From Ganoderma boninense (lineage: Eukaryota; Basidiomycota; Agaricomycetes; Polyporales; Polyporaceae), in assembly GCA_002900995.3 (NCBI GenBank), contig CM035310.1:592155-656154 (forward strand): DNA of 64,000 nt. The letters are read 5' to 3'. The notes beneath the pieces are model-generated. The model ran no database searches. It saw nothing but the letters and a program-made list of their open reading frames with translations, and had not been told where the DNA came from. A program made the translations under genes and the position numbers. The number at the start of each line of letters is the position of its first letter. Within the stretch, counting starts at the first letter, position 1. Shown here piece by piece: positions 1-64,000 of this stretch.

Positions 1-400
1 ACCACCCGCACAAACACGCGCACGCGCAGGTGCACATGCCGTTCCGCCCGCTGTGGGCCGTCGTGGACGCGTCGTGGGCGGCGCGGCGCCCGTCGGCGCA
101 CCGCGACTCGCCGACGGCGTACAACGGGGCGCAGGCGGGGATCGCGCGGCGGTGCGTGTGGTGCCGCGAGACGCACGTCGACTTCTGGCCGAGCTCGAGG
201 CGCAGGCGCGGGCGGCGCCGGGCGCGCGATGGCGTTCCGCTTCGTCGGGAAGACGGTAAGGGTGACGGTCAGCCAGTGGGACGCGCGCTCGCGGGCGCGC
301 GAGGCGGAGGGGAGCGGGTGGGGGGCTGTATGCGGTCAACATTGAGGTCGAGGACGTCGATGGGGAGTGGGAGGGGGAGGGGGCGAGAACGACGCTGAGT
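1..400 (+). other. coding-like fragment, product unknown
   Basis: The sequence is strongly GC-rich at third codon positions in one plus frame (about 30-230), reading through residues such as RRCVWCRETHVDFWPSS. The likely frame then changes, to a second frame (about 190-259) and a third (about 229-340, beginning AMAFRFVGKTVRVTV), without clear splice sites. This fits the 3' end of a gene starting left of the window, or a decayed copy. I recognise no family. Confidence is low because the frame changes could also mean it is not a gene. Confidence 0.3.
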
Positions 401-1391
401 CGGCTGGCCGGCTCAGTACGAGCACCGGGCACGGTGTGCGGGAGGAGGGGTATGAGCGCGTTGCGAGGCCGGCGAAGAATGCGGAGACTGCGTCGCGGCG
501 GTCGAGCAGTCGGCCGAACAGCATACGCTCCCTTATTGCTGCGGTGCACCGGCAAGTTGTGGGCATCTCGAAAGGTGCGAACAGCACCGGGTACTGATGC
601 ATTGGCTATGTACACACAGGGAAGAGCTGACATGCTGAATCCCTGTCGTATACGCCTTGCTTGCTGGCGTTGTCGCGTAGGCTTCAAGTCAATGCACGAC
701 AAGGGACGCAAACCCATCTTCTACATATCTGGTCCTCATGGACTTGAACTTCTCACCTCTTTCAATCCCACTGTCTCATTGCTCTCATGTCGCTCTGTCT
801 TTGCTTTGTAGTGCAATCCAGCCGTTCAGACGCAGGCACGCCCCGCGGTAAATATGATCATTTTTCGACTCTGAGCTGAGGGACCCAGCACCCCTTTGTG
901 ACGCATGGTCCCCGCATTCGGTGCAATCTGAGATGCAGGAATTCGCCGCAGGATAGACGAAACGAAGACGGAGCTCGACATTAATATGTTGTGTATGGGC
1001 ATGTCGTTCCAGACAATCCTGGGTGGGAAGACTGCCCTTCCCCTAGCTTTCGTACGACGCCGAGTTGGAACTCAACCGGACGATGTTGAGGCCTGAAGCT
1101 TAAGGCTGAGGACCAGATTGGCCTCGACACAGACACCGTAAGGCGCGTAGGCGACTACACCTCGATGCAACCTGGAGTCGAGTCGAGTCCAGCAGCCGTC
1201 TCGACGACATGATGCAGAACAGAAGTCCCTGACAACTTCTACGACTGTACTTTTACGTGTCAAGCAGCCGGAGCCGTTGCGTTCCTAGCGCTGTGTGATG
1301 CAGGTTCTGGGGCGCAAAAAATGCGACAGCAGCATGCGCCGCTTCGAACATCCCAGCCCACGCCGAGAACGAAGATGAAGATTCGTTCAAT

Positions 1392-1421
1392 TACAGTGCT
1401 TTGCATATCAAACTGCAGTCG
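1392..1421. repeat. left arm of 30-bp perfect inverted repeat
   Basis: Positions 1392-1421 are the exact reverse complement of 1749-1778. Similarity continues imperfectly beyond the perfect core towards 1460 (shared CTGTTTGC). The arms are 327 bp apart, a spacing that suits a small nonautonomous transposon relic, but no flanking duplication was recognised. Confidence 0.7.
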
Positions 1422-1748
1422 TTCCACGCGCAAAACCTGTTTGCTCGTATTTGTGCCACCGACGGCTAACGGCTACGGGATCCAAAGCCGGCCCTCCCGG
1501 AGAACAAGTACCTGACGGGCATTTCTTGTGGACAAAGCGTACTCCTCACTTCATTGTCGTCGGATTCAGATTATATTAGTATGACTCACCCCACTTCAAT
1601 GCATAGCTTCCGACAGCAAACTAGGGCGAAGAACTCTTGCTGGCCGAAGGAGATGAGGGGTACCCGGTCTCGAAACGGTCTCGACGGGGCAGGCAGGCGC
1701 TGACGGACGGCGTTGCAAACAGGGGCAAACAGCTCGACGCGCGAACGT

Positions 1749-1778
1749 CGACTGCAGTTTGATATGCAAAGCACTGTA
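1749..1778. repeat. right arm of 30-bp perfect inverted repeat
   Basis: Reverse complement of 1392-1421 without mismatch. Imperfect similarity continues leftwards to about 1710. Confidence 0.7.
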
Positions 1779-2239
1779 GAATGTTCATCCCAACACCGCC
1801 TGGTGCCGGTAAACTCCGCAGAACCGGCACGCTCAAGACAACGCGAATCGCGTATGTACTCGACGCGTTCGCGAAGTGAAGTCTTGGTCCTTTCCGGAAC
1901 TGTCCCGAGGGAGCCGAAATGGGAACCAGAAATCTGAAGAGGACGTGCAGACCGGCCGAAACTGGCTACAGGGCCAGCTGAAAGCAGGACGGACATGACA
2001 CACCACGGGATATAACTTTTGTCCTCCGCGGACAGAAGCAACTGAGACTATGGACGCAGTCGTCCGAATGAGATCGAGATGTTCGCTATTTCGCGTTGAA
2101 TCCGCGACGTGATCCCATTATTGACGTTCCGTCAGAGGACATACATCGCAGGATAGTCTATACTGATTAGAAACCATTAGAGGAGGTCCGAATGCGAATG
2201 ACTAGTGACGCACCTAGGTTAAGTAAGCTAAGGCCTCCT

Positions 2240-2865
2240 CTACTTGAGCTTGGCGAAGAGTTTTGGTGCGACGCAGCCCTGAAGTAAAGGTCAGTTCATG
2301 TAGTCGCTAACGGAGACAAAGAACATACATTGACGCAGTGCATGAGGCTGTCGGATAATGGGTCAGAAGAAGCGAAGGGGCAAACGCAAAAGCACGATAC
2401 TTACTGGTCTATACCAGGGATGTCACGCGCCCAAAAGTCAGTGAGGAAACTCGGAAAATATTGACGCCATTACTTACAGCTAGACGAGAGGGGTCAGTAC
2501 ACATAGGCGAATGCAAGAAGGGACAGGGACATACAATTCCTCGACGCAGTCCTCGCCCTTGAAACCTTCGCCAGCGTTGACCTTCTCCTCGCAGTGCGCG
2601 AAGTGCTTCGCAGCCGGGGCACACTTCGCGCTCTCCGCGCACTCCTCCGTCAGCGCGGGGAGGATCTGCACACGCCGCCCCCATGTTACAACGCGTCGCC
2701 TGGAGCATAAAACGGAACAGGACGCACGTCTTCAGGCTCCTCTTCCTCCTCCTCTGCCTCGGCCGGGGTCTCCTCGGCAGGCTCCTCCTGAGGGGCCTCC
2801 TTCTCCTCGGGGGCGTCGGCGTGGACGGTCTGGAAGAACGACGAGAACAGCGACGAGAGACTCAT
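2240..2865 (-). CDS. QCR6: cytochrome b-c1 complex subunit 6 (hinge protein)
   Basis: Acidic hinge subunit of mitochondrial respiratory complex III; in the family it sits on the intermembrane side near cytochrome c1. Four exons fit in phase: 2728-2865, 2535-2665, 2329-2347 and 2240-2278, giving about 108 residues, the usual family size. The protein starts MSLSSLFSSF, has a long run of acidic residues (AEAEEEEEEPED), then the conserved Cys-rich helical hairpin (EECAESAKCAPAAKHFAHC and GEDCVEE, then HCV and GCVAPKLFAKLK). The start is the ATG at 2865. Exon 3 is only 19 nt, and the segment it encodes (EEFLMHCV) looks about two residues shorter than the usual EEFFHxMHC. The match to the family is strong; only the small-exon boundaries are uncertain. 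Confidence 0.9.
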
Positions 2866-3454
2866 GGTCGACAGTGAGGGCGATGCGCAACAAGTGAGTG
2901 CAAGCAAAGTGCAAGTCTGAGTTGGCCACCCTCGCTCCGGATGCATACGGAAGCCAAATCGGCGCCAAATCCTTCCCCTCCGATTGGTGCGCTTCGGTGA
3001 CGGAAACTGAACCAATTGCGAAATCGAACTGAAAAGACGAACCAAGAGAAACTGCTGCTCATTTACCTTCCAATTAGCGAACAGCTTTACCGTACGCCAG
3101 CTCAGCTACTTCTACTCACCTCCTCAGCCACAGCGACCACCCACAACCTTAAATTCAACCATTCCTCGGTCATGCGTTCGCCATTATGGGATAATTGTGG
3201 AAAAGGAAACATTAGCCTGAGAGCTCTGTTCCCAGTGGCCAATTGCACCAAGAATCTCTAAGGCTCATCCGTCCATACATTGATCTTTTCCATCCCTTGT
3301 ACAGCTTCCTCGCACTTGCTCGCAAACTCTCCAGCAAACGTACCACTTTTCTGTGCCAATGGAAGAACAAGACCAGAGCCATCGGCTGGAGATGCAGAAC
3401 ATGCCTGGGCTCTCCAGCAACATCTAACCGACCCATGCGCTCTTCTCTTTTCAG
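2866..3454. other. intergenic; remnant of MYND gene 5' end possible
   Basis: This is the upstream region of QCR6 (minus) and of the MYND pseudogene (plus). At 3396-3407 a CRTC codon string resembles the first zinc-binding CxxC of a MYND finger, and a polypyrimidine tract with CTAAC precedes the acceptor at 3454, but I could not build a first exon with a valid donor and start. Confidence 0.4.
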
Positions 3455-4620
3455 ACTCTCAAACAGTGTGGAGGATGCAAGATCGCGTGGTATTGCAGCA
3501 AGCAGTGCCAAGTCGCCGACTGGCCATCCCACAAGTGACTTCCAACCAAGCATGCTCAATCGTGTCCTGCAGTTCGACCGCCAGCTTATACCTAACACTT
3601 ATACTAATCTCGACCGCATTTGACATGGCAGGATCGTATGCACGTTGCGGTCGAGCAAGCCCGTCCCGCCCATCTACGCACCCCTCGGCCGCTCGACCAT
3701 GGCCGAGCTCCTGCCAGAGAGGCTGAGAAAGCGGCGTCTGGCTGCAAGCACACCGCTTCGCCCTCACCATGATCGCGAACGCGCTCGTCGAGCTCGGAGG
3801 CGGCGTCGACACCGCGCTGGACGCCTCCGAGCCCCACATCGTCGTCTTCCAGCTCGGGCCCCCCAGGGCCTACGACGGCACGCCCGCAAGCGCGTTCACG
3901 CTCGAGGGTGCGAGCTTCGACCACCGCGACAAGTTCGGCGGCGGCGGCGATCTGACGGACCCTGCCGTGGCCGCGATCCGCAAGCTCGCCAAGGCGGTCT
4001 TCCAGGGCGGGAGTGCCGGCGACTCGGCCCTCGTCGGGGCGCTCCCCGTCGCGACGTTCCTGCGGGACGCGTGGAGGACGTCGCCCCAGACCAGCTTCCC
4101 GCTGTGCCGCTCGTGCCTCGCAGCGGGCGAGGTTGTGGACGAGAAGGTGAAGGCGCCGGCGCTGAAGAACCTGGCGCGGATGTGCATGGCCGCGGTCAAA
4201 GCGGGGATCGTCCTGCGCACGCCTGAGGACCCGGACAGGGTCGTGCCGGACCTGGGCAAGATCGTGCCGCAGGGCAAGACCTGGATATGGACGTCGCATG
4301 TGCGTCCCGAGCTCGGAGCTGGCGGGACTCGGGCGTTGACCCGCGATTTCTTGAACTACTTCGACCGCCAGGGCTTCTCCCCTAGGTACCCGAAGATTTT
4401 CCTGGGATTGCAGTGACTAGTACTAGTGCATTCATGAGTCCATCGCGAACTCAATGGCACGTATGTAGTAAGTACTATAGGTACAGTCACGCCATCTTCG
4501 ACGAGAGTGACTGACATCAAGCTCCGGATACACGTCGAAAATCCGCTCCGCGACACCAGCGAGCAAGTGGTACGGCCACAACCGATGATACGTAGCAAAG
4601 CAGTCCAGTGCACTAGTACT
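3455..4620 (+). pseudogene. MYND-finger protein, decayed tandem copy with inverted 3' end
   Basis: The first exon piece (3455-3537) encodes the second half of a MYND zinc finger (LKQCGGCKIAWYCSKQCQ, then DWPSHK). The body (about 3630-4416) matches the intact neighbour at 5090-6258 nearly residue by residue (PPIYAPLGRST, WLQAHRFALTMIANALVELG, TSPQTSFPLCRS). Three defects are visible. The first CxxC and start exon cannot be assembled. A frameshift lies between 3715 and 3737, where the frame of YAPLGRST does not reach WLQAHRF. The C-terminal segment (CFATYHRLWPYH, matching CFETYHRLWPYH in the neighbour) is on the minus strand at 4432-4620, so the 3' end has been inverted. A tandem duplicate that became a pseudogene is the simplest reading. 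Confidence 0.75.
4419..4620. repeat. inverted segment bounded by 12-bp inverted repeats
   Basis: AGTACTAGTGCA at 4419-4430 and its reverse complement at 4609-4620 enclose the segment that carries the reversed C-terminal coding sequence of the MYND pseudogene. This geometry fits an inversion between short inverted repeats. Confidence 0.7.
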
Positions 4621-5089
4621 GACCAGCAATATCGTATTACTTAATACTTTTGCACATACCTTGTTTTACCTGCGACCCTGTACGAATGGTACGAGCTTAA
4701 GTGAAGCAGCTACTGTAGTCGAGAAGAACGAACAACTTGAAGGTGTAGCAGATCAGTTCAACTCGGCACAAACTGGTACTGCAGCGATATCCGCGCACGC
4801 TGCAGCATCCCGCTTCTGCAAGTTGGCTTCCACCTCGACCCCCGCACCTGCAATTGCCTCTCAACCCAAGGGCGGTTGTAGCAAGTATCCTGGTTTATAT
4901 AGCACGCCCGTACGTTTCTATCTCTTAAGCTCCAAAGCTGTGGCTGATTCTTGCTTTCCACTGCCTTTCGATAGACGTACTAGAATCTCGTTAAATAGGG
5001 ACTAGCCCTTCTCTACCACCACATTCAATCCTCCACATACTCCCCATCATATACTTCCGTGTCGTCGTTGCTGTCGGACTATAGCGACC
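4621..5089. promoter_or_regulatory. upstream region of the intact MYND gene
   Basis: No gene is seen here. A TATA-like TTTATATAG lies near 4893-4901, about 190 bp upstream of the ATG at 5090, so it is a plausible core promoter element of the MYND gene; this is inference from position only. Confidence 0.3.
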
Positions 5090-6258
5090 ATGGACCTCCA
5101 GGCTGACTCAAACCCGGACGCCAAGTCTGTAGTCGAGACGAGTTGTCCCCAAACGACTTGCGACTCATGCGGAAAGCACAGCGCCACTCTCAAACGGTGC
5201 GCAGGATGCAAAGCCTCATGGTACTGCAGCGAGGCGTGCCAATCCGCCGCTTGGCCATCCCACAAGTGAGTCGAGCACTTCACGCCCCCACCTCTCCGCC
5301 ACCGTGACTGACGCCTGTCTCGTATGGCATGCATAGGAAAACATGCAAGTCACGCTCCCGCGCCGCCGTCCCCGCGATCTACGCGCCCCTCGGCTGCGCG
5401 ACGCAGGCCGAGCTCGTGCACGAGGCGCAGGCCTGGCTCCAGACGCACAGGTTCGCGCTGACCATGATCACCAACGCGCTCGTCGCGGTCGGCGGCGGCG
5501 TCGACGCCGCGCTGCGCCCCCGGGCCCACCATGGCGGCTCCACTGGCAGCTGTGACTGCGACAGCAGCACCCCGCGCGTCGTCGTCTTCAACCTCGGCCC
5601 GCCCCTGGACTACGACGGCACGCCCGCGACGGCGTTCACGCTCGAGTCGCTGAGCCTCGACGACCCCTGCCGCGCGAGCCACGCCGGGCCCGACCCGCAG
5701 TGGGCCCGCGAGATCGCCGCGACGACGTTCGAGGGCGCGGGCGTCGACGCGGTCCTCGCCGGCATGATCCCCGCCACGGTGTGCGTCGACGAAGCGCCGT
5801 GGGAGACGTCGCCGCAGACCGCGTTCCCGCTCTGCCGCCCGCAGCGCGCGGCGGGCGAGGGCGAGGTCGAGGGTGAGGGCGTCGACGAACGCATGCGGGG
5901 GACGCTGAGGAACGTGATGCGCATGTGCACGGGCGGCATCAACGCAGGGATCGTGCTGCACATGCCCGCGGACCCGAGCAGGGCCATGCCGGAGATGGGC
6001 AAGGTCGTGCGGTCGGAGGGGGAGAGCTGGGTGTGGGCGCCGCACGACCGCGACGTCCTGATGAGCACGGAGCCGGACGGGATGCCGCGAGGGCTCGCCA
6101 TCGAGTTCTTGCGCTACTTCGACCCGGGGCTCTCCCCGGACCCGGTCGACTGCTTCGAGACTTACCATCGGCTGTGGCCGTACCACACCATCCGCGATGC
6201 TGCGATGCGGGGAATCGAGGTTCATCCCGAGCTCGGGCCTTATATTCTGACGACGTGA
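5090..6258 (+). CDS. MYND-type zinc finger protein
   Basis: Two exons (5090-5265 and 5337-6258) join in phase to 365 residues. Residues 20-60 form a complete MYND finger: TCDSCGKHSATLKRCAGC, then WYCSEACQ and WPSHKKTC, with all C/H zinc ligands present. MYND fingers usually bind proline-rich partner peptides. The rest is a roughly 300-residue basidiomycete-type domain with conserved strings (IYAPLGCATQAEL, TMITNALVAVGGGVD, SPQTAFPLCRP, ETYHRLWPYH) whose function I do not know. No SET core motif is present, so I do not call it a methyltransferase. It is the intact member of a tandem pair. Codon use is extremely GC3-rich in the second exon. Confidence 0.85.
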
Positions 6259-6812
6259 TGCGATTGTGTCGACCGGTATGTGTGTATGAAGTCGCGAATT
6301 GCAAGTGTGGCCCACGTATGTGTGTAAGTTATGTTGAGTCGGACGCCATTTGCTCGTTGTGCTGTTGACAAAAGCTTGCTAATGTCATGGCAGTGTAGTA
6401 GTACTACTTACCAGATGTCCGTGCTCTGGCTCCATGGTCCGCTGGGGTAGAATTATTGAAGACGTCGTATCCTCCCTTCCGACCTCTTGTTGAAAAGACA
6501 GATGTCCTTGGGCTGTCGTTATGTAGCCTTATTCGAGCAATTTGCCACACACTTCCTCAAGGAAATTATAACAAGTTACCAACATCCACACAGCCTCCAC
6601 ATACGTATTCCCACATAAGATGAATCATGCATATGACAGTGAAGGCTGCGAGCGCGAAGAAATGGCACGCGTACACGAGCGGAGCGAGCAGCTCAGTCAT
6701 GGGGGGAAAGACTGGAATATATTGTTATACACTATCTGTACGAGAGCGGAGCAAATGGCTGCAGTAGGGCACTCGCCGAGCACAAAGGAAAAGATGCAGG
6801 AAGGACAGTTAT
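6259..6812. other. intergenic, nothing recognised
   Basis: AT-richer sequence downstream of the MYND gene and of the minus-strand gene at 6813-7932. No coding signal seen. Confidence 0.5.
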
Positions 6813-7932
6813 GCACACCTCAGCCTTGAGTACAAAAGACTGCGGTGACCGCAACGCTGGAAGTCGAGTATATCTGAGAGCTTGGAGGGGGAGTAACTCG
6901 TCTTCATCTCCTTGAACAGGGACGTAAGCGTGCCCCGCGCGTCGTCGGACTGCCTGGCAATGGGGACGTCTTGGCCCAGGGTTAGTGCGATCCTCGACGC
7001 TCATCAGCCTGAGAGCCTCACGACCGACCCCTCGTACCACTCGACGACGACACCTGTGATCTGGGCGTCAGCGAGGATACGGAGGATGTCTGGCGTTGCA
7101 TCGCGGACGGCCCTCGCGTTGGTGGTGTTGGGACGAACGGCGATCCAGATAACGGTGGGGCCAAAGGTCTCGTCCTCGTCCTTACCGTCCTCGACAGTCG
7201 AGAAGCGAACCGCCTGGAGCGCGGAGTACTTGAGGCCGCGAGCCTTCATGGACGCCAGGATCTGAGGAGCGACATCGTCCCACACGTCGTTGAGCGGCGT
7301 TTTGAAGATGCCGTGGACAGTCTTGGCGGGGAGCTTGGAAAACTTGGTTCCGGGCGGGGGAAAGGGGAATGGGTTGGTCTCAAGATCGGAACGCCACAAA
7401 AGCGGCGGAGGCCTCTCAGAGATGCCGTGGTACCAGAAATTCATCTCATACTTGGAGATCAGGTCGGGGGCGACGACGGTGCGGGCGTCCGGATCGTTGC
7501 TGAGCTCCGAGTAGAAAGTCTCGGCCTCGCTGATGGCAGGAGAGGCGGGTGGCCGAGCCAGGCGGCGTCTGGCACAGTCAACCATGAAGCAGGTCACGCC
7601 TGAAAAATCGAAGGAGGTGTGAGTAAATGGGAAATGAAAGGCGCAAAAAGAAAGATGGCGGAGAGACTTACTGTCTAGGTAGACGGGGTTGGCCCTCACC
7701 TTTTCGACGAGCTCTTTGACATCCGGAGCAACGTCTACAAGGTGAATGGGCAAGAATGAGTGAGAGATGGACGTGTGTGATAACGAGGGGCTCACTTTCG
7801 CCCAGGAACCCTAGGTCAATTAACTCGGTCTCGCTGAGATCAATGATCTCTGCGGGAAACGCTCAGGACTCGTGTAAGTAGCAAAACGGAGCGACGGTGC
7901 CACACACTCTTGTTCAAATAAGCTGGATCCAT
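6813..7932 (-). pseudogene. member of a multicopy basidiomycete protein family, 3' end frameshifted
   Basis: Exons 7908-7932, 7796-7849, 7672-7734 and 7004-7599 join in phase to about 245 residues. They begin MDPAYLNKKIIDLSETELI and include NFWYHGISERPPPLLWRSD, PTVIWIAVRPNTTNARAV and GVVVEWYEGSVVRLSG. From memory this resembles a family seen in many Agaricomycetes that continues after VVEWYEG for several hundred residues. Here the frame closes at 7004-7006, but the continuation is visible in other frames: LMSVEDRTNP just after the stop, and PIARQSDDARGTLTSLFKEM further on (about 6890-6955). At least two indels therefore interrupt the gene, and the remaining C-terminal part is absent. It is a truncated pseudogene, or a gene damaged by consensus errors. 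Function unknown. Confidence 0.6.
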
Positions 7933-9074
7933 GGCAGAAGAAAACTATTCACGAGAGGTGGTAGTAGAGTATTAAAGAAAGCGCCAGTAAGTAACTCATC
8001 GATGCGGAGGAATGGTAACACGAAAAGGGGATTAATATTCCCGATAGCGCGAGGCGCCCATTGGGAAGGGTATTGGGGTTTGTGAGCGACTCATCGACCG
8101 CGAGTTGCCCAGTCCCGCGATGTTCGACGTTTCATTCCATCTGCCGTTTGCTTTCTCCTATTTGCTTCTGTGCCCTCGCTTTCGTCCTCGACGGGGCAAT
8201 GACTTGCGTCATGACTTGTTTCACTGCATACTGTGCTGAATATATTGCTGCCGGATATCGATCGCGAACGCACAAATTCTGTGATCTCTACCGCGAGCAT
8301 TCGTACTCGCTCATAGAGCAGCGTTCTACCAATAAGCAGCCCCTAAATCGAAAGTCCAGTCCGGGGTTCTCGACCAACACTAGTACTGGAATCACTAAGA
8401 GAAAGTTGAACCCGGACTCATATGGAAGGACCCACGAATGAACATCGATGAGCAACAAGGTCAGTCCAGACGCGTAAGCAGAGCAAATCCTTGAGCCGTT
8501 TCGCGTACCCCACTCTCATCACCTTCATACAGAAGAATTTTAGAACATGTGGACTCTTGCTTGTGCTCCCGCAAGATAGCCGCGGGAGTTAGTAAATAAG
8601 AAGTTACTGGCACCGCTCCAGCCTGCGGGAGAGATTCGCGTTGCAAGGGTTAAGTTAACCTGGAACCGCGTCGGTTTAGGTGGATAACTCGACGGGCAAG
8701 TGGTGCCGTGGGAGTTTCCAAGACGAAGACCATTTGCATTCTCGTGCAGACTCGCCGCCAGATCATCGGAGTGTGCGTCGAAACGGGCATCGGCAGAAGC
8801 CCAAGCGTTAGACCACCTCCGTACCGCCAAGGCTAAGCATCCCGCATGGCCAGCGGAAATCCGCAAACATTTTTTTCGACGGAATGATAGGGCGCCAAGT
8901 TCCGTTCAAAGGAGGGGATCAAGTGAATGTGTTCAGCCTGACATAACGCTCACCAATTCGTCCGTAACCCTTGCGTGAGTTTCGCGCAACGCGACACAGC
9001 ATCCATACTCTTCCTAATCCTATAGTACATCCGGATATTCTCTAGGTCGTCTACTCGGTTTCTCTGCCTCCGCG
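7933..9074. other. intergenic, no supported gene
   Basis: Only short unsupported open frames on both strands (8061-8441, 8540-8866). No motif, splice-site pattern or repeat recognised. Confidence 0.5.
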
Positions 9075-9961
9075 TCACCAGTGCAGCCGGTGATTGGCGC
9101 ACTGGTATCCCGAGGGGTTCTTGAAGAGGTACAGCTGGTGGTACTCCTCCGCATCCCACCAAGGACCTGCCGGGAGGATCTGAGTCACGATCTTGGTCCC
9201 TACAAGCAATCGGGTAAGCATGGGCCGCTGGTAAAGAAGATGGGGAAGGGGGGGGGGCACGCACCGTGTGGGTCGAAATGCTTCTTCTGCACCTCCGCGG
9301 TGACACGCTTCGCAATCTCTTCCTGCTCCGGTGTGTTGAAAAAGATGGCGGAACGGTACTCTGCAGTGCACAGGTCGATGGCGGACGACAGCGCAGGATG
9401 TGACGGGGTGAAATGTGAGATAGGGGAGACGGTCCGAACGAAAAACGGTGTGCGTACGGGTGCCGATATCATGGCCCTGCCGGTTGACGGTCGTCGGGTC
9501 GTGGGTGCGGTAGAAGAATTCTGCGGACGCCAACAAACGTCATTGTCATTGAGCATCCGAGTCGTCGGACGGTGTGGGGTATGGGTGCACTCACCGACAA
9601 GCTCCTCGTACTTCACGACGCTCGGATCGAACTCGATGCGCACCGCCTCCGCGTGGCCCGTCGAGCCAGAGCACACCGACCTGTAGTCGGGGCTCTGGGA
9701 ATCCACCTTGCCACCGGTGTACCCGACTGCCGTCTTGAGGATGCCTTTGTCCTCCTTGGGAGGGAAGTGCTTGAGGAAGATGTGCTCGACGCCCCAGAAG
9801 CACCCCGAGGCAAACGTCGCGACTTCGGGGGATCCACTGCCTGTAGGTCCAGGAGCGCATAAGCATGCACATCTCCGCGTACAATAGCAATAGCGGCCGT
9901 TGAATAGGGAAATACACATCTGGCGGAGCGGGCGGCGGGGGAAGGATTACGTACCGGACAT
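9075..9961 (-). CDS. msrA: peptide methionine sulfoxide reductase A
   Basis: Reduces methionine-S-sulfoxide in proteins, with thioredoxin as the usual reductant. Five exons fit in phase: 9955-9961, 9595-9840, 9458-9520, 9265-9360 and 9075-9199, giving 178 residues, the usual size of the single-domain enzyme. The catalytic motif GCFWGVEH is near residue 14, with the nucleophilic Cys next to FW. It is followed by AVGYTGG, SGSTGHAEAVRIEFDP, EFFYRTHDPT, GTQYRSAIFF and, near the end, AEEYHQLYL. No targeting peptide is evident, so a cytosolic location is likely. The first coding exon is only 7 nt (ATG TCC G), followed by a GTACGT donor. All splice sites are GT-AG. Confidence 0.95.
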
Positions 9962-10727
9962 GGCTGCCGTAAACGTCGCTGAACTGATTCCTTTGGAGAG
10001 AGAGGGGTTACGAGTGAAGGAAGACAAGATCCCAGAGAGGCGGTTAAGCATAAGTCCTAGGATGCGATGGTGGAGTTATAGCTGCGAGTCTGCTGGTAGA
10101 CGGAGGCGGGGGTGTCGCTGTCGTGGGCTTGGTCATCGTCCCCCAATATAACGCAATTCCACGTGATGCCGGGGATAGAGTAGTAAGCTCTCTCATAAGC
10201 CGGTGCTTGATATCGCCACGACGAGCTGCAGGGAAGGAATAGCGGTGCCAGTGGACAGTGGGCGCAATGGAGGTCGGGTGGACGGACGGAGTGGAGGATC
10301 GAAGGAGATGTTCTGTGCGCCTCGGCGCGCGCCATTGTCACGATATTGAACGCCCGCGCGGGAGAGTACCTGATCCGTTGAATTGGCGACTGGTTATGAC
10401 GCCAACCAAAATTGGCATATCCAAACCCCCCACGGCACACCGATTTCCCAAGAGGTCCAATGCAGTCGCAGATCCAGGAGAGCGTACAAAAGCAAACAGC
10501 ACGAAAGCGTACTCGAATCGACAACCACGACAGAGGGCACGATAACCAAGCTACCTATCTAGACCATGATGCTAAATATACAGCAGAGAATTGCGCGGAC
10601 AGAGACGGAGGAAACGTAATACGTGATTTGCTACAGCAAGAGGGACGTTCCATGCACCACCCCCCACGCAGCCATCGCTACATTTTGGAGGAACAGAAAG
10701 CGTACCGTAACAAGAGACTCGGACGGG
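9962..10727. other. intergenic, no supported gene
   Basis: This holds the upstream region of msrA and the downstream region of the F-box gene, both minus strand. A minus-strand open frame at 10057-10524 has no recognised motif. Confidence 0.45.
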
Positions 10728-12384
10728 CTAGAGGAATTGTGTCGGGTCCCTCCACTCCGCCTCCAGGCACCCATAGCAATCCAACCAGTCTCGGGCGTTG
10801 AACAGCGTGCGGCCCTTCGGCCACTCCTCGAGCTGGACCTGCCCGTTCGCCTTCGACACGGTGAAGTACTCGTCGTCGATACGCGCGACGCTGACCATCG
10901 GGAAGCCCTGCTCGATGACCGACTGCGCGTCCTCGACGTGGAAACGCAGCAGGCCGATGTAGCGTAGCTGTGGCGGCATGCCCGCGCGCAGTTGCTAGAG
11001 GGAGGGAGGGAGGGACGGGCGATGATCGATGAGCCTTGGGCTTGGGGGCGGTAAAAGGGAGGACGAACGGACGTACCGAGACAAACTCGAGCGTGTTCAC
11101 TGGCGCCAACGCCTGCAGGGTCAACGCCTGCACCCCACGCGGCACTAACCACATTGCCACCGGCGCCGCGACGTCCTTCGGGAGCGTCGCCGTCAAGCTC
11201 CGCAGACTCGTCAGGGACGGGAGCACTCCCCACACCGTCGCGTCATATCCTAACCGCTTCAACGCCCAGTCCGCACTCGGCACCGTGAGCTGGAGCGTGC
11301 GCAGCGCCGAGCGGCCCTTGAGGAACTCGGAGATGGCGGGGAAGAGGTCATGGTCGTTGACGCGGTAGCCGATGAGCGAGAACGCGAAGTGGTGGAGGAA
11401 CGGGAGCGCGGTGGGGTACTCGCGGAACTGCGTCGACGCGGTGCACTCGAGGTGGCACTCGAGGCGGAGGCTCTCGAGCTGGTGGCCGTTGGCGAGGATG
11501 TCCGCGAACGCGCGCGAGTCCCCCGGAAAGATGCCCTGGAAGTCGAGGTGCGTGAGGCTCCGGATCGACACCGCGTCGGCGGGGAAGCTCCAGTTGGGGT
11601 TGTGCAGCGAGAGGTAGCGGACGGAGGACTTGTTCTGGAGGAGGAAGTCGTACACCTGCGTCGGCGCGCCGCCCGTCGAGTGCAGCGAGAACTGCATGAT
11701 GTGTTTGAAGCGAGGGAAGCGCAGCTCCCCCGTGCCGTCGGCTGGCCTGGGTCAGCCGAGATGGTGTCAATGCCAAGTCAACTATCGCACCCCATACAGC
11801 AGGAGAGACGATAAGAATACCGCGTACGTACATGAGGGACAGGCCGGTGAGCCGGTGGCTGATGGTCTCCAAGGTGCGGAGGAAGGTGTACATGTCCTTC
11901 CACCTCATCGCACAGTGGACGTGCTTCAGGTTCGTCAGTTTGGGGAGCGCATTGGAGAGCATCCCTGTTTGGAATGTTATCGGGAACGTCTCCCGCCCAG
12001 GTACGAAAACTCGGAGAGTCTTGACATGGCTGGCGAAGCTGGCGTCGGTGATGATCCGGGTGAGGATGTCGGCGCTGCGCTGCGACTCTCGCTTTTCAGA
12101 CGCTGTCCTCGGATGCCGTGGTGGGAAGAGTGAATGGTCGACAGGGGGAGCCATTTCAGAATGCAAACATCAATATCGCTTCATCAGGTTACCCGTTGTC
12201 AACCTACCAAGCTGCAAGTCGATTCGTTGAATAACAGTTCGCTGGCGATACGTGACAGGACGTGCGGCACATGGAGCAACGATTTGAGGTCGCGAGGCGG
12301 GAGCCACAGGGCTATCTCCCGCCAGATTTCCGTTGAGAATCCCGGCGTCGTATGGGGCTGAACGAGTGGCTGCGAGGTGGGCAT
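10728..12384 (-). CDS. F-box / leucine-rich-repeat-like protein
   Basis: Probable substrate adaptor of an SCF ubiquitin ligase. The first exon (12208-12384) has an F-box: STEIWREIALWLPPRDLKSL, then VPHVLSRIASELLF. Later exons encode LRR-like strings (ADILTRIITDASFASHVKTL, LPKLTNLKHVHCAM, SVRYLSLHNPNW, LTHLDFQGIF, HQLESLRLECHL) and end GLLRFHVEDAQSV to CLEAEWRDPTQFL. Clean junctions: donor after SLM at 11832, acceptor giving PADGTGELRFPRF, and VS/QLRAGMPPQ around 11000-11080. The start of exon 2 (near 12150-12180) cannot be joined in frame, so a one-base indel may lie there. The start at 12384 is the nearest ATG before the F-box; see the TPR-like feature upstream for a possible longer model. 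Confidence 0.7.
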
Positions 12385-12465
12385 GGAGTCAGTAAGAGGA
12401 AGGCATGGGAAGGACGGAACAACTATAACGAGAGCCCATCCCAGCGGGGAGCGCGCGCAACACAC

Positions 12466-13358
12466 CTGTCCTGGGGCAGCGACGTGCTGCGTCATGAGCG
12501 CCGAAGCTTCTGGGTTGTCCGGTTGCAGTTCCAGCGCTGCAAGAATGTCTGCGGGGAAGGCGGGAGTGGGGAAGGGGCCTGAGTAAAAAGGTGCGCGCAG
12601 AGCCGGCTAGAACCGCCTGGACCGACCTTGGTGCGCGCCGACGTGCAGTCCAGCCGCCAGTCTGGCCTTCGCTCGCATCAAGCGCGCCTTCGCCGCCTTC
12701 GGCGGCGACAATTTGGATATCGACAGGCAGGACTGAACCGCGTTCTCTATGAGCGTTCTCGAGCTGCCACGACGCAACCCGCCACAAACGTAGGTGGCAC
12801 GCGTGACATTGTAAGTAGATGGACGCATGTAAGAGACCAGACATCAGACAGGACACGGGGTTGATAACGGGGCAATTACCGACCGGCCAAGCTCTAGATG
12901 ACCCATGGCAGAGAGCAACACGTCAGCCTTCTGGTCATCCGAGAGGCACGAGGTTACATCTCGGATGCTCGCGTCGAGGATTTTCGGGTTGAAGACGTTG
13001 GCCGACCGAACGATGGGGGTCGGCGTAGAGGACGAGGAGTGGGAGCTCAGGGTTGGGTGTGCTCGATGATGCATGTCGACCCCTAGAATGGCAACACGGG
13101 TATGTTTTTGTTGTCGAGGGCAATGTTCCACGAAGCCAACCGTGTCCAATAGTCAACTCGGTCGCCAGAGTCGCTAAACGCTGGCGGGCGGTCTAGGCTA
13201 TCAGAGACGAAACTCGCGTTGATCTTGGATCTCTGAAACGACGAGTTGCTGGTGGTACGCTGCGCGTACGGAATGGGTGCTCGTCGTCGAGGGTGGCGCG
13301 TCGTCGTGAGAGTAAGGGCTGAGAGGATGCGGGTCACGACGGGCAAGTACAACGTCAC
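12466..13358 (-). CDS. TPR-like coding region, gene limits unresolved
   Basis: Two adjacent exons are convincing. A segment ending at 12627 encodes AKARLMRAKARLAAGLHVGA and HQ; a short exon (12466-12548) encodes DILAALELQPDNPEASALM. Together they look like the last tetratricopeptide-type helices of a TPR protein. Upstream coding-like pieces (about 12880-13080, reading ILDASIRDVTSCLSDDQKAD and VLLSAMGHLELG; and about 13150-13300) probably belong to it, but I could not fix their junctions. The donor at 12465 is phase 0, and the next in-phase acceptor lies just before PLVQPHTTPGF of the F-box gene, so a single TPR-F-box-LRR protein (Pof3-like order) is possible. Treat limits as approximate. Confidence 0.4.
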
Positions 13359-14332
13359 CGGATTAATGCCGACCTTCGCCGCGTGATGTCTGCCGCTCAG
13401 ACTGTGCGAACTTGCACCGCGACCCCCCCGCTGTGTTAGTGCGTGGACTCACCGTCGACACTGTTGAATGCAAGTTGTGCTGGAGACTGCACCCGTCGCT
13501 CCTGCGCGCGAGAACAGGGCGGGATCCAGATTCCAGACAGCGGATCAGCCAGGCATCAAGTTTTCCAGCCTAAGTCCACGGATGGAAACTGCCTTATATA
13601 GGCAACGGTCTCGATCTTCGTAGTCCTATCCTGCAGGAAAATTTGTAACCACATCATCCTAAGCCCTGTTTGGAGGCCCCTGTGGCACAAACGACAGGAG
13701 GACTCGCGACCTGGCGATTTGGAGCCACTAAGGGCTGGGCAATTTGTATGGAGCAAGCTCTGGAGTAATCTACTTCGAGAAGATAGGCGCACTGCCGATG
13801 GAATAAAATAAACTCCTCGGGGGCACACCCCGAACACAATACTAGATACAACATTTCGAACTACGTGCATTATGAGTACAAACTTGTGGCTATGCTCTTA
13901 CTCGGCCCTGGATCGAGCGGTCCAAATCCACTCGGTACCTCGTTTTGGCAACGCAAGCGCCTGACGAGTACCACCGGCGAGGCCCAACCAACCGTCGTGC
14001 CTGCTAGACATGATGACGGCTCAATTGGACATGATACAGATATTGCTACAAGAATGCAACTCGAGCTGGAACGGTTCTACTACTCTAGGAAAACTTGTGG
14101 CTCGCCATCCAGTGCCCCGGCCCAACCCCCGGTTTCCTGCGCGATAGGATACAACAGTCACCTGCTGGCAGTCCTGGATGCTTACATGAATGCAGAGTCG
14201 TCTGCCCATCCGTGTCCACCAGCCATGCTCATTGGGAACATGTCTTCATCGGGACCCCAGCCTGCGTCGTCTTTGTGCCTCATCGCCTGTGGTGGGAATG
14301 TCAGCCGAGCAGCTCCACATAGCAAGACCACC
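13359..14332. other. intergenic, no supported gene
   Basis: A 193-codon plus-strand open frame (13865-14446) overlaps the 3' exon of CSN3 antisense and has no motif. Nothing else recognised. Confidence 0.45.
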
Positions 14333-17047
14333 TCAACAGACCTTAATCAAGTACTCCTTGCTCGCGTTCACGCCACGCTCGATTTCGTACAGGAGCTTGC
14401 TGTGCTTCTGCGCGTCGACGAGCATCTGGTCGAGCTCGTCCTTTGAGAACTGCGGCACCGGGTCCGCGAATGTGACCGTCCCGTCCTCCGAGATACTCGC
14501 GTTGATTTCCCCGGAGTCGATCTGCGATCCGATCTCGCATCAGAGGCATCCCAACAACGCCCCCACAGGATCTCCCAAACGGGCAGGGCAGCGGGACCGA
14601 GACCGACTTACCATCGAGAGGATGGTCTCGCGGACCTCCTCAGGGCTATCGATCCCGACCTCCTTCCCGATGTCCGCCAGCCCGAGCGTTAGATACGTCG
14701 CTGTGAGCTTCTTGATCAGCCACACCGGCGCGCGATCGATCGCTTGGCTGACCAGGCCCCAGTTCTTTTCCTGCACGCAACACAAACACGAGGGGCACAG
14801 TGAGCTCCCGCTGGCTAGAAGCAGAACACGGCATGCGCTTACCTGGGTGTAGATGTCTTGATCCTTGGCCGCGGCCTGGCGCAGGAAATGGACTTGCGCA
14901 GGGTATTGCTTGCTAAAGCCCTGGTATGGCGTGTTCTTTATCTGTCGCAGGAGAGCAGGGAGCGTGTATTTTGGTGGAGGGATGGTCTGCAAGAGATCTA
15001 GTGAGCATCACCGGTGACGCCTCAGATACATGGTCCTACTTCGCCGTACTGGATCAGCTGCACGAGGACCAGCTTCTTGAACGCCTCAAGCTGGATGGCT
15101 GCCGGGACCTGAGCTGGTGCGGTGACGCAGATCTCGAAAAATTCCTCCGCCTGTGGCCATCGTTTGAGAGCCGCGAGAGCGACGCCACCTGCGTAGTGGT
15201 AGATGAGATTGTCGTTGTAGGTCAGATCTGATAGTGTCGTGTCGATGGCGGTGATGTGGTGCGAGAGGACTGGTAGCGCAGCCGTCAAGTGGCGATGGGC
15301 CACACAGAGCCTCAGGAAGATGGGGTGCAGTGTCGTGAGGAAAGATGGGTTTGGTGGATACCGCTGGACGAGATTCGAAAGGGGTCCTATCGCACCTCTT
15401 GGCTAGGAACGAAGCATAGTCAGATGTCGTCCATTATGGCGAACGTAAAGAAAAAATCACAGTATAACCGAAATACGGTTTGCGCCCGAAAATGATTTAG
15501 TTTACAGAAATCCAAGTCAAGCCCTAGGATGACTCCACAGAATAGACGAACGTGCATCCCAGGTTCTCGGAGGGATCCCTCTGCCACGCAAGCCTCATGA
15601 GACCGTTCCCCACAACCACGCATTTCCGCTCTACCTTCGGGTGCAGGTTCGGAAATTGTAAAGTTGGATTTTCGCCTCCGTGCGCCGGGCCTGCGGGGGA
15701 TATCAAATGGAGCATGGCGCTATCCTTATCAACCATGTCAGGAGAGCGCTATGTGGTGCGCTCGGAACATTTCACTTGACTGGAAGAACGACGATCCTTA
15801 TAGGGCCACATCCACGCCGTTGAGAAATGAAGAACATGCGCGAACGCGGCCTCGGGAGTGGAGTAGGCGCACATGAAGACGGCACGAGGTAGAGAAGCCG
15901 GAAACAGCTGCGCGCAGCTCGTGGAGCTGCCCCGAATCAACCTTGGCTGCGGCTTCACGGTCAAAGGATCCCTGAGCAGCATCTATGGTTGAGACACAAT
16001 GTTGCCTAACAGGTCCCACCGTAGGCATTAGATGAGGTTATCAGATCCCCCTCCCCCCACGTCGGAAGGACTGTTCGGGGACCTCATATGCCACGAAGAG
16101 TAATGAACAGGGAACATGATGGACTCAACCCAATGTCATGCAGAATACGCACATGCAGGTGGCGCGGGGCTCCTGACATGAACATCTTTAATGACAACGC
16201 AGATCCGAATATTCAGTCCGGTAGACTGTAGTAAATCGGAAAAATAGGCTCCAATACCCTCACCATCCTTCGCCGCAGCAACTGTAATGTCCTTCAGTAA
16301 TCCCCGCTCTTCACGGCAAGTTTAGATTGGGCTTGGGGTAGCTGTGGCGCAGGATGATACAGGAATGCAAACCCGCTTTACGATGACCATTACGGTAAGG
16401 TGGGGCAGATTATCCTGACATGCATTCCCGTTCAAGCGCAGAGGTATCTGCCCCCTCACGTCGTGAATATCTTCGCGACTGACCGTTCCAAGGCAAGGGA
16501 ATAATCCCGAAAAGAAACTGACAGAGAGCTAGAGTCAAAGAGATCTACTCACGTTGTTCACTGCCTCATAAAACCGCGCAATGTCCTTTCCTAGCATGGA
16601 AACTGCGACAAAGGATCAGCGCCACCGCGCGGGGGACGATTATGAGGAAGACGTACCTCGATCCGGGGCCTGTCGAGCTTGTGGAGGATCAAACTTGCTG
16701 GTAAACGCCTCGATTGCGTCTGGTAGCGCAGCGTTCGATGCTTGGTTCATGGAGGCCGAGTGCAGTCGCGCAGAGCTGTGGCGGGGACGCGTAAGACGCA
16801 AGCTTCGGCGATATTTGATGCGGTAAACGTACAGAATGTACAAGAAACCCAGGGTATTTGTCTGAGGGTCCAGCACGGTCAAGGGGTCTTGTCCGCTGCC
16901 CAATGTGCTTGCCAGGATCGTCTCCCGAACGTCCCTGGGTGCGAAGGTCTTCAGGTAGGCGGCGAGGTTCGATGCATGTGTCGTAATTTGCGTCAATACG
17001 TCGTCCAGGGATGGTAGGCCGATACCTGAAGCTCCAGCGTGACTCAT
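14333..17047 (-). CDS. CSN3: COP9 signalosome complex subunit 3
   Basis: PCI-domain subunit of the COP9 signalosome, which removes NEDD8/Rub1 from cullin ubiquitin ligases. Exons 16833-17047, 16657-16775, 16553-16602, 15040-15402, 14843-14986, 14612-14770 and 14333-14521 join in phase to 412 residues, close to the family length. Landmarks in order: LPSLDDVLTQITTHASNLA at the N-terminus, MLGKDIARFYEAVNN, GPLSNLVQRYPPNPSFLT, the helical repeats LPVLSHHITAIDTT and WPQAEEFFEICVTAPAQVP, then the PCI part with LTATYLTLGLADIGKEVG, SMIDSGEINASI, and FADPVPQFSKDELDQML at the C-terminus. The intron between the third and fourth exons (15403-16552) is 1,150 nt, against about 50-100 nt for the others. All junctions are GT-AG. 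Confidence 0.9.
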
Positions 17048-18004
17048 TTTAGCAGAATAAGGTGTCCTCAACAGAAGAGGTGGTGGTGGATGAGGGGCAC
17101 GATGAGGACGACCCGCATATCCTGGCGCTAGGAGCCACCGCTTAGATAGACGCCTGCATTATCCCACCGAATTTATTCCTGAAAATGAACCATCGACGGC
17201 TTTCTTACTTACTTCGCCGCTCAGCTCTCTGGTTCTCCCCGACGCATGCTCGAGGGGTTGAAAAAACCCATTCACCACAGGCGAGTTCAAAATTATCCTG
17301 TTACGGTTGAGAATCAGGGTCTTGGGTGTTGCGGGTGCCATAGTGACAGACAGGGAATTTGCCTTTCGCGTTACTCAACGCCAAAGATGTTGGATGACCG
17401 GCTGTGGTCTCTGTATCGCAGTACTTATCACCTTGGCACGCATTTGGTTATCCGTACGGCCTGACATTGTTCGATGTCACAATTCCCTTTGTCATATTGC
17501 TCTCCCTGGGCAATGTGAAACTTGATAGGATGTTGATCGTGACAGCTCACAGGTTCGGGACAACACACAGTAAGGCCGTGTAAGGTTTCCCATCTCAACG
17601 TGTTAGTGCTATGCAAGTCAATAGGTGGATCGTCCCCGTAAATATGTCTGGACTCTAGGAGTTCACAAGTCCACACCAAGTTGCAGTTGTGTGTTTAATT
17701 CTACAAAGCAGGGATGGCTTGGTGTATCTGCTCATGGCACATACTGCCCTAGATAGCGGGCTAAACCCTGCATTCGTGACGTAAGTTTGAGACCAGCCTG
17801 TACACACCTGATATTTGGAATTCATGCACTCCTTGGGAGTGCATTTCCGTAGGGTGAATTGCATCATTTTTACACTCCCTCGGGACTATTGATCGACTAA
17901 TGCACGTCGCATACTGATGAGGCCCGTTTATAGCCGTGTACGAATTCGGTCTAGAAAAGCTGGAAGGAAGGGACCGATACGTTGCCGGGTGTTCAAGTCT
18001 GCCG
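17048..18004. other. intergenic between divergent CSN3 and TCAB1-like genes
   Basis: Shared upstream region of CSN3 (minus) and the WD40 gene (plus). A 60-codon minus-strand open frame (17159-17341, MAPATPKTLILNRN) ends in a donor-like GTAAGT, but no downstream exon fits before the CSN3 start, so I do not call it a gene. Confidence 0.5.
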
Positions 18005-19980
18005 ATGAGTGAACCTCAGGAACCTCCCAGCTATGCCACATGGGCACCTCCTGTCTATGACATGAATAGCAGCCCCCGACAACTTTATTCAACTCATCTT
18101 CCCCAAAGCCAGGCGGCCGCGGATGGGACTGAAGATCCATCCGTTTTCGCTCGCCTAGCGAAATGGTAAATTTCCGCATAAACCACATTGGTATCTTCCC
18201 ATCAACACGCGCTCCGTCATAGGTGTCCCGACGGCTCGGTCGCGCTTGCTCAGTGTGAAGACAGGTCTTTCAGGTTTATTGAACTGTAAGCCTTTTCTCC
18301 GTTCAATGTGATTTCGTGCAGTCGTAACAATCTGGGCCCTTGGCCCTATGCAGCCCTTCAGAACTCCTCAGGGTCTCTATAGATGCCATAACTTCGACTT
18401 CCCTTCCCAAGTGCCTGACCCAATCGTCCCCCATCCTTGACTACGCGTGGTATCCCACCGCTAGTCCACGGGACCCGGCGAGCTTCTGCTTTGTGGCGTC
18501 GGTGCGCGAATGCCCGGTGAAGCTCCTAGACGCATCTGATGGAAGGGCAAGTATTTACTACCTCCCCCCGGCTATTTCCAGCGCGCTGACAGCTCGTTTG
18601 TGCCCCAGCTTCGGGCCTCGTACCGTATCGTGGACCATCGTGAACGACAAGTCGCGCCGCACAGTGTGGCGTTTAACGTCGGGGCGAACAGGTGCGTCGA
18701 TCCCGGCTCCGAGCCCCGCTTCCGCATCCTCACGTACGTAACGCGTGCCTTTGTGGCGTCAGGCTTTATTGCGGATTCGAGGACGCAATAGAAGTCTTCG
18801 ACATTCACCGTCCAGGGGAAGGCACGCGGTTGCGCACGACACCTTCGAAGAAGAGCAAGGATGGGCTGAAAGGCAAGTTCTCCCGCAGTGGCCTCGCCAC
18901 GCCTGAGAGTCCAGCCGTATTCAATACAGTGATGCTTATCGGCAGGAATCGTATCGGCTCTGGCGTTCGCACCAGATGTATCATCGGACATCTACGCAGC
19001 AGGCTCGTTCAGCCCCTCGTCACCGTCTTCGTCCAACATCGCTATCTTCTCCGAGACGAACGGAGAGGTTCCCATAATGTTCGTCGGGGCGGAAGATCAA
19101 CCGGCCGGGAGTGGAGCGGGGTATGGGGTGCGGGCCAGCGTTTCTCAGGTAAGCCCACAGCGGCCGCACGCGATAAGGGTCCGAGACTGAGAAGGCCCCC
19201 AGCTGATGTTCAGTCCCGCGAGACCCTTCCTCCTTTTCGCTTCATTCAGACGTGTGGACGACATCTATTGCTGGGATCTGAGGGGTGACGTGAGCAGGCC
19301 GGTCCAGGTCTTCAGCACGTCCTCCGCACTCCCGATCAGAAATCTGACGAACCAGAGGCTGCGGTTTGACCTGGATATTGGAGGGAATTGGCTCGCCGTA
19401 GGCGACGAGGTGAGCGCGCTCCGTCGCCAAACCTTCCATGGGGCGTTAACGAGGCATGCCCGGATACGCATGGGTGCCAACAGGGAGGCGGTGTCTCAGT
19501 GTTCGATCTTGCTGCGGCGAACAACACGCTGGCCGGAGGAAAGGAGCAGGACAGTGCACCCTGTTCGAGCCCGATGTCCAACCCACGAACCACCCCCACC
19601 TTGCGGTTCGACGCTCATGGCGGTCGGTTTCCCTTCCTTGGAGCCGCCGATTTATATGACTGGGCTGACTGGCGACTTGGACAGATGCGGTAGGCTCGGT
19701 TGCATTTCATCCTCTCCGCCCGTTGTTGCTGTCAGTTTCAGGGTCACGACGTTTCGATCACGCTGATGTGGCATCGGGGGTCTCTTCGGACTCCTCTATT
19801 TCGGACTCTGAAGACGATTTAGAAGAGCGCACGGAGTGCCCTCCGAGCGTCGGTACCTTCGCCGTGAAGAGACCGCGTAATAAGCTTCAGCCTGCCGCAT
19901 TAGATACGACGATCAAGCTCTGGGGTTTTGGACGCGGAGCGGACAACGGAGGGCAAGAAAGAGGGGACTCAGGGGAGTAA
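18005..19980 (+). CDS. TCAB1: WD40 protein of the telomerase Cajal body protein 1 (TCAB1/WDR79) family
   Basis: In animals this family guides telomerase RNA and scaRNAs; its role in fungi is less clear. Nine exons fit in phase: 18005-18165, 18223-18285, 18354-18546, 18609-18691, 18763-18872, 18946-19148, 19203-19409, 19484-19622 and 19685-19980, giving 484 residues. Diagnostic strings: CPDGSVALAQCEDRSF, SSPILDYAWYPTASPRDPAS, RASYRIVDHRERQVAPHSVA, LYCGFEDAIEVFDIHRPGEG, FASFRRVDDIYCWDLRGDVS, and GSVAFHPLRPLLLSVSGSR. The tail is acidic and Ser-rich (SSDSSISDSEDDLEERTE), then ALDTTIKLWGF. Introns 3 (18547) and 5 (18873) start with GC rather than GT (GCAAGT), yet both keep phase and family continuity. 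The ATG at 18005 is the one closest to the conserved region; an in-frame ATG at 17936 is an alternative. Confidence 0.9.
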
Positions 19981-20176
19981 CGGCATGCGAAGAAGAATTG
20001 GTGCATATTATCTTACTGTTACAACGGAGTAGTACCTAACGACATCGATCTGTAACCAAAGCAGGAAAGACGGGCTTTTATACAGACTGATACAGACCAG
20101 AGAGAAAGTCTAAACGAAGAAGAAGAACGCGGAGCAAAGACGAGTAGCATCAGGGCAACGTTCTGAAACCCTCTTC
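19981..20176. other. convergent 3' intergenic region
   Basis: A 196-bp spacer between the ends of the TCAB1-like gene and the P450, which are transcribed towards each other. A GAAGAAGAAG tract is present. No strong terminator structure was recognised. Confidence 0.5.
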
Positions 20177-22417
20177 TTATTCACACTCCTGCAGACCGTT
20201 GTGGACGAGCTGGGCAGTGAAATCCGAACGGGGTTTGAATAGGCATCGGAAGGGCTTCGGGTACCTGTTGGCATACGTGTTAACCCTGGCATGCTGGTAC
20301 ACAAATAGGACAAACACGTACGCCACGAGGCCGCTGATATACTCGCCACTAGGTTCGATGATGTTGCCGTTCACATCTCGGGGCTTTTCAAGGTCGAAGA
20401 TGGACAGCACTGATGCAATGCCGATCCAGACTGACGCCGCTGCCAAATGGCGTCCAGGACATATCCTCCTGCCGAACCCGAATGCTGCAAGCTCTGCGTC
20501 TCGCATATCGGCCCGCAGACTGCCATCCTCATTGAGCCAGCGTTCTGGGAAGAACCTGTCGGGGTCGGGGAACATTCTTTCGTCATGCAAGATTGCCCTG
20601 AAGACGGACGGTCAATGTGGAATCCACGAAGGTTGGAAGAGCAGATGGGCGATGTCGCTCACCAAGCGTTGCCCACTACAATGGAGCCGGAGGGCAGGTG
20701 ATAGCCATTGTATACATCGTCGGATGTAAGTCGATGGGGGACGGCTGTCGAATTGTCCCTGTTGAGTATGAATTTCCGAATAACGAGAAAGAATCTCACG
20801 AACCTAGGGGGGTGACTGGACGCCATCTGTAGAAGCGAGCACGGGTGAGCTTCTGGCCTGAGAAGGCGACTGCTGTTACACACTGACCTGAGAACTTCTT
20901 TGACTAGCGCGGTCACATAGGGCAAACTGGGCTCGTCTGAGAAGTCGGGTAGACGGTCTCGGCCAACGACGCGGTCCACCTCAGCTTGCGCCTTACGTTG
21001 AATGTCAGGGTTGAGCAACATGGCCAAGAAAAAGGAGCCGAGAGCGGATACAGTCTTGGCGAAAGAAGTCAGTACATTCACAGGGTCAGTAACGAAAATC
21101 GCTCACCGTATCAGAGCCCCCTACAATTGGAGGTAGAGTTAGCATTCAGTCATGGAAGGACGCCCAAAATAGAGATGTACCTGTATACGCCGCAGCGGCC
21201 ACACCGCTGAACACCGTCTCCTTGTGTTCCTTGTCCTCGTCTTCATTGAGATCGTTCAACAGGGACAGGATCATGGACGGGTGGGCACTTCCTTCTGCCT
21301 ACATACCGATCGTCAGAATCAAGGGTCTCTGCCAGCGTGTTCCGGTCAAGTAAGCTCACCATTGCCCTTGTCACAGCTTCAAATGGGCGCTCGACCATGG
21401 CGTCCGTGGCTTTTTTCCACTCCGCAGCTTGACGCTTGAACGTCGCTCCAGGGAACCAAGAAGGCACATGCTTCACTGCAAGCCGACGTCGGTTCTTGGA
21501 TCTGCAGAACGAAGAAGGCAGGGACTCACAAAGTGGGATGTAATCCACAAGATACGCGCCCGCGTTTCCCGCCATCGACATGGCGTGTAGAGCGGTTTCA
21601 GCGGTGGCTATATAGGGGTCATTCTTCGGTTGAACATCGATGCCATACGCGACACCCAAGATGAGAGATCCTGCCATGCTATTGACCGGGCATCAAACGT
21701 CTCGGCAACCTACAGAACGAAAGAGGAAGACGCACTGCCTCAGATGGGTCATGAAGTCGTCGGGAGATTCGAGAAGGCGTCGGAGTAGTTCTCTGGCGAC
21801 CTTCAGTTCCCTTGGACGATAGGCTACGGCTGCGTTCGGGTGGAAGAACTGATGGAACACACGACGGCGCTCTCGCCAATCGTCCCCGTAGCCCATAAAG
21901 ACGAAGTGCCAGTTGCAGCCGACCCTAAGATATTCGTCAACGATGAAGTCATAAGAAGGCGCAGATGCCGTACAATTCATTGAGCATTGGCAAACGGACC
22001 CTATCCATAAACATGATCAACACTGTCGCACTTCTCACGCACCGCTCAGTGCGAAACATGCGCACCTGTCTGAGTACAGCGACGACTTTTTCTCAAACAG
22101 CTCGTGCGCCGCCTCCGCAGAGTTGACGACAATGACGGGAGTTCCTGCAAGGTTGAGGTAGATGACATCGGAGCCTGTACGTGGGAATCAACATCAACAA
22201 GAGAGATTGTAAAGGTGGAGGCGGAAGGATACTTACGCAGCTTTTTACTCCAACGTTCGTAGGCTAGCCACTCGAACTCCTTCGGAACGTCGAAGATATT
22301 GCCAACAAGAGGAAGCCCCTTGGGACCAGGGGGGAATGATCTTCTCCTCTGCCGAAGCACAACGCTTACGGCGAGGGCGGAGACAATGAATAGAGCGAAG
22401 AGGGTGGGGTCAAACAT
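20177..22417 (-). CDS. cytochrome P450 monooxygenase
   Basis: ER-anchored haem-thiolate monooxygenase; substrate unknown. Thirteen exons join in phase to 512 residues: 22237-22417, 22066-22174, 21974-22000, 21736-21924, 21530-21678, 21360-21475, 21181-21298, 21107-21120, 20888-21054, 20804-20826, 20663-20744, 20322-20597 and 20177-20264. An N-terminal membrane anchor (FALFIVSALAVSVVL) is followed by the proline hinge FPPGPKGLPLVGN, the C-helix region WRERRRVFHQFFHPNA, the I-helix AAAAYTGGSDTT, the K-helix KEVLRWRPVTPLAVPHRL, and the haem loop FGFGRRICPGRHLA with the axial Cys. It resembles the large agaricomycete group often annotated as O-methylsterigmatocystin oxidoreductase-like. Exon 8 is only 14 nt and encodes part of the I-helix GGSDT. 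No neighbouring biosynthetic genes suggest a cluster. Confidence 0.93.
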
Positions 22418-23082
22418 AGAGAGCTAACGTGGTGGGACCGGGGAGTGCTGGCCATCCCAACTTTAGCCCAGGCGTATTTATCCGAACCGCGATGCCACAA
22501 TTTGTTCCCCGTGGACCCCGTCATAAGTTCACGACCCTCGGCAGCCCTGAGCGACGCATTGCGCACTGCAGGAACGTGGTTTAGCCGAGGGATATTACGG
22601 CAAAACAGGACTGGCCCACCCATACTGTCCAAGAAACTTCCTGGATATGGTCACCGTGGTCCGGGGTCGGGCACGGGTCCTCGCCAGCAATACGGGACGG
22701 GCAAACGCGTGAATCTAGCGAGCACGCTGCTTCGTGTAATTGCCGTTCAAGCTTTGCCTTTGCTGTCAGCGCCAGATCTGCTCTGGTCGTCTGTTGCCAA
22801 CCTTGTAGCAACCCCTCCCGGAGATCCCCAGGTGCCTTCTTCGGGAAGGAAGCCACGGCGAGTCCATTCCGATCCCATGAACTTGCGTTCCCAGGCCCTT
22901 CCCCGCTCATATTACAGGCGAAAAGCGGAAGACCAGTCACCATCGGGGCCCGGATCGGCTGTCGAGCCGTCCCGCATCCTGGCTCAGGGTCCATTGCAAT
23001 GCGAACGCGTGTATGAACGGCACGAGTATGAGGGTGTATGTAATTATTCCACGCACTAGGGAACCAATATGCTACGCCGACC
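22418..23082. promoter_or_regulatory. P450 promoter and intergenic region
   Basis: On the minus strand an ATAAATAC TATA-like sequence lies near 22474-22481, about 55 bp upstream of the P450 ATG. A 204-codon plus-strand open frame (22445-23059) has no motif and poor coding character, so it is left out as a gene. Confidence 0.35.
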
Positions 23083-26000
23083 TCACAAGCTGCGGGAGTC
23101 GATTGGCTGCGACAAAGCCATGACGACCCGCCCCCGCTGGGTGTTCTTGTCTTGCTCGACCTCGACCAGGACCTTCACCTTGTCGAAGACCGCAATCGCC
23201 ACCTGCTGCTCGCCCGCGGGGACCGTTATCGTGTAGTTGTCGGCATCAAACTGGATCTCGCGCTTGAACGTCACGAGGCCTTCGATTCCCAATCTGAAAT
23301 GCAAGGTTTCGATACGCTTCCCGCCCCATAACCGCACCTTCGGGCGGACCACGTACCTGGAAACGAAGACGCCGAGCCCATTCCTGAACGTCCGAATCAC
23401 AAACGCGTCCTCGATTACCGTTTCCTTAGCGCTCCGAGCTTTGAGGGCGAGGCCGACGTAAAACTCAACGCTCGCCCGACCTGCCATCTGGGCCATTCGA
23501 TGGCGCTTGTTGACGACGTCAAGAATGCGCTCGACGTGCGATTTGGAATGGAGGCTGGCATGGAGGGGTGCGTGTCCTATTGCGGCCGCGAGCTGGCGGT
23601 GGGCCAAGACGTCTGCGTGTCCGATGGGAAGACGTCCGTGAGATAACAAAGCCATGAGCCCAGAAGTTAATCATTCGCACCCGCATAACGTCTGATCGGG
23701 CTGGTAAAGTGGGTGTAAATGGGACTTGCGAGACCATAATGGCCAAAAGTATCCCGAGCCACGCTGCCGGAGCAGAAATACTCCGCCGACAACATGCACC
23801 GGGTGGCCATGATGCGCACTAGCGTGTTGAAGGCCGGCTCGCTGGGGTCCTGGCAGAACGATTGATTTGAGGGCGGTGAATAAAAATGAACACTATCTGA
23901 CACGCTTACAACACACTTGTCGAGGGACGCGGCGAGCGCGCCCGAGCTGGAGACGTCAAGTGTCATCCCTCTCCGTTTCTTGAGAATGTCCTGCAGTTTC
24001 TCGAAGTTCGTGCGGGGGGGTGGCAGGTGTCGCCTATCGGCAAATTGTTAGCAGGAGGGTCACACTGTCCAGCTAGGCGAGACATGCACGAACCTGAGCA
24101 CCGCGGTCTGTGGGAATGCGTCCTGAATTTTCTGCGCGACGCTGATGTTGGCGAGCAGCATGAATTCCTCCACCAGGCTGTTGGTCTCACGGAGCTCCTT
24201 CTGTTCTACATCTATGGGGTCGGAGGATTCAGTGCTGTCGAGATAGATTTTGACTTCGGGGGAGGCAAGGTTAAGTGCGCCCGCCGCCCGCCGCCCATCC
24301 TTCAGCTTCTTGGCAAGGTCGTTGAGCAATCGGATGCTCTCCGTAAGTTCGTCCGAAAGCGTCCTGTGAGCATGATGAGTATATGACGGAAGCCGTTCCC
24401 ACGCACACATGGTGCAGACGCACCGGTCGTCCTTGCGGATCTGTGCTTCTTCGTACGTAAAGGCCGACTTGGAGGCAATCACGGATTTTGTAAAACGCAC
24501 GTCGACGATCTGGGCCTCGGGTGATAATTCCTGGACGGTGATTTGAACACTAAGTCGCGCGACGTGAGATGCTGATGGCGAAGGACGTACCCAGATAACC
24601 GAGAACGCAAGGCGCTCAACATGAGGACGGAGCGAACACAGGTTCGTCCCAAGCAGAGCGGGCAACATGTCAATCCGCTTGTCAACGAGGTACACTGTCG
24701 TCCCACGAGCCGCGGCCTCGCTGTCCATTGGAGTGTCGGGATGCACGAAGTGAGAAACATCGGCAATGTCTGTGACTCGGATCAGCACCCGGAGAACCCT
24801 GTCTATGAATGGGACGGACTTACGGACGCCAGCTTCGATGTTTCCGTTGGGGAGACGGCGTGCGTGCAGGGCATCGTCGATATCTTGGCAGCCTAATCGA
24901 ATAAGCAACCTTAAACAACTCCGGATCTGACGGCGGGGTGGGGGAACTGCGCACCTGGGGGATCAATCGAACAGATGATGAGATCCCGTAAGTCCTCCCT
25001 GTCCTTCCAATCCCGGTTGGCCACGTTCTTTGGGGGCACGACCCAGTTGTCACCCTCAACTGGGAGGCAGTCGAGAATCGCTTTCCCGAACGGTCTGTAC
25101 GGGACATCAAATTCCAGAAGCAGTGACTCCTGCTCCGCTTCCTTGCTTTGCACCTTGCCCAGAGCACGAACGAAGTGCCCCTCGGGATAACGAGACGTCC
25201 GTTCCCATCGATCGATTGTGACCAGGATCTTCTGGCCCACAAGCGCTGGGGCCTGACGCGTCCGCAGCCGGATCCGCGGTAACAATCGGGAGACCGGTGT
25301 GGCGAAGACCGTTTGCTGGGAGAGCGACGTTGGATTCGTTGAGGTTAGGGATGTGCTATCGATGTGACACACATATCTGGCAATGACGTAAAAACATGAG
25401 TCTGAGCCACACGGTGGATAAACCAGAAGAAATTTTCACGTACGACCGCCAGTTACGCTTGACGATCCCGACCACACGCCCTGTGGGCTGCTTTCCGGAG
25501 GCCGCGGGCTTTACCGACTCGATAAGCACCGTCTTCCTCTCAGCAACAACCCCCTCTTCATCCCCCTCGTCGTCCGAGTCGTGTGCGTCATCGTTCTTCA
25601 GGTTGGCTGTGCATAAGACGTTCTCAGCATGTCGCTTGCCATAGAAATAGTATAGGACAGAAAAATTACCATCTTGGTCGACCACCTCGTCCAGCGGAGC
25701 TTTCCAGTCCTTTTCGTCGAAAACTTCAACGGCGACTACATCTCCTTGGACAGCACGGTTCATGTGCTCGCGGCCAACTAGGAGCACAGGCTTCTCGAAA
25801 CCGGAGACGGGTACGCTTCCCTGAAGAAATTTTAGTGGCCGGCACAGTTGACGGAGGACAAGGCTTCTACCTCCAGATAGTTGTATTGATTAGCGTTGAA
25901 GTGGCCCTGATGCAGCTGGCCTGACTTCACGCCTGCCAGAAGAGTGGCCATGGGGAGATACTGCGACAGGCATAATAAATGAGCCAACGGCCTCATGATG

Positions 26001-27122
26001 CAGGTGTGGAGTACGCACTTCTGGATATAGTACCTGTCGCGCGGCGACGGCCGGAGTGGGCTCAAGGCTATCTGATCCTACGGCTGCAAGCAGGTCGAGC
26101 AATTCATTCGAGGCCTTCAAACTCTCGACATATCTACGCACTAGACGTCGGCTATAGTGCGTTGCTCGGGACGGCGGACATGGGCGTGAGACGTACCAGA
26201 TACGCAGGAGAGACCTTCCTTCTCGGCCTTTTGGCGGTTCGCGACATCATCTGTCAAGAGGACGACGAGCGGTAATGGCGGCCTCGATTGGCCCCGAACT
26301 GGCGGGCGGGCGAGGGATAGGTGGCTATTGTACCAGGACGTTGCCTTGCGAATACCTGCAGAAGATGCCGCTTAGTGCAGCACGAGGAGGGTGCTGGGGG
26401 CCAAAATACCTCTGTCATTCCGGTCATTCGGTGACTCAGCCTCCTCGCGTACTATAGCCGTTTCCCTGGAGTGCGACTATCGGCATGTTTGGAAATAGCC
26501 GCTTTCCGCGACACTCACGAGCGATATTCGTTGTAGAAGACCCAAATATTCTTGTCGTCTGCTTTCACCAGGGCCTTCAAGCGATTGTATAGTGGTAGCG
26601 AGCGGTGCCTAACTTCCTCCATAACGGTCTGGAGCAGAATCATCGGGGGACTGAATTTCGGCGATTCCATTAAGTCCATCTGAATACCGGCGGCATATGA
26701 GTTATCAGGAGGAAGCTCGCACGAAAGCAGTAATCCCGTTACCCAGCTACGGGGCTAGATAGATATACCGGTGTTAAATGAAAATCAGGGTAGACTGACC
26801 TGGGAAAGGAATACGTTCGTATCCGGCAGCACGAAGTGGCCGGCAGGAAACGAAGGGTGGTCCAGAGATCCCGAAGAGGGCAATACTGCGTCCTGGCTCT
26901 GACTCGCGCAGAGGCTGCAGCTGTGGATACCACATGCGACATCGTCGCGGAGGTACCGTTCGCGAAGAACTAGGTGGATCACATTGGCTACGGAGATGAA
27001 CATCGAAGCGACAGTCGGGACGTACCCTTGATGACCTTGCCCCTCGCCGTTTTCTTGAAGAATTTGCGCTGAGTGACTACGGCCTCCGTCCGGGGCCGCT
27101 TTCGAATTGAAATTTCGGGCAT
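23083..27122 (-). CDS. DIS3: exosome complex exonuclease RRP44 (DIS3)
   Basis: Catalytic nuclease of the RNA exosome: 3'-5' exonuclease (RNB) plus endonuclease (PIN). Exon 1 (27026-27122) begins [20 protein letters not shown], then FFKKTARGK. The PIN part has [42 protein letters not shown], and [12 protein letters not shown] with its acidic residues. Cold-shock-like segments follow ([36 protein letters not shown]). The RNB active site [20 protein letters not shown] is intact, then [16 protein letters not shown] and [22 protein letters not shown]-terminal S1-like region ends [14 protein letters not shown]. About a dozen exons with short GT-AG introns; I saw no frameshift. The start is the ATG at 27122, directly before the conserved basic N-terminus. 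Confidence 0.93.
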
Positions 27123-27628
27123 TCAGGTCAGCGCGAAAAGTAAGACAGCCGTAAGGCCAGGTGTTCTGTTTTGAGAATCAAGCTGAAGCGGGGATGCGGT
27201 CATGCAGGTTCAGGACAAGAGGTTCCGGCCCGGCGCGATTGATGCTTGGGCCCGAGCGGGGGCTGAAATTCATCAATATCGGAGATCAAACAATTTATGA
27301 GAGCTTATAATCCTCCGGTCGACATACATTACTGCGTATTATTTCGGGTTGCCAATGCAAACGTCTCGTTCGAAGCAACTTGAACTTAAGCTTGTATAGT
27401 TCCAACTCATCGACGCTGGGCGGGTCTCTAGCAGCTCTACAACCCACCTTCGAATTCCCCTCGATATTAACAGCGACAGCGGCTACGACTTTCATTATGA
27501 TCAGCACCTGACCAGGCCCATGTTCATCATAGAATACGGCAGGCTCACGCACGTTCGCTGTTCGCTTCGTCGAAACCGTATAAATGCTTGGATACGCCCT
27601 CCTCTGGTTGCGCTCTGCCTTGTCGACC
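27123..27628. promoter_or_regulatory. divergent promoter region, DIS3 / acid phosphatase
   Basis: Spacer of 506 bp between two genes transcribed away from each other. On the plus strand GTATAAATG at about 27579-27587 sits roughly 42-50 bp upstream of the phosphatase ATG and is a good TATA-box candidate. No protein signal is seen in between. Confidence 0.5.
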
Positions 27629-29791
27629 ATGAGTGGCTACGTGACATGGCTCTTGCACATCCCTGTCCTGTTTTTCTTGGCGGCGTCCGCTGCCACCCAG
27701 TCTGGCACCTTGTCGTCTCGGGACGGTGTCTATAATTCGTCGATGACCCCCGCCGATCTCCCGTGGAACACGTACAACTACTGCAATGCGCCGCACGTCA
27801 ACGCCAGGCATTACGCCAGGCCAGCCAACGCGCCCCATGCGAAGTTGGTCTACATGAACGCGGTTATACGCCACCACAAGGTGCGTCGACGGAGATGGAC
27901 CCGAAGCTGTCAGAGGCTGACTGAACTCCCTTCACGATGAAGCGAACACCGGATAATCTGTATCCACAGGAGAACGAGCTGAACGCCATCCCCTGGAACT
28001 GCGCGGACTTCCCCCAATTCAGCTATGGCGGAGGAAGCCCCTCAGCCCAGATTTTCCACAACACCGACGTGCCGTCCTGGCACCCGTTCCTCTCGCTCTT
28101 TTGGAACGGAACCTGCGACGAGGGCCAGCTGACGCACGAGGGTCTCCTTGACTCCATGGCACACGGAAAGGTACCGTCCCGCAATCACAGTCACTTATCC
28201 TTCTCCGGTCCGCCCGCCGAAAACTGATATGTCTCTTGCCAGGATTTCTGGGGTGTATATGGTGGCGAGCTCGGGTTCCTAGAGTCTGTCAACGAAGGGG
28301 ACATCTTCGTTCGAACGTCCGTCGAGACCAGAACGATGCAGGTCGCCGGCGGTTTTATTGCCGGCATGGACCCTGCGTTCGTGTCCAAGGCGTTTCCGGT
28401 CACCACACAGCCTTCGCCGGTGAGTAAGTATGGCATGTGATGCCCAAGCGAAGTTCTGCAGCAGGGTCCTTGCATGTCAGCGTCGCTCAGGGCACTGCCT
28501 TTTAACCCCTATGTGGTTGGCACGAAAGGCACCGTCGCGCCTTCTTCCAACGTACAGTAGAAGCAAACACAAGAATCGCGTGTGAACCCGCGTGGGCCAT
28601 CCGTCCAGACCATGGCGTCCGAGCCAGAGAGGGGGGACCCGGAGCCCTCATAATGCCCCATGCCGACGAACACGCGGCTACGTGCATTCCTTTGCCTATT
28701 CAATCCCTGTATTTCCGCCGTTTCTAACACCGCCTTTCCTTCTACAGATCGACTCAATCCCGCCGAACTACCCCTGCCCGAACGCGAACGCCATCCGCGA
28801 CGCCTACCAGTCCGTGCCCGCCTGGACCGCGCACCTCGCGCAGAACGCGGCCCTGAAGGCCAGGCTCGATGCCACGCTTGGCACAGCCGGGCTTGCCGAC
28901 TGGGCTTCCTGGTGTGAGTCCTTGCCGTGATATGGCTCTTCTCGACTTCCATCCGCTCCCCCTCTCCGGGTCCGCCGCCGGGCCCTGAGATCGGGGGGCT
29001 GGAGTCTAGGTGCTGCCGCCACGAAGGAACCATAGTCTGACCTCCCGTGCCCGTACGCCTCCCCGCCGGCCGGCCACGCACAGATGATCACTTCTTCGAC
29101 ACGTTCACGTCGCGGACGTGCCACGGGCACCCGCTCCCGTGCAACGCGACGGGGGGCTGCGTCTCCGCCGCGGACGCCGCGAGGGTGTTCGCCATCGGCG
29201 ACTTCGAGTACAAGTGCGTCGATCCCCCCCTTCCCCCGCGCGGGATGACGTATACTCGTGCTCACCGAAGCCGCTGCTGCCGCTTTCCTCCTGTCAACGT
29301 TCTGCCCTCGGCCGCGAACGGCGGCGGCAGCTATATCTGGAACGCTGCAGAGAACGCGACGGCGTACAACCAGCTGACGGTCGGGGTGTTCCTGCAGGAG
29401 CTCGCGCAGAACTTCCGGCTGTTTAGGGACGGGGGCGAGCGGTTCAGGCTGCGCTTTTACGTCGGACATGACGGGACGATGGTCCGCGTCGCGTCTGCGC
29501 TCGGGTTTGGGAAGCTCGCGCCGCTCCGGTGGCCCGCCCTGGGATCCGAGATCGTCATGGAGGTCGGTTGGCTCCCGGTTGGCTGTCTGTGGCTTGGTTG
29601 GCGTACTGACGATGGGAATTGGGGCATCGTGGCAGGTCTGGAAATCGGACGAAGATGAGCTATTTGTGCGCGTTTTCCACGAGGGCACAGTAGTGCCGGG
29701 GTTCGAGTGGATCCCGCTCGACACCTTCATCGACGCTCTGGAGGCGCAGATCCCGGAAGGTATCTTTGAGGCATGCAATACTAGTTCTTGA
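27629..29791 (+). CDS. secreted histidine acid phosphatase (histidine phosphatase superfamily, branch 2)
   Basis: Hydrolyses phosphate monoesters through a phosphohistidine intermediate. Exons 27629-27880, 27943-28170, 28243-28419, 28748-28913, 29084-29213, 29331-29562 and 29636-29791 join in phase to 446 residues, the usual family length. A signal peptide is evident (hydrophobic WLLHIPVLFFLAASAATQS after MSGYVT). The catalytic loop is VIRHHKRTPDN, split by intron 1 just after RHHK, and the proton-donor motif is FYVGHDGTMVRV. Other landmarks: SWHPFLSLFWNGTCDEGQLT, HFFDTFTSRTCHGHPLPC and VFHEGTVVPGFEWIPLDTF. Paired cysteines fit an extracellular enzyme. An in-frame upstream ATG at 27584 exists, but it would place extra residues before the signal peptide. 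Confidence 0.9.
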
Positions 29792-30142
29792 TGTGTCCTC
29801 GGATTAGACTCGGGCAGCGTCAATTACTAGCGACACTTGGCTTTGAAAGAAGATCCAGCTGTACCTATTTTTATGAGAGATTAGTGTCTACGTTCCCGCA
29901 GGGACTAGGGTGTAAAGTCTACGCAATCTTTTGAAAGTTTGTTGTGCAGAGCTGTACAATGAAGTGGTGTCCGATTAATCTCGGCAACTTGAAGTGGGCG
30001 CTTTGCTCCATCCGTCACTGGTGACTGAGCGCCCATGCCCATGCGCAATAGCGCGCATGACGTTCGGTGGGCGTGGCGGTCGAACGCGTCGGCGTCCTCA
30101 TCTTCCTCCTCCTCCTCTCCTTCCCCGGTATCGTCCAGGCTC
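29792..30142. other. intergenic, nothing recognised
   Basis: Spacer between the phosphatase stop and the EMC1 start. It contains a CT-rich stretch (30100-30125, TCTTCCTCCTCCTCC) just upstream of the EMC1 ATG, of the kind common before fungal transcription start sites. Confidence 0.4.
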
Positions 30143-33100
30143 ATGCGGCACTTATTTCTACTACTCTGGCTATGGACGACATGTGCACACGCCCTCCATT
30201 CGTATGAAGCCGGCGTGACAGACTGGCACAAACCTCTCGTTGGCGTACCTCTCGTGCTATCCGATTCCGCTGCCCGGTCTTCCACAGGAGGAGGTTTCAG
30301 GACGGACAAACGAGCAGTGTGGTCCTGACAGCGACGTATAGCAATGTGCTCGCTGCGCTTCACTCTGCGAACGGGTCTATAGGTGAGTAACTTATCGTGT
30401 CGTGTTGCGCATGGCTCAGGCTTCAACGCGATCAAGTATAGCATGGCGACATATCTTTGACGACGATGACCGGATTGTGAGGTTCAGGCAAGACAAAGAT
30501 GGTGAGTTCCATACCTATAGTTGCTCTCTTCTCGAGTCTCTATCCCAGTCTAAGACCGCGCGCTTGGCATCTGGAGCACAAATATGGCGCTACTTAGTCC
30601 GTTCCTAGAGGCACATATTTGAATGGTCGAGGGCCCAAATTTTGAGCTGGGTTGAGCCCTCCTTGCAAACATAAGCTTGGCCATTAGATACGATACTGCT
30701 TAAGTCCGTCCAGCACGGAGTGGAAATGTGTACGTTCGCTGAAACAAGCGGAGAACATATTTTGGCACTCATTGTGTCGGTCGCGACCATCGCGAGTGGT
30801 CGACTTCAGATTATGAGTGGTGCGAGATCACTTATTCATCGAGCCCCAAACTAGGTCAGCTTGACTAACTCGCTCGAAGTTCCAAACGTTGATCTCGCCC
30901 GAGATGCTTTTCCACGCCCCCTCTCACACGTTCGTATTCATGCTGTAAATATCGCAGTCCGCTATCACAAGGCCATGAAATCACCACTGTGCGGCCTCCT
31001 GACAGTAGCATTAGCTCGAGGAGGGGTGCAGGTAGTGGTATGATCATTTACCCGACCCTCCGATAGCAAAACCTTCATTGTGCCCACGGTCTGGCAAATT
31101 TAAGGCCAGAACAGTCACGGCACATTGCTTCCTTCTATTCATTTTGAGTGACGCCTTTCAATGGCGGTTTCAGTATAAATGTCTCTTAACTCTGGCGCCG
31201 ATTCGAAAGCGGTCCTGCCTTTGCCTTGTCTCTTCTTCGTCTAGGTTTCATCTCCTAATGAGAAGTGAAGAGAGTCATAGCTAACTTCCTATTAACAGTC
31301 GTCGTTTCTCTTTCGGGGCCCGGGGGTGCTTACTTCCGTGTGTTCGATTCCCAATCCGGGGATTTAATCCTAGAACGGCGGCTCCACGATCCCCAAGCAG
31401 GTCGCTTGCAAGAGCCCGAGTCACTGGGAACCGCCGTGGGTTTCGGAGCCAACGAGAACGGGAGAGACGTCTACGTACTCACCAATGGCCACACGCTCCG
31501 CCGCATCGACCGCCACAGCGGCGAGGTGAGGTGGGGGTGGACGGCTCCAGACCAGACGTAAGGTTCTCCGTTTATCGCGGACGGTGATTGCGCTGATTCT
31601 GCTTAACCCAGTTCCCTTGTTGTCTATGCGAAGGTCTTCGCGACGCCTTCGACAGTCTACCTTCTCGGGCTCGCGAAGTCCCTCTCGTCCTACACGCTTC
31701 ATATTACGTCGCTCTCCACGGAGACCGGCGAGGTCATCCACTCGGGCCACATTCCTTCCAGCATCTCCACCGGCTTATCGGAGGCATTCATTCTCAGCGA
31801 CCTGAAGGCGCCCCAGACCGCGCCGCACGTCGTCTGGTTCGAGCAGGGCAAGATCAAGGCCCTCGAACTTTCGCCGGAACTGAAGGCGAAGCCTGCGGCG
31901 GTCAAGGGTGCAGTCTACAAGAAGATCACGGACGTCGGGCTTTCCGAACACGGCCAGTTCGTTGCCATCGCCGAGGACGGCTCTGGCCGGGTCATGAAAC
32001 TCACCCCAGAAGGCCTGAAGGCAATTTGGGAGTACTCCGATTCGGTACGTTGCGTCCTCCCCTCCCCTTCTCTCGGTGCCCGTGTGTTCACCGCGTTCCA
32101 TTAGTCCACGTCGCCCTCTCGCACAGACTCCATTTACTCGGGCGGCTTGGACGTCGATGGGAACCCCTACATCGCACGCGTGTTTTGGACACACACCATG
32201 AAGGTGGGTGGTCTGCTACTTTGTAGGGGGACGGCCTTATTGATTGGCATTCAGACCATGTCCGCACACGTCCTTGCGCCCCACCTCGCGGACGAGAAGG
32301 GGCTTGTTACGGGCTATACGTTCCCGTTCAAGACAGGAGAGCACGGCATCATCCAACACGTACGAGGGTCCTCTCCTATTTCCCGTAGCGCTTTCTAACG
32401 GCCGAGCAGGTCGCACTCGAGGCTGCCAATCCTGAGCAGTACAGAGTCCTCGCCAGGCTCCTCGTGACCACGAGCACCGGCGCGGTCCAGATGTGGCAGC
32501 AAGACCAGCTGCAGTGGGTACGCGAAGAGGGCCTCGCCGACATCAGCGCCGCCGAGCTTGTCGAGCTCCCGGAACGGAAGGCTGCCTCCCAGGGCGAGAG
32601 CGAGCAGGAAACGTTTGGGGCGCGTGTCGTCCGCCAGCTTCTCGATGCCCAGGTACGTACTGTGGGCTGTGCGCGATCCCCCTCGGATCGCGCTTCGGAT
32701 TCGGATTCGCAGGCTGATCCTGGGCTGGTCTTTTTTTTTTTGCTTTGCTTTGCTGCGCAGGGCTTCCCGCAATACGCCGCGAACTTTGTGCGCCGCTTCG
32801 TAACGGGCTCGTACGCGTCCGTCAGCGCGTCCGTGGCCCCGCCCGCGGACGCGAACGCGAGCGAACCCCTTGCGCGCGACGCGTTCGGCTTCCGCAAGGT
32901 CATCGTCGCCGCGACGCCGTACGGCAAGCTGTATGGGATCGACTCAGCAAACGGTGCGGTGCTCTGGAGCCGCCTCTTCGGGCTCGGATGGGCAGCGAAG
33001 GTCGGCGGCCAGGTCATACCCGCGAAGATGTTCGTCACGCGCACCGTGGCGACGGAGAGGCGCCGCAGGTCGTGCTGGTGACCCAGCGGAAGGCGAACAA

Positions 33101-34637
33101 CGTAAGCACAATACCTTTTTCACCTTCGGATGCGAGCGTCCCTCATCTTACGTCGAACGCGTAGGGCCTCGTTCGATACCGTTGTCTTCCACGTCGACGC
33201 CCTGACTGGCGAGGACGCGCGCGCGGAGTCCCCGAGCGCGGCCGGCGACCTCCTGCAGGGCGAGGACGCGATCGCGGGGCCCCTCGTCGAGGCGTTCCTG
33301 CTCAACCTTGGCGGCGGCCGCACGGTCGTCCTCCTCGACGAGTTCCTCCAGGTGCACCTCTACCCGGAGACGGACGCGGCCAAGGACGCGTTCAAGGCGC
33401 TCGCCACCTCGCTGCGCATCCCGCTCCGCGGCGGGCAGCCCGGGCAGCGCCGCCTCATCGGGCACCAGGTCCCCGAGGAGCTCGAGTTCACCGGGAGGCA
33501 CGTCGCGTACCCCGCGTGGTCGCTGCCGTTCCCCGCCGGCCAGGACGTCCTCGCGCTCTTCGCGCGCCCGGGCGATCCTGTCGCGTCGCTCGGGAAGGTG
33601 CTGGGCAACCGCACGACGCTGTACAAGTACCTGAACCCGAACGTCGTCGGCGTCCTCACGGGTCCGCCGGCGGCGGCGGCGCTGAACGACAAGGCGACGT
33701 GCGGGGTGTACCTGGTCGACGGCGCGAAGGGCACGATCCTGTACGAGGCGGCTGTGCCGTCCGTGCGTGGCAGATGCGACGTCAAGGCTGTCCTGGTCGA
33801 GAACTGGCTGGTGTATCACTACTATGACGACGACGTCGGGGTCAACCAGGCGAAGGGCTACCGCGTCGTCTCTGTCGAGCTCTACGAGGGGAGGGGCATC
33901 GATGACAAGCGGAAGAGGTGCGTGTCTGGTCGTGCTACCCTCGTCCTCGTGATCAGTGGGCTGATGATGGTGGGGCTGGCAGTTCCGACATGTCGTCGCT
34001 GTCGTACGGCACGGCGGATGTCAGCGTGTACGAGCAGGCGTTTGTCTTCCCTCGGGGCATCCGCACGCTCGCCCCCACGTCGACGAGCTACGGCATATCT
34101 GTCAAGGACATCATCGGTCAGCCGCTCGAGCTTTTCCTGTTGCACGCATGATTGCTGATGCCTTCTTCAGTTGCCAACGAGAACGGCCAGATCCAGTCCT
34201 TCCCCCGCCGGTTCCTCGACCCAAGACGTCCAAAACACAAGCCGACCACTGAGGAGTCCGAAGAGTGGCCCATCCAGTACGACGCAGTGCTCCCTGACGA
34301 CCCCAAACGCGTCCTCTCGCACCAATACCAGGTATGTCCATCTGTCACGCGGTGTCGAACGTACACGGTATTGAGCTATCTGCCGCACAAACCTCAGGTC
34401 GCCAAAACGCAGAAGATCATCACGTCGCCCGCGCTGCTCGAGTCGACGTCGCTCGTGTTCGCGTACGGGCTGGACATGTTCTTCACGCGCGTCGCGCCGT
34501 CCAACACATTCGACGTGCTCAGCGAGGGCTTCAACAAGGCGCAGCTCGTCGTCACCGTCGCCGGCCTCGCGCTCGCGATCGTCGTCGTGAAGCCGATCGT
34601 CGCGCGGAGGAAGCTCCGGGAGCGGTGGTACGACTAG
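30143..34637 (+). CDS. EMC1: ER membrane protein complex subunit 1, with two single-base frame breaks
   Basis: Largest subunit of the ER membrane insertase EMC, with a luminal beta-propeller and a C-terminal DUF1620 domain plus membrane anchor. A signal peptide (MRHLFLLLWLWTTCAHALHS) is followed by VTDWHKPLVGVP, DGQTSSVVLTATYSNVLAAL, WRHIFDDDDRIVRFRQDKD, VVVSLSGPGGAYFRVFDSQS, YIARVFWTHTMK, VTGYTFPFKTGEHGIIQH, VAATPYGKLYGIDSANGAVL, and finally FVFPRGIRTLAPTSTSYGIS, SPALLESTSLVFAYGLDMFF and a terminal helix (LVVTVAGLALAIVVVKPIVA) ending RRKLRERWYD. Intron 30502-31298 is 797 nt, far longer than the rest. Two indels break the frame: near 33048 (one base short before GDGEAPQVVLVTQ) and near 33174 (one base extra after GLV). 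As written, translation would stop at about 33081. The flanking exons are otherwise perfectly conserved. Confidence 0.9.
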
Positions 34638-35599
34638 TAGTGTAGTGCTTAAGTTACAGTTACTTACTGGGGCCTGTGGTGTGTCATGCGATTCCGTCTG
34701 TAGACGTGTACCTATTGTTTAGATAGAGCTGAATCTGCAGTACCTTTCTTTCGCTGAAATCAATCTCTGTCGACGTCATCTACGAGACACCTCCCGACAC
34801 GCCCCAGTTCGACGTCAGTCATGATTTCAGTTAAGTTACATTTATGTACAAACTAAACCGCGGCGGCGGGGGAGGGGGGTTGGAAGTATTTCCAGGACGA
34901 TGATACGCTGCTGACTATACGATAAGCTGAAACCCTTTGAAGCCCGGTGTGCCGTCTGATGTTAAATACATGTCCCAAACCTGGCTCGGGGGTTCGACCA
35001 TGATCTGCCTCAGGACGGATCCACGATGGCTTTCTTTCGACCGTGGTGACGTCACGTACGAGCCTGGAAGACTCACAGTTACCGAGAAGACTCCCGCGGA
35101 CGTTGCCCCGCCCTGAGATGAGCCCGCATTTGAGTTCGGGACGGTCCTTACCAGATGACTGTAACCCATCCCGAGATTTAGCTCGTAGGCGTTGTATTAA
35201 AGCGGTGGTTAACCGAGCTTCTCCGACCCGCGCTGTTTTGTACAGGCAGCGATAAGACGAGAACCAGGAGCTTTAGTGCGGGGGCGACTCGCCCTCTGGG
35301 TCTGTAACTGCACAATCGCACTGCATTGCTTATTCTTAGTCCATGGCAGCGCCCCGAGACCACACTAAAGTAGGATATAGCCCACAGTCCCATGGTAAAA
35401 TAAATCGGTATAGTATGTCAGGCGCACCTCGACCACTCGCCGACAGGCTCACGCCGAGGTCCGTATCCCGCCCCCGTCCGCCGTTCTCTCTCCCCTCCCA
35501 GAAGGCTGGGCGGGGCCTTATCGCGCACCGCATCCTCCAGCGTCGCGCGACTGCACGCCACCACCCCCTCCAAAGCCTACCCAGCTCCCAACGCGAACT
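34638..35599. other. convergent 3' intergenic region
   Basis: Lies between the ends of EMC1 (plus) and the Kre9/Knh1-like gene (minus). Short open frames only; a purine-rich GGCGGCGGGGGAGGGG tract lies at about 34862-34877. No gene supported. Confidence 0.45.
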
Positions 35600-36349
35600 C
35601 TACAGCACCGCGATTGCGCCCCCAAACACGCACGCCGCCATGACGCCAGCCACCAAGCCCAGCTGCGTGCGTGCGCCCTCGACCGCGCGCCAGCCGGGCG
35701 CGGCGACGCCGTTCGCGGACGCGGGGAAGGTGGTCGCGAAGCCGACGGTGGGGTTGGGCCCGCCGGAGACGGTGACGGTTGCGGCGGACGCGGGGGTGGG
35801 CACGGAGCCGTTGCCGGTGTCGGCGATGGCGAAGCGCTGCGAGGTGGCGTACATGACGCCGTGCGTCGAGTTGATGAAGAGCAGGTAGTAGTCGTCGCCC
35901 GCGGGGACGTCGCTCAGGAAGAGGTTCAGCGCGCCGTTCGACGTCGGGGTCGGGACTGTTTTGTTTGTTTGTTTGTTCCCGGGGGATTATCGATGAGGGA
36001 CGTTGTGCGTTGTGGGATGGGGGGGGGGGGGGGGGAACGTACCGTCTCGGGCGACGAAGACGATGCCGTCCTCGTTCATGCGTGCGAGCTCGACGTCCAC
36101 GCTGGTGACTCCGTCCAGGAGACCCTTCGTCCAGGTAATGGGGTTCACGGCATCGTTAGACCACTGCACGCCGGTCGTAGGTGTGTTGATTACGAAGTAC
36201 GCTACAGGGCATCGTCAGTCTGCACCTCTTCCCGGAGTGCGCCTGTTGCATAAATAGGGCGACGAAAGTTACTCACAGTTGGCGAGGGTTGGGAGGAGAC
36301 ACGATGCGAGGAAGAGGGCGAAGAGGTTGCAAGGGCTGTATGTCAACAT
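35600..36349 (-). CDS. Kre9/Knh1-like N-terminal domain, GPI-type cell-surface protein
   Basis: Three exons (36277-36349, 36043-36201 and 35600-35955) join in phase to 195 residues. A signal peptide (MLTYSPCNLFALFLASCLLP) precedes the Kre9/Knh1-type immunoglobulin-like domain: YFVINTPTTGVQWSNDAVNP, ITWTKGLLDGVTSVDVELAR, SNGALNLFLSDVPAGDDYYL, and TSQRFAIADTG. A Ser/Thr/Ala/Pro-rich stretch and a hydrophobic tail ending at the stop (QLGLVAGVMAACVFGGAIAV) follow, the pattern of a GPI attachment signal. Small Ser-rich proteins of this layout are common in basidiomycete secretomes and are thought to act at the cell wall; the exact role is unknown. A run of 17 G (36019-36035) lies in intron 2 right beside its donor. 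Confidence 0.85.
36019..36035 (+). repeat. G17 homopolymer
   Basis: Seventeen consecutive G on the plus strand (C17 in the transcript), inside intron 2 of the Kre9/Knh1-like gene and about 2 bp from its donor site. Length in the true genome is uncertain, since homopolymers are error-prone. Confidence 0.8.
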
Positions 36350-36814
36350 TTGGACGTCGACTTGAATGCAAGCGTGCGGGCAAGACGTATGGTCTAATAA
36401 GGATGCAAGTGGAGAAGGTGGTCGTGGAGAGAGGTCGGCGGGAGAGAAAGAGCGGGAGGGTGATGGCTCGAAGGAGGGTGTCAAGGACAAGGGTAGAAGA
36501 AAGCTGGAGCCTCGAGGACGAGGTCGATAATAATATGTTCAAGGCGGTCCCTTGCCGCCCCCGGAAAACCCGGATATTTGGCCTTGTTTGCCTCGCCGAC
36601 TCACCGTCCGCGTATATATACTTGGGCTGTACCTGATCACAGGAACCCTAGTAGAGCTGCTGTGCAACAGCTGTGTGGCCCTTTCTCGTCCGACGGCGAG
36701 TCGCAGGAATACAGTCCGCTGCCAGCAATGATACTGCTTACTCCACACCTCGAAGCACCACCCTTCCGATTGCTACAACCACCTCATCGTTCAACATTTT
36801 GAAGTCTGCAAGTG

Positions 36815-38113
36815 ATGGCCCACATCGAAAAGTTGATTCGGATTCTCAGGTTCAAGATCCGCCCTTTCCCCCAGTTGCCTCGGGAGGTAGAAGAAATCGT
36901 TATAGACTACTCAGCGGACGACGTCGTCACCCTACGGCAATGTGCATTAACCTGCCGTGACTGGCTGCCCCGCAGCCGGTTCCACCTCCTCTCAGCCGTC
37001 CGCATCTCGAGGCAAGAGGACATCTATTCCTTTTGTGACTTGCTCGATTCTCATCCGGAATATCGAGCATTGGTCCGTTCACTAACCATGGCACCGGCCG
37101 TCACAGAGAAGCGGCCAGCTTGTCTTGTAGGGACTTTCCCCATCCCCATCTTGTCGCGCCTTCCTCAGCTGCAAATATGGGCACTTCGAAAATGTCCAGT
37201 CGAAGGAGAGCAACGCGAAGCCGCTCTGCTACCACTCAACAACACTTGCGCAGCTCCGTACGTCTTCACCCATAGTGGATCTAGATCTGAAGGCCTTGAA
37301 TTTCGTTTCGCGGAACGAATTTTTGCGTTTCATCACGTCGTTCACTCGATTGAGGCATCTGCGATGCGACACCATCGACTTCCATCGACCGGACAACTTG
37401 GACCCAGGAAGGCCGAAACCCCGAAGACTTAGCGAGCTGCGTCTATTGACCTTGCTGGTGAGTTTATTACCAAGTGATACTTTCGAAATTCCTCATCCAT
37501 TTCCGTGCGTAGATGCGGCATGTTTGTCAAGATGTGCTGCGTACACTGCTAGACAGCAATACATCTACTCTCGAAAGCTTGACCATCGCGTCAACAGACC
37601 TATACTCGGATAGTCCAAGTTCCAACATTGTTGATGGTGAGAAATCTGTCATAAGCACATAGGAAGCACTGCTCATAAGTGGACCATAATTTAGGACCCG
37701 TTTTGCCTCGTATGTCGAAGCTCAACTCCTTGACGTTTGAGATCGCCTACTACGGCGGGAAGGCAAAGTTTTACGCATATAAAAAAGACTGGATCGTGGC
37801 GATGAAAGCACTGGATGGCGCTGACTTCCCGCAAATCGACACACTCATAATCAATGTTTCTGGTCCTTTAAATCTGCCGGCACTATCGGCTGAAAACGTC
37901 AGTGGTCTAACAGCGGCGATTCTGCGACTGAAATTGCAATCATTCATAATAAATGTCGATCGGGGTGCAAGTTCGCCTCGCTGGAAGTACTCCCAGTGTC
38001 CAAGTCGCACTGCAGCCGACGCGATTTCATTCATGACAAATTTCGTCAAGCTGTACGAAACGGGACCGTCTCCGCAAGTGGTCTATCCCAACCTCAATGA
38101 CGATGGTGCGTAA
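36815..38113 (+). CDS. F-box-like protein with an internal frameshift
   Basis: Starts MAHIEKLIRILRFKIRPF and has a clear F-box-like helix set (LPREVEEIVIDYSADDVVTL, RQCALTCRDWLPRSRFHLL) at residues 20-65, then VRSLTMAP and LPQLQIWAL. At 37183-37190 the frame shifts by one base: the correct continuation ENVQSKESNAKPLCYHSTTL, then AQLRTSSPIVDLDLKALNF, is in another frame. Later exons splice cleanly (intron 37457 to about 37511, then one ending before GPVLPRMSKLNSLTFEIAYY). The protein ends VVYPNLNDDGA at 38113. This two-part architecture (F-box plus variable LRR-like tail) is expanded in Agaricomycetes. The single indel may be a real null or a consensus error. Confidence 0.65.
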
Positions 38114-38143
38114 CTTTATCCACTGGCATGATATAGATGGCAC

Positions 38144-39289
38144 ATGTTGAGCGGAGGGGTCACTGTAGCGACCTTTTTCGATGAAAAACTTAACGCAGAG
38201 TGTATCGCTGTGTCTCCGGACGGAAGATGGGTGGCAACCTCGATCTCTCGGGGTGCGGTCCTTTGGGACACGACACTCAACAACATCTCACTCCAAACCT
38301 GGCGCATGCCTCCTTTTTTCCCGCTGTCTACCGGCAATATCTCCGACCTCGTATTCTCCCCCGACGGCGAGCGACTCCTCATCGCGAGCGACAGGGCTGT
38401 CGCACATGTGTGGAATGTGAGGCAACACAACCGCGTCGCGACGATCACATGCGACTCGGACTCGGGCTTCGTCGCCGCGGCCTGGTCGTCTCGCTGCATT
38501 GTCTTGGGGACTCGGACCGGAATACTCGCCACGTACGACTCCTCGACCTACCAACCAATCAGAGACTACGCGGTCTGGGACAGCCTGTCAATGCCCTCGA
38601 GCTTCCGTGCCGTGTTGAGTCGGGGAGCAACACAACTTGACGAGAGCTGCCGCCCTGGGCTCCGATTTTCTCCAGATAACCGCTGGTTGGCTGCGTCTTA
38701 CGGTTTTGGGAGATCCGGATACGCATACCAGTGGACTATCTGGAGTGTCGGGGAAGAAGGATTCCTCACTGGATGCACCGTCCTGTCAGGCGGAGGGGCA
38801 ACATCCGGGCTCGGCAACTACTACTACGGCCGCCAGGCCGCCTTCAACGCGGAAAGCACTCGCATAGTTGTTGTGAGCCACGAGGTCGAAGCGCACGTGT
38901 GGGACGTCGGCAAAGCGACGTTTCTTCGCAGGCTCGACCTGCGACAACACCCCATGGTTCCGGCATTCACCCTGCGACTGGCCAGCAACCGTATCGGCGG
39001 CATGATATTGGGGGGCTTGAGCGTCGCGTTCCCGACGGACAGTCAGCACCTGTTGGTGATGCTCGACAAGACGGCCACGGTCGTCGAAGTGTGGGACGTC
39101 GCCGCCAGATACCTCCTCAAGCTGCTGGTCTTGGAGAGGAAGTTAAGCCTTGAGCACAGGTTGGCGCAGTCGATGGCGCCTAGCTTCTCGTCCTGTGGTC
39201 AATACCTCGTATCCCCTGCTTTTAGCCCACGGGGCCCGTTGATGTGGCGGGCTGAAGACGGGTCGTTGGTGAGCAGAAATATGGCCTGA
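38144..39289 (+). CDS. WD40 repeat protein, intronless
   Basis: A single open frame of 381 residues beginning MLSGGVTVATFFDEKLNAEC. WD40-like repeats are visible: IAVSPDGRWVATSISRGAVL, WD; DLVFSPDGERLLIASDRAVA, HVW; LRFSPDNRWLAASYGFGR; AAFNAESTRIVVVSHEVEAH, VWD; VAFPTDSQHLLVMLDKTATV, VEVWD. It most likely folds as a beta-propeller scaffold of five or more visible blades. It begins 30 bp after the F-box-like gene on the same strand. Lack of introns is unusual beside these intron-rich neighbours and may mark a retrogene-like or fast-evolving family. Specific function unknown. Confidence 0.75.
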   Translation: MLSGGVTVATFFDEKLNAECIAVSPDGRWVATSISRGAVLWDTTLNNISLQTWRMPPFFPLSTGNISDLVFSPDGERLLIASDRAVAHVWNVRQHNRVATITCDSDSGFVAAAWSSRCIVLGTRTGILATYDSSTYQPIRDYAVWDSLSMPSSFRAVLSRGATQLDESCRPGLRFSPDNRWLAASYGFGRSGYAYQWTIWSVGEEGFLTGCTVLSGGGATSGLGNYYYGRQAAFNAESTRIVVVSHEVEAHVWDVGKATFLRRLDLRQHPMVPAFTLRLASNRIGGMILGGLSVAFPTDSQHLLVMLDKTATVVEVWDVAARYLLKLLVLERKLSLEHRLAQSMAPSFSSCGQYLVSPAFSPRGPLMWRAEDGSLVSRNMA

Positions 39290-39545
39290 AGCACATACTA
39301 AGACTGCGGGATGAAATAGTGTACAGACTTGGATCGGCGTTCGATATACCCTCCGTACTTACTACTGTATTTAATTACTAGCACTCTCCGTCCTCAGGCT
39401 GTTGTTCCGTGGCGATTGTGATGAGGACAGCTCGTCAATACCGTCTCTATATTGAAGCCCACAAGAATATATGTACTGTCTGTCAATGTGCGCGTGAATC
39501 GAAACCGACACCAGCGAAGCATGACCCCAAGACAGGCATCGTCTA
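39290..39545. other. convergent 3' intergenic region
   Basis: A 256-bp spacer between the WD40 gene stop and the TDP1 stop. Nothing else is recognised. Confidence 0.5.
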
Positions 39546-42128
39546 CTACCCATCCGCCACGAAAGCTGGTGATTCTGATTGGATCTAACAACGCACAACC
39601 CGTTAGAGTCAAAGGACAATGGCTAGGTAAATGGCTGGGACATACCCAAGGCTCGTCGCGCCCAATGACATACTTCTGCGGCGGGCGTTCCCAACACGCC
39701 ACATTGTCGATCTCCTCCTGACCTGTAAAGCGGGAGCAGGATTCCCAGCTCGTAGTTCGTGATCTAACAGTGGATTGGATGCGAGATCGCAGGAGTCAAC
39801 AGAGGCACATTTCTCACAGCGACTCCCGTGCACTTACATTCAGCGTTGGGTTGAACCCAGACCCTGACAGGGTGCCCCAGGCAGACGGCGTGAAGTTGTG
39901 CGACCCGACGTAGACCCACCCCGCGAGCGGCTTCCCGTCCCCTCCCGCGTCGCCGCCGCTCTCCGCCTCATCCTCGCTGTCCGTCAGTGTCCGCTGTCGC
40001 CCCCTCGGACCGCTCGGCTTGTCGTGGAATATCCCGAGGACCATCTGTAGCCGTCAGCAATGCCGACCGACCGACCGGGTTCCGCAAGCCCGCGTAGAAT
40101 CACGACGCACCTTCGAGTGCATGAGCACGCGCCCGCGCCTGCTCCGCGTCTGGTGGAACAGCTCGCGCGGGAAGTTCTTCCCCTCCCACTGCGCGCGCCT
40201 GCAGAACATCGTGCCGCCACCCTGCTCCCCGAGCACGCTCTCGCGCACGTACTGCGCCGTCGGGAACAGGATGCGGATCGGCGGCAGCGGCAGTTTCGCG
40301 CGGCGCGCCTTCGGCTTGTCCAGCCACCCCTGCGCGGACTCGCCGCGCGCGGAGCAGTAGAACTCGTTCAGCCACGCCGTGCCGTACGCGCCGATCGACG
40401 AGCCCTGGCACTCGAGCACGAGCTCCCTGTCCTTGTGCTTCGCCGCCTCCGCGCCCATGTCCTTGAGCGCCTTCATCAGGCGCGTGTGCCCGGTCAGGAT
40501 GACCTTCGGCCAGCCCTCGTGCTTGCCGGCGAGGGACGGGACGAGGCGCGCCTTGACGCGCGAGAAGTCCCACTTCGTGCGGAGGTCCTCGAGCCGCTGG
40601 AGCGGGAGGTTCGGGTGCTGCCGGTGCCAGCGACGTTGAGCCATGAGCGCCACACTGATGGCGATGACGGGGGAACGACGCACCTCGTTCTTGAGGAAGT
40701 TGACGAGGGCGGGGGCGACGTTGACCCCGTGGAGAACGCGGACCATCGCTGACGCAAAGTCTTCCACTTTCGGGTCCGCCGTGACTGGCGATGGACGTTT
40801 CGGGACGTCTTGGACCCAGACCGTCTATTTTTTTCGCCAGGAGGGGAATCAGATCGGACTCCTCGTACTCGTCCAAGCAGCACGGGATGCGGCACATACG
40901 TTCTCGATGTCGCGCCAGTCATATTCGACGAGATTGGCCGTCGAGATTACGATACGTAGCCGTCCCGTACGGAAGAAAAGCTAATTTTTATCAGAAACGG
41001 GACCTCTTAGGGAGGCATGTGCTTTACTCACCAGCATGAACTGTGGCGGGATTCTCCGCGTTAGCACCGTTTGCGAGTTGGCAATTGTACTCACTTTCAT
41101 GTGCATGCACCCAAACCCACCACGGAGGAAGGGCGTCGCCCGTATCCAGTTTGGCAAGACCGCCTTGATGGACGCGTCGCCTAATAGGAGGGTATGATTC
41201 AGTTAGAAATGGGTAAAGCAACCATGCCATTAGACCTGCCTGTCGGGCTGTGGTCGACTGCGATGACAGGGGTCTTGCGATCCATGAGTTCGTACACGAA
41301 GGAATAATTCCAACAATAAGCTGAAATGATTGCGAACTCGATCTCCTCCTTCTGGGCCATGCAAACTAACTTATCAGCCACTGTGGCGAGAACTCTTTTG
41401 TTGTCGAGACTGACCGGAGAGAGTATTTCAGAAAGCCTGAACAATGGCCGTTTATCCTTCGCAGTAATGACGTGGCGATTGGCCGTCTGGCGCAGCTCGC
41501 CATCCCAGAAGATCTCTGGAACGTCCCTACTTCCTGCCGCAGCATTTGCCGGTCTGCTTGCACTCCTGCTCGACGCAGCGGTGGTGGCGGTGCTAGACGA
41601 AGGAGAAGTACGCGTGTTGGCACGACGTGCCACGGAAGATGAAGAGGAGGAGATGTGCTGCCTTTTCGCACCGCGAGCATGCTCTTCTTCGTCGGAGTCG
41701 GAGTCGTCGTCGAGGACGACCGTGTTGACATGCTGGTGGAGGTCCGGTCGACGTCTCTTGAGACGTTCTAGGCGTTCTTTTTCCATCTGGGCTCTTTCGG
41801 ACATGATGGACGAAGAGGCTTGGGGTTGCGGGGCCGACGCTGACACTGACGAAGAGGCTTTGTGTCGTCTATCACTGGTTTTCTCTTCCGCCTGTTGTTC
41901 AGACTCCTTGATCGCGCGCTGTATGTCGGCCTGAAATTGAGCTTCGTCATCGTCGTCGTCGTCGACATCGATGACTTCAGTAGGGCGAGAAGGAGCTTGG
42001 CTGGCTTCAAACTCTCGCTTGCTTAGTTCTAGTGCTCTGAGGTTGAAAGGTTAGAACTAGACAAGTTCAAGGCGAAAGTGCGTTCGGAGTCTTGACCTCC
42101 TGAATTCTTCGTCGTCGTCGTAATCCAT
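39546..42128 (-). CDS. TDP1: tyrosyl-DNA phosphodiesterase 1 with N-terminal ubiquitin-interacting motifs
   Basis: Removes topoisomerase I peptide adducts from DNA 3' ends. The N-terminus (MDYDDDEEFR) carries two UIM-like helices (RALELSKREFEASQ; DIQRAIKESEQQAEE), then a Ser-rich linker with KRRRPDLHQHV. The catalytic fold follows: IEFAIISAYCWNYSFVYELM, LRGGFGCMHMKFML (HKD motif 1: H and K present), RIVISTANLVEYDWRDIEN, LECQGSSIGAYGTAWLNEFY, RVLMHSK (HKD motif 2), GWVYVGSHNFTPSAWGTLSG, NYELGILLPLY, and ACWERPPQKYVIGRDEPW. A 9-nt exon (41032-41040, Phe-Met-Leu) lies inside HKD motif 1 between 51- and 54-nt introns. One extra base at about 39724 breaks the frame between LLPLY and GQEEIDNVACWE. 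I place the stop at 39546 after IQSESPAFVADG. Confidence 0.9.
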
Positions 42129-42616
42129 TTATGCTGCTAGATAAGACGTGTCTGGTGAAGTTGAGATCGAGGTTGACGGGAATGGTGGTGGTGGTCAAGC
42201 CTGGCTGGCTGCATTGGCCGCTTCAAGCGGCAGACACGCGACGCGAGTGTCACGTGAACCATCATCGGCTTCGGCAAAATCCGTCAGCTCCGTTGTTGGC
42301 GTCCTCAGCAGGCCCCATTTTCTAGCCGAATCTCAGGCTCATCATAAATGGTTGCCTCGGAGGGACTTGGAAGTAAAGGGAGGGGATGATGATGGTGACG
42401 AGGATTGCGGAAAGTTTTCCCGGTGAGTCAATATTCCTGAGGGTCTGTCCACAGTCGGCCGGTGTTCGATGTGAAAGTAAGTTGTAACCATTCTCGTCTA
42501 ATGCGGATGCGGAAAATATACATGGCAGTTACTGCTATCTACGTCTATGGTGGTGAAGTGCGCAACCCGCGAGCGCAGCGCGAAGCTCAATTCAAAGCCG
42601 GCAGCGGCCACACCGC
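42129..42616. other. intergenic, no supported gene
   Basis: Upstream region of TDP1 and downstream region of the NRPS-like gene. A plus-strand open frame at 42148-42426 (Gly/Asp-rich) lacks motifs. Confidence 0.4.
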
Positions 42617-45600
42617 TCAGATGTCGAGGTGCCCGACCTGCTCCCAGAACCGCACGTAGTTCAGGGCGTCCTCGCGGCCAATCGGGCGCGCCTCCGCGAG
42701 GGTCTTCGAAGCCTTCACAGCCTTGTCCGTGCTCAGGGGAACCCCGGCACCGCCCATGCCCGCGCTCTTGAAGAAGCCGATGAGGTTGTGCGCCGCGTCG
42801 TGTTTCTGGACACCAGGGAGCGCACTCGCTGCCCGCGCCGCCTCCTCAAGACGCGCAACCCACTCATCGTATGGCACTGCAGGAACACCGAGGTACTCCC
42901 CGATCGGGAGGAAGACCGTGTTCCATGGGACCGGACGAGGGGAGACGACGTGCAGTGCACGCTCGTTGCTGTACACCATCTCCTGCAGCGCGGCAGCGAC
43001 GACGTCCACAGCGACCCACGAGACATCCTGGATGTCAAGTCAGGTAAGCAAAGTTATTGTTATTCTCTCATGTGTAACTGATGAAACGCTTCGTGCTGAC
43101 CTCGTCCTTCGCAGGGATGCAGCCCAGGCGCTTGCTCGCGCGGGTGATGGCGGCGACCCACTCGGTCGTGTTCCAACCACCCGTCTTCTGGTCGCCGCTG
43201 ACTTGGCCGACACGGACGGCGGTCGTGCGAAGGCCCGTCTTCTCTGCTGCGCGCCGGAAGAGCTGCTCAGTTACCCACTTGCTCTCGCTGTAGCCCGCGC
43301 CGTAGGCGATCTCGGGGCCGACTTCGATGGTCTCGATACCGGGTGTAGACCCGGGGTGGTCTGGTGGCCATACGATGAGGACGCGTTCCATGCAGGAAGA
43401 GAGGGGGAACTTACTCCGCATGGAGGAGATCGAGCTGACGAAGAGCGCGCGGGGACCGCCCGGCTGCGAAGAGTTGAGTGCCAGGTCGAGCAGGTTCCGG
43501 GCACCCGAGATGAGCGGCTCGAACGACAAGAGCGTGACGTTGAAGTCCACCCGCCATGCTGTAAGAACGCTCGTCAAGGACCGCTCGCGAACTTCTAACA
43601 GAGACGAGAGCTCACCGTTGTGAATGATCTGGGTCACGCTGGCCCGCATCTGGCGAACCCACACAGTCAGGCGACGTCCAACGCAACAGCATCAGGCTTC
43701 TTACCTCCTCGTACAACGCCCGGTCCAGGCCGAACTGCGGCTTCGCGAGGTCGACAGCATGGAACGAGACGCGACCGCTGGAGAGTAGCGAGTCGTCCAG
43801 GCACCACTGCTTGAACGCCTCCCGCGATCGCTTCGCAAGTGCCTCCACGGACCCCGAAGACTCGCGGTTCAGCGCGTACACATGCACGACTTCTGGCCGC
43901 TGGAGGAGCTGCGAGAGGAGGTGGCACCCCAGGCGGCCAGTCGTGCCCGTAACGAGCACGACCTCCCCCGCGCTGCCGCCGTTCGCATGCCCGTTGGCAG
44001 CCGCCTTCGCCGGGAAGTGGCGCTCGAGCCCGGCGCTGTAGCGGTTGAGCAGGGCGCGCATGCGCTCGATGCCCGCGGCACGCTCCGCGTCCTTGTTGAA
44101 GGTCTTGCCCGCAAAGAGGCTGGACAGATACGCGGAGAGCGCGGCGACGCTCGGGTGCGCGTAGACGAAGCCGGGCGGGATGTCGTGCGTGTTCACGCTC
44201 GAGGACGAGCGCAGCGCGTGGATGAGCGTGTTGCGGATCCACGTCGCCTGCAGGCTGTCGCAGCCCTGCAGGAAGAGGTCGTCCTCGGGTTTGATCGCAT
44301 CGTTCTTCGTCACCTTCTTCACGACGTCCCCCACAAATTGGCGGACGGTCGTGGGTGTCCAGTTCCGCGGGGGCGCGAGGTCGACTTGGGACGACTCCTC
44401 GACACGCTTGTACAGCGCGTCGATCTCGTTGGCGTAGGCCTTGATACAAATTTGCCGGCGAGGGGTTCCCTTCGCAGTGTATTCGAGAGGTTTGTTCGGG
44501 TTGGTAACCATGATCGTCTGCGAAAACATGATAAGTAAACAATAACAATTTTAACCGTCGCTCTCGCACACTACGTACCTCCTTGAAGATACGAGAATGC
44601 GATGGAGCGAAGGCGTTCATCTTCTCGATAGACGGCCTGAGCCAGTCCTGTCAGCCGCATGGAGAGACAGCAAGTAGAAAGGCAACAAACCAAATCTTGT
44701 TCCTGTACTCCTCCAACTTCACCTCATCGGAGGGGTCGAAGCCCTCTTTGGGCTGGATGAGGATGCCGTTCTGGAAGCGGCCACGGCCGAACATCAAGCA
44801 CGCAAGGACCTCCGGATCTTGAAGCAAGATCGCCTCTGTTGGATATCAGGCCACGCATATCAGTTCACCAATTGATGTTCTCAAATGGAAGATCACAAAC
44901 CGAGCGGAGCAGGGTTGGTCTGGCGAAGCAGCAGTAGTCAGCGACCGGTGGCCCTTCCGAATGGCTCCACGCACCTTCTCGCCAGTCGAGAGCATAAGCT
45001 GATCATCCGACCGGCCGAAAACGCGGAACAGACGCGGTTTCGTCGGGTGCTGCTCGACCAGGTCGCTCGTCGAATACGCCGGGCGGCCGTCGATCACGCA
45101 GTTGAACACGTTCGGCGTGAAGGTCGCAGAATCCTAGACCGCGCAGGTGAGCAAGTGCGGTCGGATTTGCCACTTCAAGCGCTGTGCCGGGTACTCACAA
45201 ACACGACAGGCTCGAAGATGCCGGGCTGCTCCTCCTGAGGCATCAGGCGGATGTCGACATGGGGCGAGATCTCGAAGTAGTCCCATTCGGACTTGTCCAT
45301 CGTCTTTGGGTTGGGGATGAGACGGACGACGGCGCCGATCTCCGTGCTGCAGGGTTGTACATCAGCGGCAGGTCGTGAACGTGCCACGGACGATGTGATG
45401 ACACTTACGTGCCATAGAAGGGGATGAGCGCGATGCCCTCTGCCGCGAGGCGGTCTCCGATTTCCTTGTTCATCGGTGCGCCGGCATAGATCTATCAGCG
45501 GCCGGGGAGCGGGTTTCATGATCACGGGAAGCTGGAACGTAAGGAAGAAGTTTCGTACCATCGCCCGGAGCGTCTTGATCCTGGGCATGTTGTCGAGATT

Positions 45601-45991
45601 CCGCGCCCATGACTATGTTTGTGTGAGCCTGCTGTGGCTGCGGCCGGAACCTCCTGAGTGCTCACCTCGATAAAGGCCGGGACGCCATAAATCATCTCCG
45701 ACCGCGTCGCGACAACCGAGTCGAGGAAGACCTCCGGGGTCGGCACCACTGGCGGGGTGCATGGCTTGAACATAGTCCACACGACACCAGTGTAGAGCTG
45801 AAACGCATATCGTCAACGAAGCCCATGACAGAAGATGGGCAACCTACCGTCCATGTCATCATGAGCGAGCCCATGACATCTGGTAAATTAGTTCAACATC
45901 TGCCAAATAACCAGCGGTATCAAAGCCATGCGAGATATGACGTACGGAACATTGGGTTTGGCTGCGCACCGACGCGCACACCACAGAAGTC
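42617..45991 (-). CDS. NRPS-like reductase (adenylation - carrier - thioester reductase), 5' end lost in gap
   Basis: Multidomain enzyme of the L-aminoadipate reductase / aryl acid reductase type: a carboxylic acid is adenylated, loaded on phosphopantetheine and released by NADPH reduction. Minus-strand order: the partial adenylation domain runs from about 45900 (VVWTMFKPCTPPVVPTPEVF, ICAGAPMNKEIGDRLAAEG) to RLFRVFGRSDDQLMLSTGEK and TNPAPLEAILLQDPEVL. The carrier follows at about 44270 (DLFLQGCDSLQATWIRN, with the Ser attachment site). Then a Rossmann reductase starts VVLVTGTTGRLGCHLLSQLL with YSESKWVTEQLFRRA and AVRVGQVSGDQKTGGWNTTE; it ends NYVRFWEQVGHLDI. There is no condensation domain in the visible part. 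The N-terminal adenylation half runs into the 100-N gap and is not recognised beyond it. Product unknown. Confidence 0.88.
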
Positions 45992-46091
45992 NNNNNNNNN
46001 NNNNNNNNNNNNNNNNNNNNNNNNNNNNNNNNNNNNNNNNNNNNNNNNNNNNNNNNNNNNNNNNNNNNNNNNNNNNNNNNNNNNNNNNNNN
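45992..46091. other. 100-N scaffold gap
   Basis: Exactly 100 N, the usual convention for a gap of unknown size. It truncates the NRPS-like gene. Confidence 0.98.
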
Positions 46092-46175
46092 CCCTCCTGC
46101 GACACTCCGACTCCAGCTTCGACTGTGGAAGCCCGTTCTCGTTATCGAAGCGTACCTCGCTGGTAATAATGCTGC

Positions 46176-46852
46176 ACACATAAGCATGCAGCTATCTACA
46201 ACCATTGTTGCTCGACTCACTTGCGCCGCGGCCGAGATGCCGCTTGCACGAGGCACAAAATCGCGTCAGAAGACGTTGTCGGACGCGAAGAGCCTCGTGG
46301 CTCCCAGAAGACGTTGTCGGCAAGAAGATCTCGGCGGACCAGAACGTCTTTTCGACCAAGAAGTTTCTACATTGCATTGTCAGCCATGGGTTGGGGCTGG
46401 TCCAATTATTCACAGCACCGAGCGCGCCGTTGGCTCTTGGTTGCTTCATCATCAACTTAAAATTGAGATTCACGAGGGTTGCTGTTACGGACTATTGCCG
46501 ACCAGGGTAGACCAACGGCCTCGTTGAAGAGAAGCCACTTAAAGGGGAGTGGTGTTTGCAGCGGAGGCGTGGCCTAGCTGCTACTTCAAGTTAGCGCCGA
46601 TAGCACTGTCCTCGAACACATGAATGATTAGAGGCTAGAGCCGCGACCGTGATATCGATAGGTCATGGAACACACCAGCGAAATCGGACGCCCAAGGGAG
46701 GTACCGTAGTCGAAGTTTTAGAGTTCGGTGCCATTCGTCCGTCGGACAAGACCTCCGCTCAGGGGGCTGACTGAACGGAAGTGCAGGGGTCTGGACCTGG
46801 TGAGAACTGCAGCCATAACGGTCAACTTCCCCGAGTACGTTATACAAGATCA
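46176..46852. repeat. repeat R, first copy
   Basis: Nearly identical to 63300-63980 in the same orientation. The two differ by a few substitutions (for example GAGCCTCG/GAGTCTCG and AGAGCCGC/AGAGCAGC) and one 4-nt insertion. A 15-bp direct repeat (AGAAGACGTTGTCGG) occurs twice within it, about 40 bp apart. No convincing protein is encoded. Each copy begins within 85 bp of a scaffold gap. Confidence 0.9.
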
Positions 46853-47331
46853 CAAGAGACGCCCTCGCGTCGCTCCGGCAGACTTATTGAAGGCTGACAT
46901 TCTTCAATGGTCTGCCATTTGTACGTCCACACTCAAAGACTTATATGAGGGGAGGGCTCGGACAGACAGAGCGGCGGTTGAGGAGTGAGGATGGCAGGTT
47001 GACCAATGACAAACTGTCATAAGTAAGTTATTCAGTAGCGCTGCGCGCGCGTGGACTTGACGAAGCTGATGGCGGTCTGGGGTAAAACATTCCGTTGCTG
47101 GTGGAACCGTGGAAGGGGAGTGGCGAGGACCATTCGAGCGAGGATGTCTGGAGGATGATTAAGCGCTCTATGCAAACAGATCGAAATGCGGCCAAATAAG
47201 ACCACACGAATTCACCGGGTTTCTTTAATAATACGACTTATATCCATTGATAGGCTCAATTGCGTGCCGGCGGCTCGCAGATCTCACAAAACAATGGAAT
47301 GGAATCGGCATCGACAGGCATCGACGATGAA
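46853..47331. other. flank left of the transposon
   Basis: The segment 46853-47242 is absent from the second R copy, which jumps straight to the sequence matching 47243 onwards. No gene is seen. Confidence 0.5.
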
Positions 47332-47340
47332 TGGATGACC
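47332..47340. repeat. target-site duplication, left
   Basis: TGGATGACC, identical to 60464-60472 at the other end of the insertion. It directly abuts the terminal TAGTCT. Confidence 0.85.
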
Positions 47341-47495
47341 TAGTCTGGATCCCTACAGAGCCTTCCCCCCCCCCTTCAACATCCCGGACATCTCCGAGTC
47401 ACGTGTAGTTCTTACCCCCTGTATACACGTCAATAGATGCAAACAACGCGTCCACCAGTCTTGTCGACCCGCCTTTCGCTTCAGCCTCGGGCGAC

Positions 47496-49848
47496 ATGCC
47501 CTCCCTTGGCGCTCCTCCATGTTACCGGTTCGCATCTCCTGCAGGCTACGAGCTCATCAGAAACACTCTTCGTACTCGGCTCCCGTACAATCCCCATGAC
47601 TATCAGCTTGAGGGTGTGGCCCAACTGCTCGACGGCAACGATGTAATCGCGGTTCTCGCCACTGGCTCAGGGAAGACGGGATACTACTTAATCTACATCC
47701 TAATGCTTCTTGCGCTCTCGGAAAACCCCTCCCTCTGCGAACCGCCTTTCCGACCAATTCCAAAGGATCCTTGCTTAGTCGCTGTGTACCCTACGAATGG
47801 CCTTGAGGAGGAACAGGTGAGCGGACTCTAGCTGGCTCCTTTTGGTGGCCTCCGAGTGGGTGAGTGACCTGACCTATTGAAATTATAGGCCACAGTATTC
47901 GGAAATGCCGGACTCAGCACGTTGGTGATCAATGCTGGAACTTTGGAGGAGGGGAGGAAGAAGGGGACAGATTTGTGGCTCGTAGCACGCTCAAGCGTCG
48001 CCGTCATCCTATTATCACCCGAGCAGTTGAGCTCACCTCGTTTTGAATCACTACTCCAACACTCCCCTTTCCGATCCCGTGTGTGCGCTCTGGGGATTGA
48101 TGAGATCCATCTCCTCTACTCGTGGGGTCAGAGTTTCCGCCAGTCATTCCGCCAGCTCGCCTATGTTCGTGCGCGGTTTCCACTCGGCACTCGACTTCTT
48201 GGCACGACCGCGACCCTTCTATCCGGACACCCCCAGAAGACGATCATCTCTTTCCTTGGTCTTCGCGAGGGGCAGTTCTACCTCATCCGTCGCTCAAATG
48301 TGCGGCACAACGTGCAAACAATCTTTCGCACCCTCACGCGTGGTATCGGCGGTTGGGCATACCCGGACCTTCGCTGGATTGTGGCTGGTAGACGGAAGAC
48401 GGTCATTCACTGCCGCACAATCGCCATTAGCTTCCGTGTCGCAGCCTACCTATCACACCTTTGTCCTGCCGGCTCCGATTTCACGAAGCGCGTGCGCATG
48501 TACAATGCGCTCTGCTGGCCGTCCTACAACGCGGAGACCCGGAGACTGCTGGTCGAGGACCCAGAAGCTCAGATCGTCGTCGCAACTGCGGCGTTCATGG
48601 TCGGGATCGACATTCCAACAATCGCCGACGTCGTCATCCTTGGCAACTTGGTCTCAGCTGATGAACATGTCCAATGGGAGGGTCGGGCGGGCAGAGATCC
48701 GGCGCGCGTTCAAGATGCACGCTGTATTACGTATGTGACGAAGAGGTCGCTGGAGGCCGCCCGGCTCTATTGGATGGGACCCGCCGAAGAAGCTCTCTGG
48801 GAAAACGTCCACGGTCCAGATGGATCCCAGCATGGCTCGGTTGCTCCTCGCCCTGTGCGTGACAGCTGAGCAGGACCTCTTGTATGACAACCCACCCCTC
48901 CGATCCACCTTGCACCTGTCCTCGCTGCGAATCTCTCTCCTCCTCCACTCCTGACATTCCCAATGGACTCAGTGCTTGTCGATGCAGTGGCTGTCGACCT
49001 GAAGAGGTACTTCCGACTATCTCTGCCAGACGAACGACCCCCAATCCCATTCCTCGCAGGGAGCGACTCACCAAGCCGATGCGGGCTGAGGGGGTCAAAC
49101 AGCTAGGCGAGTTCCGGTTTACAGTTTATCGTGCAAGCATCCTCTCGTCGGCGGCTGCACGAGCTCTTGGTCCCGAGATTTTCCTCCCTGATTCGACCAT
49201 CAAGAAGATTCTTGACTCCTTTGCCTTGATCGACTCTTCCGCGACACTCCAAGCTCTTGTTTCGGACGACCTCTACATCCTACCGCATCTCGATGCACTG
49301 TGGGAGAAGATTGAATCCCTCAAGGTAACGTTCTCCGCATTGCGAGAGAAGCACGATAGGAAGCGACTCAGGGCGGCGAAGAAGAAGGCGGCTGAGAGTG
49401 CCAAAGGTGTAGTTAAAGCTGGGGCTACTGCGCCGGGTGAGTACCTCGTGGTTCAGCAGCGCACACTGGAGGAGTGCACTGGCAGCTTCCAAGTCGCAGC
49501 ACCCTCCTGCTCGAATGTGGAGCTAGAAGACAGGTGAATGGTTGGCATTGTCTCGATTGTAGATCCATACTAATTGAATGCAATATAGTCCAATGCCGGT
49601 GACTCTCGAGCCCGTCGACATCAAATGGAACCTTGTCGATGACTCGTTTTCATTGACCGAGAGCACTGCCTCACAGGGGGCAAGGAAGCGGTCGAGTACT
49701 GTCTCGACGATCAATCCTCGGCCACGGAGTAAGAAACGTGTTGACACGGTATGTATGGCAATCAGATTGTTGCGTCGATACTTATGTTTGGCGTGCACAG
49801 GGCCACAACAAGGAGAACGTTCCTCTGAACGGAGTAGATGTCAACTAG
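47496..49848 (+). CDS. RecQ-like DExH helicase of the transposon, copy 1
   Basis: Exons 47496-47816, 47889-49533, 49589-49748 and 49801-49848 would give about 735 residues. Superfamily 2 motifs in order: DYQLEGVAQLLDGNDVIAVL (Q-motif/I region), ATGSGKTGYY (Walker A), GIDEIHLLYSWGQSFRQ (motif II plus the W-G-x-x-FR aromatic loop diagnostic of RecQ), LLGTTATLLSG (III), KTVIHCRTIAIS (IV), VATAAFMVGIDIP (V) and WEGRAGRD (VI). After the core comes a CxCxxC-type cluster (PPCTCPRCESL, CRCSGC) that may bind zinc, then a Lys-rich coiled segment. Relative to copy 2, this copy lacks bases near 48763 and 48779 and has one extra near 48898, so the frame breaks after RSLEAAR. The stop lies 14 bp from the DUF6589 stop. 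Confidence 0.8.
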
Positions 49849-49862
49849 GAATTCAATTCTTG

Positions 49863-52800
49863 CTATTCTAGGTCAGTATCTAGGTCAGCGTCTTCTAACT
49901 GTTCTTCAACTGAGTTGTATCCATCACTCAGTGCATCCTTCTCCTGTCCTGGGACGTCATACGAGGGCCCGCCGTCGAAGTAATCAGAGAGTGGCAGTCC
50001 CCCCACACCGCCGTTCTCCTCACGCGCCACTATATGTGCTTCTTCCTCGGTATCTGATATGTCTGATTCAGCGTCAACCTCTGCAAATGCTTTTGCAAAC
50101 TCCTCGTGGAGCTTTCGGCGCGCGGCCTCATCATTTTTGGCAGCCAAGGCTCGGAGGCGTGCACGTATGGTTTCTTGACAGAATGACTTGAGCTTTCCCC
50201 CCAGTAATGATTTGATACCTGCGCATTAGATTGAGTGTCGGTTTTGAGTCGTAGAGCGGCCTTCACGAAAGTAGTGGAGCTGCGTCTCCTGGTAGGCATG
50301 GAGCAGTGTGCGGATTTCCGGGCGGCTATGTGGGTCGGGGTGCTTGCCTTGTCGTCTCGCGAGCCCGACTCCTGACCCCCACTCGCTCTTGAGTTCCATG
50401 AAGCGTACTGCATTTGGAGCATGCACCTCACGAAGTAGAGGGCTTATCCCACTCTGAGCCTTTGCGGGACATTTGCTTCGTCGAGAACAGGTTAATATGC
50501 TCCCCAAATAGGTCACCCTCCATATTGCCGTTCGGCTCGCCAGAGGGATTGACAAGCCAGTTCTTCAAGAAGGTGTCGCGAAGAACGGGACTGGCCTCGA
50601 GCTCAAGGATGCAGATCATTTCGAGGAGGTAATTTGTATATTTTGAATGGCTTGTGCCTGCAAATCGGAATGCAAGGATCTGGGTGGACGGGGAATGCTT
50701 AGACCATACACGCTTGATTTGTTAGCTTTGCGCTACTTACCTTCATGTCGTTCCATACACGACCTATGTCTCCTGCTGTTACTGCCTGGGAAAGATCTCG
50801 GACAAGCAGAGCATCGCTCATGAATGAGATGGACCGTGCAAGGCTGTGATCGCCCCGGAATGAAGTGGGTGCATCTGATTCTTCCGAGGAGTCTTCGCTG
50901 TTGGCTGAACTGGACATAGAGTCGTCTGAATCACCGTGTATAGAACGGTTGCGAGGAGAGCCTGCCGTCTCTTCTGCATCTTGCAGTGGACTAATAGCAT
51001 TGATCACGGGGTTCATGCCTGGCGACTCGACTGCCAAAGCGTCCGGTGGGTTCGCATCGAAGGGAAGCCCGTCTTCTTCGGCAACTGCCACCTGGCCATG
51101 TTCATGGGACATCGGATCCCCTGCGGCCTCTTGTTCTTCAACCTCCTCACCTCCTCCCTGGGTGCCCACCGTGTCTGTACTCCTCTCGCCCTCCCCCTCT
51201 CCCCATCGTCTAGAGCCAAAGCACCATCCCTCTCCTAATGCAGCATCTCCTCCCTCCATGGCGCTTGTCCAAGCGCTCGTCGTCGAGTAAGCCCGATGCA
51301 GTTTGCAAGCTGAAGACCGTAGCTCATCAAGGGCTGGCAACTTGTTTTTGCTAGCAAGCCCTTCAAAATGTGCTGCAAGATCTGTACATCCGAGATGGAT
51401 CCTAGGAGAATTATCGTGAGTACATAATTAAGTCGTGATTAACTGCAGCACTCAGGCTGAAGCGCCAATGGGCCGATGGCACGCACCTCCAGCAATCCAA
51501 CATCCGTGCATCCAACACAACCTGAACCATGTACAACGAGGGATAATAGTCGACCTTCTTCAGGTTGGGTGGAATTTTCTGGTCAATTTTTGTGGAGCTG
51601 TGACCAAGCATCCCAGGATCTTCAAGATCAGTGAGTTTTGTGCCTCCAAAGTGTGTTTCGAAAACGGTGCTGAGGAACGTCCAGGTTGTGTGCCAGATCT
51701 CGAGAAATGGCCAAAGCATCTCGAATCGCTGATACTCCGTAGACTCGAACTGCATGTAGGTTTTGATCTGGACGAGCTTCTCGAAGGTCAGGCCATCTCC
51801 TCCGGCCGGAATTATTCGCCCGGGCATATAGTTGTCCTCACCCTGACCCATTTGCTTTAGGAAGTCGACCATATGCGTCTCGTAGCTCCGCTGTAACAGC
51901 CTCGTTCTTCGCTACTGTTCCCAGAGGATACACCTTCGTCTTCCTGACAGGGACCACGAGCTTGGCACCATCTGTACGGAACAGACCTGCAACATCCGTT
52001 CGGTACAGTGCGAGCGCAGGAACATGGTCGGTAAGAGTTTGTAGCCAATGGAGTGCCGCGACAACCTCTGCGTGGTCCCAGTCAACCAGTGATGTAAGTT
52101 GTGCAACTGTAAGATCCCCGCGTTTGTCCTCGCTGAGACGCTCCAGATGGTCAGCGAGGTCCGCAGCCTCAGGTACGAAATCGAATGCCTCGGCGACGTA
52201 TGCGGCGGTTCCAACGAGCATCTTGTTCTCTCGACCAAGGCGGCGCTCACGTTGCCGGAGAAATTGTTGAACGTTGTCAAAGCGAAGAATGAGCCAGCGG
52301 ATCAACGAGCGACCACACTCCTTCACGTAAGCGGCATCCTTCTCTGCCAGTCGACGTAGCAAGTTGAATGTTGCATGCCAGCTCTGAACCAGGCCAATCC
52401 GACTCGCGTAGTCAAACACTGCCCGCGGCACTCCACAAGCAAAGAAAAGCGCAGCACGAGCCGCAGGCAAGAGGCGAGCCCACTTTGTATGCGTAAAGTT
52501 GATAATGCTGAGGATTTCCGTTGTCACCTGTACTGATTGTTGTTAGCAGATGGCAAGTAATGTCTTAAGCAAACCCGGCAGACTGACTATTGTCGGCGGG
52601 CGTGTTTTTCTTACGGCAACTACACCGTGCTCGTTCCTGTACGGCCTCGGAGACACCAGGTCTTTGACGATGTGGTACGTAACCGGTTGAAACCTTGTGA
52701 CAACGTCTTGAACTTTGCTAACAGTCCCATTTCCGATATCGTCCCAGGAAACCTCCTTACGCCCGCGCTTGCCAGCAGCGCTACCATGAAGGCCGCTTGA

Positions 52801-53632
52801 ACCCCTGACTGCACGTGTCCGCTCGACCCGCATCTGCTTCATTGCAACCTGGATACACATCGCCGTAATAGCGACTCGTGCGTGTTTCAAGGTCTGATAA
52901 GACTGGGTTGGTGAGTACATGTCCTTGAACTCGGGGTCATCCTGCTTAGCACGGCCAACGGTGTCGTTGACCCAGAACTCCACGATCTCGATAGCCTTCC
53001 GCCGATTCTTTCCTGCCAGGAAGTTTCCAACAATCGAACCATGACGAGCAGTTCGCTTGACAGAGAAGCCCTTCTCGTCATGTGTCCGGAAGACATGGTA
53101 GAGGAACTCCCCGACCGACCACCGATATGATTGGAGGAGGTCGAAGACGGCATTTAGCTTGTCCTCGAGCGAAAGTATCTTCTTCGGCTCTGGTTCCGGT
53201 GGGTAGCCATCCCGTACACTCCTCCTCTCTTCTTCATTCTCACTAACATTACGAGTGTCCTCCAGATCAGAAGGGCTTGGGTTTGGCACTAAGGTCCGAC
53301 TCCTCGGATTGAAGTTGGCAGGCCCGCCGGTGAGAGGATCGCCACCTTGAGGTGTGGTCCATATGGTAGGGGCTGCTCAAGTAATGCTTTGTTATAGGTG
53401 TACTGTACACATCATTCTGCACTTACAGCTAGTTGCTTGGTTACAACTAAACATGCTAGGTTCAGAGATTGGAGTCCTGGGTTCTTGGAAAGGAGATTGC
53501 GGCGCAACCCGGCGGAGGAGTGCCAGGGGGAGGATGTGGTGGATTGGTAAATGGCGAGGTGTCCGAGCTAGCTTCATATAATCGGTGTAGCAATGACCAT
53601 TCGATGTCTGCCCACGAGGATGAGGGTTCCAT
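49863..53632 (-). CDS. DUF6589 protein of the transposon, copy 1
   Basis: A large basidiomycete family of unknown biochemistry; I infer a transposase-like role from its position in the element. Coding order: ATG at 53632 (MEPSSSWADIEWSLLHRLYE), a second exon with RDGYPPEPEPKKILSLEDKL and DLLQSYRWSVGEFLYHVFRT, a third with WLILRFDNVQQFLRQRERRL, MLVGTAAYVAE and IIPAGGDGLTFEKLVQIKTY, a fourth with LALDELRSSACKLHRAYSTT-like and LLVRDLSQAVTAGDIGRVW strings, and a last with FAGTSHSKYTNYLLEMICIL and FLKNWLVNPSGEPNGNMEGD. The acidic tail ends DADLDTDLE. The second exon is open here, but extra or missing bases near 53495, 51873 and 50230-50480 break the first, third and last exons. Predicted full length is about 1,150 residues. 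Confidence 0.75.
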
Positions 53633-53830
53633 GGCTGCAAGCAGAGTAATCGATGTTTCGACTGCGTCGTATGCTGCACATCCACTTTGCAAGGCACACA
53701 ATGTAATCTGAATGACAAGAACAATGTAATTACGATGACGAACAACATTGTTGATTGGCTCGCTAAAGTCTAAGCGCCGAAGCTGGTGTCTGGGTGTTGA
53801 AGGGGGGGGTAAGTGGCGTGTAGGGGAGCA

Positions 53831-53880
53831 GACCTTTATCAGAAAAGATCGACTGTCATCTTTGCGTCCCGATAAAGGTC
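53831..53880. repeat. hairpin-forming 10-bp inverted repeat near right end of copy 1
   Basis: GACCTTTATC at 53831-53840 and its reverse complement GATAAAGGTC at 53871-53880. The same structure is at 60380-60389 and 60420-60429 in copy 2. The loop is 30 nt. Confidence 0.75.
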
Positions 53881-54038
53881 AGCTAGTCTGGATCCCTACA
53901 GAGCCTTCCCCCCCCCCTTCAACATCCCGGACATCTCCGAGTCACGTGTAGTTCTTACCCCCTGTATACACGTCAATAGATGCAAACAACGCGTCCACCA
54001 GTCTTGTCGACCCGCCTTTCGCTTCAGCCTCGGGCGAC

Positions 54039-56398
54039 ATGCCCTCCCTTGGCGCTCCTCCATGTTACCGGTTCGCATCTCCTGCAGGCTACGAGCTCAT
54101 CAGAAACACTCTTCGTACTCGGCTCCCGTACAATCCCCATGACTATCAGCTTGAGGGTGTGGCCCAACTGCTCGACGGCAACGATGTAATCGCGGTTCTC
54201 GCCACTGGCTCAGGGAAGACGGGATACTACTTAATCTACATCCTAATGCTTCTTGCGCTCTCGGAAAACCCCTCCCTCTGCGAACCGCCTTTCCGACCAA
54301 TTCCAAAGGATCCTTGCTTAGTCGCTGTGTACCCTACGAATGGCCTTGAGGAGGAACAGGTGAGCGGACTCTAGCTGGCTCCTTTTGGTGGCCTCCGAGT
54401 GGGTGAGTGACCTGACCTATTGAAATTATAGGCCACAGTATTCGGAAATGCCGGACTCAGCACGTTGGTGATCAATGCTGGAACTTTGGAGGAGGGGAGG
54501 AAGAAGGGGACAGATTTGTGGCTCGTAGCACGCTCAAGCGTCGCCGTCATCCTATTATCACCCGAGCAGTTGAGCTCACCTCGTTTTGAATCACTACTCC
54601 AACACTCCCCTTTCCGATCCCGTGTGTGCGCTCTGGGGATTGATGAGATCCATCTCCTCTACTCGTGGGGTCAGAGTTTCCGCCAGTCATTCCGCCAGCT
54701 CGCCTATGTTCGTGCGCGGTTTCCACTCGGCACTCGACTTCTTGGCACGACCGCGACCCTTCTATCCGGACACCCCCCAGAAGACGATCATCTCTTTCCT
54801 TGGTCTTCGCGAGGGGCAGTTCTACCTCATCCGTCGCTCAAATGTGCGGCACAACGTGCAAACAATCTTTCGCACCCTCACGCGTGGTATCGGCGGTTGG
54901 GGCATACCCGGACCTTCGCTGGATTGTGGCTGGTAGACGGAAGACGGTCATTCACTGCCGCACAATCGCCATTAGCTTCCGTGTCGCAGCCTACCTATCA
55001 CACCTTTGTCCTGCCGGCTCCGATTTCACGAAGCGCGTGCGCATGTACAATGCGCTCTGCTGGCCGTCCTACAACGCGGAGACCCGGAGACTGCTGGTCG
55101 AGGACCCAGAAGCTCAGATCGTCGTCGCAACTGCGGCGTTCATGGTCGGGATCGACATTCCAACAATCGCCGACGTCGTCATCCTTGGCAACTTGGTCTC
55201 AGCTGATGAACATGTCCAATGGGAGGGTCGGGCGGGCAGAGATCCGGCGCGCGTTCAAGATGCACGCTGTATTACGTATGTGACGAAGAGGTCGCTGGAG
55301 GCCGCCCGGGCTCTATTGGATGGGAACCCGCCGAAGAAGCTCTCTGGGAAAACGTCCACGGTCCAGATGGATCCCAGCATGGCTCGGTTGCTCCTCGCCC
55401 TGTGCGTGACAGCTGAGCAGGACCTCTTGTATGACAACCCACCCTCCGATCCACCTTGCACCTGTCCTCGCTGCGAATCTCTCTCCTCCTCCACTCCTGA
55501 CATTCCCAATGGACTCAGTGCTTGTCGATGCAGTGGCTGTCGACCTGAAGAGGTACTTCCGACTATCTCTGCCAGACGAACGACCCCCAATCCCATTCCT
55601 CGCAGGGAGCGACTCACCAAGCCGATGCGGGCTGAGGGGGTCAAACAGCTAGGCGAGTTCCGGTTTACAGTTTATCGTGCAAGCATCCTCTCGTCGGCGG
55701 CTGCACGAGCTCTTGGTCCCGAGATTTTCCTCCCTGATTCGACCATCAAGAAGATTCTTGACTCCTTTGCCTTGATCGACTCTTCCGCGACACTCCAAGC
55801 TCTTGTTTCGGACGACCTCTACATCCTACCGCATCTCGATGCACTGTGGGAGAAGATTGAATCCCTCAAGGTAACGTTCTCCGCATTGCGAGAGAAGCAC
55901 GATAGGAAGCGACTCAGGGCGGCGAAGAAGAAGGCGGCTGAGAGTAGTGCCAAAGGTGTAGTTTAAAGCTGGGGCTACTGCGCCGGGTGAGTACCTCGTG
56001 GTTCAGCAGCGCACACTGGAGGAGTGCACTGGCAGCTTCCAAGTCGCAGCACCCTCCTGCTCGAATGTGGAGCTAGAAGACAGGTGAATGGTTGGCATTG
56101 TCTCGATTGTAGATCCATACTAATTGAATGCAATATAGTCCAATGCCGGTGACTCTCGAGCCCGTCGACATCAAATGGAACCTTGTCGATGACTCGTTTT
56201 CATTGACCGAGAGCACTGCCTCACAGGGGGCAAGGAAGCGGTCGAGTACTGTCTCGACGATCAATCCTCGGCCACGGAGTAAGAAACGTGTTGACACGGT
56301 ATGTATGGCAATCAGATTGTTGCGTCGATACTTATGTTTGGCGTGCACAGGGCCACAACAAGGAGAACGTTCCTCTGAACGGAGTAGATGTCAACTAG
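54039..56398 (+). CDS. RecQ-like DExH helicase of the transposon, copy 2
   Basis: Same gene as at 47496-49848, same exon plan (first exon 54039-54359). Here the part that is broken in copy 1 is open: after RSLEAARALLDGNPPKKLSG the frame runs on through CTAEQDLLYDNPPSDPPCTC and the Cys cluster. Instead copy 2 has one extra C near 54773 (run of six versus five), one extra G near 54900, and near 55960 one extra T plus a 3-nt insertion, which closes the frame after AKGVV. Each copy is thus intact where the other is broken, so the ancestral gene was evidently complete. The motifs are as in copy 1. Confidence 0.8.
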
Positions 56399-56412
56399 GA
56401 ATTCAATTCTTG

Positions 56413-59400
56413 CTATTCTAGGTCAGTATCTAGGTCAGCGTCTTCTAACTGTTCTTCAACTGAGTTGTATCCATCACTCAGTGCATCCTTCTCCTGTCCT
56501 GGGACGTCATACGAGGGCCCGCCGTCGAAGTAATCAGAGAGTGGCAGTCCCCCCACACCGCCGTTCTCCTCACGCGCCACTATATGTGCTTCTTCCTCGG
56601 TATCTGATATGTCTGATTCAGCGTCAACCTCTGCAAATGCTTTTGCAAACTCCTCGTGGAGCTTTCGGCGCGCGGCCTCATCATTTTTGGCAGCCAAGGC
56701 TCGGAGGCGTGCACGTATGGTTTCTTGACAGAATGACTTGAGCTTTCCCCCCAGTAATGATTTGATACCCTCGCGCATTAGATTGAGTGTCGGTTTTGAG
56801 TCGTAGGAGCGGCCTTCACGAAAGTAGTGGAGCTGCGTCTCCTGGTAGGCATGGAGCAGTGTGCGGATTTCCGGGCGGCTATGTGGGTCGGGGTGCTTGC
56901 CTTGTCGTCTCGCGAGCCCGACTCCTGACCCCCACTCGCTCTTGAGTTCCATGAAGCGTACTGCATTTGGAGCATGCACCTCACGAAGTAGAGGGCTATC
57001 CCACTCTGAGCCTTTGCGGGACATTGCTTCGTCGAGAACAAGGTTAATATGCTCCCCAAATAGGTCACCCTCCATATTGCCGTTCGGCTCGCCAGAGGGA
57101 TTGACAAGCCAGTTCTTCAAGAAGGTGTCGCGAAGAACGGGACTGGCCTCGAGCTCAAGGATGCAGATCATTTCGAGGAGGTAATTTGTATATTTTGAAT
57201 GGCTTGTGCCTGCAAATCGGAATGCAAGGATCTGGGTGGACGGGGAATGCTTAGACCATACACGCTTGATTTGTTAGCTTTGCGCTACTTACCTTCATGT
57301 CGTTCCATACACGACCTATGTCTCCTGCTGTTACTGCCTGGGAAAGATCTCGGACAAGCAGAGCATCGCTCATGAATGAGATGGACCGTGCAAGGCTGTG
57401 ATCGCCCCGGAATGAAGTGGGTGCATCTGATTCTTCCGAGGAGTCTTCGCTGTTGGCTGAACTGGACATAGAGTCGTCTGAATCACCGTGTATAGAACGG
57501 TTGCGAGGAGAGCCTGCCGTCTCTTCTGCATCTTGCAGTGGACTAATAGCATTGATCACGGGGTTCATGCCTGGCGACTCGACTGCCAAAGCGTCCGGTG
57601 GGTTCGCATCGAAGGGAAGCCCGTCTTCTTCGGCAACTGCCACCTGGCCATGTTCATGGGACATCGGATCCCCTGCGGCCTCTTGTTCTTCAACCTCCTC
57701 ACCTCCTCCCTGGTGCCCACCGTGTCTGTACTCCTCTCGCCTCCCCCTCTCCCCATCGTCTAGAGCCAAAGCACCATCCCTCTCTAATGCAGCATCTCCT
57801 CCCTCCATGGCGCTTGTCCAAGCGCTCGTCGTCGAGTAAGCCCGATGCAGTTTGCAAGCTGAAGACCGTAGCTCATCAAGGGCTGGCAACTTGTTTTTGC
57901 TAGCAAGCCCTTCAAAATGTGCTGCAAGATCTGTACATCCGAGATGGATCCTAGGAGAATTATCGTGAGTACATAATTAAGTCGTGATTAACTGCAGCAC
58001 TCAGGCTGAAGCGCCAATGGGCCGATGGCACGCACCTCCAGCAATCCAACATCCGTGCATCCAACACAACCTGAACCATGTACAACGAGGGATAATAGTC
58101 GACCTTCTTCAGGTTGGGTGGAATTTTCTGGTCAATTTTTGTGGAGCTGTGACCAAGCATCCCAGGATCTTCAAGATCAGTGAGTTTCGTGCCTCCAAAG
58201 TGTGTTTCGAAAACGGTGCTGAGGAACGTCCAGGTTGTGTGCCAGATCTCGAGAAATGGCCAAAGCATCTCGAATCGCTGATACTCCGTAGACTCGAACT
58301 GCATGTAGGTTTTGATCTGGACGAGCTTCTCGAAGGTCAGGCCATCTCCTCCGGCCGGAATTATTCGCCCGGGCATATAGTTGTCCTCACCCTGACCCAT
58401 TTGCTTTAGGAAGTCGACCAGTGCGTCTCGTAGCTCCGCTGTAACAGCCTCGTTCTTCGCTACTGTTCCCAGAGGATACACCTTCGTCTTCCTGACAGGG
58501 ACCACGAGCTTGGCACCATCTGTACGGAACAGACCTGCAACATCCGTTCGGTACAGTGCGAGCGCAGGAACATGGTCGGTAAGAGTTTGTAGCCAATGGA
58601 GTGCCGCGACAACCTCTGCGTGGTCCCAGTCAACCAGTGATGTAAGTTGTGCAACTGTAAGATCCCCGCGTTTGTCCTCGCTGAGACGCTCCAGATGGTC
58701 AGCGAGGTCCGCAGCCTCAGGTACGAAATCGAATGCCTCGGCGACGTATGCGGCGGTTCCAACGAGCATCTTGTTCTCTCGACCAAGGCGGCGCTCACGT
58801 TGCCGGAGAAATTGTTGAACGTTGTCAAAGCGAAGAATGAGCCAGCGGATCAACGAGCGACCACACTCCTTCACGTAAGCGGCATCCTTCTCTGCCAGTC
58901 GACGTAGCAAGTTGAATGTTGCATGCCAGCTCTGAACCAGGCCAATCCGACTCGCGTAGTCAAACACTGCCCGCGGCACTCCACAAGCAAAGAAAAGCGC
59001 AGCACGAGCCGCAGGCAAGAGGCGAGCCCACTTTGTATGCGTAAAGTTGATAATGCTGAGGATTTCCGTTGTCACCTGTACTGATTGTTGTTAGCAGATG
59101 GCAAGTAATGTCTTAAGCAAACCCGGCAGACTGACTATTGTCGGCGGGCGTGTTTTTTCTTACGCAACTACACCGTGCTCGTTCCTGTACGGCCTCGGAG
59201 ACACCAGGTCTTTGACGATGTGGTACGTAACCGGTTGAAACCTTGTGACAACGTCTTGAACTTTGCTAACAGTCCCATTTCCGATATCGTCCCAGGAAAC
59301 CTCCTTACGCCCGCGCTTGCCAGCAGCGCTACCATGAAGGCCGCTTGAACCCCTGACTGCACGTGTCCGCTCGACCCGCATCTGCTTCATTGCAACCTGG

Positions 59401-60177
59401 ATACACATCGCCGTAATAGCGACTCGTGCGTGTTTCAAGTCTGATAAGACTGGGTTGGTGAGTACATGTCCTTGAACTCGGGTCATCCTGCTTAGCACGG
59501 CCAACGGTGTCGTTGACCCAGAACTCCACGATCTCGATAGCCTTCCGCCGATTCTTTCCTGCCAGGAAGTTTCCAACAATCGAACCATGACGAGCAGTTC
59601 GCTTGACAGAGAAGCCCTTCTCGTCATGTGTCCGGAAGACATGGTAGAGGAACTCCCCGACCGACCACCGATATGATTGGAGGAGGTCGAAGACGGCATT
59701 TAGCTTGTCCTCGAGCGAAAGTATCTTCTTCGGCTCTGGTTCCGGTGGGTAGCCATCCCGTACACTCCTCCTCTCTTCTTCATTCTCACTAACATTACGA
59801 GTGTCCTCCAGATCAGAAGGGCTTGGGTTTGGCACTAAGGTCCGACTCCTCGGATTGAAGTTGGCAGGCCCGCCGGTGAGAGGATCGCCACCTTGAGGTG
59901 TGGTCCATATGGTAGGGGCTGCTCAAGTAATGCTTTGTTATAGGTGTACTGTACACATCATTCTGCACTTACAGCTAGTTGCTTGGTTACAACTAAACAT
60001 GCTAGGTTCAGAGATTGGAGTCCTGGGTTCTTGGAAGGAGATTGCGGCGCAACCCGGCGGAGGAGTGCCAGGGGGAGGATGTGGTGGATTGGTAAATGGC
60101 GAGGTGTCCGAGCTAGCTTCATATAATCGGTGTAGCAATGACCATTCGATGTCTGCCCACGAGGATGAGGGTTCCAT
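56413..60177 (-). CDS. DUF6589 protein of the transposon, copy 2
   Basis: Exons 59973-60177, about 59164-59918, 58036-59075, 57293-57950 and 56413-57231. The first, third and last exons are open and in phase. The third (347 codons) shows the core: TSLVDWDHAEVVAALHWLQT, VYPLGTVAKNEAVTAELRDA, GRIIPAGGDGLTFEKLVQIK (position of the family's GDQLT-like motif) and EIWHTTWTFLSTVFETHFGG. The second exon has missing bases near 59438 and 59482 and a donor one base short, so it is closed; the matching exon of copy 1 is open. The exon at 57700-57790 also differs from copy 1 by several indels. The convergent helicase stop is 14 bp away. No catalytic triad can be assigned from sequence alone. Confidence 0.78.
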
Positions 60178-60422
60178 GGCTGCAAGCAGAGTAATCGATG
60201 TTTCGACTGCGTCGTATGCTGCACATCCACTTTGCAAGGCACACAATGTAATCTGAATGACAAGAACAATGTAATTACGTATGACGAACAACTTGTTGTT
60301 CCGATTGGCTCGCTAAAGTCTAAGCGCCGAAGCTGGTGTCTGGGTGTTGAAGGGGGGGTAAGTGGCGTGTAGGGGAGCAGACCTTTATCAGAAAAGATCG
60401 ACTGTCATCTTTGCGTCCCGAT

Positions 60423-60462
60423 AAAGGTCAGCCACGGAGACTAAAGGTCAGCCACGGAGACT
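60423..60462. repeat. 20-bp tandem subterminal repeats at the transposon right end
   Basis: AAAGGTCAGCCACGGAGACT occurs twice without mismatch (60423-60442 and 60443-60462). The second repeat plus one A forms the terminal AGACTA. The first overlaps the distal arm of the hairpin at 60420-60429. Such repeats are candidates for transposase binding sites. Confidence 0.8.
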
Positions 60463-60463
60463 A

Positions 60464-60472
60464 TGGATGACC
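60464..60472. repeat. target-site duplication, right
   Basis: TGGATGACC, identical to 47332-47340. Confidence 0.85.
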
Positions 60473-60488
60473 AGTCGACCGGTCGACT
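60473..60488. repeat. 16-bp perfect palindrome beside the insertion
   Basis: AGTCGACCGGTCGACT reads the same on both strands and begins at the base after the right target-site duplication. It belonged to the pre-insertion target region. Confidence 0.85.
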
Positions 60489-63199
60489 AATACCGTCGGT
60501 CCTGCGTTCCGTTGGGCAGCCGTTAAGGAGGATGAGGTACGGCGTATTACACTTGCGTACCTTACGCGAACTCCCGGCATCGGGCAGGAATCTGTATGCC
60601 TGTACATATAGTACACGACGTTCGTGCATGAGCTGGCTGGGAGTGGGAGAGCGATCGCCATGTCATCTACGCTCGGTCCATAGGGATGGCAGGAGGTCGG
60701 CGGGCTGGTGCGTCCAAGCTCACGCCACGCGAATATTTGAATGCCTTGCAATATAGCGTGCCTGCGATATGATCTAGACGGCACGGGGTCGTCTATCATG
60801 AGATCTTCGGCGCAACAGCTACGTCTGGGATCGGAGCTCCGCCAGTGTGGATGAACTTCGAAATGCATGTCAAGCTTCGAGGCAGCATGAGGTTTGCTGC
60901 GTCAAAGCGTTGCGATGAGGGAAGTCTTTCGCTTCGAGTATGGTCTTCACTGACACCAGCTGAGTATCTGCATACAGTGAAACGCTTTCAAAGATGTGTT
61001 GCGGTCAAGGGAAGCGACCCTGGGCAAGGCCGTGGAGACAAGTCAGTGCGAACGCATCTGAGTCGTTTTGAGGATAAAAGGTACTCCCCGTCCAGGTATG
61101 ACGGTCTTGTACAATGTTCCAAAGATCCTCGAGTATTGAAGGTCTTGTCCCTTCGATTCTTGGAGAGCGAAGTGGATAGACTGTGGGTGTATCCTGTATT
61201 CGAACTAGTGTTCGAGCCTGAGGACGAAGGTTTCCGACGTCAATAAGCGTCTGTATGAGCAGCGAGTTTCCTGACATTAAGTAGAAGCCATATCAAGGGA
61301 AAGGAATGTTGCAGTCCCGACAGACGAGTAAATACGCAGTCTCGATGATCCTCCTAGAGACAAGACTGACAGCTTCCCAAAATCTCGGGCCGGTAGCAAT
61401 CTTTAGCTTCCAAAAATATTGTAATGTCATGAGATCTATCGCGGCCGCTCGTCGCGGGCATATCAGCTCTTTATAGCCCAGTTAAGCCACGCCCGTACAG
61501 GCCCGAGTCCAAAGCGCATGAATATTCCTTTTCTTCGAGCGCAGCTCCTCTCGAGAGAAGAAACACGTAGAACATCCGCAGAGCTCACACTGAGCATCAG
61601 AAACATTCGTGTCCGATGTTGGTAGAAAATGTTCCTGATCGTCCCGGCTCGATACTCGTTTTGGGTCAAGTCGGTGTGTGGTAGGGCGCGGCAGACACGG
61701 GTGCAGGTCTTCATATGCTTATAGGTCGGTGAATTGAAGTACAGTTTACTAGGATAGCAAATAACCCGTTTTAGGACAACAACCGAGCTATTTCTTGAGC
61801 AAAGTGGATATCGATCGGAACCAGGTTCCGCCGCAGCTAGACGGCGCAGGGCGCATGAATGGCGCTATGCGCGCCCTGACAGCTGGAAGCTCGCTGAGCC
61901 CTAGCCCCTGGGTGAGTTCTAATATCCACGACTCGTGTGCCGTCCCATCAGTGAGTGCTGTCATGAGAGCCGAAGGTCCGGCTCGGTAAGAACCTGTGCT
62001 CGAGCTTACTGCTCTCGCTCATGAACTTGAAGATATTCAGATCTCGTAACCCCTGCACCCTTTGCCCAGCGCGAGTGCGCAATGATAGACTCGCCTTAGG
62101 GTGCGCTGAGAGACATTGGGCTAATCATGGTCACGCAGTCCACCCCAGTCGTGGAGCGCGTGGACGCTTACAGCTGCAGTCAACACAGACAACACGAACC
62201 GCCAGACAGCCCCACTATGGAGCCATCGAAGGGTGAGTATCTGGAACTAATCTAATTAGCAGGCTGTTCCACTACATTGGAGTGATAAATACAACTGGAG
62301 TTCCGCCGCCCATCGGCCGATAGATAAAAGCCAGTGTCTCCCTGCTCTGACTGGTTTGCCTCTCGCGCAGATAGTAGCCAGAAAGACAATCAAACGATGT
62401 TAAGTTCTCTCCTCACTCGCGGTAAAGTATACTGTATACTGATAACATTGTTTTGCAGGTACTAACGCTCCGCCACTCGACGACACTATGCTATCTTGAG
62501 TCGAGTCTTGTGCCAGAACTTCGTTCGAAGACGATAAGGGACGTATACGGCGCGCTGGTCCGCCAAGCAGAAGCAGAAGTACGTCCAGACTCCGCGATAT
62601 GCGGGGCTTTCAAGGTACCACTGCGGATAAAGAAGGCCTGAGAAACGAAACAGAGATCAACTGCTCATGGCCATATGCGCTCGATGGCGCTATAAGTATG
62701 GAAGCAGTGCTATATGCCTCCACACGGAGTCCGCGACTCTTCTCTACTCACCATCCATCTCGCACGTCGTCAAGATGAGCAGCGGTGGTTCGAATCCGCA
62801 CGCGCTTGCAAGAATTTCCCCCGGGGGCCTCTTCGTGGGTCCGGCTCATCCTGGTTTGCGAGGCCCCGATTCACGGCTGGCTCCGATGTCAGCTCGATGT
62901 TCTAACCCCGGACGGAGCAGACGCTGCGAGTCGATCTGGTGTGGCGTAATTCCTCCCTTTTAGACACACCCCTTTTGAAACTGACGTGTTAATGAATTCC
63001 GGGGCAGTCTTTTATGAATTAAAGGGGAGGCAGCTGACGGCGCCGCCTCACTTAACGGGCAATGAGGGTACTTACCCTGGATCCCACCCGATTTCAGCTA
63101 AAATTATCTCCGGGGTTTCTTATTTTTGGGACCCTACATTTTTCAAGACGAGAACTTCGAGCCCCTGGCCCAATTTGGGGCGTCTGCCCCTTTCGTTCC
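60489..63199. other. non-coding or degraded region right of the transposon
   Basis: The longest open frame (60845-61246, plus, 133 codons) begins MWMNFEMHVKLRGSMRFAAS and has no recognised motif or supporting splice pattern. Shorter frames at 61795-61989 and 62453-62641 are also unsupported. Repeat-derived sequence is likely, but no named element was recognised. Confidence 0.4.
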
Positions 63200-63299
63200 N
63201 NNNNNNNNNNNNNNNNNNNNNNNNNNNNNNNNNNNNNNNNNNNNNNNNNNNNNNNNNNNNNNNNNNNNNNNNNNNNNNNNNNNNNNNNNNNNNNNNNNN
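63200..63299. other. 100-N scaffold gap
   Basis: Exactly 100 N. The next base starts the second copy of repeat R. Confidence 0.98.
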
Positions 63300-63980
63300 A
63301 CACATAAGCATGCAGCTATCTACAACCATTGTTGCTCGACTCACTTGCGCCGCGGCCGAGATGCCGCTTGCACGAGGCACAAAATCGCGTCAGAAGACGT
63401 TGTCGGACGCGAAGAGTCTCGTGGCTCCCAGAAGACGTTGTCGGCAAGAAGATCTCGGCGGACCAGAACGTCTTTTCGACCAAGAAGTTTCTACATTGCA
63501 TTGTCAGCCATGGGTTGGGGCTGGTCCAATTATTCACAGCACCGAGCGCGCCGTTGGCTCTTGGTTGCTTCATCATCAACTTAAAATTGAGATTCACGAG
63601 GGTTGCTGTTACGGACTATTGCCGACCAGGGTAGACCAACGGCCTCGTTGAAGAGAAGCCACTTAAAGGGGAGTGGTGTTTGCAGCGGAGGCGTGGCCTA
63701 CTTAGCTGCTACTTCAAGTTAGCGCCGATAGCACTGTCCTCGAACACATGAATGATTAGAGGCTAGAGCAGCGACCGTGATATCGATAGGTCATGGAACA
63801 CACCAGCGAAATCGGACGCCCAAGGGAGGTACCGTAGTCGAAGTTTTAGAGTTCGGTGCCATTCGTCCGTCGGACAAGACCTCCGCTCAGGGGGCTGACT
63901 GAACGGAAGTGCAGGGGTCTGGACGCGGTGAGAACTGCAGCCATAACGGTCAACTTCCCCGAGTACGTTATACAAGATCA
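63300..63980. repeat. repeat R, second copy
   Basis: Aligns with 46176-46852. After 63980 the sequence matches 47243-47262, so relative to the first copy 390 bp (46853-47242) are missing. The window ends 20 bp later, so it cannot be seen whether this copy also carries the transposon. Confidence 0.9.
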
Positions 63981-64000
63981 TCCATTGATAGGCTCAATTG

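Follow-up and report, generated by a model that had tools for sequence, protein, structure and literature searches.

Two nested helicase-carrying DNA transposons of probable AcademH type in Ganoderma boninense, and short insertions of their hairpin-bearing right end

The 64,000-nucleotide stretch of Ganoderma boninense DNA analysed here (the window; assembly GCA_002900995.3, contig CM035310.1, positions 592,155 to 656,154) very likely contains two nested helicase-carrying DNA transposons, working like and probably belonging to AcademH. Each pairs a RecQ-type helicase gene with a DUF6589 gene (Table 1). The helicase-carrying class is not new; what is new here is an excess of right ends in the genome, together with insertions of the right tip only that are flanked by duplications.

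Results

Architecture of the interval

An earlier note on this DNA had described positions 47341 to 60463 as a single transposon. The termini it named are exact, with TAGTCT at 47341 and AGACTA ending at 60463, and so is the 9-bp duplication outside them. Self-comparison of the window, however, resolves the 13.1-kb interval into two nested copies of about 6.55 kb, A and B: 47340-53883 matches 53883-60432 head-to-tail with 99.5% identity. Between the copies there are 27 gap openings and 3 mismatches, mostly in short single-base runs, which appear to resemble uncorrected sequencing error. As the reading-frame differences between A and B fall mostly at these short homopolymer-type indels, the frames do not tell whether the genes are intact.

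Each copy has its own perfect 9-bp duplication, AAGGTCAGC for B and TGGATGACC for A. Rejoining the two pieces of A gives a 32-bp end identical to that of B, so A itself shows the target of B before insertion. Units of 6.55 kb bounded by TAGTCT and AGACTA duplicate 9 bp of target on insertion, and B inserted into the right end of A. A single 13-kb transposon would fit the outer duplication and termini, but is very improbable given the internal repeat, the second perfect duplication located exactly at the ends of B, and the size of the five related copies for which both ends were found (6.3-7.6 kb).

Table 1. Positions of features in the window and of flanked elements elsewhere in the genome.
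Feature	Position	Strand	Details
Left 9-bp target-site duplication, copy A	47332..47340	.	TGGATGACC; single copy at empty site L095
Copy A, main part, 6543 bp	47341..53883	+	interrupted by copy B 11 bp before the right terminus of A
RecQ-type helicase gene, copy A, first exons	47496..48869	+	Walker A 47658-47678, DEIH 48099-48143, GRAGRDPA 48681-48704; frame ends 48869
DUF6589 gene, copy A, exon-like ORF region	50491..53289	-	FDNVQ 52267-52281, GGDGLTF 51783-51803, ARMLDCW 51489-51509, FGEHIN 50491-50508
Left 9-bp duplication, copy B	53875..53883	.	AAGGTCAGC; belongs to right end of copy A
Copy B, complete element, 6560 bp	53884..60443	+	TAGTCTGG...CGGAGACTA
RecQ-type helicase gene, copy B	54039..55966	+	Walker A 54201-54221, DEIH 54642-54686, GRAGRDPA 55226-55249
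DUF6589 gene, copy B	56413..59835	-	exon-like ORFs 59329-59835, 57960-59075, 57251-57889, 56413-57171
DUF6589 motifs, copy B		-	FDNVQ 58815-58829, GGDGLTF 58332-58352, FGEHIN 57043-57060
Right-end hairpin and tail, copy B	60380..60443	+	found alone, shortened on the left, in micro-insertions
Hairpin parts			outer stem GACCTTTATC/GATAAAGGTC, inner stem AAAGAT/ATCTTT, loop CGACTGTC, tail AGCCACGGAGACTA
Right 9-bp duplication, copy B	60444..60452	.	AAGGTCAGC
Copy A, final 11 bp	60453..60463	+	CACGGAGACTA
Right 9-bp duplication, copy A	60464..60472	.	TGGATGACC
Exact 9-bp duplication, inverted ends	C1		AGACCATCA
Exact 9-bp duplication, inverted ends	C3		GTTTGTCCC
Exact 9-bp duplication, inverted ends	C38		TAAGAGTCT
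Exact 9-bp duplication, inverted ends	C9		GACCTCCCC
Exact 9-bp duplication, inverted ends	C2b		GGGCAGGGT
Exact 9-bp duplication	C4		GAAGACTCC
Shorter element, exact 9-bp duplication	C59		1001 bp
Shorter element, exact 9-bp duplication	C12		958 bp
Shorter element, exact 9-bp duplication	C6		1025 bp; GGAGAGTCA
Shorter elements, exact 9-bp duplications	C1:1108k, C3:514k, C10:1057k		

Encoded proteins

The RecQ-type motifs ATGSGKT, DEIHLLYSWGQSFRQ and GRAGRDPA and the DUF6589 motifs FDNVQ, GGDGLTF, AGDIGRV and FLKNWLVNPSGEP are all present in the window. A Pfam scan of six window ORFs returned DUF6589 (3.4e-57), DEAD (2.8e-6) and Helicase_C (7.2e-5), and nothing else. The two protein types named in the earlier note are thereby upheld, but there are two genes of each instead of one.

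Structure comparison with RNase H-fold transposases, proposed in the same note, showed that the DUF6589 fold resembles DDE transposases, with an RNase H-like core and three conserved acidic residues. The likely triad is D249/D410/E729 in the relative P0119, as judged from residue ranges and not from superposition; its window counterparts are the aspartates of FDNVQ and GGDG and the glutamate of FGEHIN. Foldseek alone found nothing significant for DUF6589 in the PDB or among viral structures (best E 0.21). A PDB sequence search with the DUF6589 alignment returned one row, at a non-significant E of 0.18, and thus no significant match to the transposases of hAT (Hermes), RAG1/Transib or the P element, all of which, to our knowledge, act without an element-encoded helicase. 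We infer, on strong grounds, that the DUF6589 protein is very probably a DDE (RNase H-fold) transposase; its fold may share a distant origin with that of hAT. The literature searched, which covered few subscription papers, does not name DUF6589.

Related elements in the genome

The genome searched comprises 55.6 Mb in 74 contigs and contains 33 DUF6589 matches, which were grouped into 14 loci outside the window. Nine of these were examined with flanks of about 7-10 kb; C10, C25, C5:2211k and C2:4111k were left out of this examination. The RecQ-type helicase is clear in eight of the nine and weak in the ninth, C2a. Exact 9-bp duplications flank 8 of 12 full-size copies (A, B, C1, C3, C38, C9, C2b and C4), while C2c has 8 bp after a register shift made by eye. 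Five of the eight end pairs checked were exact; the other three (C2c, C7:1207k and C5:2918k) were out of the register used, C2c and C7:1207k fitting 8-9 bp after a shift by eye and C5:2918k having no right boundary that could be found. The ends of the family read (T/C)AGNCT..., and the inverted repeats extend over at least 30 bp in C9 and C2b but only 6 in the window family. Common ends and duplications had been predicted for other DUF6589-helicase pairs; such ends occur, with exact 9-bp duplications at six further loci, but no 9-bp duplication was found at C13, C5a or C2a. The predicted tail-to-tail arrangement likewise holds in part: the genes converge in the window, C1, C9, C2b, C2c, C5a and C13, but diverge in C3, C38 and, tentatively, C2a.

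Smaller members were also found. At C1:2917925-2919051 (L107, L108), a short element consists of two right ends in inverted orientation with a perfect 9-bp duplication, CATCTGGGC. Three of 12 small loci have exact terminal 9-bp duplications: L090 (C16:46360), L091 (C14:501366) and L092 (C13:41338), two-ended pieces of 101-112 bp of the C3 lineage with the perfect duplications GTGGCTCAC (two loci with a common flank) and GGTTCCACA. L090 and L091, which have this flank in common, may represent one event. In the C13 copy (C13:236780-237448), a left terminus lies about 634 bp from the element body, and the repeat ACCCTTGGC is present at both places.

Sites without the element

Flank-joined queries were made for 24 insertions, and 40 of the 76 candidates were scored. 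Contiguous matches, i.e., empty sites, were obtained for five insertions; none was seen for the remaining 19 among the candidates scored. The empty site of copy A (C7:656170-656292, 98%) is located just beyond the window end and contains a single TGGATGACC, so that the interval 47341/60463 does resolve against an element-free copy in the same genome; the earlier note had called for empty sites in related strains. The others belong to the C38 element (C12:1199416-1199538, 99%), the C1 element (C1:376300, 88%, and C1:437753, 85%), the C59 short element (C13:244409, 97%, 88 of 120 bp) and micro-insertion L050 (C6:422651, 84%, and C18:40735, 82%).

Gaps of 100 N at 45992-46091 and 63200-63299 bracket the contig carrying the element, and the next contig repeats the element's flank (46176-46852 against 63300-63980, 98.8% over 681 bp). 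Beyond this match about 390 bp are missing, followed by 81% identity over about 2.5 kb. The empty site of A could represent the second allele, placed tandemly, or else a duplicate that has diverged; it is element-free either way.

Elements with similar end motifs, with 9-bp duplications and with empty sites carry DUF6589 together with a RecQ-type helicase of their own. That the two are host genes lying between a chance 9-bp repeat would agree with Pfam assigning DUF6589 no function and with the lack of a transposon label among the source names listed, but the recurrence of the pair at further loci, with similar termini and with sites lacking the element, reduces the probability of this reading to practically nil. 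The proposal that DUF6589 is the transposase of a class with its own helicase is largely upheld by the DDE-like fold, the helicase pairing, the ends, the duplications and the empty sites; the class as such had already been published, as AcademH.

The right end and its hairpin

In DNA folding, the right end of the window element has a z score of -2.97 and the left end one of -0.37; for the ends of C1, C3 and C38, values range from -2.3 to -10.6. The inner stem, compared across 23 right ends, is paired in 93.5% of cells and shows A-T/T-A and A-T/G-C exchanges; the outer stem is paired in only 52.8%. The covariation score exceeded all 500 shuffles and the slid controls, a score inflated by the relatedness of the copies; seven pairs changed on both sides, a number reached by 48 of 500 shuffles and therefore not standing out.

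Copies were sought by sequence patterns, and the counts are lower bounds. The right-end terminal 21-mer matches the genome at 35 places with up to 3 mismatches allowed (control 2). On the left side, the terminal 17-mer gave 10 matches with up to 2 allowed (control 7), and an interior 21-mer gave 7 with up to 3 allowed (control 0). Right ends thus outnumber left ends, in a comparison that is rough, the patterns being of unequal length. A 14-mer of the right-end loop matches exactly at 26 places and with one mismatch at 28 more (control 8 for both together).

Short insertions of the right end

A copy of the 9 bp following the right end, with the right junction defined as the end of ...ACTA, was sought at 41 loci: 31 of the 35 21-mer matches and 10 of 15 further loop loci. 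The count omits L071-L074 and L079, in which a right end could not be recognised, and 13 of the 28 loop matches with one mismatch. It also omits the window copies, C59, C12:1869939, C6:800744 and C13:243992, which belong to longer elements. Exact copies were present at 8 of the 41 loci (0.0 expected when 9-mers were swapped among loci), copies with at most one mismatch at 15 (0.55 expected) and copies with at most two mismatches, at 46-64 bp, at 20 (0.75 expected). This swapping of downstream 9-mers rules out a chance origin of the duplications. The other 21 loci have no duplication within 46-64 bp, one of them being L041, where the copy lies at 66 bp; they may be old, longer or chance matches. 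L068, with a 9-bp copy only after a 4-bp shift by eye, was left uncounted. Some loci look duplicated (L032/L033, L058/L060, L056/L057 and L037/L066), so independent events are fewer than the loci counted; L037 (C1:1107545) and L066 (C1:1106662) seem to be the same right-end-bearing segment present twice, 883 bp apart.

About twenty micro-insertions, of 49-62 bp plus one of 66 bp, consist only of the right-end hairpin and tail and are flanked by duplications of 8-9 bp. Once L033 and L060, as duplicates, and the doubtful L057 are removed and L041 is added, 18 distinct cases are left. In 17 of the 18, the left edge was judged by eye to lie at an intact inner hairpin, anywhere from 1 nt inside its stem to 11 nt outside; in L041, which has extra bases, it is 17 nt outside. 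Eight of the 18 start with TA. Five of the seven one-mismatch duplications (L030, L031, L042, L046 and L050) differ at the ninth base, which adjoins the left junction, as if one base had been lost or not filled in. The scan, which spanned 25-170 bp, showed no duplication-flanked right-end piece of less than 49 bp. The possibility that these are introners, i.e., intron-sized insertions, was set aside after a by-eye look at the copies for splice-site-like ends. No description of very short right-end-only fungal insertions was found among the titles listed in the literature searches, which covered few subscription papers.

On the left side, L083 (C1:4353332-4353378), from the C1 lineage, is 47 bp long and holds only a left end, which stops in the distal arm of the left hairpin, with a duplication of 7/9 by eye; it is a possible left-side counterpart of the micro-insertions. 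The left-end matches L085-L087 of the C38 lineage showed no duplication, the left end at C2:1980574 has neither a right end nor a duplication within about 1.3 kb of it, and at C6:3471935 neither end was found.

Discussion

Origin of the micro-insertions

The left edges beside an intact hairpin suggest either one-ended insertion or abortive gap repair, with copying halted at the hairpin. Common to both, and the best explanation of the micro-insertions, is a right end held to the target side, with inward copying that halts as the hairpin re-forms and end joining afterwards. The DUF6589 transposase, as we strongly infer, cuts the ends and joins them to target strands 9 bp apart, and the RecQ-type helicase could open the hairpin-bearing ends, displace a strand during copying, or both. 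In one-ended insertion, the right end alone would be joined to the target; copying would start at the target strand, run into the element and stop once the nascent strand forms the right-end hairpin, and the left side would be sealed by end joining of the host. We put forward this origin of the 49-66 bp right-end-only insertions tentatively. The broader idea, that a DDE-type transposase and a RecQ helicase move the element by a one-ended copying route in which the hairpin ends abortive copying and so produces single-end insertions, is likewise a conjecture we consider possible but short of probable.

P-type elements are an established case of abortive gap repair. Here, a longer copy would have been excised and the right flank extended from a sister copy until synthesis halted at the hairpin, the new end then being joined to the left flank. 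The product would be the same, i.e., a right tip, a retained left duplication and a base lost at the left junction, as in the ninth-base mismatches, and no new chemistry would be required. A longer former copy would, on the other hand, be required at every site, and no left-end remnant is seen beside the left duplication, except possibly the TA dinucleotide. Right-anchored insertions with duplications were seen only at 49-66 bp, 958-1025 bp and about 6.55 kb, although lengths of about 0.3-0.9 kb are beyond the reach of these observations, since the flanks upstream of the right ends are only 138-321 letters long. This route, too, is possible rather than probable, and from one genome it is inseparable from one-ended insertion.

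The roughly 18 distinct copies and their frequent TA start would also be compatible with a self-amplifying micro-MITE family with a fixed left end. Left edges vary even within one sequence group (L051 59, L052 57, L058 53 and L059 52 bp), which makes a fixed micro-MITE rather unlikely, and no common left motif was seen beyond TA.

Relation to known transposons

AcademH was reportedly described by Kojima (2020, Mobile DNA 11:15) as Academ-superfamily DNA transposons encoding a helicase. The accessible part of one later paper gives duplications of 9 or 10 bp for AcademH versus 3 or 4 bp for AcademX, linking the difference to the encoded helicase and nuclease (PMC10045372). Excerpts of others describe AcademH as low-copy in Basidiomycota, Ascomycota and Mucoromycota (PMC10799480), fungal Academ copies with DEAD/DEAH and recQ_fam domains annotated as host genes (PMC6416283) and putative non-autonomous Academ insertions widespread in Marasmius oreades (PMC8290104). 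Set against these excerpts, the elements resemble AcademH in having an SF2 RecQ-type helicase gene beside the transposase, in the window and at the further loci, in their 9-bp duplications (exact in the eight full-size copies named, not in the other four), in occurring in Basidiomycota and in being low-copy. They differ in their end hairpins and right-end-only micro-insertions, which were not found for AcademH in the portions of the literature searched; among the titles listed, with few subscription papers covered, no Academ paper deals with one-ended, solo or hairpin-limited products. Membership in AcademH is probable on these features, not on sequence comparison with any Academ element.

It is unlikely that the element is instead a KolobokH, MuDR/MULE or Helitron. 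MuDR also makes 9-bp duplications, but the six window ORFs gave no MULE match at E 0.001, and only the three Pfam domains listed above. KolobokH likewise has a RecQ helicase encoded by a fungal DNA transposon. Kolobok, however, in the part of the source available, has 4-bp TTAA duplications (PMC9587614), absent here, and RR..YY termini; the window element has TA..TA termini, and the exact duplications, TGGATGACC and AAGGTCAGC among them, are 9 bp long and vary in sequence, which rules KolobokH out. For hAT, the extracts consulted give duplications of usually 8 bp, with variants of 5-7 bp, whereas all exact cases here are of 9 bp.

Helraiser is the nearest mechanistic analogue. Helitrons combine a helicase, which is needed, with a terminator hairpin near one end, the 3' hairpin of Helraiser acting as terminator according to an excerpt (PMC4778049), and truncated products occur. 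As far as these partial sources go, Helitrons have an HUH Rep nuclease with an SF1 helicase and make no target duplication, whereas the window element has a DDE-type fold and 9-bp duplications, and Pfam found no Rep in the six ORFs.

Implications

DUF6589, common in Agaricomycetes, gains a probable identity as a transposase. The RecQ-type gene beside it is thereby explained, and both are better treated as transposon than as host genes. If the one-ended copying route is true, the micro-insertions would be to a DNA transposon what truncated insertions are to target-primed elements, and the route would explain why the element carries a helicase. The right-end-only hairpin insertions turn the carriage of a helicase by some DDE transposons into a testable question.
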